Shown: one piece after another, positions 1 to 44,795 of the stretch | Layout of the letters: the number at the start of each line of letters is the position of its first letter | How positions within the stretch are numbered: the stretch's first letter is position 1 | Notes under the pieces: generated by a model | What the model saw: the letters and a program-made list of their open reading frames with translations, nothing else | Told to the model about the DNA's origin: nothing | Database searches by the model: none | Position numbers and translations under genes: made by a program | Assembly (NCBI GenBank): GCA_019310525.1 | Contig: JAFDEE010000013.1 | Span: forward strand, 1-44,795 | Reading direction: 5' to 3' | DNA length: 44,795 bases | Source: Deltaproteobacteria bacterium | GTDB lineage: Bacteria > Desulfobacterota > DSM-4660 > Desulfatiglandales > HGW-15

Positions 1-397
1 CCGGCGGGCAGGCGCTCCGCCGTCCATGGCTCCGCTCCCGCCAGATACCGGCGGACAGGCACTGCGGATTTCGTCCCTTCATCTATCCTGATTCAGGGCC
101 GAAATACGCCCGCTACGGAGAAAATGTCAGCCACTGCTTTCCGCTGCCTCCTGAAAATTTAAGTCCTCGAAATGCTTCAATGTATGGAGGCCTGTCCCGC
201 TTGGCATCTCAAGCGGGGCGGTTCTTCGCCTTCCTTGACCTTGCACAAGTTTTCTCATTTATGGATGGACACTAAATAAGCAAGTAGGATGCCAGAGGGG
301 CCGCCTCGAACCAAGTTTTCTTTCCCCAAGGCCCAAAGGGGCTTCCGGAAGGGGTCCCTGAAAAAGGGGCTGCTCGTTACGAAGGGGTTTTCATTTC

Positions 398-413
398 CGT
401 CAATATGTTGACG
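398..413. promoter_or_regulatory. FleQ-box-like palindrome upstream of a sigma-54 promoter
   Basis: CGTCAATATGTTGACG is an inverted repeat with perfect 6-bp arms around TATG. Its core GTCAATATGTTGAC differs by one base from the Pseudomonas FleQ box GTCAATNNATTGAC as I recall it. It sits about 110 bp upstream of the -24 element at 523, a usual distance for an enhancer of an NtrC-type activator. A related site is at 17106-17119. Binding by the activator encoded at 4040-5482 is an inference. Confidence 0.6.
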
Positions 414-522
414 CTCTCAGCAGTTTTCCTGGAGATTCCACGGTGTAGGGTGTTGGATGATTTTTTATTAAAAACAGTCAGATAGAAGGATGAAGGGGTG
501 GTTTTCCAGGTGAAGGAACGGG

Positions 523-539
523 TGGCACAGGATGTGCTT
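523..539 (+). promoter_or_regulatory. Sigma-54 (-24/-12) promoter for the 595-5482 genes
   Basis: TGGCACAGGATGTGCTT carries the invariant GG (524-525) and GC (536-537) separated by exactly 10 bases, and a full TGGCAC -24 block. The ATG at 595 is about 55 bases downstream. A palindromic activator-type site lies about 110 bp upstream. This places the small secreted protein and the TPR protein under RpoN, with the flagellar genes. Confidence 0.85.
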
Positions 540-594
540 ACATAGAGAATAACAACGAGTCATATCGTTTTACACCTGAGATGCGAGGACGGCC

Positions 595-927
595 ATGAAA
601 AAGAAAAGGGCAGGTTCTTTGCCGGGGTGGGTGTGCCTCCTGCTCCTGGTTTTATCTTTTCCGGGTGTGGCCCTTGGAGGGGAAGGGATTCCGAAGGTCC
701 AGGTACCTGAAGGCGTTTACATCAATCTTACCAGAGATTTCTATGAGGCCCTCAGGGATGAAGGGGGAAGGGGCCCCCGAACTTACAGTAACGATCCCTC
801 TGCAGAATACCTGCGACAAATCGCCATCTCCACCCGGTTCATGGTGGAGACCAATCTCCAAATCCTGAAACTCCAGGAGGAGATCCTGCGGCTCTTGAAG
901 ACGCAGTCTGGATCCGGAAGGAAATGA
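595..927 (+). CDS. Small exported protein of unknown function
   Basis: This 110-residue protein starts with basic residues and a hydrophobic stretch (about 11-28) ending near ALGG, a likely Sec signal peptide. No lipobox cysteine is seen. The mature part is short and polar; its C-terminal third (about 70-105) looks helical and coiled-coil-like, rich in Leu, Glu and Lys. I recognise no family. The start has a GCGAGGA ribosome site (583-589). The stop overlaps the start of the TPR gene by 4 bases (ATGA), so the two are probably translationally coupled and may act together in the periplasm. The sigma-54 promoter at 523 suggests co-expression with flagellar genes; a flagellar role is only inferred. 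Confidence 0.75.
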   Translation: MKKKRAGSLPGWVCLLLLVLSFPGVALGGEGIPKVQVPEGVYINLTRDFYEALRDEGGRGPRTYSNDPSAEYLRQIAISTRFMVETNLQILKLQEEILRLLKTQSGSGRK

Positions 928-3900
928 AGATCCCGCTCAGATGTCTCATTGCCGGGCTTTTATGCCTGGTGGGCACGGTCTTTCCCAGGGAGACCGGGGC
1001 AGCCAATAAGGTTTACGATTACCGCCTGCTTAAGGAAAAGGGTGTGGCCAGGTTTGTGCTCCTGCTGGAGGAGTCCCCGAAATATAGTTTGAAACCGGCC
1101 CGTGGAGGAGCCTTGAAACTCACGTTGGCCGACGCCCGGATCGAGACCCGATTGAGCCGGGTACCGGGGACCCATCCAGGGGATGTGAAGATCGAGGAAG
1201 AAAAAAAGAACCCATCCGGCCTGACATTTCATATCCGGCTCGGGGGCCCGGCTCGTCTTGTGGAGACCTCTTGGCTCCCAAAGGAAAAACTTTTGCTCCT
1301 TACGGCCAAGCTGGGCGGAGCGGGGGATTGGCCCGCCAAGCCCGTAAAAACCGTCCTGAAGAGGCTTCGATTCGGTATCCAGAAAGAGTATTCCAGGATG
1401 GTGGCGGACCTTGGGAAAAGGCCCATGTGGGAATGGGATCGGAGAGCGGCAAACCGGGCCGTGTTGAGGATCCCAAAGGGCCTGACGCGTCTTCGAAGGA
1501 AGGAGTTTACGGGCATTGATCGAATCGGGGATGTGAGAGTGAAGAGAGCACCTGGAGGCGTGGATATCGATCTGGTCTTTACAGGGACCGACGGGGATCA
1601 TGCCAGGATCTTCTGGCTTGATGCCGGGAAGAAACTCGTGGCTGATTTTTTCGATCGGCCCCTGGCCCTGACAGATGAGCGCCTTCGGTTGAAAAGGAAG
1701 GAAAGGGAAGATGTAAAGATCGCCAAAAAGGAGTCCCAACCATCCAAGGATCCCGCTTTGGAGAAGGGAAAGGCGGGTGAGGACATCCGTGGACCCCTGG
1801 CCTCTGAAAATCTTTCCGCAGGGACGGAGAGGAAGGAGATGCCGCCCGTTCCCTCATCAGCGCCCGGTGGCGGGCCTGTGGTGAGGAAGAAGATCCACCG
1901 GCCCGGGCAATCTCCAGGGTCCGGAACAACGGTGGCGGCCATCCCCCCACCCGTGATCCACCCCGTAGATATCATCATAGAACCCGACATTGACCTGGAT
2001 CACATGGACCGGATCTACAACCCGGAATGGGTCCACCATCTGAACTCGGAAGAGGCCTTTCTGGTGGGCCGCATCCAGGAAGCCTGGGAGACCAAGGCCT
2101 ATGAGAAGGGGGCCAAGCTCATGGAAGACTTCCTTTCGCGTTTTCCCGAGTCGCCCTTGAGGGAAAGCCTCTCTTTCCTGATCGGTGACTTCCGGTTGGC
2201 CCTCCTGAAAGAGGGGAGAAAAGAGGTCTTCCCTCTGGTCATTAAGAGTTATTCCGAGGCGGTCCGGCGTTTCCCCCAATCGGGACGGGTGGGGAGAACT
2301 TACGTGAGAATGGCTCAGGCCGAGGCCTTCATGGGAAGGAATTATGATGCCCTGGCTTCCCTAGATATGGCTATCGGGCGGTACCCGGAGGGCTCCCATC
2401 TCCCCCTCGCCTACCTGACCCGGGGCAAGGTCTATCTCCGGTTGAATCAGCCGGAAAAGGCTGTCAGGGACCTCAAGGTTGTATTGAGCCGCTTCCCCCA
2501 CTCTTCGGTCGTGGAGGAGGCCCATTATGAGATCGCCAAATATCTTTATAGCGTGGGCGCCTATAAAGAGGCGAAGAAAAGGTTCAGTGAACTTCTTGAG
2601 AAAGACCCGGATTTCTATCTCAAGTTCCCAGGGTTCCTGAGCTTTATGGCCCAGACATCCCTTTACCTTAAGGATTACGAGACCGCCCGTAATTATTACT
2701 TCAAGGCCCTGAATCTCGGGCACCAACCGGAGTCCGAGGATTTATTGCTCGCCCATATCGGGGATACCTATAACCAGCAGTCCAGGGAACGGGAGGCGGA
2801 AAAGTTTTATCGCCTTGCCATCGAGTTGGATCCCGAGAGCGAAGGGGCGTCCATCGCCCGCCTGCGCCTGGCCGACTATGCCTCCGGGGTGACCTTGTTT
2901 AAAGAGGTGCACCAGAAAAACCTCAATAACACCATCGGGGATCTGGCGTTGCTGAACATGGCCAAGCGGCTCTACGAACAGAGACAGTATCAGATGGCCA
3001 TGGATACCCTGAAAAAGCTCATGGAAAAGCCGAAGAATCCGGATATCCAGGAGAAGGCCCGGGATCTGTACGCCAGTGCCGTGGAGGAGGAACTCAAGAA
3101 GCGTTACAAGTCCGGAGAATACGATAAGGTGGTGGCTATGCGGGAGTCCGGGATCCTGCCGAGACCCTCAAAGCTGGACCCCGAAGTTTACCTCATGGTC
3201 GCCCAGTCTTACTACCATCTTGAGAAATACGGAGAAGCCATCCAGGTGTTCAGGGCCGTCAAGCCCTATGATCTTTCCCTGACCTCAAAGGGGGCCTATT
3301 TCATGCAGTTGGCGGACTGCTACGAACGCGAAGGGGATCTCCTGAGGGCCGAGAAGGTCTTGGAGCAGGGACGCCGGGAAGGACTGGCGACCGCCGACAA
3401 GCAGAGGATCACCCTGAAACTGGCCGACCTGCTCAAGGAGAATGCAGACTTCAGAAGGGCCTATGGACTCTATGAGAGCGTGGTAAAGGACAAGAGGGTG
3501 TTGAGCGACCTGGAGATCGCCCGGGCCTACCTGGCCATGGGTCAAATCAGCAACCTGGAACAGCGTTACGAGAGGGCCCGGGCCTCACTCAACCGGTGTA
3601 TCGCCCTGGCGGAGAAAGACCGAAAGGATCTGGGCCTCCTTCAGTCGGCCTACGTGGAGATGGGAAACGGATACCACCGTGAAGGAAATGATGCCATGGC
3701 CATCAAGGCCTACCGCAGGGGGCTGGATCTTGGATACGGTCCGGAGAAAAAGGATTACTGGAAAATAAATTACCGTCTGGCCCTCTCCTACCTGAACACA
3801 GGGAAAACCAGGGAGGCGGAAGAGATTTTCAACGCTATAGCGGAAGAGGGAGATCCCTTGCTGCAACAGAAGGTCCAGATCAAGATGGGGATGATGGACC

Positions 3901-3959
3901 TGGAAAAGCAATTGAAACGACTCCCAATCCCCAGGGATCGGGAGGAAGAGACCCTTTAG
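924..3959 (+). CDS. Large exported TPR-repeat protein, AMIN-like N-terminus
   Basis: The 1011-residue product has a signal peptide (about 1-27, ending near TGAA). Residues about 30-245 look beta-rich and resemble AMIN-type domains, possibly two copies; this is weak, from pattern alone. A charged, Pro/Gly-rich linker spans about 250-345. Residues about 370-990 are a long run of tetratricopeptide repeats with recurrent Tyr, Ala and Leu spacing, for example the helices around GEAIQVFRAV and REAEEIFNAI. AMIN domains bind cell-wall components in other proteins, so a periplasmic scaffold for flagellar assembly is plausible. The gene overlaps the upstream small gene by 4 bases and lies under the sigma-54 promoter at 523. 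The exact role is unknown. Confidence 0.85.
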   Translation: MKIPLRCLIAGLLCLVGTVFPRETGAANKVYDYRLLKEKGVARFVLLLEESPKYSLKPARGGALKLTLADARIETRLSRVPGTHPGDVKIEEEKKNPSGLTFHIRLGGPARLVETSWLPKEKLLLLTAKLGGAGDWPAKPVKTVLKRLRFGIQKEYSRMVADLGKRPMWEWDRRAANRAVLRIPKGLTRLRRKEFTGIDRIGDVRVKRAPGGVDIDLVFTGTDGDHARIFWLDAGKKLVADFFDRPLALTDERLRLKRKEREDVKIAKKESQPSKDPALEKGKAGEDIRGPLASENLSAGTERKEMPPVPSSAPGGGPVVRKKIHRPGQSPGSGTTVAAIPPPVIHPVDIIIEPDIDLDHMDRIYNPEWVHHLNSEEAFLVGRIQEAWETKAYEKGAKLMEDFLSRFPESPLRESLSFLIGDFRLALLKEGRKEVFPLVIKSYSEAVRRFPQSGRVGRTYVRMAQAEAFMGRNYDALASLDMAIGRYPEGSHLPLAYLTRGKVYLRLNQPEKAVRDLKVVLSRFPHSSVVEEAHYEIAKYLYSVGAYKEAKKRFSELLEKDPDFYLKFPGFLSFMAQTSLYLKDYETARNYYFKALNLGHQPESEDLLLAHIGDTYNQQSREREAEKFYRLAIELDPESEGASIARLRLADYASGVTLFKEVHQKNLNNTIGDLALLNMAKRLYEQRQYQMAMDTLKKLMEKPKNPDIQEKARDLYASAVEEELKKRYKSGEYDKVVAMRESGILPRPSKLDPEVYLMVAQSYYHLEKYGEAIQVFRAVKPYDLSLTSKGAYFMQLADCYEREGDLLRAEKVLEQGRREGLATADKQRITLKLADLLKENADFRRAYGLYESVVKDKRVLSDLEIARAYLAMGQISNLEQRYERARASLNRCIALAEKDRKDLGLLQSAYVEMGNGYHREGNDAMAIKAYRRGLDLGYGPEKKDYWKINYRLALSYLNTGKTREAEEIFNAIAEEGDPLLQQKVQIKMGMMDLEKQLKRLPIPRDREEETL

Positions 3960-4039
3960 GTTCGGGATGATTCAGAAGTCGACCCCTCGTCTCCCCTCCC
4001 TAGAGATAGGGAAGAGCAAGGGGCATTGAAGCTTGAGCT

Positions 4040-5482
4040 ATGCCGAAAACGAATCGAAAAAAAATCCTGTGGACGGTCAGGGATTTTGCTCCTCCCAAGA
4101 GCCTCTGGGACCGACTCGAAGAGATGGACATGAAAGTCCTTCTGGCCGATCCGGGGGAAGATCCTCTTGAAAAAATCCAGAAGTCGTCCCCGGCCCTTTG
4201 GGTCGCCCAGACCAACGGAGGATCCGCGGATAACCTGGCGATGCTGGACAAGATTCGTTCGACCTGTCCGGATCTTCCTATCGTCGTAATGAGCACCGCA
4301 CCGAGCGTGGAAGAGGCGGTCAAAATCCTCAAAATGGGAATCCGGGACTACATTCCCAAAGGCGCTTCGGAAGAACAGATCCGCCTGAGCGTGGAAGGGG
4401 TTTTGGGGCAATCTTTGAGCCGGAAATCTTTTTCCCGCCCCAAGATGCAAGGGCAGGACGATTCCCAGGAAGCTCCTATTGCCGTTGATTCGGCCATGAA
4501 AAAGATCCTCGCTCTGGCCAGGAAGGTCGCCGGCAGCAGGACAACTATCCTGATACAGGGTGAGAGCGGAACCGGGAAGGAGGTCCTCGCCCGGTACATT
4601 CATCGCTGCAGCAACAGGAAAGAAGCGCCTTTCGTGGCAGTCAACTGTTCCGCCCTGCCCGAGACCTTGCTGGAAAGCGAACTCTTCGGGCATGAGCGGG
4701 GAGCCTTTACCGGCGCCGTAGCCCGGAAAAAGGGAAAATTCGAATTGGCCGACGGAGGCACCCTGCTCCTGGACGAGATCAGCGAGATGGATATCTCCAT
4801 CCAGGCCAAGCTCCTGCGGGTGTTGCAGGAAAGGGAAGTGGACCGGGTCGGCGGACAGTTTCCCGTTCCCGTTGACACCCGGGTCATCGCCACCACGAAC
4901 CGGGACCTTGAAAGTGAAACAAAAAAAGGTCGCTTCCGGCTCGACCTCTTTTACCGCCTCAACGTGATCCCCCTCCGATTGCCCCCCCTCAGGGATCGGC
5001 CCGATGACATCGTCCCGCTGGCCAACCATTTTCTTGAAAGGCATTGCAGTCTCAACGGTATTTCCCAAAAAAGGCTGACCCCGGAAGGTGAAAAGTTTTT
5101 GAAAGAGAGGGGATGGCCGGGAAATGTCAGGGAACTGGAAAATCTCATGGAAAGGGCCACCCTCCTGGTGGAATCGGACCAGGTGGGGCGAGCGGACCTC
5201 GAAGAAATTCTCGGGCCGGGAGAGGACGAATCTGTTGAATTCGGAATCGATCGCGTTCTTCCCCTCAAGGATATGGAAAAGCGAATGATATTCCGCGCCC
5301 TGAACGACCACGGGGGAAACCGGACCCATGCCGCAAGGGTTCTGGGAATCAGCGTCCGGACCCTGCGAAACAAGCTTAACGAGTACCAGGAAGAACTCAA
5401 GAGGAGCAGGGCAACAGAGGAAAGCCCGCAGGGCGTCAAATTCCCGACAGGCCGGGCCTCTTCGGGAAGGGATGGGACCTAG
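4040..5482 (+). CDS. Sigma-54 activator with degenerate receiver (FleQ/FlrA-like)
   Basis: The 480-residue protein is an NtrC-family enhancer-binding protein. Residues 8-125 have receiver-like spacing, but the acidic pair is gone (ILWTVRD) and the phospho-acceptor position is about A56-Q57 instead of Asp; the switch Lys (YIPK) remains. The AAA+ domain has Walker A GESGTGK (174-180), an intact GAFTGA sigma-54 loop (221-226) and Walker B LLLDE (242-246). A Fis-type helix-turn-helix follows (about 427-446). FleQ and FlrA, flagellar master activators, also have non-phosphorylatable receivers, so this is the best analogue. It lies between the TPR gene and flgB. No strong ribosome site precedes the ATG. 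It may act on the GTCAA-type palindromes in the window (inference). Confidence 0.9.
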   Translation: MPKTNRKKILWTVRDFAPPKSLWDRLEEMDMKVLLADPGEDPLEKIQKSSPALWVAQTNGGSADNLAMLDKIRSTCPDLPIVVMSTAPSVEEAVKILKMGIRDYIPKGASEEQIRLSVEGVLGQSLSRKSFSRPKMQGQDDSQEAPIAVDSAMKKILALARKVAGSRTTILIQGESGTGKEVLARYIHRCSNRKEAPFVAVNCSALPETLLESELFGHERGAFTGAVARKKGKFELADGGTLLLDEISEMDISIQAKLLRVLQEREVDRVGGQFPVPVDTRVIATTNRDLESETKKGRFRLDLFYRLNVIPLRLPPLRDRPDDIVPLANHFLERHCSLNGISQKRLTPEGEKFLKERGWPGNVRELENLMERATLLVESDQVGRADLEEILGPGEDESVEFGIDRVLPLKDMEKRMIFRALNDHGGNRTHAARVLGISVRTLRNKLNEYQEELKRSRATEESPQGVKFPTGRASSGRDGT

Positions 5483-5532
5483 CTATAATACCCGATACGT
5501 CGGAGGACCCGTCCTGAAATCCGCAAAGAGAG

Positions 5533-5548
5533 TGGTATCCCTTTTGCA
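5533..5548 (+). promoter_or_regulatory. Sigma-54 promoter for the flgB operon
   Basis: TGGTATCCCTTTTGCA has GG (5534-5535) and GC (5546-5547) exactly 10 bases apart, and a strong TTTTGC -12 block. The flgB ATG is 42 bases beyond. A degenerate GTCAA-type site (GTCAAATTCCCGAC, 5435-5448) lies about 100 bp upstream inside the preceding gene. A TATAAT hexamer at 5484-5489 has no good -35 partner. Confidence 0.85.
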
Positions 5549-5590
5549 TTAATACTTGGGTACCCCTTTGGTGAAGGAGAGGAATCAACC

Positions 5591-6016
5591 ATGGACAGGC
5601 TCAATGGTAAAGGTATCACGGGGAAGACCGTTTCGCTCCTGGCCCGTGCCCTGGATTTCAGGAGCGCCAATCACAACGTGATTTCCAGCAATTTGGCCAA
5701 CATCGACACCCCAGGTTTCCGGCCCAAGGAGATCAGTTTCAGCGAGGCCCTGAAACGGGAGGTGGAAAAGACGGGACTGCCCCTTCGAAAGACCGACCCG
5801 AACCATTTTTCCCATTTCACGGGAAGTCTCGACCCGGGTGAGCGGGTCTACACCATGAGGACATTAGGGAAGACCATAGTGGGTTCAAACCAGATCAACA
5901 TCGACCGCGAAATGGCCAAGATGGTGGAAAACAACCTGTTGTTCGAGGCCTCGGCCAGGTTGTTGGCCAAGAAATTCGAGGCCTTGAAACTGGCGATCGA
6001 GTCAGGAAGGAGGTAA
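5591..6016 (+). CDS. flgB: Flagellar basal-body rod protein FlgB
   Basis: FlgB forms the proximal rod in the periplasm with FlgC, FlgF and FliE. The 141-residue protein has the N-terminal rod/hook-family motif, with SSNLANIDTPGF at about 37-48, and the amphipathic C-terminal helix (about 105-140) typical of axial proteins. It has no Sec signal, as expected for a substrate of the flagellar type III apparatus. The ATG is preceded by GAAGGAGAGG. It is the first gene after the sigma-54 promoter at 5533, and flgC starts 6 bases after its stop. Confidence 0.97.
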   Translation: MDRLNGKGITGKTVSLLARALDFRSANHNVISSNLANIDTPGFRPKEISFSEALKREVEKTGLPLRKTDPNHFSHFTGSLDPGERVYTMRTLGKTIVGSNQINIDREMAKMVENNLLFEASARLLAKKFEALKLAIESGRR

Positions 6017-6022
6017 GGGAAG

Positions 6023-6469
6023 ATGGACTTGATGCAGGCCATTGAACGGGCGGCGAGCGGCATGCTGGCCCAGAGGATACGGCTCAATGTCATATCCACG
6101 AACCTGGCCAATGCAAATACCACGAGGACCGAGGATGGAAAACCTTACCGGAGGAAGACGGTTATTTTCGAGACTACCCCGGGGGTGCCCGGCGTGGAAT
6201 CTTTTGAAAAGCGCCTGAAAAGTACTCTCGAAGCCCGACTCAGCGGGGTTCGGGTGCGGGAAATCGTGCCCGTTGGGGGAGAATTCAAGAAAATATATGA
6301 TCCTTCTCACCCCGATGCGGATGAAAATGGGTTCGTTTACCTGCCCAATGTCAACCTTGTGGAAGAGATGGTCAACATGCTGGATGCGAACCGGGCTTAC
6401 GAGGCCAATGCCGCGGTGATCAAAGCCGCGAAGAACATGGCGCTCAAGGCCATTGAGCTCGGCCGTTAA
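6023..6469 (+). CDS. flgC: Flagellar basal-body rod protein FlgC
   Basis: FlgC is a proximal rod subunit. The 148-residue protein carries the rod-family N-terminus (STNLANANTTRT near 28-39) and the conserved C-terminal segment with VNLVEEMVNMLDANRAYEAN, characteristic of FlgC and other rod and hook proteins. The ribosome site GGAGG overlaps the end of flgB. Its stop codon shares a base with an in-frame ATG of fliE (TAATG), although a slightly later fliE start is favoured. Confidence 0.97.
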   Translation: MDLMQAIERAASGMLAQRIRLNVISTNLANANTTRTEDGKPYRRKTVIFETTPGVPGVESFEKRLKSTLEARLSGVRVREIVPVGGEFKKIYDPSHPDADENGFVYLPNVNLVEEMVNMLDANRAYEANAAVIKAAKNMALKAIELGR

Positions 6470-6483
6470 TGGGGAGAACTGAA

Positions 6484-6780
6484 ATGGATCCTGTTTCCAG
6501 GATATCGGGTAACGTACCGGGTTTCTTCGGGCCGAAGAAAGGGAGCGCTTCCCCAGGCGGGGATAGTTTTGCAGATACCCTGAAGGCCTTTGCCCGGTAT
6601 GTGGATGGTGAAATCAAGAAGTCGGACCGAATGGCACAGGAATTCGCGGTGGGAAAGAGACAGGATATCCATGAGGTCATGATAGCAGCACAGAAGGCCG
6701 ACCTCTCCTTCCGTTTCCTGCTCCAGATCCGGAACAAACTCATGGAGGCCTATCAGGAAGTGATGCGCATGCAGTTCTAA
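6484..6780 (+). CDS. fliE: Flagellar hook-basal body protein FliE
   Basis: FliE joins the MS ring to the rod and is among the first proteins exported. The chosen ATG at 6484 gives 98 residues and follows GGGGAGA with good spacing; an alternative ATG at 6469, overlapping the flgC stop, would add 5 residues. The C-terminal half has the family pattern: DIHEVMIAAQKADLSFRFLL followed by a segment ending in EAYQEVMRMQF. Size and position between flgC and fliF are standard. Confidence 0.95.
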   Translation: MDPVSRISGNVPGFFGPKKGSASPGGDSFADTLKAFARYVDGEIKKSDRMAQEFAVGKRQDIHEVMIAAQKADLSFRFLLQIRNKLMEAYQEVMRMQF

Positions 6781-6880
6781 CGAGTGTAAGGCCGCCCCTT
6801 GAACCACCGGGGAACCCGGGGTTTGGGGAGGAGAGGCATGCTGCCCCGCTCAAGCTCAACGCTTGAAAAAAGGATGTAAC

Positions 6881-8479
6881 ATGGCGGAAACAGAGAAGAA
6901 TTCCATTCAGCAGTTCATTCAGGTGTTCAAGGCCATGCCCAATGGGAAAAAGGCTTCCTTCGGGCTGGTCGTAGTCACCCTGGTTGGTGGGTTCATCGCG
7001 CTCTTTCTCTGGGCGAACCGGCCTGATTTCCAGGTCCTTTTCGCGAACCTTGATGCGGCGGATGCAGGAAGGATCACAGAGAAACTTCGGGAGCAAAAGA
7101 TCCCCTACCAGCTCAAGGAAGGGGGAAGCGCGATCATGGTCCCAAGGGAAAAAGTCTACCAGCTCAGGCTGGAGCTCGCAAGTGAAGGCATCCCCCGGGG
7201 CCACAATGTGGGTTTTGAGATATTCGACAACCTGCCCTTCAGTACGACCGAGTTCGTGCAAAAGCTGAAATACAAGCAGGCCCTCCAGGGAGAGTTGGCC
7301 CGCACCATCATGGAATTCGATGCAGTGGACCAGGCAAGGGTCCATATCGTCACGTCCGGCGATTCTCTTTTCGCCGAACCGGAAAAACCCGCCACAGCGT
7401 CGGTCGTTTTAAGGCTCCACCCGGGCAGGTCCCTGGACCAGAGGCAGATGCAGGGAATCATCAATCTCGTGGCCCGGGCCGTTGAGGGCCTGAAACCCGA
7501 GAACGTAACGCTCGTGGACATGTCCCGAGGGCTCCTTTCCAAGGGATACCCGGGAGGCGACGGGGCCGACGCCCTCAGCCGGGCCCAGTTCGAATACCAG
7601 CAGAAGATCGAGAGGACCCTGGAGCACCGCATCCAAACCATGCTGGAGTCCGTAGTGGGCATGAACAGGGTGGTGGCGAGGGTCTCCGCGGAGGTGGATT
7701 TCGAGAGGGTCAAGATCCTGGAAGAGAGGTTCGACCCCGACAGCAGCGTTATTCGGAGCGAGCAGAAGGAAAAGGAGGTTTCCTCGGATCAGAGCGGTTA
7801 TGCGGCAGGATCCCCTGACCTCCAGGCCCAGGTATATAAAAGCCCTGGAACCATGGGGGGTGGAGGAAGCTCGGGCAAGAGCTTTCAAAAAGAGAACTCC
7901 GTGATCAATTACGAGATCAATAAGATACAGCGCCAGGTCATGAACTCCGTGGGAGAAATCAAGCGCCTCTCCGTCGCCGTCATCGTGGACGGGCCCTATG
8001 TTTCTGAGAAGGGACCGGACGGGAAGACCATCCAGAAGTTCGTGCCCCGAAGTCGAAGGGAAATGAAGACCTTCGAGGACATCGTCAAGAAGGCGATGGG
8101 CTTCAGGAGTGAACGAGGAGACCAGGTGAGCGTGACCAATATCCCCTTCGCCATCCAGACGGAGGAAGTGGCGCTCGTAGGGAACGGATCTCCCTGGTTG
8201 GACTATGCCCGTAAGGCCACCAAGCCCCTTTTCAACATTTTCCTGATCGCCCTCTTCTTCCTCTTCGCTGTAAGGCCTTTCAAGAGGTGGCTGAAAAACG
8301 CCGGGGAATCCATCTTTGTACCGTCTCTTCCACAGGGAGAGGGCGTTCCCCAGCTCTCCGAGCAGGCGGGAGAGGCGGCGGACAAGACTGGTGAAAAGAA
8401 ACGAACTGCGGAGATCACCGCCAGCAACCCGGACATGGCGGCCCAGGTGATCCGGGCGTGGTTGCACGAGGGAAGGTAA
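6881..8479 (+). CDS. fliF: Flagellar MS-ring protein FliF
   Basis: FliF builds the MS ring in the inner membrane around the export gate. The ATG at 6881 follows AAGGATG and gives 532 residues, normal for the family; a TTG 18 bases earlier is less likely. A first membrane helix lies at about 25-45 (VVVTLVGGFIALFLW), followed by the ring-building YscJ/FliF domains. The second helix is near 445-465 (FNIFLIALFFLFAVRPF). The cytoplasmic tail ends with NPDMAAQVIRAWL, the FliG-binding motif. fliG starts directly after the stop codon. Confidence 0.97.
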   Translation: MAETEKNSIQQFIQVFKAMPNGKKASFGLVVVTLVGGFIALFLWANRPDFQVLFANLDAADAGRITEKLREQKIPYQLKEGGSAIMVPREKVYQLRLELASEGIPRGHNVGFEIFDNLPFSTTEFVQKLKYKQALQGELARTIMEFDAVDQARVHIVTSGDSLFAEPEKPATASVVLRLHPGRSLDQRQMQGIINLVARAVEGLKPENVTLVDMSRGLLSKGYPGGDGADALSRAQFEYQQKIERTLEHRIQTMLESVVGMNRVVARVSAEVDFERVKILEERFDPDSSVIRSEQKEKEVSSDQSGYAAGSPDLQAQVYKSPGTMGGGGSSGKSFQKENSVINYEINKIQRQVMNSVGEIKRLSVAVIVDGPYVSEKGPDGKTIQKFVPRSRREMKTFEDIVKKAMGFRSERGDQVSVTNIPFAIQTEEVALVGNGSPWLDYARKATKPLFNIFLIALFFLFAVRPFKRWLKNAGESIFVPSLPQGEGVPQLSEQAGEAADKTGEKKRTAEITASNPDMAAQVIRAWLHEGR

Positions 8480-9490
8480 TTGGCTTCGACGAGTACACTT
8501 ACGGGCGCAAGGAAAGCGGCCATCTTCTTGTTGGTCATGGGAGAGGAGTTCACCGCCCAGGTCTTCAAGCACCTGGAGGAGGGGGAGATCAAGTTGATCG
8601 GCGAGCACATGGCCCAGATCAAGAAGGTGGATCCCCAACTGGTATCCTCTATCATGGAGGAGTTCTCATACACCTATGAAGGCACAGGAACCATCAACGT
8701 GTCGGGGAAAGAATTTCTCCAAAAATCCGTATCCCTGGCTTTCGACTCCAGAAAAGCGGACGATCTCCTCGAAGACCTGCTCTCCAGGCGGGGCCTGGGA
8801 TCCTTTGAAAAGCTCGGGTCCCTCAGCCCCCCGGTCCTGGCCAATATGCTCCTAAACGAACACCCTCAGACCATCGCCCTCATACTGGTCAACATGAAAT
8901 TCCAGCATGCGGCCGAGGTGGTCCAGCACCTGCCCGAAGAGATCCAGAGCGAGGTCATCATGCGGATCGCCAACCTGGGGGACGTCCCCAATGAGATCGT
9001 CCACGAGATCCAGGAGAGCATCGAGGAGCAGCTTTCCAATATCAGCCGGGCCTCGGACGAGAATCTGGGCGGCATCCAGACGGCGGCCGAGATTCTGAAC
9101 CACATGGATCACAAGACCGAGAACAGTATCCTCGAAAAGATCGAGACCGAACAGGAGGAGCTTGCCGAGGAGATCCGTCAGTCCATGTTCGTCTTCTCCG
9201 ACCTGGTCACCCTGGACGATCGGTCCATCCGCGCCCTCCTCAAGGAGATCAGCAACGACGAACTCATCCTGGCCCTCAAGACCGCCAGCGAGGAATTGGC
9301 GGAGAAGATTTTCAGCAACGTCAGCCAGAGGGCCGCCCAAATGATGAAGGAAGACATGGAAGTGATGGGCCCGGTGAGACTCCGGGATGTGGAACAGGCC
9401 CAGCTCAATATCATCAAGGTCGCCCGAAGGCTTGCGGAGGAAGGGAAGATCGTGCTTGGCAGCAAAGGGGGTGACGATATCCTTGTCTAG
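8480..9490 (+). CDS. fliG: Flagellar motor switch protein FliG
   Basis: FliG forms the upper C ring, couples stator movement to rotation and takes part in direction switching. The 336-residue product has normal length. It begins at a TTG immediately after the fliF stop, with GGGAAGG upstream; the early sequence GARKAAIFLLVMGEE is the usual FliG N-terminus. The middle domain includes LANMLLNEHPQTIALIL, and the C-terminal torque domain includes DLVTLDDRSIRALLKEI. The 3' end overlaps the likely start of fliH by 8 bases. Confidence 0.97.
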   Translation: MASTSTLTGARKAAIFLLVMGEEFTAQVFKHLEEGEIKLIGEHMAQIKKVDPQLVSSIMEEFSYTYEGTGTINVSGKEFLQKSVSLAFDSRKADDLLEDLLSRRGLGSFEKLGSLSPPVLANMLLNEHPQTIALILVNMKFQHAAEVVQHLPEEIQSEVIMRIANLGDVPNEIVHEIQESIEEQLSNISRASDENLGGIQTAAEILNHMDHKTENSILEKIETEQEELAEEIRQSMFVFSDLVTLDDRSIRALLKEISNDELILALKTASEELAEKIFSNVSQRAAQMMKEDMEVMGPVRLRDVEQAQLNIIKVARRLAEEGKIVLGSKGGDDILV

Positions 9491-10223
9491 CTTGATCAAG
9501 GAACCCCATGATCCGCTTTTGCAGGTGGAACCTTACGAGGTGGAGGATATGACCCCGGAGGAGGACGCCGGTCCGGTGGACTCCGGTGGGGTTGTTCAGT
9601 TGCCGGTTCACGGTCTGGAATCCTCATCTTATTCGGGACACTCCCAGGAGGAGTCGCCGGTACAGGAGGAACCCCCGGAGGAGAGCCTGGAGGAACGCCT
9701 GGCCCGACTTGAGCGGGAGGCCTACGAGAAAGGGTTTGAACAGGGACGAAAGGACGGCCTGGATCTCGAACAGCGCCAGTTGATGGAAAAAGGGAAGGAA
9801 CTTGATGCCCTTTTTAAAGAGATCAGCGATTTGAAGGGCCGGATTTATTCCGAGGCCGAAGGGGAGTTGCTTGAGCTGAGCCTGTTGATAGCCGAAAGGA
9901 TCCTCCACAGGGAGGTCGAGACCGATCCCCGGGTCATCAGGGAGACCATCCGGGCGGCCCTTTCTTTCGTGGCGGACAGGAGCCGCGTGAGGATCCTGAT
10001 CCACCCGGAGGACATGGAGGAGGTCCAGAGGATGTTGCCTGATCTTGCCGCCGAGAACAGGGGGAGAACGTTCCAGGTGGCGGCGGACCCGGCCGTGGAA
10101 CGCGGGGGGTGTGTCCTGGAGACGGGATTCGGCCGCCTCAACGCCACCTTGAAGGACCAGATCGAGGTAATCAAAAAGGAACTGGAGGAAGAGTTTTCAG
10201 GAAAGCTGGGGGAAGATTCATGA
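9483..10223 (+). CDS. fliH: Flagellar export ATPase regulator FliH
   Basis: FliH binds the FliI ATPase and links it to the C ring and export gate. The likely start is TTG at 9483, about 9 bases after AAAGGGGGTGA and overlapping fliG by 8 bases, giving 246 residues; ATG 9549 is a shorter alternative. The N-terminal 80 residues are acidic and low in complexity. A helical stretch around YEKGFEQGRKDGLDLEQ precedes a V-ATPase subunit-E-like C-terminal half containing ELSLLIAERILHREVETDPR, typical of FliH. It overlaps fliI by 4 bases. The start is less certain than the family. Confidence 0.9.
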   Translation: MSSLIKEPHDPLLQVEPYEVEDMTPEEDAGPVDSGGVVQLPVHGLESSSYSGHSQEESPVQEEPPEESLEERLARLEREAYEKGFEQGRKDGLDLEQRQLMEKGKELDALFKEISDLKGRIYSEAEGELLELSLLIAERILHREVETDPRVIRETIRAALSFVADRSRVRILIHPEDMEEVQRMLPDLAAENRGRTFQVAADPAVERGGCVLETGFGRLNATLKDQIEVIKKELEEEFSGKLGEDS

Positions 10224-11548
10224 GCCTGTCCCTGGCGCGATACCTTGACAGGGTCCGCACCTGCCCCATGATCCGGATGGAAGGGGAGGTCAAGAAGGTG
10301 GTGGGCACGGTCATTGAGGGAGAGGGCCCTCCTATTCCGGTGGGCGGGGTTTGCCGGATCCTGTCCCCGAATCTTTCCGAACCTGTCGTGGCAGAGGCAG
10401 TGGGTTTCAGGGATGGGCGGGTGATCTTAATGCCCCTTTCGAATTGCGAGGGCGTGCAGCCGGGAAGTCGAATCATCGCCCACCGTTACGAAGCCAAGGT
10501 GGGAGCGGGCGTCGGCCTTCTGGGGCGTGTCCTGGACGGCCTGGGAAACCCCCTTGACGGAGAGCCGGCGCCCAGTGTCGAAAAATTCATGTCCCTTTAT
10601 GCCCCTCCCCTGAATCCCTTGCGGAGGAGCAGGATCCGGGAACCCCTGGATGTGGGGGTTCGTTCCATCAATTGCCTGATCACCCTGGCCAAGGGCCAGC
10701 GGTGCGGGATCATGGCGGGATCGGGCGTGGGAAAGAGCGTTTTGCTCGGAATGATGGCCCGATATACTCAGGCGGATGTCAATGTCATAGCCCTGATAGG
10801 AGAGCGGGGAAGGGAAGTCAAGGAATTCATCGAGCGGGATCTGGGGAAGGAGGGATTGAAACGCTCCGTTGTTGTGGCGGCCACCTCGGATACCTCTCCC
10901 CTGATAAGGATTCGTGGGGCCTATTTGGCCACCGCCATAGCGGAATTTTTCCGGGACCACCAGGGTAAAGACGTACTCTTGATGATGGATTCCGTAACCC
11001 GCTTTGCCATGGCGGCCCGGGAGGTCGGACTGGCCGCAGGTGAACCACCGACCACCAAGGCCTATCCCCCCAGTACCTTTGCACACCTCCCCCGGCTCCT
11101 GGAACGGGCCGGAACCAACGGAGGAACGGGATCCATCACGGGAATCTACACGGTGCTGGTGGAGGGGGACGACATGAACGAACCCATCGGGGATGCGGTG
11201 CGTTCTATCGTGGATGGGCATATCGTCCTGGACCGGCAGTTGGCAACCCGGGGACACTATCCTGCGATCGATGTGCTCTCCAGCGTGAGCCGCCTTATGG
11301 GGGACGTGGTGGACCGGGAGCATCTCTCCCGTGCCGTTGAACTGAGGCGTATTCTGGCCGATTACGCCAAGATCGAGGACCTTGTAAATCTCGGTGCTTA
11401 CGAGAAGGGGGCCAACAGGAGGACGGACCGGGCCCTGGAGATGATCGAGGAGGTCAATGCTTTCCTTCAGCAGGATGTGGGAAGAGGGTGCACCCTGGAG
11501 GAGGGACTCAGGGAGCTTACCAGGCTCCTGAACTCCAAGAAGATGTGA
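10220..11548 (+). CDS. fliI: Flagellum-specific ATPase FliI
   Basis: FliI is the cytoplasmic ATPase that helps unfold or deliver substrates to the flagellar type III gate. The ATG at 10220 overlaps the fliH stop (ATGA) and gives 442 residues, typical for the family. It resembles the F1-ATPase beta subunit: Walker A AGSGVGKS at 166-173, GERGREV from 194, and a Walker B region near LLMMDSVTRFAMAAREVGL. The TKAYPPSTFAHLPRLLERAG segment is highly conserved in FliI. It sits between fliH and fliJ as usual. Confidence 0.98.
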   Translation: MSLSLARYLDRVRTCPMIRMEGEVKKVVGTVIEGEGPPIPVGGVCRILSPNLSEPVVAEAVGFRDGRVILMPLSNCEGVQPGSRIIAHRYEAKVGAGVGLLGRVLDGLGNPLDGEPAPSVEKFMSLYAPPLNPLRRSRIREPLDVGVRSINCLITLAKGQRCGIMAGSGVGKSVLLGMMARYTQADVNVIALIGERGREVKEFIERDLGKEGLKRSVVVAATSDTSPLIRIRGAYLATAIAEFFRDHQGKDVLLMMDSVTRFAMAAREVGLAAGEPPTTKAYPPSTFAHLPRLLERAGTNGGTGSITGIYTVLVEGDDMNEPIGDAVRSIVDGHIVLDRQLATRGHYPAIDVLSSVSRLMGDVVDREHLSRAVELRRILADYAKIEDLVNLGAYEKGANRRTDRALEMIEEVNAFLQQDVGRGCTLEEGLRELTRLLNSKKM

Positions 11549-11591
11549 GGGAAAGGTCCCGGGGAGACTTGTACGAAGGAAGGATTAGGAA

Positions 11592-12035
11592 GTGGGATAT
11601 TCCTTCAGATACCAGCCCGTCCTCAACTACCGGGAGCGGCGGAAGGAACAGGCCGAGATCGCCCTGGCCAAGGCCCGGGAACGGCTGGGAGAGGCCCGCA
11701 GACTACTGGAAGAGTACCGTAGAAAACTTTACGAGACAACCCGGGACTTCGAGTCCAGATTAAAGACGGGAATGTCGGCCGATGAGATTCAAAACCACCG
11801 GGAATACCTGGAGACCCTCGGGAGGCGAATCGAGTCCCAAGAAGAGGAAGTTTTCAGGTTGGAAAAGGTGGTGCGCCGAAAGATGCACGAAGTCCTCCAG
11901 CGGAGCAGGGAATACAGGATCATGGAAAAGCTCAGGGACAAGGACTTCGATGCCTGGCGTCGCAAGCAATTTCAGGAAGAGCAGAAATGGATGAACGAGG
12001 TGGCAGTCACCCGCCACGGAAGGGAGTTCCCATGA
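11592..12035 (+). CDS. fliJ: Flagellar export protein FliJ
   Basis: FliJ is a small coiled-coil protein that acts like the gamma stalk of the FliI ring and recycles chaperones. The 147-residue product is almost wholly helical and charged, starting with a Tyr/Phe-rich segment (YSFRYQPVLNYRERRKEQAE), as in FliJ proteins. The GTG start at 11592 is preceded by the purine-rich GAAGGAAGGATTAGGAA. The 3' end overlaps the following MotE-like gene by 4 bases. Position after fliI strongly supports the call, because FliJ sequences are poorly conserved. Confidence 0.92.
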   Translation: MGYSFRYQPVLNYRERRKEQAEIALAKARERLGEARRLLEEYRRKLYETTRDFESRLKTGMSADEIQNHREYLETLGRRIESQEEEVFRLEKVVRRKMHEVLQRSREYRIMEKLRDKDFDAWRRKQFQEEQKWMNEVAVTRHGREFP

Positions 12036-12610
12036 AGGACAGGAAATGGACGTACTTCGGGTTGGGGTTTCTCCTGCTCGGCCTGGTGGGAGTCAAGATC
12101 CTGTTGAGTGGAATCTTTCTTGATTTCAGTGCCCTTGGTTTTTCCACCCCGTCTTTGGCCGTCGCCGGTGACAGGGGCGTATCCGATAAAACCCCTGCGG
12201 CTCCGGAGGCTTCGCCGGAACCTTCTTCGGAAACGCTTGAGAGGAAGGCCCAGGAACTGAGGGCCAAGGAACTGGAACTGCAGAAAAGAGAACAGGAACT
12301 CCTGCCGCTCAAGGCCGAGATAGAGGAAAAACTGGCACAGTTGAACGAGCTTCAACTCAGGTTGACGGCCTATGCCAAGCAGTTGGCCGACAGAGAGAAG
12401 GCCCTGGAGGATGCCAAGATGGCTCATCTCGTGGCCCTTTATTCGGCAATGGAACCAGCGCGGGCGGCCGCCATCATGGACAAACTCAAGATCCAGACGG
12501 TGGTCCTCATTCTCCGGCACATGAAGGGGAAATCCGCGGGAAAGATCCTCGCAATGATGAATCCGGAACGAGGCGCCCTGATAAGCGAGAAACTGGCCCA
12601 CCTCAATTAA
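12032..12610 (+). CDS. MotE-like protein: membrane anchor, coiled coil, MgtE_N domain
   Basis: This 192-residue protein has one N-terminal membrane helix (about 7-28), an Ala/Pro/Ser-rich spacer, a strongly charged coiled coil (about 65-125) and a C-terminal MgtE N-domain-like segment with ALYSAMEPARAAAIMDKL and TVVLILRHMKGKSAGKILA. Proteins of this shape lie next to fliJ in many flagellar operons; the alphaproteobacterial MotE is a periplasmic chaperone for the stator-associated MotC. Neither MotC nor MotB is visible here, so MotE-like describes architecture rather than a proven function. The ATG overlaps fliJ by 4 bases. Confidence 0.8.
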   Translation: MKDRKWTYFGLGFLLLGLVGVKILLSGIFLDFSALGFSTPSLAVAGDRGVSDKTPAAPEASPEPSSETLERKAQELRAKELELQKREQELLPLKAEIEEKLAQLNELQLRLTAYAKQLADREKALEDAKMAHLVALYSAMEPARAAAIMDKLKIQTVVLILRHMKGKSAGKILAMMNPERGALISEKLAHLN

Positions 12611-12947
12611 GGGGGTCTTCTTTTCCGGGAATCCCCCTGCCCCGTCCCCATGTGATTTCCCGCTGATCCCCAACCGACCACCTGACCTTCCACCCCATCC
12701 GACCTTGAAATGGGCGATCCTTTCTACACCCGCCCAGTAACGGGCCTCACCCAGGTGATAAGGAAATTTTTACCTACCTGCCTGCAGCGTACGGCCAAAT
12801 TTTTCCCTGCCTTCAGGTCCCTGTATCCGGCTATTGTAATGTAATTGTCTGGAATTATTAAAAATGCTGCCAAGGCTCTTCAATGGCACACCCATTGCTC
12901 ACCTGTATCTGCGAAAGGAACAGGACCAGAAGGGATAAGGAGACGCC
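12611..12947. other. Intergenic region before fliK
   Basis: No gene is seen in this 337-base gap. Directly after the MotE-like stop, G5 and C5 runs (12611-12615 and 12633-12637) could pair as a weak stem with a long loop, not a convincing terminator. An AT-rich patch (about 12830-12865) and the sigma-54 promoter at 12884 follow. No GTCAA-type palindrome as good as those at 398 and 17106 was found. Confidence 0.6.
12884..12899 (+). promoter_or_regulatory. Sigma-54 promoter for fliK-flgD-flgE
   Basis: TGGCACACCCATTGCT matches the sigma-54 consensus TGGCAC-N5-TTGCW at every defined position, with GG and GC 10 bases apart. The fliK ATG is 49 bases downstream, behind the ribosome site AAGGAGA. 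It would start a hook operon that ends at the terminator at 16948. Confidence 0.88.
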
Positions 12948-14699
12948 ATGCAACAGGTCGCTCAAATGATGATGTCCCTCGCCATAACGGGAGGAGACAA
13001 ACCGGCGGGCATGCGGAAAACTCCCCAGGAGATCGGAAACGGCCTCTTCAAGACTTTTCTCACCAGAGGCGGTGAATCCCTCTTTTCTGAAAAGGGCGCC
13101 CGATCTGTCGTAGGTGACGGGGGAAAGAGGGGTGCCCGGGGCTCCGACCCCCTGAAGATGCTGGAGGACATCCTGAAATACGTGGGAATGCCCACTTCAC
13201 AATTCAGGCTGCCTCCCGGGGTCACCCCACAGCTCATCCATTTCCTGGAAAAGAGGGGCCTCAGTCGGGAAGAAATCAGCAGGCTCCTCCAGTCAGCCAC
13301 GGATGCAGACGGAATGATCCAAATGGATCGCCTCTTGGCAGGGCTTGGGAAGGGACTGGAAAGGCAAGGGGATGCCGTCCCCGAGCTGATCGTGGAGATG
13401 GATCGGGTGCCCGAGGTGGAGTCCCTCCTCTTCAAGCTGGGTTTCGGCGTCGAAGACGTCAAGAAGATGATGGAGAATTCGGTGAGGGAGGGGGAAGGTC
13501 TATCTTTGTCCAGGCTCTCCAGGGAACTCGGCGGGAGGATCCCCGGGTTTTCCTCTGAGAAGGAAATCGCGGCCTTCCTCAGTGAGCAGGGAATCAAGAG
13601 CCGTCCTCGGGTATTAGGTGACTCTCTTGGTCTGGAGGTCGAGAAAAAGATCAAAGCCTTTTCCGATGTGACCCCGGAGGAGCTTCAACAGAAGGTCAAA
13701 AGTGAGATAGCCGGGATCCTGAGGCGGAAAGGCGTGCCTCCCGAGGAAGTCAAGGCCTTCCTTGAAAGACTCTCGATAAAGACCCACAGCGGGAATTCGC
13801 GGGCGGAGGATCCGCTAAACGCCTCAACCAGGGGCAAGGGAGCGAGCGAGGCAGAGGCCATGAACCTCTTGAGCCAGGTGGTGATCAAGCCCCGTTCCGA
13901 CCAGCGCCCCGGGGGGTGGCAGAAGAGGATCATGGAGATCCTGAGACAGGAGAACCTGGCCGGGAATTTCGGTCAACCGGTGGAAACCCCGGAGGATGAA
14001 GGCCATGTGCTGCGTTCCGCCATCGCCGAGTGGATCAAGGGGGGCAAGGCGGGACAGATGATCTCTGATCTCCAAGGGGAAAGGGTCCCCTGGACCGCCG
14101 GGCGGCCGATCCTTCAGGGGAAGGCGGAAACCCATGGCGGGCGGACAAAAGGTCGAACGACCGGCGTCAAGGATTTTATCGAAGTGAGGAATGCAGCCGG
14201 GAATGATCTTCAGGGGAGCAGGGAGATCAATGGAATCCGGGAAGGTGGAACCTTGAATTCCTCCAGGGAGACCGGCGGATTGCCCCATCCCCTTCCAAGG
14301 ATCGTTGAAAAGATCGGCCTCATGATACGGGGCGGTGAGCAGCGGGGCAGTATCCGGATCTCTCCTCCCGAACTGGGCCGCCTGGAGGTGGAGCTCGTGA
14401 TCAAGCAGGGACATGTACATGCAAACCTGAGCACAGAGAATCCCATGGTGAAAGAGATCATAGAGGCCAACCTCCATCATCTCAGGCAGCAATTGACCGA
14501 GCAGGGTTTTATCGTCGAAAAATTCGAGGTCATGGTGGGATTGGGGGATCGTCAAGAGCGCGAAAGGAACGACTGGATGGCGGGGGGAAGCGGACGCAGG
14601 CGGAGATCTTTCGGGCAGACAGGGGAGGAGCCGGCCCTTTCTCCGGTGATCCAGGATACGGTCGTCTCGGAGGACGGCCAGGTGAGCGTCCACGTGTGA
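12948..14699 (+). CDS. fliK: Flagellar hook-length control protein FliK
   Basis: FliK is an exported ruler that measures the hook and flips FlhB specificity from hook to filament substrates. The 583-residue protein has the FliK C-terminal domain at about 447-535, including GSIRISPPELGRLEVELVI and ANLHHLRQQLTEQGF. The N-terminal half is unusual: helical units of about 37-40 residues recur near 96-134, 156-193 and 254-275, with shared patterns such as FLEKRGLSREEISRLLQ, FKLGFGVEDVKKMMEN and LRRKGVPPEEVKAFLE. FliK N-termini are normally disordered and variable. It lies directly upstream of flgD and flgE, behind a sigma-54 promoter. Confidence 0.93.
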   Translation: MQQVAQMMMSLAITGGDKPAGMRKTPQEIGNGLFKTFLTRGGESLFSEKGARSVVGDGGKRGARGSDPLKMLEDILKYVGMPTSQFRLPPGVTPQLIHFLEKRGLSREEISRLLQSATDADGMIQMDRLLAGLGKGLERQGDAVPELIVEMDRVPEVESLLFKLGFGVEDVKKMMENSVREGEGLSLSRLSRELGGRIPGFSSEKEIAAFLSEQGIKSRPRVLGDSLGLEVEKKIKAFSDVTPEELQQKVKSEIAGILRRKGVPPEEVKAFLERLSIKTHSGNSRAEDPLNASTRGKGASEAEAMNLLSQVVIKPRSDQRPGGWQKRIMEILRQENLAGNFGQPVETPEDEGHVLRSAIAEWIKGGKAGQMISDLQGERVPWTAGRPILQGKAETHGGRTKGRTTGVKDFIEVRNAAGNDLQGSREINGIREGGTLNSSRETGGLPHPLPRIVEKIGLMIRGGEQRGSIRISPPELGRLEVELVIKQGHVHANLSTENPMVKEIIEANLHHLRQQLTEQGFIVEKFEVMVGLGDRQERERNDWMAGGSGRRRRSFGQTGEEPALSPVIQDTVVSEDGQVSVHV

Positions 14700-14724
14700 A
14701 GGAAACTGGAAAGGAGGGGAGGAC

Positions 14725-15435
14725 ATGCTGGAAGGAATCAGCGGGATCCCCATGGTGGAGGATAAGAGCAAGAATAACTATACGGAAAAATCCAAGGAGG
14801 TCATGGGCCGGGATGACTTCTTGAAGATGTTCCTGGCCCAGATGCGGCACCAGGACCCCCTGAACCCCATGGATACCCAGCAGTTTTCGGCCCAGTTGGC
14901 CCAGTTCAGCAGTCTGGAGCAACTCTACAACGTAAATGAGACCCTGGAGGCCATTAAGGAGTCAGAGGCCGGACTCGGCCGGTATCAGGCCCTGAGTTTC
15001 ATCGGCAAGGAGGTCCTGGCCGAGGGCGACCGGATCCCCCTGGTCGAGGGTAAGGAAGGAAAAGCGGCCTTCAGAATCCCGGAAAAGGCCGATTGTACGG
15101 CCCATATTGTGAACGACGAGGGTCAGCTCTTGAGGAAGATCCCTCTGGGTGTCCTTCAGGCCGGCAGGCACGATTTCACCTGGGACGGAAAGAATGACCT
15201 GGGAGGAACCATGCCCCCCGGGACCTACCGCTTCGAAGTGAGCGCCCGGTCGATCAGTGGAGCGGCGGTGAAGGCCGAAACACTGATCAGGGGACTGGTG
15301 GAGAAGATCAATCTTGAGGGGAATTCCCCTCTCCTTTATGTGGGAGAGATTCCGCTCAGGCTTTCCCAGATCCTGGATATCCGGGCACCCGCGGATATAC
15401 AGGGCGGCGGTGAGTCTGTGGGTGGCGACAGCTAG
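14725..15435 (+). CDS. flgD: Flagellar hook assembly (capping) protein FlgD
   Basis: FlgD caps the growing hook and guides FlgE insertion. The 236-residue product has the conserved N-terminal segment (about residues 33-75) with MFLAQMRHQDPLNPMDTQQF followed by SAQLAQFSSLEQL. A C-terminal FlgD Ig-like part contains TWDGKNDLGGTMPPGTYRFE. The ATG follows GGAAAGGAGGGGAGGAC. It lies between fliK and flgE, the usual hook-operon order, under the promoter at 12884. Confidence 0.97.
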   Translation: MLEGISGIPMVEDKSKNNYTEKSKEVMGRDDFLKMFLAQMRHQDPLNPMDTQQFSAQLAQFSSLEQLYNVNETLEAIKESEAGLGRYQALSFIGKEVLAEGDRIPLVEGKEGKAAFRIPEKADCTAHIVNDEGQLLRKIPLGVLQAGRHDFTWDGKNDLGGTMPPGTYRFEVSARSISGAAVKAETLIRGLVEKINLEGNSPLLYVGEIPLRLSQILDIRAPADIQGGGESVGGDS

Positions 15436-15521
15436 GGCCTTGAATATAGAGGTCCCGGATAAAAGGGTAGGCAGACTGAGCGGATCATTTAGTATATTTC
15501 AATGACAGGAGGAAAAAGAGA

Positions 15522-16940
15522 ATGGCACTATCCAGCGCACTTTTCTCGGGCATAAGCGGGTTGAACACCCTGGGAAATGCCATGCAGATCATCGGCGACA
15601 ACATTGCCAACGTCAACACCATCGGCTTCAAGGGGGCCACCTTTACATTCCAGGACCTCCTGAGCCAGGCCACGGCGACCATGTCCGGGACTTCCCAGGT
15701 GGGCCGGGGTGTCGGCCTCGGAGACATATATTCCTCCTTTGAGCAAGGCTCATTCGAGACCACCGGGAACACCACGGACCTGGCCATCGGGGGACAGGGG
15801 TTTTTCGTGGTGAGGGAAAGTGACACGGAAAACCTGTTTTATACCCGGGCGGGAAATTTCCGGTTCGACCGGAACGGGTACCTGGTAAACCCGGAAGGAT
15901 ACGTGGTCCAGGGCTGGGAGCTGGACGACAACGGTGAGGACGTAGGGTCGGTTACGGATATCCGCCTCGACTCCTTTACCTCCTCTCCCGTGGCGACCTC
16001 AAGGATCACCATTGTGACAAATCTCGACTCGGATGCCTCCAGCAACTGCGCGGATCTTTCTCTCGCCTGGGACGGGAATAACTCTTCCGGCACCTATATG
16101 GATGAATCCAACTACGAGTACCAGAGCACAGTGAAGGTCTATGATTCCCTGGGCGGCACCCACGACCTGACCGTTTATTATGATCCCACTTCAACCTCCG
16201 GGGTGTGGGAGTACATCATTGTGTGTAATCCCGATGAGGACGAGAGGGGCGGTTCGGATTCAGACTGTAACGGGCTCCTGGCCAAAGGGGAGATCACCTT
16301 CAGCACCAGCGAGGGTAAAGTAACCAACATTACCATGTACTTGAACGACGGCGACGGGAGGGCTGCCGGGAATTGGACTGCTGCGAGCATCGACAGCCAC
16401 GGTTATTACTATTTTCAACCCAATTTCGGGACGGGCACCCAGGACATCGAGTTCGATATCGGGACCCGGGATTCCACCGGGGGTGGGTCAGGCGGTCCCA
16501 CCTGGGTCAATGATTCCCTTACCACCACCCAGTTCGCACGCGCTTCCACCACCACATTCCAGTCTGCCAACGGTTACGGCGCCGGGGACCTGCAGGGTGT
16601 GGACGTGGACGTTGACGGGGTGATCACCGGCGTCTACTCCAACGGCGAGATCATTCCCCTCTTCAGGGTGGCCCTCGCCAAGTTCCAGAACATTAACGGG
16701 CTCCTGAAAGAGGGCGGAAACCTTTACAGGGAGACCCGGGAGAGCGGGGATGCCATCACCAACCGGCCCGGAACCAACGGCCTGGGGAGCATCGCCCCCA
16801 ACTCCCTGGAGCAGTCAAACGTGGACATTGCAAACGAGTTCGTCAAGATGATCACCACCCAGCGTGGATTCCAGGCCAACGGTAAGATCATCACGGTAAC
16901 GGACGCAATGCTGGCTGAATTGATCAACCTCAAGCGGTAA
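15522..16940 (+). CDS. flgE: Flagellar hook protein FlgE
   Basis: FlgE polymerises into the hook that joins rod and filament. The 472-residue protein has the flagellar N-terminal motif FSGISGLNTLGNAMQIIGDN followed by IANVNTIGFKGA, a central domain rich in Asp, Ser, Thr and Gly (about 150-330), and the axial C-terminus with SNVDIANEFVKMITTQRGFQ. There is no Sec signal; export is by the flagellar apparatus. The ribosome site is AGGAGG, 8-10 bases from the ATG. A strong terminator follows 7 bases after the stop. Confidence 0.97.
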   Translation: MALSSALFSGISGLNTLGNAMQIIGDNIANVNTIGFKGATFTFQDLLSQATATMSGTSQVGRGVGLGDIYSSFEQGSFETTGNTTDLAIGGQGFFVVRESDTENLFYTRAGNFRFDRNGYLVNPEGYVVQGWELDDNGEDVGSVTDIRLDSFTSSPVATSRITIVTNLDSDASSNCADLSLAWDGNNSSGTYMDESNYEYQSTVKVYDSLGGTHDLTVYYDPTSTSGVWEYIIVCNPDEDERGGSDSDCNGLLAKGEITFSTSEGKVTNITMYLNDGDGRAAGNWTAASIDSHGYYYFQPNFGTGTQDIEFDIGTRDSTGGGSGGPTWVNDSLTTTQFARASTTTFQSANGYGAGDLQGVDVDVDGVITGVYSNGEIIPLFRVALAKFQNINGLLKEGGNLYRETRESGDAITNRPGTNGLGSIAPNSLEQSNVDIANEFVKMITTQRGFQANGKIITVTDAMLAELINLKR

Positions 16941-16947
16941 TTTGATT

Positions 16948-16984
16948 CGCGGGGGGGCGCCCCAGGACGCCCCCCCGCGTTTTA
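16948..16984 (+). terminator. Rho-independent terminator after flgE
   Basis: A perfect 12-bp G/C stem (16948-16959 with 16968-16979) encloses an 8-base loop and is followed by TTTT. It closes the fliK-flgD-flgE unit and separates it from the sigma-54 unit beginning with motA. Confidence 0.92.
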
Positions 16985-17105
16985 TCAGGTTTGTTTATTG
17001 GCAGGTACTTGGAAGGCCCAATCGGTCTTCTCCTAAGGGGCTTGGGTTTAGTCTCCGGGAAAGGGGACCCCGTGACCCGCCATACAATCCACCGACTCTC
17101 CCACC

Positions 17106-17119
17106 GTCAATCCTTTGAC
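17106..17119. promoter_or_regulatory. FleQ-box-like palindrome upstream of motA
   Basis: GTCAATCCTTTGAC has perfect 5-bp arms (GTCAA, TTGAC) around four bases, the same arms and spacing as the site at 399-412. It matches the recalled FleQ box GTCAATNNATTGAC at all but one defined base. It lies about 130 bp upstream of the motA -24 element, a fitting enhancer position. Confidence 0.6.
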
Positions 17120-17248
17120 TATCCGGCCTTCTATGCCCTTCATTCGAAACCACGGCAAGGGATCATGTGGCGTCTGGCAAGGCTATCTACTTGAAATACC
17201 GTTAAAATCCCTTCAAACCATGTCTTCCCTTCCCCACCTGTCCGGATC

Positions 17249-17264
17249 TGGCACAGAGGTTGCT
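17249..17264 (+). promoter_or_regulatory. Sigma-54 promoter for motA-fliL-fliM...fliA
   Basis: TGGCACAGAGGTTGCT is a full consensus -24/-12 element, with GG (17250-17251) and GC (17262-17263) 10 bases apart. The motA ATG lies about 108 bases downstream. The genes that follow are closely spaced on the same strand through fliA, so this is probably the main promoter of the export-gate and sigma-28 operon. Confidence 0.88.
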
Positions 17265-17372
17265 TTAAATAACAGGCGTTAAGCCTTGAAGGCGCTCGGA
17301 TACCCATCACTTCCGATCCCGATGGGTGCCGAGGGATCCGGAATCCTTCATATATCGGAGAGTCGAGCCTGC

Positions 17373-18137
17373 ATGGATATAGCAACCCTAGTCGGAATCG
17401 TTTTGGCCTTCAGTCTGGTGCTGACCGCCATCATGATGGGAGGGAGCATCGCCCTTTTCATAAACATCCCCTCCATAATGATCGTTATCGGCGGCACCCT
17501 GGGAGCCACCATGATCAATTACCCGCTGCCTGACATCATGAAGGTGTTCAAGGTGGTGAAAAACGCCTTTTTCATGAAATCCTACACGGCCAAGGAATTG
17601 ATCTCCAATTTCGTCAGCCTGGCGGGAACAGCCCGGAGGGAAGGGATCCTGGCCCTGGAATCGGCCATCAACGATATCGACGACGAATTCATGAAAAAGG
17701 GACTCCAGTTGTCCGTGGACGGGCTGGAGCCCTCCTCCATCCGGGACATCCTGAACACGGAGATCCAGTCCATCCAGGACCGTCACAAGCTTGGGGCCGA
17801 GATTTTCACCACCCTTGGGACATTCGCTCCGGCCCTCGGAATGATCGGAACCCTGATCGGGCTGGTCCAGATGCTCCAGACCATGAACGACCCGGCCACG
17901 ATCGGGCCGGCCATGGCCGTGGCCCTGCTCACCACCTTTTACGGGGCCCTGCTGGCCAATATTTTATGTCTTCCCGTGGCGGGAAAACTAAGAAACAAGA
18001 GCAGTGACGAGGTGATGATCAAAGAGCTGATTACCGAGGGAATAGTCTCCATTGCAAAGGGGGACAACCCCAGGATCCTGGAACAGAAACTGAACGCATA
18101 TCTCCCGCCCCAGTTGAGGGAAAGCTCCTTCAATTAG
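17373..18137 (+). CDS. motA: Flagellar motor stator protein MotA
   Basis: MotA forms the ion-conducting stator with MotB and pushes on FliG. The ATG at 17373 gives 254 residues and begins at the first membrane helix (IATLVGIVLAFSLVLTAIMM); an upstream TTG would add an unlikely polar leader. Four membrane helices are visible (about 5-23, 30-50, 150-172, 180-205). The cytoplasmic loop contains TARREGILALE, holding the charged residues that face FliG, and helix 3 contains APALGMIGTLIGLV. The length fits PomA/MotA proteins. Unusually, no motB follows: fliL starts 67 bases later. A stator partner must lie elsewhere. Confidence 0.95.
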   Translation: MDIATLVGIVLAFSLVLTAIMMGGSIALFINIPSIMIVIGGTLGATMINYPLPDIMKVFKVVKNAFFMKSYTAKELISNFVSLAGTARREGILALESAINDIDDEFMKKGLQLSVDGLEPSSIRDILNTEIQSIQDRHKLGAEIFTTLGTFAPALGMIGTLIGLVQMLQTMNDPATIGPAMAVALLTTFYGALLANILCLPVAGKLRNKSSDEVMIKELITEGIVSIAKGDNPRILEQKLNAYLPPQLRESSFN

Positions 18138-18203
18138 CCGGGGGTAGTAATGTGGGACGCATTATGGCCCCATTAAATCGGGAAAGAGGAGAGTAAAGAA
18201 TCC

Positions 18204-18734
18204 ATGGCTGAGAAAGAAGAAAAGGACAGGACGGAAGAATCACCGGAAGGGGGTGGGGAAGAGACCCAGAAGAAGGGTCTCCCCCTCAAGTTGATCATCA
18301 TCGTGGGTCTGCTTGTGCTCCTTCTGGCCGGAGGAGCAATCGCCTGGAAGGGAGGGATGCTTGATCGATTCACGGGAGGGGCGGAAAAGGCCGCCGAAAC
18401 GAAGAAGGTCGTGGAAGCGGGGAAGAGCGATATCGGGCCCATCTATTCCTTGGATACCTTCATCGTCAACCTGGTGGATCCCCAGGGAAAAAAGTACCTG
18501 AAAGTGAAAATGGAGTTGGAACTGAGTTCCGAGGAGTTGAGAATGGAGGTGGAGAAAAGACTCCCCCAGTTCAAGGACACCATTATCACACTGCTGAGCA
18601 GCAAGACCTACGAGGACGTCAGCTCACTGGAGGGAAAACTCCAGTTGCGGGCCGAACTGATGGCCATGCTCAACCAGTACCTGACCTCCGGGTCGATAGT
18701 GAATATCTACTTTACCGAATTTATCGTTCAATAG
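18204..18734 (+). CDS. fliL: Flagellar basal body-associated protein FliL
   Basis: FliL is a single-pass inner-membrane protein that surrounds and supports the stator. The 176-residue product has a charged cytoplasmic N-terminus (about 1-30), one membrane helix (LIIIVGLLVLLLAGGAIAW) and a periplasmic FliL domain. The classic end is present: FKDTIITLLSSKTYEDVSSL, then SIVNIYFTEFIVQ. It lies directly between motA and fliM. Two other FliL-type proteins are encoded at 28618 and on the minus strand at 44290; this one is the canonical copy. Confidence 0.96.
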   Translation: MAEKEEKDRTEESPEGGGEETQKKGLPLKLIIIVGLLVLLLAGGAIAWKGGMLDRFTGGAEKAAETKKVVEAGKSDIGPIYSLDTFIVNLVDPQGKKYLKVKMELELSSEELRMEVEKRLPQFKDTIITLLSSKTYEDVSSLEGKLQLRAELMAMLNQYLTSGSIVNIYFTEFIVQ

Positions 18735-18802
18735 GAGATCCGGCCCGGAGGACCCTGAAAGAAACCGAAAAAACGGGTGAATTGCAGGAGAGGTGAAGTA
18801 CT

Positions 18803-19822
18803 TTGAACAAACTGCTTTCCCAGGACGAGGTCGATGCACTCCTGAAGGGGTTGGATGCCGGCGATATAGAGACCGAGCAGGATACCGAAGAACCCGATGA
18901 GGAATTCGAAACCTTTGATTGGACCGCACAGGGGAAACAGATCAAGACCAGGTTCCCCCTGCTGGAAGTAGTCCACGGGCGATTCTGCCAGAAATTCAGG
19001 GGAACCCTCTCGAGTGCGCTTCGAAAAATGGTCGACGTCACCAACAACCCCATCGGTACCATCCGTTACAGCGATTTCCAGCGTTCCCTTCCGGTGCCCA
19101 CCAGTATGCACCTCTTCAAGATGGAGCCCTTGAGGGGAACGGGGATTCTTGTCATTGAAAGCAGGCTCGTCTTTGCGCTGATCGAGGCCTTCTTCGGCGG
19201 ATCAGGGACCGGATCCACCAAGATCGAGGGCAGGGATTTCACACCCATTGAGAAGCGGATGATCGAGAAGGTGGTCCAGATGGCCCTGGTGAACCTCACG
19301 GAATCCTGGGAGGACGTTTATCCCATCAAGACGGAATTCATCCGCTCGGAGAGCAATCCCCTGGTCGTCAATGTGGTACCAGGGGAGGAACTTCTCATCC
19401 TGGCCAAATTCGAGGTGGAGCTCAACAAGCCTCTTGGCAACATCACCATGTGCGTGCCGGTTTCCACCTTTCAGCCGATCCGCCAGAAGCTCTCAGGAGG
19501 ATACCGTGACGAGGACTACAAGGTGGACTCTGAATGGTTAAACACGCTGAGGGAACAGGTGGAGGAAACGGAAGTGGAATTGTCGGTTTTCCTGGGACGC
19601 ACGGAACTGGCCGTCAGGGATCTCATCAACATGAGGGAAGGAGACATCATCATCCTTGACAACGAGTTTCGAAAACCCCTCATGGCCACCGTAGAGGGAG
19701 TCCCGAAATTCAACGGGTATGCGGGGAGATGGAAGAACCGAAAGGTCTTCAAGGTGGAGCATCCGATTCTCTGGGAACCCAGGGAATCGGTGGTATGGCC
19801 CGAGGAGGCGAAAAGAGAGTGA
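18803..19822 (+). CDS. fliM: Flagellar motor switch protein FliM
   Basis: FliM forms the middle of the C ring and receives phospho-CheY. The 339-residue protein starts at TTG (18803) after GGAGAGGTGAAG. The early LLSQDEVDALLKG is the conserved CheY-binding peptide. A CheC-like middle domain follows, with NPIGTIRYSDFQRSLPVPTS and EAFFGGSGTGS. The C-terminal SpoA domain (about 250-330) contains LGRTELAVRDLINMREGDII. fliN follows 65 bases later with the same SpoA fold. Confidence 0.97.
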   Translation: MNKLLSQDEVDALLKGLDAGDIETEQDTEEPDEEFETFDWTAQGKQIKTRFPLLEVVHGRFCQKFRGTLSSALRKMVDVTNNPIGTIRYSDFQRSLPVPTSMHLFKMEPLRGTGILVIESRLVFALIEAFFGGSGTGSTKIEGRDFTPIEKRMIEKVVQMALVNLTESWEDVYPIKTEFIRSESNPLVVNVVPGEELLILAKFEVELNKPLGNITMCVPVSTFQPIRQKLSGGYRDEDYKVDSEWLNTLREQVEETEVELSVFLGRTELAVRDLINMREGDIIILDNEFRKPLMATVEGVPKFNGYAGRWKNRKVFKVEHPILWEPRESVVWPEEAKRE

Positions 19823-19887
19823 TCCGGTGATAGAGCCGGATGAGAAGGAAACCATGAAGACAAACAAAGGACGATGGGGGGACACTC

Positions 19888-20277
19888 ATGTCCGAGGAAG
19901 AAAAAGAACGGAAAGTTGAGGAGACTCAAGAAACAATGAAGGAGGAGACGGCTCAGGCGGAGGCCAGGGAGGTCACCTTTGCCGATATCGAACCGGGATT
20001 GGAAGGGGGAAACGGATCCCAGAGCATGGATTTCCTTCTGGATATCCCCTTGGAGATCAGTGTCCAACTCGGGAAGACAAAGATCACCGTGGGCGATTTG
20101 CTCAAATTGAATCAGGGCTCGGTCGTCGAACTCAACAAGATGACGAACCAGCCCCTTGAGATTTATGTAAACAACAAGCTGATGGGAGAGGGAGAGGTCG
20201 TGGTGGTCAATGAGAAATTCGGCATCCGCCTGATGAACATCATCAGCCCCGGCGAGAGGGTCCGGGGTCTGGCGTGA
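19888..20277 (+). CDS. fliN: Flagellar motor switch protein FliN
   Basis: FliN forms the base of the C ring and docks FliH. The 129-residue product has an acidic N-terminal tail (about 1-45) and a SpoA domain, with DIPLEISVQLGKTKITVGDL and a segment ending NEKFGIRLMNIISPGERV. The ATG follows GGGGGGA with a 7-base gap. Length is normal for a plain FliN, without the CheC fusion of FliY. Confidence 0.96.
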   Translation: MSEEEKERKVEETQETMKEETAQAEAREVTFADIEPGLEGGNGSQSMDFLLDIPLEISVQLGKTKITVGDLLKLNQGSVVELNKMTNQPLEIYVNNKLMGEGEVVVVNEKFGIRLMNIISPGERVRGLA

Positions 20278-20328
20278 GAGGTAGAAAGCCCGCTTCCACC
20301 GGTCCGGGAGTGGGAGAGAGGAGGTAAC

Positions 20329-20715
20329 TTGGCCACGGATTTCGGCGGCGCGGCCCTGAAGATGGTAGGATCCCTGATCCTGGTCCTGGGGCTGATTCTG
20401 CTTTTCTCTTATTGGTTGAAGCGGTTGCGCACGGGCGGATTATGGTCGTCCAGGAACATGCCGTCCTTGCGGCTGCTGGGCATCCTGAGCCTGGCTCCCA
20501 AAAGGGCCTTGGCCCTGGTCGAGGTCTGTGGCCACTGGTATGTCCTGGGGTTGGGAACGGAAAACGTGACCTTGATTTCGGAAATTGAACCCTCACAGGA
20601 CCTGATGAATGGGCCGGGAGGCGGAATCACCCCACAAAAAGGGGAGGGATTCCAGGCCGTTCTCCGTAATGCCGGTTTGTTGCGGGGAAAGGAAACGGAA
20701 ACCGGTGGAAAATAG
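20329..20715 (+). CDS. fliO: Flagellar export-gate assembly protein FliO
   Basis: FliO is a small membrane protein that helps FliP and FliR assemble into the export gate. The 128-residue protein has a membrane helix at about 8-27 (MVGSLILVLGLILLFSYWL) and a short cytoplasmic domain with LRLLGILSLAPKRALALVEV, the usual FliO pattern. The TTG start follows AGGAGGTAA by 4 bases. It lies between fliN and fliP; fliP begins only a few bases after its stop. Confidence 0.9.
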   Translation: MATDFGGAALKMVGSLILVLGLILLFSYWLKRLRTGGLWSSRNMPSLRLLGILSLAPKRALALVEVCGHWYVLGLGTENVTLISEIEPSQDLMNGPGGGITPQKGEGFQAVLRNAGLLRGKETETGGK

Positions 20716-20719
20716 GGTC

Positions 20720-21490
20720 ATGGGATGCACCAAGAAGAAAGGAAGGTTTTTGGCGCTCGGAGTGATCGTGGTGCTTCTGGGCCTGGCCGCCCCCTTGGGG
20801 GCCCAAGAACTGCCCATGCTGCCCACCGTGTCCATCGGCGTGGCCCAGGCGGACAAACCCGAGCAGGTCTCAGTGCTTCTCCAGATCCTGTTCCTCCTGA
20901 CCGTCCTCTCCTTGGCTCCGGCCATTCTGGTCATGATGACTTCCTTTACCCGCCTGGCGGTGGTCTTTTCCCTGGTACGGCACGCCCTGGGAACCCAGCA
21001 GATGCCTCCCAACCAGATTATCGTGGGTTTGGCCCTTCTGCTGACCTTTTTCATCATGACCCCGGTGTATAACCAGATCAACAGGGAGGCCCTTCAGCCT
21101 TACCTGGCCGAGGAAATATCCCAGGAGGAGGCCCTGCACAAGGCCCTCGAACCCATCCGGAGCTTCATGTTCAAACAGACCCGGAAAAAGGATCTGGCCC
21201 TGTTCATGAATATCTCCCACAGAAATAAACCAAAAGATCTGGAAGAGATTCCCACAACGGTGCTTATTTCCTCCTTTGTGGTCAGTGAGCTTAAAACCGC
21301 TTTCCAGATCGGGTTTTTGATCTACATCCCCTTTCTCGTGATCGACATGGTGGTCGCAAGCGTCCTCCTGTCCATGGGGATGATGATGCTGCCCCCCTTC
21401 ATGGTCTCCCTGCCCTTCAAACTGATGCTTTTCGTACTCATCGACGGATGGTACCTGCTGGTGGGATCCATGGTGAAGAGCTTTTCGTGA
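20720..21490 (+). CDS. fliP: Flagellar export-gate protein FliP
   Basis: FliP forms the core pore of the flagellar export gate (a pentamer in the FliPQR complex). Starting at ATG 20720, the protein has 256 residues, with an N-terminal signal-like helix (FLALGVIVVLLGLAAPLGA) and then LFLLTVLSLAPAILVMMTSF, RLAVVFSLVRHALGTQQMPP and further helices. GTG 20705, overlapping the end of fliO, is a possible alternative start. The family call is unambiguous from the LGTQQMPPNQIIVGLALLLT segment and gene order. Confidence 0.96.
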   Translation: MGCTKKKGRFLALGVIVVLLGLAAPLGAQELPMLPTVSIGVAQADKPEQVSVLLQILFLLTVLSLAPAILVMMTSFTRLAVVFSLVRHALGTQQMPPNQIIVGLALLLTFFIMTPVYNQINREALQPYLAEEISQEEALHKALEPIRSFMFKQTRKKDLALFMNISHRNKPKDLEEIPTTVLISSFVVSELKTAFQIGFLIYIPFLVIDMVVASVLLSMGMMMLPPFMVSLPFKLMLFVLIDGWYLLVGSMVKSFS

Positions 21491-21502
21491 GGTTCCAAGA
21501 AG

Positions 21503-21772
21503 ATGACGCCTGAATTTGTAGTCAGCCTGGGTAAAGAGGCTATTCAACTGGCCCTGATGCTCTCAGCCCCGCTCCTGGGGGTGGGGCTGATCGTAGGGTT
21601 GATCATCGCCATTTTACAGGCGACCACCCAGGTCCAGGAGATGACCCTCACCTTCGTACCCAAGATCGTAGCCGTACTGTTGACCCTCCTTGCCGCGACG
21701 CCCTGGATGCTCGGCAAGATGTCCCACTTTGCCAGTCAACTGATCATCAGCATTCCCAGTGTGATCCGGTAA
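21503..21772 (+). CDS. fliQ: Flagellar export-gate protein FliQ
   Basis: FliQ wraps around FliP and FliR in the export gate. The 89-residue protein has two membrane helices (about 15-37 and 52-72), with the conserved LIVGLIIAILQATTQVQEMT and LTFVPKIVAVLLTLLAATPW. It follows fliP by 12 bases and precedes fliR by 16. Confidence 0.97.
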   Translation: MTPEFVVSLGKEAIQLALMLSAPLLGVGLIVGLIIAILQATTQVQEMTLTFVPKIVAVLLTLLAATPWMLGKMSHFASQLIISIPSVIR

Positions 21773-21788
21773 GCCATGGAAGCGAGCC

Positions 21789-22562
21789 ATGCCCTTTCCC
21801 CTTGAAAGCATAGAGCAGATTCAAGGTTTTTTCTGGATCCTCGTGCGGGTGAGTATCCTTGTGGCCATGCTTCCGTTTTTCGGCGCGAAGGGGTTACCGA
21901 TGCTCTGGAAGGCCGGGCTCTCTGTCGTCCTGGCCGTGGTACTTATCCCGGTTGTGCCCCCCCCGGGCCCCCTGCCCTCGACCCTGCCCGAGTTGGTCCT
22001 GGGGCTGATCTCCGAGGCCCTACTGGGGTTCATTCTGGCCTTCGTGGCCCGACTGGTTTTCGCCGCGATCCAGTTGGCCGGTCAATTCATGGCCTTTCAG
22101 ATGGGCTTTGCCATGGCCCGGGTGATGGATCCGGTGACCGGGGTCCAGAGCACCACCCTGTCCCAATTCCTGTATCTGTTCGCCATTCTCATCTTTTTTT
22201 CCATCAACGGCCACCACATCTTTATAAGGGCATTGGCCGAGTCCTTTCAGATGATTCCACCGAACGGTTTCCATGCAGATCCCAGGGTTTGGGAGATCGT
22301 GATTCGTGCAAGCGCCAAGATGTTCCTGGTGGCCCTGAAGATCGCCGCTCCAATCATAATCGCCCTGTTCCTCTCCAACCTGTGCCTTGGGATCGTGGCC
22401 AAGACCGTCCCCCAGGTGAATATCCTCATGATCGGCTTTCCCGTAAACATCGGCCTTGGACTCATCTTTTTCGGGTTGACCATCGGTATTCTTCCTCCTT
22501 TCCTGGAGGCTGTATTCGCGAGCATGGGAAGAATCCTTTTTCAACTTCTCCGGCTCATGTAG
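21789..22562 (+). CDS. fliR: Flagellar export-gate protein FliR
   Basis: FliR completes the FliPQR export-gate helix stack. The 257-residue protein is very hydrophobic, with about six membrane helices. Family features include VRVSILVAMLPFFGAKGLPM near the start and QLAGQFMAFQMGFAMARVMD followed by PVTGVQ in the middle. The ATG follows GGAAGCGAG. flhB begins 12 bases after its stop; the two products contact each other in the gate. Confidence 0.97.
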   Translation: MPFPLESIEQIQGFFWILVRVSILVAMLPFFGAKGLPMLWKAGLSVVLAVVLIPVVPPPGPLPSTLPELVLGLISEALLGFILAFVARLVFAAIQLAGQFMAFQMGFAMARVMDPVTGVQSTTLSQFLYLFAILIFFSINGHHIFIRALAESFQMIPPNGFHADPRVWEIVIRASAKMFLVALKIAAPIIIALFLSNLCLGIVAKTVPQVNILMIGFPVNIGLGLIFFGLTIGILPPFLEAVFASMGRILFQLLRLM

Positions 22563-22574
22563 GAGGAAAGGACG

Positions 22575-23645
22575 GTGGCCGACCAGAATTTCCAGGATAA
22601 GACCGAACCGGCAACCCCAAAGCGCCGGGAAGAGGCCCGCAAAAAGGGCGAGGTGGCGAAAAGCCGGGAGTTGGCCTCCATCGCGGTCCTGGGGGCGGGG
22701 GTTCTCTATCTCTATTTTGGGACCCGCTCCCTTACCCTCAACATGGGGCACATCATTGAGCGGACTTTCCAGGGGATTGCAGGCGGGATATATACTGACC
22801 AGGGCCTGGTGGATTTCGCCACCCGGTCCCTGAAGGATTTCCTCTGGCTGGTGCTCCCGCTGATGCTGGCCCTGAGTGTGGTGGCCCTGGCGGTGAACCT
22901 GGCCCAAACAGGGTTCCTGTGGACTGTCGAGCCCTTGGCGCCGAAAGCGTCAAAAATAGATCCTGTCAAAGGATTGACGCAAATCTTCAGCAAACGTTCC
23001 TTGGTGGAACTCGGCAAGTCACTCTTCAAGATCCTGATCGTGGGATGGGCCGCTTTTTCAACCCTGAAAGAGGAGTTTTCACATCTCCTCCCCCTCCTTT
23101 ACGAAGACAAGATCCAGATCCTCACCGCCCTGGGCAGCGCCAGCCTGAAGGTCACCGTTCGATGCTGTTGGGTCATCGCGATCCTGGCCATCCTGGACTA
23201 TCTTTATCAGAGATGGGAATTCGAACAAAAGCTTAAGATGACCAAGCAGGAAGTAAAGGAGGAGTTTAAGCAGACGGAAGGGGATCCCCAGATAAAGGCC
23301 AAGATACGGGCGGCCCAGCGGGAGATGGCCAGAAGGAGGATGATGGAAGAGGTTCCCAAGGCCGACGTGGTCATCACCAACCCCACCCACCTGGCCGTAG
23401 CCCTGAGGTATGAAGAAGGGAAGATGACCGCACCGGCTGTGGTGGCCAAGGGGGCCAACAGGATTGCTCACCGGATCCGGGAAGTGGCCGAGGAGAACGG
23501 GGTCCCGGTCGTGGAGAACAAACCCCTGGCACAGAACTTGTATAAATTAGAGTTGGGCGAGGAAATTCCATCGGAATTTTACCAGGCTGTGGCGGAGATC
23601 CTTGCCTACGTATATAGCCTGAAAAAACGAAAGACAGGGACCTGA
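22575..23645 (+). CDS. flhB: Flagellar export switch protein FlhB
   Basis: FlhB controls substrate specificity of the export gate, changing from rod/hook to filament proteins after self-cleavage. The 356-residue protein opens with DKTEPATPKRREEARKKGEV, has four membrane helices (about 35-48, 88-110, 148-160, 190-210) and a cytoplasmic domain with the autocleavage motif NPTH at 269-272. The GTG start follows AGGAGGAAAGG. A second gene at 31363 encodes a stand-alone relative of the segment after this cleavage site. Confidence 0.97.
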   Translation: MADQNFQDKTEPATPKRREEARKKGEVAKSRELASIAVLGAGVLYLYFGTRSLTLNMGHIIERTFQGIAGGIYTDQGLVDFATRSLKDFLWLVLPLMLALSVVALAVNLAQTGFLWTVEPLAPKASKIDPVKGLTQIFSKRSLVELGKSLFKILIVGWAAFSTLKEEFSHLLPLLYEDKIQILTALGSASLKVTVRCCWVIAILAILDYLYQRWEFEQKLKMTKQEVKEEFKQTEGDPQIKAKIRAAQREMARRRMMEEVPKADVVITNPTHLAVALRYEEGKMTAPAVVAKGANRIAHRIREVAEENGVPVVENKPLAQNLYKLELGEEIPSEFYQAVAEILAYVYSLKKRKTGT

Positions 23646-23653
23646 ACGGAACA

Positions 23654-25744
23654 ATGATGGACGCAGTCAAGATCCCATGGCGGCAATTGGCCTTAGGCGC
23701 CAATATCGATATAGGAATATCCCTGGGCGTGGTGGGGATCCTCATGGTGATGATTATCCCATTACCGACGTCCATGTTGGACATCCTGCTGGCGTTCAAC
23801 ATCACCCTGAGCGTCATGATCCTCCTGCTCACCATCTATTCCGCCCGTCCCCTGGATTTTTCCGTGTTTCCGACCCTGTTGCTGGTAACGACCCTGTTCC
23901 GGCTCTCCCTCAATATCGCCTCGACCCGGCTCATACTCCTCAACGGCCATGCCGGGCCCTCGGCGGCCGGGAAGATCATCAAGAGTTTCGGATCCTTTGT
24001 CGTGGGCGGGAACCCGACCGTCGGCCTGGTGGTCTTTGTCATCCTGGTGGTCATCAATTTCGTGGTCATTACCAAGGGTTCCGGACGTATCGCCGAGGTG
24101 GCGGCCCGGTTCACCCTGGACGCCATGCCGGGAAAACAGATGAGCATCGACGCGGATCTCAATGCAGGCCTTATAGACGAGGATGAGGCCAGGGCCCGGA
24201 GAGCGGAGATCTCGAAAGAGGCGGAGTTTTACGGGGCGATGGACGGCGCCAGCAAATTCGTCCGTGGAGACGCCATTGCCGGAATCCTCATCACCATCGT
24301 GAACATCATCGGGGGCCTGGTTATCGGCGTGCTCCAGAAAGGCCTCGATGTTTCCACCGCTGTGCAGAATTATACCCTTCTCACCATCGGTGACGGTCTG
24401 GTGTCCCAAATCCCGGCTCTGGTCATCTCTACGGGAGCAGGTATTCTGGTAAGCCGCGCGGCCTCTGAAGGCAACATGGGGTCCGACCTGGCCCACCAGT
24501 TCGGGGTCCAACCCAGGGCCCTCAAGATCGCCTCGGCGGTAATCTTTCTTTTCGCCTTGGCCCCCGGCATGCCGGCCGTCCCCTTCATGATACTCTCCGG
24601 AGTGCTCTATTTCGTCTCCAGGACCCTTACGGCCAAAGAGGAAGAAGCGCCGGAAGAAACAGAGGCTCCGGCCGAGGAGGGGAGCGGGGAATTCGGCCCC
24701 GAAGAGGTGGAACGTCTCCTGCCCCTGGATGTCCTGGAACTGGAGATCGGTTACGGACTGATCCCCTTGGTGGACAACAAGAAGCCGGGCAATCTCCTGG
24801 ACCGCATTCGGTCCCTGAGGCGGCAGTTCGCCCTCGAGCTGGGGCTGATCATGCCCTCCCTTCATATCCGGGACAACCTGGAATTGAAACCCAATGAATA
24901 TGCCATCTGCATCCGCGGGAACCAGGTGGCCCGCGGAGAGCTGGTCATGGATCACGTCCTGGCCATCGATCCGGGAGACGTAAAGGTCAAGGTGGAAGGG
25001 ATTCCCACCAAGGATCCGGCCTTCGGCCTCAAGGCCCTGTGGCTGCCTTCTGAGAAAAAGTCGGACGCCGAACTGGCCGGTTATACCGTCGTGGACCTTC
25101 CGAGTGTGCTCACCACCCACCTCTCGGAGATCGTGCGGCAGTATGGATATGAGTTCCTGGGAAGGCAGGAGGTCCAGCGACTCCTGGATAACCTTTCCAA
25201 GACCCATCCAAAGGTGGTGGAGGAACTGGTACCCTCACTGCTCAGCCTGGGAGGTGTCCAGAAGATTCTGCAGAACCTCGTTCGGGAACAGGTGTCGATA
25301 CGGGATCTGCTGACGATCCTCGAGACCCTCGCTGATTACGCACCAATGACCAAGGATACCGATCTCCTGACGGAGTATGTGCGCCAGCGACTGGCACGGA
25401 CCCTGACCAAACCTTACGTGGATGCCGACAACGTACTCAAGGTCCTCTCAGTCTCCATGGACCTGGAGGAGGTTGTGGCGGGAGGGATCAACCAGACGGA
25501 GTACGGCTCCTACCTCGCCCTGGAGCCGAATCAGGCCCAGGCCATCACGGCGAATATCAAGGAGGCCCTGGCAAGGGCGGCGACCGTGGCGGAACAACCC
25601 GTGCTCCTGTGTTCCACCACCATCAGAAGACATCTGAAGAAACTCTGTGAGCGGTTTCAGATCGCGGCCGTTGTTTTGTCCCACAATGAAATCCCCAGCG
25701 GCTTGGAGGTTCAATCTATCGGGGAAGTGAGTCTTAAGCGATGA
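23654..25744 (+). CDS. flhA: Flagellar export-gate protein FlhA
   Basis: FlhA is the large export-gate subunit that binds chaperone-substrate complexes and uses the proton-motive force. The 696-residue protein has about eight N-terminal membrane helices (to about 310), including the conserved FRLSLNIASTRLILLNGHAG region and DAMPGKQMSIDADLNAGLID. The large cytoplasmic domain follows, with LEIGYGLIPLVD. The start has little ribosome-site signal; ATG 23657 is an alternative. flhF overlaps its end by 4 bases. The long frame on the opposite strand is a shadow. Confidence 0.97.
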   Translation: MMDAVKIPWRQLALGANIDIGISLGVVGILMVMIIPLPTSMLDILLAFNITLSVMILLLTIYSARPLDFSVFPTLLLVTTLFRLSLNIASTRLILLNGHAGPSAAGKIIKSFGSFVVGGNPTVGLVVFVILVVINFVVITKGSGRIAEVAARFTLDAMPGKQMSIDADLNAGLIDEDEARARRAEISKEAEFYGAMDGASKFVRGDAIAGILITIVNIIGGLVIGVLQKGLDVSTAVQNYTLLTIGDGLVSQIPALVISTGAGILVSRAASEGNMGSDLAHQFGVQPRALKIASAVIFLFALAPGMPAVPFMILSGVLYFVSRTLTAKEEEAPEETEAPAEEGSGEFGPEEVERLLPLDVLELEIGYGLIPLVDNKKPGNLLDRIRSLRRQFALELGLIMPSLHIRDNLELKPNEYAICIRGNQVARGELVMDHVLAIDPGDVKVKVEGIPTKDPAFGLKALWLPSEKKSDAELAGYTVVDLPSVLTTHLSEIVRQYGYEFLGRQEVQRLLDNLSKTHPKVVEELVPSLLSLGGVQKILQNLVREQVSIRDLLTILETLADYAPMTKDTDLLTEYVRQRLARTLTKPYVDADNVLKVLSVSMDLEEVVAGGINQTEYGSYLALEPNQAQAITANIKEALARAATVAEQPVLLCSTTIRRHLKKLCERFQIAAVVLSHNEIPSGLEVQSIGEVSLKR

Positions 25745-26886
25745 ACATCAAGAAATTCGTTGCCGAAACAGCCCAGGAAGCCCTTCAAATGGTCAAGAGG
25801 GAGATGGGGCCCGAGGCGGTGATCCTGAAGACCCGGACCCTCAGGGTCAAAGGGGGTAAAAAGAAGATCGAGGTCACCGCGGCCATCGATTACGAATCCG
25901 GTAATTTAAACGATTCCCCGTCCGAGACCCTGAGAATGGAAGAATTCCTGGAGCGATGGAAGGCCCTGGAAGCCCAGATAAGGGAAATCAAGACCGCTAT
26001 TGTCTGCGGTCAGGCGGAGAGGCATTTGCCCCCTGAGATCTACTTCAATAACATGTTGCGTCACCGGTTCATGAATTACAAGAGTTTCGGCCTTAATTGG
26101 CAGGTCATTCAGGAGCTTATGAACGGCGGAGAGAACCGGCGGTTGGGCGCCGACATGTCTACTTCCCATATTCTCAAGGATTCCCTTGCAAACGTGCTTT
26201 CCAAGATCCAGACCGGAACGGGAAGAAGAGAGGGGCGCGGGGCCCGGATCTTCTCTTTCATCGGGCCTACGGGGGTTGGAAAGACAACAACTCTGGCAAA
26301 ACTCGCGGCCCTCGGCGCCGTGAAGCAGGGGAAAAAGACCGCTTTGATCACCCTGGACACCTTCCGGATCGCCGCCGTGGATCAGCTTCAGAGCTATGCC
26401 AGAATCATGGGGATCCCCCTGGAAGTAGCCGTGAGCAGACCGGAATTGCAGGAGGCCGTTCACAAGCACAGGGATTGCGACCTGATTTTCATCGATACGG
26501 TCGGCAGAAGCCCCAACCACGGACAGGCCATAGAGGAGTTGAGGGATATCCTGGATATACCCGAGTACATCCATGGTTATCTGGTGTTGAGCGCGACGGA
26601 GCAGTACGGGAACCTTCTTCACACGGACCGCAGTTTCGCGGCCCTTCCATTCAAGAGTTACATCTTTACGAAACTGGACGAGACCCAGGATACTTCCCCC
26701 ATGATCAATTTTCTCATCACCCGCGGAAAACCCGTGTCCTACTTCACCGCGGGCCAGCAAGTGCCGGAGGATATCGAGGTTGCGACGAAGAGAAAGCTGG
26801 CGTCCCTTATTTTGGCCAGCATGCGGGATTCGACCGGGAATTACAGTTATGAGGTGAGCAGACATGGATCAAGCAACTGGACTTAG
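25741..26886 (+). CDS. flhF: Flagellar GTPase FlhF (SRP family)
   Basis: FlhF is an SRP-type GTPase that marks where, and often how many, flagella are built. The 381-residue protein has a basic N-terminus (MNIKKFVAETAQEALQMVKR), a helical N domain and the NG core: P-loop GPTGVGKTTT at 175-184, DTFRIAAVDQL from 206, and the G3-like DTVGRS at 252-257. The C-terminus has FTKLDETQ as the G4 motif. G3 is often DTAGRS in this family, so V254 is a small deviation. It overlaps flhA by 4 bases and flhG by 23. Confidence 0.96.
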   Translation: MNIKKFVAETAQEALQMVKREMGPEAVILKTRTLRVKGGKKKIEVTAAIDYESGNLNDSPSETLRMEEFLERWKALEAQIREIKTAIVCGQAERHLPPEIYFNNMLRHRFMNYKSFGLNWQVIQELMNGGENRRLGADMSTSHILKDSLANVLSKIQTGTGRREGRGARIFSFIGPTGVGKTTTLAKLAALGAVKQGKKTALITLDTFRIAAVDQLQSYARIMGIPLEVAVSRPELQEAVHKHRDCDLIFIDTVGRSPNHGQAIEELRDILDIPEYIHGYLVLSATEQYGNLLHTDRSFAALPFKSYIFTKLDETQDTSPMINFLITRGKPVSYFTAGQQVPEDIEVATKRKLASLILASMRDSTGNYSYEVSRHGSSNWT

Positions 26887-27772
26887 GGGTATTTTGAAAG
26901 AAGGCGGTAAGCCGTACGGAAGCCCCGACGTGTCCGCTGATGTTTTGCAGAAAGACAATTCAACAAAGCATACGGTAAGGGTTATATCGGTCACGAGCGG
27001 CAAAGGAGGGGTGGGAAAGACCAACGTTGTCGCCAACCTGGCCCTTGCACTGAGGAAACTGGGCAAGAGAGTCCTCGTGTTGGACGCTGACCTGGGCCTG
27101 GCCAATATGGACGTGTTGCTGGGTCTCAACCCGCGTTACACCATCCACCATGTTCTCAAGGGCGAGAAAAGGCTGGAAGAGGTCATGATCGCGGTGCCCA
27201 GCGGCTTCAAATTGCTTCCCGCGGCGTCCGGAATCCAGGAGCTTACGGACCTTGATCCGAGCCAGCGGCTGTTTCTGTTGAACGAATTCGACGCGCTCCA
27301 GGAGCACTTCGACGTTTTTCTGATCGATACCGGCGCAGGTATATCGGCCAACGTCATGTACTTCAATTTTGCCGCCATGGAGAAGGTGGTGATCGTCACC
27401 AATGAGCCTACGTCCCTCACGGACGCATATGCCCTTATCAAGGTCCTTACCAACCAGTACTCTCAGAAGCGGTTCAAAGTGCTCGTAAACGCTGCGAGGA
27501 ACCGCAGCGAAGCAGAACGGATTTACAGGCACCTGAGCTTGGTGGTGGATCAGTTCCTGGGATCCCCCTCCCTGGACTACTTGGGATGGATTCCGTTTGA
27601 CAAGCAGGTATCGGTGGCCGTCAGACAACAACAAATGGTGCTTCAAAAGTATCCCAATACCCCCGCCAGCAAGAGTATCATGGAATTGGCTGAAAGGCTG
27701 ATGGAATCCGAGGACGGAACTGATTTGGAGGGGGATATTAAGTTTTTCTGGCAAAAACTCCTTGGTTCATGA
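26864..27772 (+). CDS. flhG: MinD-like ATPase FlhG (FleN/YlxH)
   Basis: FlhG limits flagellar number by stimulating FlhF GTPase and, in polar flagellates, restraining FleQ-type activators. The 302-residue protein begins MDQATGLRG, matching the DQAxxLR activator helix that stimulates FlhF. The deviant Walker A SGKGGVGKT is at 45-53, followed by VLVLDADLGLANMDVLLGL. The ATG overlaps the flhF end by 23 bases and follows GAGGTGAG. The last codon overlaps the fliA ATG. Presence of a FleQ-like activator at 4040 makes FlhG feedback on it plausible. Confidence 0.95.
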   Translation: MDQATGLRGILKEGGKPYGSPDVSADVLQKDNSTKHTVRVISVTSGKGGVGKTNVVANLALALRKLGKRVLVLDADLGLANMDVLLGLNPRYTIHHVLKGEKRLEEVMIAVPSGFKLLPAASGIQELTDLDPSQRLFLLNEFDALQEHFDVFLIDTGAGISANVMYFNFAAMEKVVIVTNEPTSLTDAYALIKVLTNQYSQKRFKVLVNAARNRSEAERIYRHLSLVVDQFLGSPSLDYLGWIPFDKQVSVAVRQQQMVLQKYPNTPASKSIMELAERLMESEDGTDLEGDIKFFWQKLLGS

Positions 27773-28587
27773 AAACGGTAGAACCCAGCAGGGATAAGTT
27801 TATGTCTCCTTATGCAGCAAGTAAATTAAAAAAATACCACCAGATCACCTGTTCGGGGCAGGTGTGCAAGGATATTTCGGAACGGGATAAACTCATTCTC
27901 GAGTACGCGCCGCTGGTCAACACCATCGCAAACCGGATGGGACTCAGACTCCCCCCCCAGGTCAGTAAGGATGATCTGCTGAGCGCTGGAATAATGGGAC
28001 TACTCGATGCCATAGAAAAATTCGACGCCAAGAAGGGGGTTGAGTTCAAGTCCTATGCTGAATTCAGGATTCGGGGGGCCATGCTGGACGAACTGCGCTC
28101 CATGGATTGGGTCCCACGCTCGGTCAGAAGAAACGCAAAGAGGCTCCAGGAGGCCTATGCCAAGGTAGAGGGCGAAAAGATGAGGCCGGCCGAGGACGAG
28201 GAGGTGGCCCGGGAACTCGGTATAGATCTGGATGCCTTTTACAAGATGCTGGAAGAAGTCCGGGGTGTGGCCATCATCAGCAAAGACGAGCTTGGTCACT
28301 ATCTTCCCCATGATGCGGAGGATTCGGCCTGGCCCATGAATCAGTTCAGGGCCGGGCAAGGACCTCTCGATTCCCTTAAGCTTTCAGAGATCCGGGATGT
28401 TATCGCAAAGGCCATAGAAAAATTACCTAAGAACGAGAAGACGGTCGTAGCGCTTTATTACTATGAAGAGCTGACCATGAAAGAGATCGGCAAGATCATG
28501 GGGTACACGGAATCGAGGGTTTCCCAGCTTCACACCAAGGCGGTCATGAGGCTCAGGGTCAGCCTGAAATCCTACTTCGAGGAGTAA
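27769..28587 (+). CDS. fliA: RNA polymerase sigma-28 factor FliA
   Basis: FliA directs transcription of late flagellar genes and is held by FlgM until the hook is complete. The 272-residue protein has region 2 (LLSAGIMGLLDAIEKFDAKK, then GVEFKSYAEFRIRGAMLDEL), region 3, and region 4 with a helix-turn-helix (YYYEELTMKEIGKIMGYTES). The N-terminus may start at 27769 (overlapping flhG) or at ATG 27802, 11 residues shorter. Matching sigma-28 promoters are present before flgN and the flgM gene pair. Confidence 0.97.
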   Translation: MKTVEPSRDKFMSPYAASKLKKYHQITCSGQVCKDISERDKLILEYAPLVNTIANRMGLRLPPQVSKDDLLSAGIMGLLDAIEKFDAKKGVEFKSYAEFRIRGAMLDELRSMDWVPRSVRRNAKRLQEAYAKVEGEKMRPAEDEEVARELGIDLDAFYKMLEEVRGVAIISKDELGHYLPHDAEDSAWPMNQFRAGQGPLDSLKLSEIRDVIAKAIEKLPKNEKTVVALYYYEELTMKEIGKIMGYTESRVSQLHTKAVMRLRVSLKSYFEE

Positions 28588-28617
28588 GGAAGAGCGATTC
28601 GAAGGGACGATAAGGAC

Positions 28618-29205
28618 ATGAGCGAAGACGATAAAAAGGATAAGCCCATTCCCGGGGAAGATGACGAAACGGGGGACATAAGTGAACGCGGCGAAACCCG
28701 GGGAGAGACACCGGAGGACAAGTCGAGACCCGGAAGATTGAAAAGGTGGACTTCATCACTGAGGAGGAGGCCTTGGATAACGGTGGGGGTCGCTACTTTC
28801 CTTTTTCTCGGTGTGGGCTTGGGTGTCACTGTTACCCAGGGAAAGAGGATAATCCCCGGCGAAACGATCCGAGCGGCGGTGTCCCCGCACCTGAAGGACC
28901 CGGGCAAGGATTACTACGAAGAAAAATTGAGACCTCTACTGCTTCCCTTGCCTTCAGGTTCGGAGAATCAGGCTGTGCTGATAAAGTTTTCGGTCATCTG
29001 GGACGGGTTGGCATCTTTTCGTTACCGGGCACTTGAACTCCAGATCCGAAACCGACTTTACACACACATGAAAAGCCTTGTAGCCCGAGAACAGGACCCA
29101 CAGGACAAAACCCCGCTTCTTGAAGCTGAGATGAGCAGGATCCTGAGGGAATCCCTGGGAACAGGAGACTTGGCGATCAAGATCAAAGAGGTCAAGGGGA
29201 TATAG
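28618..29205 (+). CDS. FliL-like membrane protein (second copy)
   Basis: This 195-residue protein has a long acidic, lysine-rich cytoplasmic N-terminus (about 1-40), one membrane helix (about 57-76, ITVGVATFLFLGVGLGVTVT) and a periplasmic part of about 115 residues. Size, topology and location in a flagellar operon fit FliL-type proteins, and the periplasmic segment has similar beta then helix spacing (QAVLIKFSVIWDGLASFRYR, then LEAEMSRILRESLG). The sequence is divergent: the typical C-terminal YFTEF is absent. The ATG follows AAGGAC, 30 bases after fliA. The FliL relation is moderate inference; the gene itself is well supported. Confidence 0.6.
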   Translation: MSEDDKKDKPIPGEDDETGDISERGETRGETPEDKSRPGRLKRWTSSLRRRPWITVGVATFLFLGVGLGVTVTQGKRIIPGETIRAAVSPHLKDPGKDYYEEKLRPLLLPLPSGSENQAVLIKFSVIWDGLASFRYRALELQIRNRLYTHMKSLVAREQDPQDKTPLLEAEMSRILRESLGTGDLAIKIKEVKGI

Positions 29206-29248
29206 GGTCCCCGCGGCAAGACTTCCCGGCTGACAAGGAGGACATCCT

Positions 29249-29530
29249 ATGAGTTTCACGGGAACCGGTGGGCCGAAGGCCGTCTTGCCCGTCGCTGAGA
29301 GGATTTGGGCGGTACAGAAGAAGGGGAAGACCGATGAGAGGCGCCGGAGGAAGAACGGAAGAGAAGAATATGAGAAACGGGGCAAGGACGGGGAAGACCA
29401 GAAGGAACGCCACAGGGATACACCCCATAAAGGGGAAGAGAGTAAGGTTGAACAGGTGGAAGAGGATGTCGGATACGGTGCGGCCAAACCGAAGAAACGC
29501 ACGAGTGGAAAAGTCGATCTGGTAATTTGA
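29249..29530 (+). CDS. Small highly charged protein of unknown function
   Basis: The 93-residue product is rich in Lys, Arg, Glu and Asp, with no membrane helix or signal peptide, and is probably largely disordered. It starts SFTGTGGPKAVLPVAERIWA and ends in KVDLVI. The start is well supported by AAGGAGG, 7 bases before the ATG. I do not recognise a family. It sits between the FliL-like gene and a DUF2802-like gene, 44 and 13 bases from its neighbours, so it is probably part of the same transcript. Confidence 0.65.
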   Translation: MSFTGTGGPKAVLPVAERIWAVQKKGKTDERRRRKNGREEYEKRGKDGEDQKERHRDTPHKGEESKVEQVEEDVGYGAAKPKKRTSGKVDLVI

Positions 29531-29543
29531 GAGACCTTTGTTT

Positions 29544-30014
29544 ATGGAAACCCAAGTCTGGTTCGTCCTGCAGATTGTCCTTGATCTGGTCATGGTGGTG
29601 CTGCTGCTGTGGTTTTTGAAATTCCAGTCCAAGCGAAGGATATCGTGGCGGGAACAGGAGGCCCTCATCAATCGTTCCGAATCCATCCTGTCGGAGATGA
29701 AGGAGATATCCAGAGCACTCGAAGAAAACCTCGAAGAGAAGAGGATCTTGAGCAAACGGATACTGGAACGGCTCGATCAAGGACTCAAGCGGGCGGAGGA
29801 GAGCTGCAAGCAGATCACGGAACTTCTTCCCAAGACCGGGAGTGGAATTTCGGGGAATTCGGGTTCGCTCGAAATGGGGAGAAGGGAAAGAGATTCCATC
29901 CGTTCGCTCCTGAAAAGGGGGCTTTCCAAGGAGGAAATTGCGCGTCATCTGGGTATCTCCGTCGGGGAAATCGAGTTGATGCTCAAGCTCGACCCGGAAA
30001 GGACTGAATCTTAA
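29544..30014 (+). CDS. Membrane-anchored coiled-coil protein, DUF2802-like
   Basis: The ATG at 29544 gives 156 residues; a TTG 6 bases earlier is an alternative. An N-terminal membrane helix (about 6-25) is followed by a charged coiled coil (about 35-92) and a C-terminal helix-turn-helix-like segment (SLLKRGLSKEEIARHLGISV, then GEIELMLKL). This shape matches DUF2802-type proteins found in flagellar or chemotaxis clusters, from recollection of the architecture. It could link a membrane site to a cytoplasmic partner; DNA binding is possible but untested. It is followed by a gap of about 200 bases. Confidence 0.7.
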   Translation: METQVWFVLQIVLDLVMVVLLLWFLKFQSKRRISWREQEALINRSESILSEMKEISRALEENLEEKRILSKRILERLDQGLKRAEESCKQITELLPKTGSGISGNSGSLEMGRRERDSIRSLLKRGLSKEEIARHLGISVGEIELMLKLDPERTES

Positions 30015-30215
30015 GGCTCTCTCCCATCTCCTTTCACCTTTCCCGCACACCCCACCGGTCATTCGGCTGAAGATTTGATAAGTCAACCTTCCTCATTTAT
30101 GCTCTCCGGTTTCTTCCGCTCTGTCGGGAGAAGGATCGTTTCGGAACGCCCATAGGATCCAGGGGAGGAAGGGGCTGGGGCCTGGTGAAGTGGAATAGGT
30201 GGAGAATCCTCGGTG

Positions 30216-31301
30216 ATGTTTCGGGAAATAACGAAAGCAAATAACCTGCTGAGTGGGTTCAAGTCCGGGAAAGGTCACAGGGGAGCGCCTTTCAGGGCCG
30301 GAGAGATATTTACGGGAAGGGTGATAAAAGGATTACGGGGAGGGGAATTTCTTGTGTCGGCCCGTGGGAACCGCTTCCGTGCCCACGCGCGCATCGCACT
30401 GGCCGAAGGGAGGAGTTACAGGTTCCAGGTAAGGTGCGCTGGACCCAGGGTCGAGTTGAAGGTGGTGACCCCTGGACCTGACAGGCCCTTAAACCTCCTA
30501 TCGGGAAGAATAAGTGGCGGGGCTAGCCGGGAAAGACTGCCTGCTCTCCTCAGGGAGATCGTTGCGGCCCGGGACTGGAAGGGCATCTCGCCTTCCCTTA
30601 GGGAAGGTCTGCTGGAATTGAACCGCCTCTTAGCTTCCGTGATCTTCAAAGGATCCGGGAACGTCGGGGTTTCGTGGTTTGCGGAGTACCTTTTCAGGAG
30701 CGGGCTTTTTTGGGAGGGAAAGGTGGCCCGCCTACTCCTGGAGGGCCGGAAGATTGATCGAAACAAGTTGCTTCAAGGTGACCTGAAGGGCATTCTTCTG
30801 CGCCTGGAAAAGGATCTGAACGTGCTCGAGGGATGGAGCAAAGAGACAAAAGATCTTGCCCTCAAAATAAGAGAGGCCTTGCGGTTCATAGAACAGGATC
30901 AGTTTTTGAATCTTGCCTCCATAAAGGAGGCGGGTGGATGGTTTCTCTTCCTTCCCATAATGGGGGAGCGGGACTTCCATGGGGGCGAGTTGCTCGTTAA
31001 GGAACCGAAAGGAGAGGATGGAATCATCCGGTTTCATCTTTCCCTTGAGTTCAGTGAATTGGGTCCCATGGAAGTTTCGGTCTCGATCCTGGGAGGCATC
31101 CTGGACGCCCGGATCCTGGCAGCGGACGAGCGACGCCTTAAGATCCTCCAGGATAACCTTTCATTGCTGGAAAAGGGCCTGAGGAAAAAGGGATTGCAGC
31201 CGGGAACCCTGTCTTGCGGGATCCGGGGGGAAGAAGATGCGGGCAGGGTTTCAACGGAGCAGACTCGCGGGTCGACTCCGGGCGTGGACCTATCGGTATG
31301 A
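30216..31301 (+). CDS. FliK-like hook-length control domain protein (second)
   Basis: The ATG at 30216 gives 361 residues; GTG 30213 adds one and is closer to the GGAGA site at 30201-30205. The C-terminal segment (about 240-345) has a FliK/Flg_hook pattern: FHLSLEFSELGPMEVSVSIL, then DNLSLLEKGLRKKGLQPGTL. The N-terminal part (about 25-90) looks like a small beta barrel, with GRVIKGLRGGEFLVSARGNR. No signal peptide is seen. The canonical fliK is at 12948. This copy lies upstream of a stand-alone FlhB C-domain (31363), an arrangement like the Bacillus ylqG-ylqH pair as I recall it. Confidence 0.7.
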   Translation: MFREITKANNLLSGFKSGKGHRGAPFRAGEIFTGRVIKGLRGGEFLVSARGNRFRAHARIALAEGRSYRFQVRCAGPRVELKVVTPGPDRPLNLLSGRISGGASRERLPALLREIVAARDWKGISPSLREGLLELNRLLASVIFKGSGNVGVSWFAEYLFRSGLFWEGKVARLLLEGRKIDRNKLLQGDLKGILLRLEKDLNVLEGWSKETKDLALKIREALRFIEQDQFLNLASIKEAGGWFLFLPIMGERDFHGGELLVKEPKGEDGIIRFHLSLEFSELGPMEVSVSILGGILDARILAADERRLKILQDNLSLLEKGLRKKGLQPGTLSCGIRGEEDAGRVSTEQTRGSTPGVDLSV

Positions 31302-31362
31302 ACAGAGCCTCGGGACTTTTTTGCTTATAGGGGGAGGGAAAATCGTCCAAGGGGGATTTCAG

Positions 31363-31641
31363 ATGTCCCGGAAGGAGCGAAAGAAGGCCGTCGCCCTCAA
31401 GTATGATGCCGTTAAGGACAATGCTCCCAAGGTGACGGCCAAGGGCGGGGGACTCATTGCAGAACGTATCATTGAACTGGCCGGGCAGGCGGGGATTCCC
31501 ATCCGGGAAGACCCGGATTTGGTGGGTGCCCTCATGGAATTGGATTTACTGGATGAGATTCCTCCCGAACTTTACCAGGCCGTGGCCGAGATCCTGGCCT
31601 TCGCCTATCGTCTCAACCGCAGGATGAAAGAGGGTGGCTAG
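31363..31641 (+). CDS. FlhX: stand-alone FlhB C-terminal domain paralogue
   Basis: The ATG at 31363, 7 bases after AAGGGGG, gives 92 residues. The protein aligns by eye with the part of FlhB after its cleavage site: KKAVALKYD corresponds to HLAVALRYE, AERIIELAGQAGIPI to AHRIREVAEENGVPV, and IPPELYQAVAEILAFAY to IPSEFYQAVAEILAYVY. There are no membrane helices and no NPTH motif. Such FlhX proteins can partly replace the FlhB C-domain in Helicobacter. It overlaps no gene but sits directly after a FliK-like gene, suggesting a paired role. Confidence 0.88.
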   Translation: MSRKERKKAVALKYDAVKDNAPKVTAKGGGLIAERIIELAGQAGIPIREDPDLVGALMELDLLDEIPPELYQAVAEILAFAYRLNRRMKEGG

Positions 31642-31741
31642 AGAAGTCCGGTTCCTGGAATTTTCCGCACTTTGCCGTGAGGCTCGTTTTTGCAGAGCCG
31701 TCAGAGGCCTTAAAAAAGCCGATATCAGGGGGTATGCCGCC

Positions 31742-32056
31742 ATGGCGAGAAGAATTGCTGTTACGATTCTTTGTCTTTCTTTTTTCATGCTCATTCCTTC
31801 ATCCCTGTGTGCGGGCCTGAGTGCATTCCAATTCAAGATCATCAAGATCGCCTTTATGAACGGGTATGTAAGGGCACTCAGGACGGACGACCGATCCCTC
31901 CGGATCCTGAGAGAGAACCGGGACATCATGGAGCGGGTGGTGAAGGCGGAGGCCGAAAAATACATGGCCGAAGTTTCAGCCATGAACCAGACGAACCCCG
32001 CTTCCGGACCTTCTCCCTTTTCAGGGGAGACTTTCAAAGGAACCTCCGATTGGTAG
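31742..32056 (+). CDS. Small exported protein of unknown function
   Basis: The ATG at 31742 gives 104 residues; a GTG at 31634, overlapping the previous stop, would add a basic leader that spoils the signal peptide. Residues 1-20 look like a Sec signal (RRIAVTILCLSFFMLIPSSL then CAG). A cysteine lies at the end of that stretch (LCA), so a lipoprotein cannot be excluded, although the lipobox is poor. The mature part is helical and charged (FKIIKIAFMNGYVRALRTDD), with a Ser/Pro/Thr-rich tail. No family is recognised. It is the last gene before the flgF regulatory gap. Confidence 0.65.
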   Translation: MARRIAVTILCLSFFMLIPSSLCAGLSAFQFKIIKIAFMNGYVRALRTDDRSLRILRENRDIMERVVKAEAEKYMAEVSAMNQTNPASGPSPFSGETFKGTSDW

Positions 32057-32163
32057 CCGATCCGTTCCGACTTTTTTCGGTATCTTCAGGGATATCGATC
32101 GAAATCGTGTACATCCATAAAAAGGCTTGCGGGAATGGCGGGAACCCCAGAACCCTTGGCCTC

Positions 32164-32188
32164 TAAAGCTGTCAACTTCAGCCGATAG
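32164..32188 (+). promoter_or_regulatory. Possible sigma-28 promoter upstream of flgF
   Basis: GCCGATAG (32181-32188) is identical to the -10 of the strong flgM-operon site. The best -35, TAAA at 32164-32167, is 13 rather than 15 bases away, so the match is partial. If active it would give FliA-dependent late transcription of flgF-flgJ in addition to RpoN. Confidence 0.35.
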
Positions 32189-32353
32189 TAGTTTGTTTCT
32201 AGGTAATATTTTCCCTCTCCTCCGGAAAGGAATGCAGACCCTTTTTGAAAGGCAGGGATCCAGGAGTTTTCATTAGGTTGGAAGAAGCCTGAAATTCATG
32301 AAAAAACAATGGGTTAGGTTTCCTGCCTGTCCTGAAGGACTTTATGGGGAATG

Positions 32354-32369
32354 TGGTATGGGAATTGCT
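32354..32369 (+). promoter_or_regulatory. Sigma-54 promoter for the flgF operon
   Basis: TGGTATGGGAATTGCT has GG (32355-32356) and GC (32367-32368) exactly 10 bases apart, with a strong ATTGCT -12 block. The flgF ATG is 51 bases downstream, the same range as at the other sigma-54 units in the window. Confidence 0.82.
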
Positions 32370-32419
32370 AATTGATAAAGTGAACCCTATCCGGGAAACC
32401 ATGAAGGAGAGAAGAAAAC

Positions 32420-33160
32420 ATGCTGAAAGGAATGCTTGAGGCGGCGAGGGGTTGTGTCAAGGAGGAGCTCAGGATGGATGTCATCTCCAATAACCTGGCA
32501 AACTCCACTGTGATCGGTTTCAAGAAAGATGTGATCTCCTTTCAGGATCTCCTGGAACAGGCCGGGGGGGGAACAGGGAGTATCGTATCCGGGGAAGCGA
32601 CCATAAGGGAGGCCCTGGTCCGGGTCAAGACCGACCTGAGTCAGGGGGATCTTCGTTTTACAAATAATCCCCTGGATTTCGCTGTATTCGGTGAGGGCTT
32701 TTTCAAGGTCATGACGCCTGAAGGCGTTCGCTATACACGGAAGGGTGATTTCAGGCTGGATGAAAACCGCTTCCTGGTCACACAACAGGGATACAAGGTG
32801 CTGGGGGAAGGCGGACCTATCGAGGTCCCTGATGGGGATTTTTCCGTGGACGGGCAAGGAGTCATCAAGTTGAACGGATCCGAACAGGGCCGTATAGCCC
32901 TCGCCCGCTTCGAGGGTCCCTCCGCCCTGATAAAGGAAGGGTTGGGTCTGTACAGGAAGACCGATAAGGCCGTCGAGTTGCCTCCACCCCCTGAAACCCA
33001 GGTCAGACAGGGATACCTCGAACTTTCCAACGTCAACGTAGCCAAAGAGATGGTGAACATGATCCATTGCCTGCGGGCCTTCGAGAGTTACCAGAAGGCC
33101 ATTCAGGTTCTGGATGGAATCAACAACCGGGTTATCAACGAAGTAAGCCGGGTCAGATAG
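32420..33160 (+). CDS. flgF: Flagellar rod protein FlgF
   Basis: FlgF is a proximal rod protein of the FlgF/FlgG hook-like family. The 246-residue product has the N-terminal motif MDVISNNLANSTVIGFKKD (from about residue 17) and the axial C-terminus LELSNVNVAKEMVNMIHCLR. Flg-family beta segments (DFAVFGEGFFKVMTPEGVRY) lie between. The ATG follows AAGGAGAG. It is first in the operon after the sigma-54 promoter and directly precedes flgG, as usual for flgF. Confidence 0.95.
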   Translation: MLKGMLEAARGCVKEELRMDVISNNLANSTVIGFKKDVISFQDLLEQAGGGTGSIVSGEATIREALVRVKTDLSQGDLRFTNNPLDFAVFGEGFFKVMTPEGVRYTRKGDFRLDENRFLVTQQGYKVLGEGGPIEVPDGDFSVDGQGVIKLNGSEQGRIALARFEGPSALIKEGLGLYRKTDKAVELPPPPETQVRQGYLELSNVNVAKEMVNMIHCLRAFESYQKAIQVLDGINNRVINEVSRVR

Positions 33161-33211
33161 GGATCCGCGCAGGACTCAGGAAACACCAAGAAAAAGAAGG
33201 GAGGATATGAC

Positions 33212-33997
33212 GTGATACGATGCCTATGGACAGCGGCCTCGGGAATGGCGGCGCAGCGCCTCCACATGGACGTGATCGCCAACAACCTGGCCAATGTGAA
33301 CACGGCCGGGTTCAAGAAGAGCCGTGCGGATTTCGTCGATCTCCTCTACCAGACCCTCCGCTCCCCGGGTGCGGCGACCGCCTCGGGCGGCGAGGTGCCC
33401 ACGGGAATCCAGGTCGGAATGGGGACCAAACCTGTATCGGTTCAAAAGATCTTCTCCCAGGGGGATTACGTTCAGACCAAGAACCAGTTGGATATCGCCA
33501 TTGAAGGAAAAGGATTTTTCAAGATTCTGAGCAATGGGGAGGAACTGTACATGAGGTCCGGGGCCTTCAAGATGGACAGTGAGGGTTACATCGTGACCTC
33601 GGAGGGGGATCGCCTCCAGCCTGAGTTTGCTATCCCGGCGGAGACGGTGACCTTCACCATCGGCCCGGGCGGAAAGATGGAAGCCCTCGCGGGAGACGGC
33701 AAGACGGTGCTGGCATCCGGGCAGTTGACCCTTTACTCCTTCCCCAATCCCGCCGGCCTGTTGAGTGTCGGGGGGAACAAGCTGCGTCCTACCGCCTCAT
33801 CCGGAGATCCCGTCGAGGGGAATCCGGGGGTTGACGGAATGGGCACCGTGGCCCAGGGGTACCTGGAGATGTCCAACGTGGACGTGGTGGAGGAGATGGT
33901 GAACATGATCGCAGGACAAAGGGCATACGAGATCGCCTCCAAGTCCATCAAGGCGGCCGACGAAATGATGCAGATGGCCAATAACATCAAGAGGTAG
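33212..33997 (+). CDS. flgG: Flagellar distal rod protein FlgG
   Basis: FlgG forms the distal rod that crosses the outer membrane region. The 261-residue protein starts MIRCLWTAASGMAAQRLHMD, a very typical FlgG N-terminus, then NNLANVNTAGFKKSRADFVD. The C-terminus has LEMSNVDVVEEMVNMIAGQR. The GTG start follows GGGAGGA with good spacing. The stop codon region overlaps an upstream in-frame GTG of flgA, but flgA probably starts 24 bases later. Confidence 0.97.
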   Translation: MIRCLWTAASGMAAQRLHMDVIANNLANVNTAGFKKSRADFVDLLYQTLRSPGAATASGGEVPTGIQVGMGTKPVSVQKIFSQGDYVQTKNQLDIAIEGKGFFKILSNGEELYMRSGAFKMDSEGYIVTSEGDRLQPEFAIPAETVTFTIGPGGKMEALAGDGKTVLASGQLTLYSFPNPAGLLSVGGNKLRPTASSGDPVEGNPGVDGMGTVAQGYLEMSNVDVVEEMVNMIAGQRAYEIASKSIKAADEMMQMANNIKR

Positions 33998-34020
33998 TGG
34001 GTGAGAGGAAGGAGAAGATG

Positions 34021-35016
34021 ATGGGGTTTATCCGATCGTTCAAGGCTATTCGAGGGGCTGGGCTTTTCTTGCTCCTGCTCCTGTTTGTGGGGTTAGGTAT
34101 CTCTCCCCCGGCCTGGGCCCTGAAAATACGAATCAAGGGACAAGTTGCGGTACGGGGTGAAAAGGTGACCCTGGGGGACATCGCCTCCTTTGAGCCGGCG
34201 GACGATCCACGATGGAGGCAGCTTGGCAGGATCGAGATCGCCTCCGCCCCTGCTCCCAACGGCGAATGCATGCTCAGCAAGCGTTTCCTGGAATACAAGA
34301 TCTATTCCGCCATCGGAAGGGACGGAGGAATCCGGTTGGAGATACCCGGCCCCGTCGTGATCAAGCGCAAGGGACGCCTGATCAGTGCGCAGAAGCTGGA
34401 GGAGATTTTCAAGACTTTTGTTCGGGATCATGCTCCATGGGCACCCGAGGAGATGACCATCGAGAGGATCAAGACCCCTGGAGACCTGAACCTGCCCTAC
34501 GGCCGGATCCGTTGGGAGGTGAGGGAGAGAGGGAATCCGGACTACCTGGGAAATGTGTACTTGACGGTTGGTTTTTGGGTGGATGATAAGCGGGTCAGGA
34601 ATGTGGCCCTTTCCGGGAGAATCCGGGTGGTTCGCAAGGTGGTCAAGGCGGCCAGGAGAATCCGAAAGGGGGAGAAGATTACTGAGGCCGACCTGGTCTT
34701 GGCAGAGGAGGCCCTTTCCAGCCGACGCGGAATGGCCCTCCTCCTTCGGCCCGGAGATATCCTGGGAAAGCAGGCGCGCAGGAATATCCCGGCCGGGCAG
34801 TGCATCACCGGGCAAATGATCGAGGATCCTCCTTTGGTGAAAAAGGGTGCAAGGGTGATGATCAAGGCTGAGAACGATTTCCTCCAGGTGACTACCATCG
34901 GGAAGGTGCTGGAGGATGGAAAGGCCGGAGACCGGGTGAAGGTTGTCAACTTGAGTAGCGGGAAGGAAATCGTGGCTATTGTGAAGGGGCCGGGACTGGT
35001 CCAGGTCTATTTTTAG
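34021..35016 (+). CDS. flgA: Flagella basal-body P-ring assembly chaperone FlgA
   Basis: FlgA is a periplasmic chaperone for P-ring (FlgI) polymerisation. The start chosen is ATG 34021, 6 bases after AAGGAG; ATG 34018 and GTG 33997 are also in frame. The 331-residue protein has a signal peptide (about 10-33, ending PAWA). The C-terminal third is an SAF domain followed by the FlgA end: ARRIRKGEKITEADLVLAEE, DILGKQARRNIPAGQCITGQ, VKVVNLSSGKEIVAIVKGPG. It lies between flgG and flgH, consistent with a role on the rings encoded next. Confidence 0.94.
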   Translation: MGFIRSFKAIRGAGLFLLLLLFVGLGISPPAWALKIRIKGQVAVRGEKVTLGDIASFEPADDPRWRQLGRIEIASAPAPNGECMLSKRFLEYKIYSAIGRDGGIRLEIPGPVVIKRKGRLISAQKLEEIFKTFVRDHAPWAPEEMTIERIKTPGDLNLPYGRIRWEVRERGNPDYLGNVYLTVGFWVDDKRVRNVALSGRIRVVRKVVKAARRIRKGEKITEADLVLAEEALSSRRGMALLLRPGDILGKQARRNIPAGQCITGQMIEDPPLVKKGARVMIKAENDFLQVTTIGKVLEDGKAGDRVKVVNLSSGKEIVAIVKGPGLVQVYF

Positions 35017-35104
35017 GGCGAAAAAAAGCGTTGTCCCTCGGGTGGAAGACGAAGGTCCTCGAAGGTGAGGGGACGCCGCCCGGGCGGAAAAGGAGGAAGA
35101 CAAG

Positions 35105-35836
35105 ATGATGAAACAGGGGTTACGGCTCGTCGCAATACTTGGATTCCTGGGCCTTGCCGCCTGCGGCGGAATGCAGGTTCCAGGAGCGGGGAATCCCGTC
35201 GGGACGCAGCCTCCCATCTCTCCCGACCCCCGGGTGCTGAGCGGCCTTGAACAAAGGGGGCCTGTTAATATGGACGGCGGACTCTGGTCTGAGAACCGGC
35301 ACCGGGGATTGTTCAATGACCTCAGGGCGCGGCAGGTAGGGGACCTTGTCACAGTGAACATAGTGGAGACCTCCAAGGCCTCGAAAAAGGCCACCACCAA
35401 GACCGGAAGGGAATCCAGTATCAATGCAGGGATCAGCAACCTCCTGGGCTACGAGTCCAGGCTCAGCAAGATCGGTGTGCCCGGGCAATTCAAGAACGAC
35501 ACCATGCTCAAGGCCTCGATGAAAAACGATTTCAGTGGATCGGGAGAAACGACCCGGGACGAGACCATGACGGCGTCCATCACGGCCCGGGTGATCCAGG
35601 TGCTTCCCAACGGGAACCTGGTCATCAAGGGGGTCAGGGAAATCCAGGTGAATAACGAGAACCAGGTGATAACCCTGACGGGAATCATTCGGCCTGAGGA
35701 TATTTCCCCGGACAATACCGTGCTTTCAAGTTACATCGCCGATGCGCGGATCGCTTACTCGGGAAGGGGCCCTGTGACCGACAAACAGAAGCCGGGGTGG
35801 CTGCTGCGCATCGTGGATTCCGTATGGCCTTTCTAA
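35105..35836 (+). CDS. flgH: Flagellar L-ring lipoprotein FlgH
   Basis: FlgH forms the outer-membrane L ring that acts as a bushing for the rod. The 243-residue protein has a lipoprotein signal with lipobox LAAC, the modified cysteine being C20. Mature features typical of FlgH include LWSENRHRGLFNDLRARQVG, DLVTVNIVETSKASKKA, and the ending PGWLLRIVDSVWPF. AGGAGG lies 8 bases before the ATG (35108 is an alternative). Its presence is direct evidence for an outer membrane in this organism. Confidence 0.97.
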   Translation: MMKQGLRLVAILGFLGLAACGGMQVPGAGNPVGTQPPISPDPRVLSGLEQRGPVNMDGGLWSENRHRGLFNDLRARQVGDLVTVNIVETSKASKKATTKTGRESSINAGISNLLGYESRLSKIGVPGQFKNDTMLKASMKNDFSGSGETTRDETMTASITARVIQVLPNGNLVIKGVREIQVNNENQVITLTGIIRPEDISPDNTVLSSYIADARIAYSGRGPVTDKQKPGWLLRIVDSVWPF

Positions 35837-35853
35837 GGGAGGAGCGGTTAGAG

Positions 35854-36972
35854 ATGAGATCATTGATTCGGTTCAGCTCGGCATTGATCCTGGGTTTCGC
35901 ATTCCTGTTGATGTTGGGGACTTCTCCTGCTTCCGCCGCAAGAATCAAGGACATCGCGTCTTTGAAAGGGGTCCGCTCCAACCAGTTGGTAGGGTATGGT
36001 CTCGTGGTCGGTCTCAACGGAACCGGAGACGGGTCTGGAACCAAATTTACGATCCAATCCCTCGTAAATATGATGGAGCGCCTTGGTATCCACGTCCTCG
36101 CCGACCAGGTCAAGGTGGCCAACGTGGCCGCGGTCATGGTGACCGCGGATCTGCCGCCGTTTTCCAGGGTCGGGAGCAGGATGGACGTGCTGGTTTCCTC
36201 TATCGGTGACGCGAAGAGCCTCCAGGGGGGTACTCTTCTGCTTACCCCCCTCAAAGGGGTGGACAACCGAATCTATGCTTTGGCCCAGGGCCCACTGATT
36301 GTCGGTGGTTTTTCGAGTTCCGGCCAGGCTGGAGGCGGGGTCCAGAAAAACCATCCAACGGTGGCGAGGATCCCTGACGGAGCCACTATTGAACGGGAAA
36401 TACCTTTTGATTTCAATAGATTTGAAAATCTTACCATTGCTCTTCACCAGCCCGATTTCACAACGGCCCTGCGGGTTTCTGAGGCCATCAACCGCCAAAT
36501 GAACGGGGAATGGGCCACGCCCGCAGACGCGGGCACCATCAGGGTACGGGTCCCTGACTCCTACCGGGGAAATCTCGTCGGCCTGGTGGCCTCTCTCGAG
36601 CAGTTGAATGTAGAGCCTGATATGAAGGCCAAGATCATTGTAGACGAGCGGACCGGAACCGTGATCATGGGCGAGGATGTCAGGATCTCCTCGGTGGCCA
36701 TCGCCCATGGGAATCTCAGCGTCCAAATCAAGGAAGACAAGCGGGTGAGCCAGCCCACGCCCTTCTCAGCCGGTCAGACGGTGGTAACCGACCAGAGCCA
36801 GGTAAACGTTACGGAAGAGCAGAATCGATTGATCTTGATGCCGGGCGGTACCAGGCTCGGGGAACTGGTCAAGGCCCTGAACGCCATAGGGGTGTCTCCC
36901 AGGGATCTCATCGCCGTTTTCCAAGCCATCAAGGCAAGCGGGGCGCTTCAGGCCGAACTGGAGATCATGTAA
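35854..36972 (+). CDS. flgI: Flagellar P-ring protein FlgI
   Basis: FlgI forms the P ring in the peptidoglycan layer. The ATG at 35854, after GGGAGGAG, gives 372 residues; an upstream start in the end of flgH would disrupt the signal peptide. The Sec signal is about 1-27 (LILGFAFLLMLGTSPASA). The mature start ARIKDIASLKGVRSNQLVGY and GLVVGLNGTGDGSGTKFTIQ are hallmarks of FlgI. It is followed by a strong hairpin and then an FlgJ-type gene. Confidence 0.97.
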   Translation: MRSLIRFSSALILGFAFLLMLGTSPASAARIKDIASLKGVRSNQLVGYGLVVGLNGTGDGSGTKFTIQSLVNMMERLGIHVLADQVKVANVAAVMVTADLPPFSRVGSRMDVLVSSIGDAKSLQGGTLLLTPLKGVDNRIYALAQGPLIVGGFSSSGQAGGGVQKNHPTVARIPDGATIEREIPFDFNRFENLTIALHQPDFTTALRVSEAINRQMNGEWATPADAGTIRVRVPDSYRGNLVGLVASLEQLNVEPDMKAKIIVDERTGTVIMGEDVRISSVAIAHGNLSVQIKEDKRVSQPTPFSAGQTVVTDQSQVNVTEEQNRLILMPGGTRLGELVKALNAIGVSPRDLIAVFQAIKASGALQAELEIM

Positions 36973-36995
36973 GAAGTAAAGAGCGGAGGTTTTTC

Positions 36996-37023
36996 GGGGG
37001 GGTCCCCGGGAAGTCTCCCCCCC
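36996..37023 (+). other. G/C hairpin between flgI and flgJ
   Basis: Runs of seven G (36996-37002) and seven C (37017-37023) can form a 7-bp stem around a 14-base loop. No T-run follows, so it is not a standard terminator. It may be a processing or mRNA-stability element that lets flgJ be expressed at a different level from flgI. Confidence 0.5.
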
Positions 37024-37049
37024 AAAGCTTGAGAGAGAAGAAGGAGAAG

Positions 37050-37826
37050 ATGAAAGGACCAGCAGTAAATGACCTTGGAATCGCCCACCCCGGGATGAAA
37101 GGTGAGCAGGTGAAGACGGAAAGGGACCGGGCCCTCATGAAAGCCTGCCGGGAGTTCGAGTCCATCCTGACCTATCAACTGCTGAAGAGCATGCGGCGTA
37201 CCGTTGAGAAATGTGAACTCTTTCACGGGGGCCAGGGCGAGGAAATCTATGAGTCCCTGCTGGACCAGGAACTTGCCAGGAATATCGCACAATCGGAATC
37301 CAACAGCCTTGCTTACCTCCTCTACCAACAGCTCAAGAGAAAGGACAGGGTGGACCTGGAAGCCGGAACCCCTCCTTCACCAATGCCTCTCCCCCTCCGA
37401 AACCGTTACGGAGAGATCCCATTGACGCCCCTTGAGACGGCCCGGGAATCCTCTGGATTCGGGTGGCGGAAGGACCCCTTCACCGGGGAGAGGAAGTTTC
37501 ACTACGGGGTGGATCTCGCCGCCCGGGAAGGGACTATGGTGCGGGCCGCCCTCGGCGGAAAGGTTGTGGCCAGCGAATACCGCGAGGGATACGGGAACGT
37601 CGTGATCCTGGACCATGGAAAGGGGCTCAGGACCCTGTATGCCCACAACAAGGAAAACCTGGTGGAGGTCGGGGAATGGATTTCCAGGGGGTGCCCCGTG
37701 GCACGGGTAGGGTCCACGGGCCGAAGTACGGGACCACATCTGCACTTCGAGGTCAGACGGGAAGGAAAACCCCTGAACCCTGAAGCCTTCCTGAAAGAAG
37801 GGACCGCCAGGGTGGGCCGGGTTTAG
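37050..37826 (+). CDS. flgJ: FlgJ-type rod-binding protein fused to M23 peptidase
   Basis: FlgJ caps the growing rod and opens the peptidoglycan. The 258-residue protein has an N-terminal rod-binding domain (about 25-98), with ACREFESILTYQLLKSMRRT and EIYESLLDQELARNIAQSES. In place of the usual muramidase, residues 135-250 form an M23 (LytM-type) metallopeptidase: HYGVD (H151, D155), H199 in LYAHN, and HLHFE (H230, H232), all zinc/catalytic positions kept. No Sec signal is seen, so export is probably by the flagellar apparatus. It would cleave peptide cross-links rather than glycans. ATG 37050 follows AAGGAG closely. Confidence 0.9.
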   Translation: MKGPAVNDLGIAHPGMKGEQVKTERDRALMKACREFESILTYQLLKSMRRTVEKCELFHGGQGEEIYESLLDQELARNIAQSESNSLAYLLYQQLKRKDRVDLEAGTPPSPMPLPLRNRYGEIPLTPLETARESSGFGWRKDPFTGERKFHYGVDLAAREGTMVRAALGGKVVASEYREGYGNVVILDHGKGLRTLYAHNKENLVEVGEWISRGCPVARVGSTGRSTGPHLHFEVRREGKPLNPEAFLKEGTARVGRV

Positions 37827-37850
37827 GTTTTCAACCCCCATTGCCGATAA
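37824..37850 (+). promoter_or_regulatory. Sigma-28 (FliA) promoter for flgN-flgK-flgL
   Basis: A perfect -10 GCCGATAA (37843-37850) lies 15 bases after TAGG (37824-37827); with the following TTTT, the -35 TAGGTTTT resembles TAAAGTTT. Spacing equals the 11 bases between full elements of known FliA promoters. It overlaps the flgJ stop region and is 22 bases before the flgN ATG, so the transcript leader is short. Hook-filament junction genes are typical FliA targets. Confidence 0.8.
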
Positions 37851-37871
37851 TTGAAATGTGAGGGAATCATC

Positions 37872-38324
37872 ATGGAATCATTGCAGCATGATGGGGATAT
37901 TCAGGATCTGTATCGTAAAAAGGCCTCTTTGCTCCAGGGACTCCTTCAATGCCTGGAACAGGAGAGAGACCACCTGATCCATCTTAACGTTCCGAAACTT
38001 TGGGAGCTGCTGGAAGAAAAGCAGGAACTGATCAGGGCAATCGAGGAACTCAGGACCAGAATCCTGTCCCTTGAAGGGGATGAATCCCGGGGGAGAGGTC
38101 GGGCTCGGGCGCCCTTTCCTCTCCTTGCCCGGAAAATCGCCCGGCTCAAGGAAGAAATTGCGGCCAGGGCAAAGGAAAATGTCACCTTCATCCGCGATAC
38201 CCTGGTCTTCTTCGATGAATTGATTTCCATTCTTCTCTCGGGCGGCAATGAAGAGCCAGCCTACCGCCGGGCGGTGAAAGGTCCCTCAGATTCCACCTCC
38301 GCCATTTATCACATGGAGGTTTGA
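37872..38324 (+). CDS. flgN: Flagellar export chaperone FlgN
   Basis: FlgN is the cytoplasmic chaperone for FlgK and FlgL. The 150-residue protein is helical, with the characteristic LLQCLEQERDHLIHLNVPKL and ELLEEKQELIRAIEELRTRI. The ATG at 37872 follows GAGGGA by 7 bases. It sits directly before flgK, its substrate; flgK begins 3 bases after its stop. FlgN sequences are weakly conserved, so position carries part of the evidence. Confidence 0.92.
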   Translation: MESLQHDGDIQDLYRKKASLLQGLLQCLEQERDHLIHLNVPKLWELLEEKQELIRAIEELRTRILSLEGDESRGRGRARAPFPLLARKIARLKEEIAARAKENVTFIRDTLVFFDELISILLSGGNEEPAYRRAVKGPSDSTSAIYHMEV

Positions 38325-38326
38325 TC

Positions 38327-40081
38327 ATGAGCGGGATCGGACTAATCCTGAACGCCGCCAAAGACGCCTTGATGTCCCAGCAGTATGCCCTCGATGTGAT
38401 AAGTCACAACGTGGCCAATGCCAACACCGAGGGATATTCAAGACAGACCCCCGTGCTATCGGCGAAAACCCCCGCCCCCTATGCGGGATTTATTCTCGGC
38501 CGGGGAGTGGAGTTGAGCGAGGTCATCAGGAATACCGACAGTTTCATTGAATCCCGGCTGCGGGAAAGGAATTCGGATCTCACCGCCATGAGCGAGAAGG
38601 AGGTCTATTTGAATGCTCTGGAAGGGGTCTTCAACGAGAATTCGGGCCGAAGCCTCAGCGCCCAGTTCGCCGACTTCTGGAACGCATGGCATGACTTGAG
38701 CAACAACCCATCCGGGTATGCGGAGAGGGATGTCGTTGTGGAGATGGGGTCACTCCTCGCCCAATCCTTCAAAGACCTTGCAGGGGACATGCAGCAGTTC
38801 GAGAGAGAGATCGGGCTTGCCCTGGACTCAGGGATTACAAAGATCAACCAGTTGACCAGCCAGATCGCGGATGTCAACGAGCAGATCATAAATCTCGAGA
38901 TCATCGGGTCCGCCAACGATCTCCGGGACAAGCGCGACGCCCTGGTGATCGAGTTATCCAAGTATATCAACATCAAGGCCTTCGAGAACGAGGACGGAAA
39001 CCTCACGGTCATGACCACCAGCGGATACACGCTGGTGGACAAGTCCAGCACCTACCAGCTCGAGCTTAGCGGAACGAATATTATGTGGGAGGGATCCGGC
39101 GGCGTGGACGTGAACATCACGGACTCGATCGAAGGGGGAAAGATGGGGGGATGGCTCGATATGCGGGATGAGATCCTCCCAAAATACGAGGCGGATCTGG
39201 ACGAGCTGGCCAAGGCCGCCATCTGGGAAGTCAACAAAATCCACACCCAGGGGGTGGGCCTTGAGATCGTTCAGCCCGGAGACAGCCTTACAGGCACTTA
39301 TACGTCTTCCACGACCCTTTCGGACCTGAACTTCGGAAGCAAGATCGATTATACGGGCTCTTTCACCCTATGGATCGGGGATGCAAACGGGGAGAACCTC
39401 CAGGATGTGACCATCAGTCTTGCGACCCTGAACGGATCATCCACCTTGACCGATCTGGCAACGAGCATCAACAACCAGATCTCGACGGCGGGTCTTTCCG
39501 GTGTGACAGCCTCCGTGTCCAACGATGCCCTGGTGCTTACGGCGGACGCGACCCATTCTTTCGCCTTCTCGGATGACAGCAGTTACATTCTCGCGGCCGT
39601 GGGGATCAATTCCTTTTTCAAGGGCAGCAGCGCCCAGACCATGGATGTAAATTCCCTGCTGAAAACGAATAAGGAATTCGTGGCGGCCGCCCGGGTGAAT
39701 TCAACGACAGGGGCGTACGAGGCAGGAGACAACTCCAACGCCCTTGCAATGACCAACCTCCAGTACAACAATGTCAGCCTGAAGCGATGGACCTATGAAA
39801 GGGGCCAGACCGCTTCATCCCAGAACGTGTCCGATACCCTGGAGAACTATCTTCACACCCTCGTCGGGTCCATAGGGATCAAGACCCAGAGTATCGCGAG
39901 GGAGAAGGAATACAACCAGGTCATAGTAGATCAGCTCAATGCCACCAGGGACGGCATCGCCGCCGTATCCCTGGATGAGGAAATGACCAACCTGATCAAG
40001 TACCAGCATGGATACGCTGCGGCGGCCAAGTTGATCAGCACGGCGGATGAAATGCTCAAGACCCTGCTGGACACCCGATAG
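38327..40081 (+). CDS. flgK: Flagellar hook-associated protein 1, FlgK
   Basis: FlgK is the first hook-filament junction protein. The 584-residue protein has the axial N-terminus (LDVISHNVANANTEGYSRQT), a SAQFADFWNAWHDLSNNPSG segment typical of FlgK, and the axial C-terminus with SLDEEMTNLIKYQHGYAAAA. The middle (about 310-440) is a less conserved, Ser/Thr-rich domain. The start at 38327 follows GGAGGT by 8 bases; an in-frame TTG 6 bases earlier overlaps flgN. flgL follows after 14 bases. Confidence 0.97.
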   Translation: MSGIGLILNAAKDALMSQQYALDVISHNVANANTEGYSRQTPVLSAKTPAPYAGFILGRGVELSEVIRNTDSFIESRLRERNSDLTAMSEKEVYLNALEGVFNENSGRSLSAQFADFWNAWHDLSNNPSGYAERDVVVEMGSLLAQSFKDLAGDMQQFEREIGLALDSGITKINQLTSQIADVNEQIINLEIIGSANDLRDKRDALVIELSKYINIKAFENEDGNLTVMTTSGYTLVDKSSTYQLELSGTNIMWEGSGGVDVNITDSIEGGKMGGWLDMRDEILPKYEADLDELAKAAIWEVNKIHTQGVGLEIVQPGDSLTGTYTSSTTLSDLNFGSKIDYTGSFTLWIGDANGENLQDVTISLATLNGSSTLTDLATSINNQISTAGLSGVTASVSNDALVLTADATHSFAFSDDSSYILAAVGINSFFKGSSAQTMDVNSLLKTNKEFVAAARVNSTTGAYEAGDNSNALAMTNLQYNNVSLKRWTYERGQTASSQNVSDTLENYLHTLVGSIGIKTQSIAREKEYNQVIVDQLNATRDGIAAVSLDEEMTNLIKYQHGYAAAAKLISTADEMLKTLLDTR

Positions 40082-40095
40082 GGAGCATATAAGAG

Positions 40096-41022
40096 ATGAG
40101 AATCGCCAACAAGACCCTGTATGACAACATCGTCAGCAACCTGAGCAAGACATCCACGGAGATGCTCAGGGCCAATCAGGTCGTGAGTTCGGGAAAACGG
40201 ATCAACCGGCTGTCTGATGATCCCGTGGGCCTGGTGGCGGTCCTGGACCTTCGGTCTTCGCAGGCCCATGTCGAGCAACTGGAGAGGAACATAAACATGG
40301 GAAAGTCATGGCTCAACATGGGGGAATCCGCCCTGACCCAGATCGAAGACCTGCTTTCCCAGACCAAGGCCCTGTGCGTCCAGATGGCCAACGGCACCCA
40401 GGACGCCACCCAGCGCCGGAACGCGGCTACAGTTGTTGACGGCAGGCTCAGGCAGATCATTTCTTTGGCCAATACCCAGGTGAACGGGAGATACATTTTC
40501 GGGGGCACCCGGACCGACACCCAGCCCTTTGTCTTCAACGAGGGAGCCAGCCCGCCCAATGTGTCTTACCAGGGCAATGATACGGCCTTTTCGGTCAAGA
40601 TCGGCAAAAACACGACGGTGGAGGTCGGGAGGGACGGAGAAACCATATTCGGGGATGACGGGATCGATTGGTCGGATCCCACCGACGGTGAGGATAACAT
40701 TTTCAAGACTCTCCTCGATCTGAAGGATGCCTTAACCGGAAACGATGTGTCGGCCATCCAGGGAGCCATAAGCAAGATCGACAATCACCTGGCGACAGTG
40801 CGCACCATGATTTCCAATACAGGCGCCAGGACCATCCGATTGGAGGCCAAGGAAAACATCATCCAGGACCTGAAAGTGACTTACTCCGACAGAAAGTCGA
40901 AACTGGAAGACGCCGACCTTGCCAAGGCCATCATGGATCTCAAGAGCAAGGAAACCGCTTACCAGGCCGCCCTCGCCTCATCGGCCAGGGTGATGAATCT
41001 GAGCCTGGTGAACTACATATAA
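40096..41022 (+). CDS. flgL: Flagellar hook-associated protein 3, FlgL
   Basis: FlgL is the second junction protein, related to flagellin. The 308-residue product begins MRIANKTLYDNIVSNLSKTS and contains GKRINRLSDDPVGLVAVLDL, the flagellin-type N domain. VNGRYIFGGTRTDTQPF is a FlgL hallmark. The C-terminus is the flagellin-like helix with LKSKETAYQAALASSARVMN. It shares the FliA promoter with flgN and flgK and is followed by csrA, which often controls flagellin mRNA. Confidence 0.97.
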   Translation: MRIANKTLYDNIVSNLSKTSTEMLRANQVVSSGKRINRLSDDPVGLVAVLDLRSSQAHVEQLERNINMGKSWLNMGESALTQIEDLLSQTKALCVQMANGTQDATQRRNAATVVDGRLRQIISLANTQVNGRYIFGGTRTDTQPFVFNEGASPPNVSYQGNDTAFSVKIGKNTTVEVGRDGETIFGDDGIDWSDPTDGEDNIFKTLLDLKDALTGNDVSAIQGAISKIDNHLATVRTMISNTGARTIRLEAKENIIQDLKVTYSDRKSKLEDADLAKAIMDLKSKETAYQAALASSARVMNLSLVNYI

Positions 41023-41101
41023 TGCCGAGATGAGCGGTCCGACGCATAACGGGGGGAGCCGAGTCTCACCCGGTATACATTGGACGCTCCATCGATTTGA
41101 T

Positions 41102-41140
41102 CTCCTCCCCGCCGGGAGGAGGGCTGGACGCCATGGAGGG
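41102..41140 (+). promoter_or_regulatory. Hairpin and GGA-rich leader of csrA
   Basis: A perfect 8-bp stem (41102-41109 with 41114-41121) with a CGCC loop lies 24 bases before the csrA GTG. Several GGA motifs follow (GGGAGGAGGG, CTGGACG, ATGGAGGG), the last being the ribosome site at 41135-41140. CsrA binds GGA motifs near ribosome sites, so autoregulation is plausible. No T-run follows the stem. Confidence 0.5.
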
Positions 41141-41145
41141 TACCA

Positions 41146-41394
41146 GTGCTTGTTCTTACCAGGAAGGTGGATGAAAGCATTACCATCGGAAACGATGTGA
41201 CCGTGACGGTCCTAGATATCCGTGGAAACCAGGTTCGGCTGGGTATCCAGGCCCCCAGGCACACCATCGTGAACCGCACGGAGATCTACGAAAGCATACT
41301 GCAGGAAAATATCAAGGCCTCACAGGCCCCCCGGGACCTGGAGGACATCCATGGGGTCCTCGATGAAGGGGACGATCTTGAGAAGGAGTCCTGA
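41146..41394 (+). CDS. csrA: Carbon storage regulator CsrA
   Basis: CsrA is an RNA-binding dimer that blocks or stabilises mRNAs and in many flagellates represses flagellin translation. The 82-residue protein has the conserved core MLVLTRKVDESITIGNDVTV and LGIQAPRHTIVNRTEIYESI, with the RNA-contact positions L4, R6 and R44. The C-terminal tail (about 58-82) is acidic. The GTG start follows GGAGGG by 5 bases. fliW, whose product sequesters CsrA, starts 7 bases after its stop. Confidence 0.97.
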   Translation: MLVLTRKVDESITIGNDVTVTVLDIRGNQVRLGIQAPRHTIVNRTEIYESILQENIKASQAPRDLEDIHGVLDEGDDLEKES

Positions 41395-41401
41395 TAAATC
41401 G

Positions 41402-41833
41402 ATGCGGCGTATAGACACTACAAGATTCGGATCCATAGAGATTGAAGAAGAAAAGATCATCCATTTCCCCCAGGGAATACTCGGATTCCCGGAGCAGAAG
41501 GACTACATTCTCTTCCCCCATAAGCCGGACTCTCCTTTCTACTGGCTTCAATCAGTCACTAACCCTGAACTGGCCTTTGTTCTCACCAATCCTTTCCTGT
41601 TCTTCGAGGACTACCTCTCCAGGTTGACCCCGGCGGAGGAAGACCTCTTGAAGGCCGAAAACGGCGGTGAGGTCAATGTCTTCGTCCTGGTCACCATCCC
41701 CCAGGGAAAGGCGGAAGAAATGACGGCCAACCTTCTGGGCCCCCTGGTCATTGAGGTGGAAACCAGGGTGGGGCGGCAGGTCGTCCTTCCTAATTCAGGG
41801 TATTCCCACCGCCACCCCCTTCTGGGCGGTTGA
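41402..41833 (+). CDS. fliW: Flagellar assembly factor FliW
   Basis: FliW binds CsrA and flagellin in a partner switch, linking flagellin level to its translation. The ATG at 41402 gives 143 residues and the family N-terminus RIDTTRFGSIEIEEEKIIHF, followed by PQGILGFPE. Middle hallmarks include WLQSVTNPELAFVLTNPF and FVLVTIPQGKAEEMTANLLG. AAGGAG is 14 bases upstream, further than ideal, so coupling to csrA translation is likely. An upstream frame overlapping csrA is possible but less typical. Confidence 0.95.
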   Translation: MRRIDTTRFGSIEIEEEKIIHFPQGILGFPEQKDYILFPHKPDSPFYWLQSVTNPELAFVLTNPFLFFEDYLSRLTPAEEDLLKAENGGEVNVFVLVTIPQGKAEEMTANLLGPLVIEVETRVGRQVVLPNSGYSHRHPLLGG

Positions 41834-41957
41834 TTTCCCCGTCAAAATAGCCCCATCCATATCCCTGCAATAATACACAGCAGAGTCCCACTGCCTTTTC
41901 GCCGCAAAGAAAATGGAAAGAAAAAGACAGGAAAAGGCATGGATTGCAAAAAAAGTT

Positions 41958-41975
41958 ATGTTAAAATATTGACAT
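41958..41975. promoter_or_regulatory. Inverted repeat over the -35 of the 42052 gene
   Basis: ATGTTAAAATATTGACAT is an inverted repeat with 7-base arms and one mismatch. Its core GTTAAAATATTGAC matches 10 of 12 defined bases of the recalled FleQ box. It overlaps the candidate -35 TTGACA. A related palindrome lies about 30 bp downstream, on the same face of the helix. Confidence 0.5.
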
Positions 41976-41997
41976 CCGTGGAGGTTTGAGCCAAAAT
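41969..41997 (+). promoter_or_regulatory. Candidate sigma-70 promoter for the 42052 regulator
   Basis: A perfect TTGACA (41969-41974) is followed after 17 bases by CAAAAT (41992-41997), 4 of 6 matches to TATAAT. No GG-N10-GC sigma-54 element was found in this gap. The start point would be near 42004, giving a leader of about 48 bases. Confidence 0.5.
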
Positions 41998-42003
41998 ATT
42001 GGC
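41990..42003. promoter_or_regulatory. Palindrome over the -10 of the 42052 gene
   Basis: GCCAAAATATTGGC has perfect 5-bp arms around AATA. It shares AAAATATTG with the repeat at 41958-41975. It covers the candidate -10, a position suited to repression. Confidence 0.5.
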
Positions 42004-42051
42004 GTTTCTTGGGTTTCTGTTGGGATTCCAAATGCCCAGGGGGATGAAAAT

Positions 42052-43443
42052 ATGGCCGGAATAAAGATCTTGGTGGTGGATGATGAGGCCAAAATCAGGG
42101 ATCAGTTCACCGAATTCCTCCAGCGTCATGAATTTGAAGTCAATGTTGCCGAAAACGGCGAGGTGGCCATAGGGGTCCTGGAGCAGGATTTCTATGATGT
42201 GGCCCTTATCGACCTGAATATGCCTAAAGTGGACGGAATGGCCGTATTGCGCCACCTGGTGGATCACCACAGCGATACCGTGGGCATTATCCTTACGGGT
42301 TACGCCACGATCCGGAACGCGGTGGAGGCCATGAAAATAGGGGCCTATGACTATTTGGCCAAACCGGTCAAAATGGAAGAGGTCCTGATGGTCATCCAGC
42401 GGGCCTTGGAATTCAGGGACTTGAGGCGGGAGAATCTGGCCCTGAAAAGGCAGTTGAAGCAGAAGTACCGATTTGAAAATTTCGTGGGTGACAGCCCTCA
42501 GATGGCAAAGGTCTTCAGAATCATCGAAAAGGTGGCGGACACGGACAGCACAGTCCTTATTCTGGGGGAGTCCGGAACTGGAAAAGAATTGGTGGCCCGG
42601 GCGATCCACTATCACAGTTACAGGCGTGACAAACCTATGATCCCGGTCAACTGTGGGGCTATTCCGGAGGAACTCCTGGAAAGCGAACTCTTCGGTCACG
42701 AGAAGGGCGCCTTCACAAATGCCATAAGGACCCGCATCGGGCGTTTCGAACTGGCAGACGGGGGAACGATATTTCTGGACGAGGTCGCTGAAATGAGTCC
42801 TCACCTTCAGGTCAAACTCCTTCGGGTGCTTCAGGAGCAGGAGTTTGAACGGCTGGGAGGAACCAAGACCATCAAGTGTGACGTCCGCATTCTTGCGGCC
42901 ACCAATAAGAACCTGGAGAAGCTCATTGAGGACGGGACCTTCAGGGAAGATCTTTATTACCGTCTCAAGGTGATTCCCATCGAGATTCCCCCCTTGCGGG
43001 ACAGGAGAAGCGATATCCCCCTGCTGGTTCATCACTTTCTGGAGAAGACCTCCAAGGCCAAGAAAAAGCCTATCAAGGGGGTGTCAAGGGAGGTCATGAA
43101 CGCACTTACGCAGTATGATTGGCCCGGAAACGTGCGTGAACTTGAAAATATCGTAGAGCGTATGGTGATCCTGAGTGAGGGGGACACCTTGACCATAGAC
43201 GATCTGCCGGAAAAGATTTCCAGGAAGCAGGCCCCCAACCTGGCGATCCAGACCTCGATCCCGGATGAGGGGTTCTCCCTCAGCCATGCCATCAACGAGT
43301 ATGAACGCCAGTTGATCATAAGCGCCCTGGAAAAGGCCGACTGGGTGAAGAACAGGGCAGCAAAACTGTTGAATATGAACCGGACCACCCTGGTGGAGAA
43401 GATCAAGAAACAGGGAATTGAAAGGAATCGTATGGCGAACTGA
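42052..43443 (+). CDS. Sigma-54 response regulator (FlrC/FleR-like)
   Basis: This 463-residue NtrC-family regulator has a complete receiver: D10 and D11, phospho-acceptor D54, T82 and K104. The AAA+ domain has Walker A GESGTGK (172-178) and Walker B IFLDE (240-244). The sigma-54 contact loop is GAFTNA (219-224) instead of GAFTGA. A Fis-type helix-turn-helix lies near 432-455 (AAKLLNMNRTTLVEKIKK). The ATG follows AGGGGGATG. Position next to csrA-fliW and flgM suggests a flagellar class regulator like FlrC or FleR, but no partner kinase is in the window. A terminator follows about 44 bases after the stop. Confidence 0.9.
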   Translation: MAGIKILVVDDEAKIRDQFTEFLQRHEFEVNVAENGEVAIGVLEQDFYDVALIDLNMPKVDGMAVLRHLVDHHSDTVGIILTGYATIRNAVEAMKIGAYDYLAKPVKMEEVLMVIQRALEFRDLRRENLALKRQLKQKYRFENFVGDSPQMAKVFRIIEKVADTDSTVLILGESGTGKELVARAIHYHSYRRDKPMIPVNCGAIPEELLESELFGHEKGAFTNAIRTRIGRFELADGGTIFLDEVAEMSPHLQVKLLRVLQEQEFERLGGTKTIKCDVRILAATNKNLEKLIEDGTFREDLYYRLKVIPIEIPPLRDRRSDIPLLVHHFLEKTSKAKKKPIKGVSREVMNALTQYDWPGNVRELENIVERMVILSEGDTLTIDDLPEKISRKQAPNLAIQTSIPDEGFSLSHAINEYERQLIISALEKADWVKNRAAKLLNMNRTTLVEKIKKQGIERNRMAN

Positions 43444-43486
43444 ATCCCTGGTGAAATCCTGGTGTGAGATCAGGAGGAACTCTCTT

Positions 43487-43516
43487 CGGCCCCGGATGGA
43501 TACTGGGGCCGTTTTT
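43487..43516 (+). terminator. Rho-independent terminator after the response regulator
   Basis: A perfect 7-bp stem CGGCCCC/GGGGCCG (43487-43493 with 43505-43511), with an 11-base loop, is followed by TTTTTG. It closes the regulator transcript ahead of the sigma-28 promoter at 43559. Confidence 0.88.
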
Positions 43517-43558
43517 GTTCGGGGGGGCCGGGGACCCGAAAAAAAATCAAAAATATTT

Positions 43559-43585
43559 TAAGATTCCCCGTGCTCTTGCCGATAG
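43559..43585 (+). promoter_or_regulatory. Sigma-28 (FliA) promoter for the flgM operon
   Basis: TAAGATTC and GCCGATAG are separated by 11 bases, that is TAAG (43559-43562), 15 bases, then GCCGATAG (43578-43585). This is close to the consensus TAAAGTTT-N11-GCCGATAA. It is 20 bases before the first ATG. FliA-driven flgM gives the usual negative feedback. Confidence 0.9.
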
Positions 43586-43605
43586 AGTGATTGGAGGTAA
43601 AACCC

Positions 43606-43914
43606 ATGATCACCACATACCAGATACGAAACGTGTTGCGTGTTTACGGTGATCAACTCAAGAGGAGAAACACGATCATTCAGGAAGGGTTGAAGTCTTC
43701 CGAGCAGCCATACGACATGGTCAGTATTTCCATGGATGCCCGGAGAAAACAGATGATCAGCGAGATGTCCGGCCGTCTGATCTCCCAACTCACTCCTAAG
43801 GATCACCGGGAGGAGAACGAGGAAAAGGATTCCCCGGATAGTCGGGTTCATGCGGAAAGAGACGAATCCGATCGCGAAAACCCATTGTTGGAGAACAGGT
43901 ATGAAAATAGATGA
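43606..43914 (+). CDS. FlgM-associated small protein, DVU0524-like
   Basis: The ATG at 43606, after TTGGAGGT, gives 102 residues. It starts ITTYQIRNVLRVYGDQLKRR and has YDMVSISMDARRKQMISEMS, then a polar tail with many Glu, Asp and Arg. Small proteins of this kind precede flgM in Desulfovibrio-type genomes (the DVU0524 family, from memory). No membrane helix is seen. It overlaps flgM by 14 bases and shares its FliA promoter, so a link to FlgM-FliA control or late export is likely but unproven. Confidence 0.75.
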   Translation: MITTYQIRNVLRVYGDQLKRRNTIIQEGLKSSEQPYDMVSISMDARRKQMISEMSGRLISQLTPKDHREENEEKDSPDSRVHAERDESDRENPLLENRYENR

Positions 43915-44221
43915 CGGTTATAATAACAGGATACTATTCGATAGCGCCCGTGAAGCATCAGCGAGGAGAAGGGCTGAAGAACAGGAGCCCCAGTCCACTG
44001 GCGGCGAAGAAAAGAGGGTGTCCGGAACCGAAGTGGATCTTTCCAAGACATCGGTGGATTTCAGCAAGGCCGCCGAGGCCCTTGAAAAAGACGCCGTTGC
44101 GCGCGCGGAGAAGGTAGATCGGATAAAGACCATGATGGAAGCCGGTACCTACGAGATTGATTCCAAAAAAGTTGCGGACAAGATTCTTGAAGATGCCCTT
44201 GCCGGGTTTTTGGAGCCCTGA
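43901..44221 (+). CDS. flgM: Anti-sigma-28 factor FlgM
   Basis: FlgM binds FliA in the cytoplasm and is exported once the hook is finished. The ATG at 43901 lies behind GGAG and overlaps the previous gene by 14 bases, giving 106 residues. The N-terminal half is polar and probably disordered. The C-terminal FliA-binding part has VDRIKTMMEAGTYEIDSKKV and ADKILEDAL, matching the family. It is the last plus-strand gene, followed by a bidirectional terminator. Confidence 0.94.
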   Translation: MKIDDGYNNRILFDSAREASARRRAEEQEPQSTGGEEKRVSGTEVDLSKTSVDFSKAAEALEKDAVARAEKVDRIKTMMEAGTYEIDSKKVADKILEDALAGFLEP

Positions 44222-44239
44222 ACAACCCGGTTTGCCCGA

Positions 44240-44280
44240 AACGACTAAGGCCGCCCTGAAAGGGCGGCCTTAGTCGTTTG
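44240..44280. terminator. Bidirectional terminator between convergent genes
   Basis: A perfect 19-bp inverted repeat (44240-44258 and 44262-44280) encloses a 3-base loop GAA. AAA and TTT at its ends give a T-run in both directions. It lies between flgM (plus) and the 44290 gene (minus), serving both. Confidence 0.93.
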
Positions 44281-44289
44281 CAGTCTGAA

Positions 44290-44700
44290 TCAATTATAGA
44301 AGAAACTATCAAAATAGACCGTGTCCACGGGTTTTTCCAGGTGTTTGTTGACCAACTCGATCACCTTTTTTCTAATGGAAACAAAGTCCCTTTTTTCAAA
44401 ATAAGATACCATTTCGGGATCATCCGCAGACATGAGAAGTTCGTGCTTTATCCTGGGCAGTTCCCTGATGAGGCGTTCCCGGTGCCGCTTATCCTTTGCG
44501 GGGATGGAGAAGGACAGCCTAAGGCTCTTGTCCCGGATGGTGGTGACCACCAGACATTCCACATTCCCGCCGGAGTGGCGGAAGGGCTCGAGGGTGATCT
44601 GGGGGATATGGATTTCTTCGCGGTAATTGTATAAGAATACGATGAGGCCGCCGAAGAAAATAATCAGAGATAACACAAAATAGGCTCTTCGACGTTTCAT
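44290..44700 (-). CDS. FliL-like membrane protein (third copy)
   Basis: This 136-residue minus-strand protein starts with basic residues and one membrane helix (about 7-24, YFVLSLIIFFGGLIVFLY), followed by a periplasmic domain. The C-terminus IRKKVIELVNKHLEKPVDTV then YFDSFFYN closely mirrors FliL, which ends with a helix and then IYFTEFIVQ. FliL-like is thus supported by topology, size and the C-terminal pattern, but not by strong overall similarity. The ATG overlaps the stop of the truncated upstream gene by 4 bases (ATGA), so it is the second gene of a minus-strand operon that continues beyond the window. No separate ribosome site is seen. Confidence 0.75.
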   Translation of the reverse strand: MKRRRAYFVLSLIIFFGGLIVFLYNYREEIHIPQITLEPFRHSGGNVECLVVTTIRDKSLRLSFSIPAKDKRHRERLIRELPRIKHELLMSADDPEMVSYFEKRDFVSIRKKVIELVNKHLEKPVDTVYFDSFFYN

Positions 44701-44795
44701 GTGGATTTAAGTAAAATATCAATTGGAGCAGCGATCAGGTAGATCATGGTAATAAAGGTTGCGGTATTTCGGTATCCTCTGGCACGAGCTCTTGC
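44697..44795 (-). CDS. C-terminal fragment of a membrane protein (cut by window edge)
   Basis: On the minus strand a frame enters from the right edge and runs for 32 codons to a TGA that overlaps the next ATG. The visible end is ARARARGYRNTATFITMIYL, followed by IAAPIDILLKST. The basic then hydrophobic pattern suggests a final membrane helix. The family cannot be judged. The ATGA overlap with the FliL-like gene implies translational coupling. Confidence 0.55.
   Translation of the reverse strand, partial: ARARARGYRNTATFITMIYLIAAPIDILLKST

Follow-up and report, generated by a model that had tools for sequence, protein, structure and literature searches.

A sigma-54-linked gene pair in a flagellar cluster encodes a candidate PflA/MotK-like spoke protein and a small protein of a family without description

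Background

What would two putatively secreted proteins, one small and helical and the other very large and built mostly of TPRs, contribute to a flagellar motor when their genes stand together at the head of a flagellar cluster? The question is raised by a 44,795-nucleotide contig of a Deltaproteobacteria bacterium (hereafter the window, taken over its full 44.8 kb), which is almost wholly flagellar and begins with such a pair (595-3959). An initial annotation had proposed a periplasmic scaffold around the motor that no standard flagellar list includes. Spokes made of AMIN and TPR domains are in fact already published: Campylobacter/Helicobacter have PflA, and Cereibacter has MotK (PMC11870540, PMC12222027, PMC10954123, PMC13023049), so that the last part of the claim is only partly right. 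The same annotation undervalued the small protein, which belongs to no described family.

PflA consists of an AMIN domain, a loop and 16-17 TPRs, and forms the spoke that connects FlgY with the PflB rim (PMC12222027, PMC11870540). The MS-ring of C. jejuni is encircled by FlgY dimers, which touch the PflA spokes; PflA in turn attaches to the PflB rim through its AMIN domain and loop, and the scaffold keeps the stators at a wider radius (PMC12222027, PMC11870540). In Cereibacter, MotK (an AMIN front with a TPR-like body) and MotE interact with one another and with MotB2, and rotation requires them (PMC10954123). A TPR gene is found near flagellar genes in ~52% of flagellated species, the products being proposed PflA homologues (PMC11870540), and a TPR protein of Bdellovibrio is a further proposed case (PMC5758724). 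That PflA-like TPR proteins are widespread is thus a published idea (PMC11870540). Surveys name TPR proteins near flagellar genes 'potential PflA' by proximity alone.

The gene pair and its neighborhood

The two open reading frames share an ATGA, which confirms the reported four-base overlap, and both products, like their orthologues, have signal-peptide-like N-termini when read by eye, in agreement with the signal peptides first assigned to them (Table 1). Elsewhere in the contig, family models confirm flgB, flgC, fliF, fliG, fliH, motA/pomA, fliL, flgG, flgA, flgH, flgI, fliK, flgJ, flgN, fliW and flgM. The same genome encodes a protein (12032-12610) with the long coiled coil and MgtE_N/FliG-like ARM head of the FlgY/MotE/FlbB type, and hence the E-ring partner that accompanies a PflA-type spoke. 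This product matches the FlbB model at E 2.8e-11, yet under the model's cut-off, and matches MgtE_N (E 2e-4) and FliG_M (E 1e-4), each under the gathering score.

Table 1. Positions of the gene pair, its domains and associated elements in the window
Feature	Position	Strand	Remarks
GTCAA-N4-TTGAC palindrome GTCAATATGTTGAC, perfect	399..412	+	124 bp upstream of promoter; probable NtrC-family activator enhancer site
Sigma-54 (-24/-12) promoter TGGCACAGGATGTGCT	523..538	+	one mismatch vs consensus
Small secreted helical protein, 110 aa	595..927	+	family without description; signal peptide, short helix, 40-residue C-terminal helix
AMIN-AMIN-linker-TPR protein, 1011 aa	924..3959	+	PflA/MotK-like spoke candidate
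First AMIN-like beta domain, residues 27-134	1002..1325	+	homologous to second domain
Second AMIN domain, residues 138-247	1335..1664	+	Pfam, profile, model
Proline-rich variable linker, residues 248-372	1665..2039	+	poor conservation, length varies
TPR solenoid, residues ~373-1000	2040..3923	+	Pfam, repeat count
Sigma-54 activator with receiver-like domain, FlbD-like	4040..5482	+	adjoins pair in orthologous loci too
FlgY/MotE/FlbB-type E-ring protein	12032..12610	+	probable TM segment, coiled coil, MgtE_N/FliG-like head
Palindrome (17106-17119) and perfect sigma-54 promoter (17249-17264)	17106..17264	+	in front of motA

Domain organization of the large protein

The TPRs of the large protein are certain. 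They span ~630 residues, as the earlier count of more than 600 had it, with a Pfam TPR_14 match at E 1e-22 and 11 repeats exceeding a crude threshold, compared with 0-2 in shuffled sequences. Matches of the full protein or its profile to PDB sequences were set aside as generic TPRs, and a match on an Anaerolineae contig (L018), obtained when contigs were scanned with the full protein, was rejected as chance TPR similarity.

The suggestion of an AMIN-like front gained support from profile, family and structural comparisons. A sequence profile of the front matched PilQ in the PDB at E 3.3e-8, and Pfam AMIN or AMIN-like models matched several orthologues (best E 6e-9). Structure prediction, which the initial annotation had recommended for residues 30-245, was run on residues 27-258 with an alignment including 14 orthologues and gave two beta domains (pLDDT 91, pTM 0.89). 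Foldseek returned PilQ as the sole strong match to this model (E 9e-5), and VIA-align superposed the two with Z 7.1 over 179 residues at an rmsd of 26 A, a value so large that the arrangement of the domains must differ or be flexible. The two domains align with each other in hhalign at 97% probability (E 6e-11); the halves are homologous, and the front is therefore a tandem AMIN of the PilQ kind, where PflA has one such domain. Residues R149, G151, R158, V160 and D241 form an AMIN signature common to the close orthologues and to more divergent AMIN-TPR proteins. PilQ, the type IV pilus secretin, is thus the nearest match to the front by profile and by fold; the large protein differs from it in having no secretin domain and TPRs in its place.

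Read from its N-terminus, the large protein presents the features of a PflA-type spoke: the AMIN-like beta-sandwich, twice over, then a flexible linker (residues 248-372) and a TPR region of ~630 residues, where PflA has about 16-17 TPRs. PflA itself was not among the listed PDB matches of the front and full-protein profiles, nor among those of the front model in Foldseek and VIA-align, the last of these absences carrying no weight; its sequence is reportedly not conserved (PMC11870540).

Promoter and upstream palindrome

The RpoN link proposed for the pair was borne out as a sequence feature, the promoter lying one base off consensus. The accompanying 'FleQ-like site' is present as a perfect palindrome, although it is better named an NtrC-family enhancer site, because both regulators encoded in the window resemble FlbD and NtrC/FlgR; a FleQ identity for the second of them (41986-43443) was dropped when NCBIfam placed it among NtrC/FlgR-like response regulators. 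For 37 loci, both elements were scored in the 350-base region that precedes the first gene. The promoter scored 17-18 of a possible 19 in most small-gene loci, and in 17 of the 20 loci having both elements the palindrome preceded the promoter by 112-141 bp (median 128), where shuffling puts the chance of such a palindrome at ~0.5% per 350-base stretch. These loci are not independent, being related, yet the identity of the TPR protein among them is only 30-40%. Within the window, the pairing of this type of palindrome with a sigma-54 promoter is common to the gene pair and motA.

Conservation of the locus

An arrangement in which orthologues lay mostly outside flagellar clusters, named at the outset as evidence against a motor role, is not what we found. 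Orthologues occupy the equivalent position, before a sigma-54 regulator and flgB-flgC-fliE-fliF, in ~10 relatives, and the order small gene, TPR gene, sigma-54 regulator, flgB-flgC-fliE-fliF-fliG-fliH-fliI(-fliJ-flgY) is kept. FliG is encoded in 11 of the 12 close genomes with the AMIN-TPR protein; in the exception, G051, a contig of 3.8 kb holds the pair. In eight other families (f14, f20, f21, f31, f39, f41, f74, f94), whose loci have no small gene, divergent AMIN-TPR proteins (714-1062 aa, 14-20% identical to that of the window) adjoin flgB/flgC/fliE/fliF; these loci are a selected set, having been picked from AMIN-profile matches with long ORFs. Another divergent protein, of 1226 aa, is encoded between the two regulators. 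Four further AMIN-profile matches (L141-L143, L145), which had no flagellar neighbors, were set aside as generic AMIN proteins. Together, the orthologues in relatives and the divergent AMIN-TPR proteins in the same flagellar slot leave the proposal of a motor role unrefuted.

A small protein family associated with flagella

The description of the first product as a small helical protein agrees with its model, which shows a short helix (residues 47-57) and a confident 40-residue helix (68-107). With only one helix confident, a Foldseek search with this model returned nothing meaningful, and no solved relative was found by sequence or fold. Neither Pfam nor NCBIfam gave a consistent match to the 23 members of the family. 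The conserved core begins with P-x-G-V-Y-x-x-L-T-x-(D/E)-F-Y-x-A-L, continues with a Y-(S/T)-N/GD stretch and ends in (I/V)S-x-x-F-M-V-x-T-N-L-x-I-I-K-x-Q-E-x-I-I-x-L-L. Relatives within the order are 39-52% identical to it when the whole aligned protein is compared and 45-63% identical within BLAST matches, which makes the small protein better conserved than the TPR protein (30-40%).

By profile search, 15 of the 85 genomes in its class encode the small protein, as do members of further families in the phylum; a match in G437 (E 3.5e-4) was rejected as chance, the ORF being aldolase-like. Core flagellar genes lie on the same stretch in 23 of 26 loci, and two others, at contig ends, have the TPR gene next to the small gene. 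The remaining locus, in G017, holds a copy of 30% identity outside flagellar clusters, near guaA and a lytic transglycosylase-like ORF. The positions within flagellar clusters vary: in families f12 and f55 (L074-L082) the small gene is followed by a TPR protein of ~350-500 aa without AMIN, a regulator and flgB, family f43 has it between flgG and flgA, and in G012 and G079 (L054, L055) it is tail-to-tail with flgY. The flagellar cluster of the latter two is diverged, with flgB only ~31-34% identical to that of the window while the small gene exceeds 50%, which suggests that the two have different histories.

The small gene is also associated with FliG. It is present in 13 of 45 FliG-bearing genomes of its own class and 2 of 40 without FliG (Fisher p 0.004), and in the class of G312 in 12 of 13 compared with 2 of 16, the latter being drafts (p 2e-5), both p values ignoring kinship among genomes. 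The small family is tied to flagella in three lineages; most flagellated relatives are without it.

Loss of the small gene

Three genomes keep the TPR gene while the small gene is gone or reduced. The promoter stands upstream of the TPR gene with the small gene missing in G002 and G014; in G016 (L028 8215-8382) the small gene is cut in frame to 27 codons, with its first and last codons kept, beside an intact TPR gene and promoter. The G016 remnant may instead be an assembly collapse. No copy of the small gene was found elsewhere in G002, G014 (74% complete) or G016. Judging from these sequences, several losses of the small gene have left the spoke gene in place, and the small protein is therefore not essential to the putative spoke. 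Such repeated loss beside intact spoke genes provides natural knock-outs for tomographic comparison.

A spoke reading and its alternatives

A spoke of this motor is, on our analysis, the most economical reading of the large protein. The earlier idea of a periplasmic scaffold around the motor is accordingly the best available reading and partly supported, by the gene slot, the domains and the presence of FlgY in the cluster. To the reading in which the large protein serves in the periplasm as a stator-scaffold spoke of PflA/MotK type, with the small protein as an accessory subunit of the spoke/E-ring assembly, we give a probability of roughly seven in ten. The AMIN front, recognized by profile, model, Foldseek and Pfam, the TPR body, and the FlgY, FliL and MotA encoded in the window all point this way. 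Considered separately, the small protein probably serves as an accessory subunit of spoke or E-ring: its family stays next to a TPR gene in a second class, one with an AMIN-less TPR protein, and next to flgY in two genomes. Its absence from most flagellated relatives and the non-flagellar copy in G017 count against this reading.

Compared with PflA of Campylobacter jejuni and Helicobacter pylori, the large protein has in common the AMIN-like beta-sandwich, flexible linker, long TPR superhelix and a FlgY in the genome, and its N-terminus, by eye, is typical of a signal peptide such as PflA has (PMC12222027, PMC11870540). It differs in its two tandem AMIN domains, in the coupled small protein and in its gene, which forms part of the flagellar cluster and has a sigma-54 promoter, whereas C. 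jejuni pflA is reported to be RpoN-independent, outside that cascade (PMC11870540); the second AMIN, this difference in control and the absence of PflA from the listed sequence matches count against a spoke. MotK (Cereibacter sphaeroides) and CC_2058 (Caulobacter) share with it an AMIN-like front, a TPR-like body, a periplasmic place (predicted for the large protein) and a flagellar cluster that also encodes a MotE/FlgY-type protein (PMC10954123, PMC13023049). Compared by their descriptions, the large protein is longer, has two AMINs and sits by flgB instead of in a fliL/motA operon. The 'potential PflA homologues' (PMC11870540) and the Bdellovibrio protein (PMC5758724) are also single large TPR proteins near flagellar genes; what unites the present group is its AMIN fold, its gene slot and its promoter, beyond proximity. 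What is new is the tandem-AMIN form, the fixed gene slot, the conserved sigma-54 control and, above all, the small-protein family. One group of candidates, from many families of a single phylum, is now linked by fold, slot and promoter, and the spoke idea can be tested there.

We infer a location, orientation, set of contacts and stator function as follows. The large protein would act as a spoke joining the FlgY E-ring to the stators, its tandem AMIN front and linker pointing outward, attached to peptidoglycan or to a rim partner, and the stators would thereby be held at a set radius. Binding to the wall, which the initial annotation assigned to the front, would be one possibility; in PflA the AMIN domain and linker bind PflB. 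The 40-residue C-terminal helix of the small protein may pack in the TPR groove or along the FlgY coiled coil. Both proteins would be made together from the sigma-54 promoter with its upstream NtrC-family site, as would MotA. We found no tomography or mutant data for these lineages in the literature.

More tentatively, the small protein could found a new motor-subunit family, an adaptor between the E-ring (FlgY) and TPR spokes that is produced along with the spoke in two separate classes and elsewhere stays next to flgY or flgG/flgA, and would then be a candidate for an unassigned periplasmic density or ring near E-ring and spokes. In either role it offers a trackable candidate for an unassigned motor part. 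It is rather unlikely that the large protein is a spoke and the small one solely its dedicated chaperone or stabilizer, with no place in the motor. The translational coupling implied by the ATGA overlap, the small size, the adjacency of small and TPR genes in two classes and the precedent of MotE, which stabilizes MotC in Sinorhizobium as quoted in PMC10954123, would suit such a helper. This stabilizer-only role is weakened, however, by copies that stay at flagellar sites apart from the TPR gene (at flgY in G012 and G079, at flgG-flgA in f43), and the small protein is better conserved than its supposed client and was lost where that client stayed.

We consider it unlikely that the large protein is unrelated to PflA and, through convergent use of AMIN and TPR, has only fold elements in common with it. 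Similarity to the PflA sequence was undetectable with the searches used and both modules are common, but the shared module order, the shared FlgY cluster context and the stator-like regulation count against this, and convergence, even if real, would leave a spoke-like role possible. Quite improbable is a pair that serves as a cell-wall or outer-membrane assembly helper of the PilQ/AmiC type, accompanying flagella (opening or organizing the wall for rod and rings, for example) instead of forming a structural spoke: AMIN domains are typical of PilQ and amidases, and the small gene lies between flgG and flgA in f43 and near the lytic transglycosylase-like ORF in G017, but domain annotation of both products recognized no catalytic domain, the TPR solenoid is the bulk of the large protein, and the slot beside MS-ring/C-ring genes is conserved.

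Other features of the flagellar cluster

The cluster has two FliK-type genes, one (30213-31301) with a Flg_hook domain and directly followed by an orphan FlhB C-terminal piece (31237-31641), the other an ORF (12948-14699) at the fliK position of relatives. A perfect match to the sigma-54 promoter (TGGCACACCCATTGCT, 12884-12899) lies just upstream of the latter. The product of 37029-37826 fuses a FlgJ-like rod-binding domain to a peptidase M23 domain, where a glucosaminidase is usual. Three further ORFs of the cluster (28618-29205, 29249-29530 and 31634-32056) have zero Pfam matches.

Follow-up and report, generated by a model that had tools for sequence, protein, structure and literature searches.

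In Vibrio, Pseudomonas and Shewanella, FlhF is partnered by the DUF2802 protein FipA. The report on FipA gives three fully conserved residues (G110, E126 and L129, at spacings of 16 and 3), states that two of the three are required for FlhF binding, and describes FipA as absent from Bacillus, epsilonproteobacteria and spirochaetes (PMC11620751). SwrB is described as conserved only in Bacillus (PMC4526659). The FlgV paper places a sub-module beside sigma-28 that comprises the small protein YjfB and a 'TM + HTH' protein (PMC11607428), and for HP1575 of H. pylori a title cited in PMC3040844 speaks of the FlhB C-terminal domain as a 'spare part'.

Composition and order of the block

We analysed a window of 44,795 nucleotides from a Deltaproteobacteria bacterium (contig JAFDEE010000013.1). 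Between the end of fliA (28587) and the start of flgF (32420) lie six genes, P1 to P6:

28618-29205, + strand: P1, predicted FliL paralogue, 195 aa (AlphaFold model, family profiles, tree)
29249-29530, + strand: P2, small charged protein, predicted disordered, 93 aa (C-terminal ending, here VDLVI)
29544-30014, + strand: P3, putative FipA/SwrB-type protein, 156 aa (invariant residues, DUF2802 and DUF6115 matches)
30213-31301, + strand: P4, putative compact FliK paralogue, 362 aa (Flg_hook, Foldseek)
31363-31641, + strand: P5, FlhX by sequence, 92 aa (TIGR00789, comparison with the window's FlhB)
31742-32056, + strand: P6, small protein, predicted to be exported, 104 aa, outside the block (homologues elsewhere)

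A preliminary description of this DNA had claimed six genes here, all on the flagellar strand, and they were found as claimed. It had also noted no clear terminator, in agreement with a count of five terminator-like sites against 6.4 expected, the single one on the + strand lying inside P4. Its mention of good ribosome sites held in part: judged by eye, the sites were purine-rich before P2 and P5 and usable before P1, P4 and P6, but weak before P3.

In relatives, P1 to P5 form a conserved ordered block, fliA-P1-P2-P3-P4-P5-flgF. Gene order was surveyed in 30 loci fetched from the class, among which types A, B and C were told apart. Type A loci spanning fliA to P3 carried P1, P3, P4 and P5 in order in 13/13 cases and P2 in 11/13, with P2 absent from two. 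Type B loci (n = 7) all had P2, P3 and P4; P1 was found in six, the seventh having a matching ORF, and P5 in six, one contig ending before P5. Type C loci (n = 7) had P3 (7/7) and P2 (6/7) only, with P1, P4 and P5 absent. Because type C loci do without these three genes, P1 to P5 are not one obligate machine. Sporadic, non-syntenic presence in relatives had been named as the sign that would speak against the block; the five genes P1 to P5 were syntenic, whereas homologues of P6 sit elsewhere.

P3 and its likeness to FipA and SwrB

P3 is laid out as an N-terminal TM segment and a coiled coil (both by eye) followed by an HTH-like C-terminal domain. In an alignment of 27 homologues, the sole invariant columns were G126, E142 and L145 (window numbering), giving G-x15-E-x2-L, a spacing equal to that of the conserved residues of FipA. 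Of 40 phylum-wide P3 loci, hand-picked at about one P3 match per family from 204 matching genomes, 33 kept the full motif; among 449 background ORFs, 30 carried it by chance. Profile scores fell below the Pfam cut-offs both for DUF2802 (22.6 bits, cut-off 33.5) and for DUF6115 (26.1 bits, cut-off 27); at E<=0.1 the two profiles matched 26/27 and 25/27 P3 members, respectively. Taken by its profile and residue matches, P3 is a FipA/SwrB-type membrane protein. It has the size, TM segment, coiled coil and C-terminal domain of FipA and the G/E/L residues at equal spacing, and stands behind flhF-flhG-fliA; it differs in its sub-threshold DUF2802 score, in being about equally near DUF6115, and in having the P2 gene upstream.

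Two observations favour a FipA-like action, namely FlhF recruitment: the three invariant positions fit those reported for FipA (FipA residues alone being compared), and flhF and flhG lie in the same gene string, flhF five genes upstream of P3. P3 might instead act like SwrB, activating the export apparatus via FliP, an alternative that we regard as credible though somewhat doubtful. The DUF6115 profile found in most P3 members also matches a protein of Bacillus subtilis, which we take to be SwrB; this likeness is by profile, below the Pfam cut-off in P3, and not by residues. SwrB is reported to act on FliP (PMC4526659), and a Campylobacterota survey lists FlgW/SwrB as a single item (PMC9321776). 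If P3 joins FipA and SwrB, the literatures on polar placement and on export licensing would concern one protein family. Like the block, the sub-module of the FlgV paper (PMC11607428) sets a small protein and a 'TM + HTH' protein next to sigma-28, and the latter protein may correspond to P3.

P1 and the P4-P5 pair

The predicted structure identifies P1 as a paralogue of FliL. Its layout comprises an acidic disordered N-terminus, one TM helix and a FliL-type periplasmic domain, and with VIA-align the top three entries for the AlphaFold model were FliL domains (Z 11.9, 11.2 and 10.7; next 8.7). The P1 sequence of the window alone had no Pfam FliL match and no credible family match in Pfam or NCBIfam; Pfam FliL matched 9 of 22 P1 family members, and profile-profile comparison linked two P1 subgroups (E 3.3e-9). 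P1 separated from main FliL in a tree of 47 rows (quick method, unrooted, with long branches and a third FliL-like protein left out). It thus shares one TM helix and a FliL-fold periplasmic domain with FliL, but has a long acidic N-terminus, lacks the Pfam match and is additional to the main FliL, which is encoded separately at 18204-18734. Genomes with a close FlhF were the same 16 of 85 as those with a strong P1, a count that leaves out weak matches (E 3e-6 and weaker), many of which fall in the acidic N-terminus, while those in genomes G079 and G011 are real type B members.

P4 matched Pfam Flg_hook (E 2.9e-10, 40.3 bits, cut-off 29.8), and its two best Foldseek chains, both weak matches, were the PscP switch domain and the FliK C-domain. 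Its N-terminal part and middle gave OB-like and helical-bundle matches at Z <8, no better than common arrangements, and its GTG start is uncertain by a few codons. Thus P4 carries the Flg_hook C-terminal domain of FliK, but has 362 aa against 583 aa in the main FliK and adjoins FlhX. P5 matched TIGR00789, the FlhB C-terminus, with E 2.1e-30 and 104.7 bits, under the cut-off of 117.35, and was 52% identical to the window's FlhB over 79 residues, starting directly after FlhB's NPTH. On this comparison P5 is FlhX, the cytoplasmic C-terminal domain of FlhB alone, without the TM part and without NPTH; HP1575 is the nearest known counterpart. P4 and P5 occurred jointly in 14 of the 40 phylum-wide loci, P5 never without P4, and by sequence they look like a second export-switch pair.

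These results bear out the names that the preliminary description had proposed: a FliL-like protein (the P1 model matches solved FliL domains best), a DUF2802-like membrane coiled coil (P3, with sub-threshold DUF2802 and DUF6115 matches and the FipA residue spacing) and a FliK-like/FlhX pair (P4 with Flg_hook above the cut-off, P5 with its TIGR00789 match). Its statement that most of the genes lack a defined role was too strong, given the FliL relative P1, the FipA residues of P3 and the FliK and FlhX families of P4 and P5. The suggestion that the block is a source of undescribed flagellar components is partly supported overall, with P2 as the best-fitting gene.

Proposed roles, the small protein P2 and a local extra gene

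Two sigma-54 promoter-like sites may delimit the transcription unit to which the block would belong:

17249-17264, + strand: site before motA, in full agreement with the strict consensus; the unit that closes with the block may begin here
32354-32369, + strand: site before flgF, differing from the strict consensus in two places; the following unit may begin here

A degenerate sigma-54 pattern had five matches, two of them exact to the strict pattern, against 0.07 expected, an expectation that is somewhat flattering because the pattern was chosen after seeing the site at 32354. With two mismatches allowed, the strict pattern occurred 12 times against 14.5 expected, no more often than by chance.

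The explanation that we favour, and consider rather probable, is that P1 to P5 form the 3' end of a motA-to-fliA transcription unit and are accessory flagellar assembly genes, with roles in placement (P3 with FlhF), stator tuning (P1) and the export switch (P4 and P5). From homology, gene order, linkage and residue matches we infer the physical interactions, the transcription unit and the phenotypes. Counting against it are the type C loci that do without P1, P4 and P5, the loci in which P2 is absent, the P3 loci without the full motif together with its chance occurrence elsewhere, the reported absence of FipA from Bacillus, epsilonproteobacteria and spirochaetes, and the weakness of the structural matches of P4. 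P3, anchored in the membrane, most likely binds FlhF via its G/E/L domain and would there recruit or license the early steps of flagellar assembly. The small disordered P2 would probably be a partner of P3 and contact it through its conserved C-terminal tail. P1 most likely contributes part of a FliL-like ring in the periplasm close to the stator, and the export-specificity switch is the most likely target of P4 and P5 as a second FliK-FlhB-like pair. The block offers a small, defined candidate set of flagellar proteins for many flagellated bacteria beyond the model species.

Conserved order might also reflect the inheritance of one large operon, its genes having minor, unrelated functions and no common step. 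Such a history would accommodate the type C loci, which retain only P2 and P3, the ~4.4 kb of other genes that separate P4 from P5 in one relative's locus (L015), and P6 as an example of an unrelated gene entering. We consider it unlikely, as both the P2-P3 pair (P2 signature in 26/40 loci) and the P4-P5 pair persist in distant families.

P2 is a short gene that annotation overlooks. By sequence it represents a real, widespread small-protein family that matched no named family, its members having no match of weight in Pfam or NCBIfam. The hallmark is the C-terminal ending [IVLF]D[ILV]x[VIAL], in which F at the first place was allowed only after inspection of one locus (L199). Immediately upstream of P3, an ORF with this ending was present in 26 of the 40 loci, which come from separate families, and absent from 14, against 1 of 1793 other ORFs (Fisher p 6e-41); in this count the match at L217 looks like chance, and L131 and L220 are apparently one contig, present in both sets. 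N-terminal residues were also common to the members. Pairwise identity was 7 to 39%, and the middle is low-complexity, which is why annotation missed P2. That P2 has no function as a protein, and is spacer sequence translated between P1 and P3, is very improbable: the low-complexity middle and low identities would suit it, but the ending, at frequencies that also rule out noise, and the N-terminal residues are kept.

P2 is not FlgM, which the window encodes at 43850-44221. Identity with YjfB was unsupported, P2 members having no Pfam match to the YjfB family (profile comparison only), and in this the block differs from the sigma-28 sub-module. One P2 member searched against plasmids gave no match, and no description of P2 was noticed in the literature searched, which largely excluded subscription journals. 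We propose tentatively, with slightly less than even confidence, that P2 is a flagellar component as yet undescribed, which spans the phylum and pairs with P3 as a disordered adaptor, and that a single ancestral membrane protein, partnered by P2 in many lineages, has FipA, SwrB and FlgW as its forms in different lineages.

P6 was rejected as a member of the block, its homologues being elsewhere. Alone it had no credible family match in Pfam or NCBIfam, and phmmer over the first ten type A loci spanning fliA to P3 gave no match at E 0.01. Its six best homologues outside the window (E<=5e-7) were in six other genomes, off the flagellar-block contigs. By eye, one (L119) was near ORFs resembling flgL and fliW, and the others lay among ORFs not recognised as flagellar.

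Gene order around the block

The preliminary description had proposed six poorly known accessory flagellar genes behind fliA. Six + strand ORFs (P1–P6) are indeed present between fliA and flgF, and the block interpretation holds for P1–P5, which recur in order in relatives, but not for P6 (a small exported protein), whose relatives in other genomes are located away from the block; P6 is therefore a local extra. The flagellar locus spans the whole window (the genome is in 158 contigs), with Pfam matches around the block to rod proteins, FliF, FliG, FliH, FliI, FliJ, FliK, FlgD, MotA, FliN, FliO, FlhB, FlgH, FlgI, FlgN and FlgK. Family scans identified P4 as Flg_hook and P5 as FlhX (the FlhB C-terminal domain alone), gave sub-threshold DUF6115 and DUF2802 matches for P3 (a FipA/SwrB-type membrane protein) and found no credible family match for the window's P1, P2 and P6 proteins. 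Elsewhere, a rod-binding (FlgJ-like) domain is fused to a peptidase M23 domain (37029–37826, +), and a small protein with no Pfam match adjoins flgM on its 5' side (43591–43914, +).

P1, a FliL paralogue, had matches in 11 of 61 genomes by single-sequence search and by profile in 21 of 85 class genomes, several of them weak; strong matches (E 4e-12 or better) came from 16 genomes, exactly the 16 whose FlhF is close (at least 44% identity). We read 30 loci and labelled three types for this analysis. Type A (14 loci) has the order fliA-P1-P2-P3-P4-P5, and all 13 loci reaching P3 have P1, P3, P4 and P5, with P2 in 11. In one of these (L015, genome G001), P4 and P5 are set apart by ~4.4 kb of other genes; the long ORFs there (5776–10151 of the locus) include one with a response-regulator-like start. 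Type B has the same order and comprises seven loci reaching P3, plus L112 (contig ends within P3) and L111 (ends within flhG). P2, P3 and P4 are in all seven, P1 in six by profile, and P5 in six, the contig of the remaining locus ending before the P5 place. At L104, where the profile found no P1, an ORF in the P1 place was matched by a later model (same contig as L134). Type C (seven loci) reads fliA-P2-P3-flgF, with P3 in 7/7, P2 in 6/7 (a run of N lies at the P2 place in the seventh) and P1, P4 and P5 in 0/7. In types B and C, what identified P2 was its place and its ending rather than the type A profile. Within 7 kb of the fliA that came closest in the named collection (67%; L126, CP070743.1, record titled Nitrospirota), we recognised no flagellar genes.

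P2 and P3

The results of most use concern P2, a small charged disordered protein and the least promising-looking gene, which belongs to a conserved family, and P3, which has FipA's binding residues. P2 had no match of weight in Pfam or NCBIfam; we identified its family from the position of the gene together with endings such as VDLVI, IDIKV and IDIVV. Among 80 fliA-anchored loci, our first test set (24 without a flagellar neighbour), 17 of 5100 ORFs of 60–200 aa carried the ending, and by reading of the loci 15 of these either closely followed fliA or closely preceded P3. Record titles of the 15 include Deltaproteobacteria, Nitrospirae, Nitrospinota, Thermodesulfobacteriaceae, KSB1 and Peptococcaceae; six are from class genomes already among the loci read. 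With those six duplicates removed, the ending occurred at 5/13 P3 loci versus 1/1004 ORFs elsewhere (p = 6e-9). In a set of 40 P3 loci, chosen at roughly one per family, an ORF with the ending lay directly upstream of P3 in 26, compared with 1 of 1793 ORFs elsewhere (Fisher p = 6e-41), and this lone ORF (L237) is directly behind P3.

P3 is present in 204 of 395 genomes phylum-wide. When 27 homologues drawn from types A, B and C are compared, just three columns never vary: G126, E142 and L145. The FipA paper (PMC11620751) reports full conservation of G110, E126 and L129 and a loss of FlhF binding in Vibrio for G110A and L129A; the spacings (16 and 3 residues) are identical to those in P3. At E ≤ 0.1, P3 members match both DUF2802 (26/27) and DUF6115 (25/27), and DUF6115 also has matches in Bacillus subtilis and Thermotoga maritima, which suggests, but does not prove, that FipA and SwrB belong to a single family. 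According to the FipA paper, FipA is absent from Bacillus, epsilonproteobacteria and spirochaetes.

P1, P4 and P5

Since the window has a normal FliL (18204–18734) and a normal FliK (12948–14699) elsewhere, P1 and P4 are extra copies. The window P1 had no Pfam match; in the wider P1 family, 9 of 22 proteins match Pfam FliL (1.2e-8 at best), and the family's two subgroups align with each other at E 3.3e-9. The P1 AlphaFold model has a mean pLDDT of 69, with values mostly of 70–94 in the domain that starts near residue 91. The model's three best VIA-align entries were FliL domains, from H. pylori and one other species (Z 11.9, 11.2 and 10.7; next 8.7); Foldseek alone did not tell FliL and SPFH domains apart. 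An unrooted tree of 47 rows splits P1 from main FliL on one branch (SH-aLRT 99). Main FliL was also found in 15 of 16 type A genomes, the exception being G014 (74% complete). Near the window end, on the opposite strand, is a third FliL-like protein (44290–44700, −; Pfam FliL E 1.9e-4, just below cut-off).

P4 has a FliK-type C-domain, and its model (mean pLDDT 68) retrieved as best two Foldseek chains the PscP switch domain (E 4e-3) and the FliK C-domain (E 5e-3). Because P4 is much shorter than main FliK (362 versus 583 aa), we infer that it acts as a switch rather than a ruler. P5 and the window's FlhB align over 79 residues with 52% identity, starting directly after FlhB's NPTH site, which P5 lacks. 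Among the 40 P3 loci, P4 and P5 occurred together in 14, P4 without P5 in three (those stretches may end first) and P5 without P4 in none.

Transcription of the block

A −24/−12 (sigma-54-type) pattern gave five promoter-like sites in the window versus 0.07 expected, a somewhat flattering expectation since the pattern was chosen after the site at 32354 had been seen.

Sigma-54-type promoter-like sites (−24/−12 pattern)
279–294, −, promoter-like site
5533–5548, +, before the rod gene at 5591
12884–12899, +, before fliK
17249–17264, +, before motA
32354–32369, +, before flgF

For four of the five, a flagellar gene follows within 70 bases. Taken together with the lack of terminators, the sites suggest that P1–P6 would end a transcription unit starting at motA, and that the next unit would begin at flgF. 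Two sigma-54 activator genes are present in the window.
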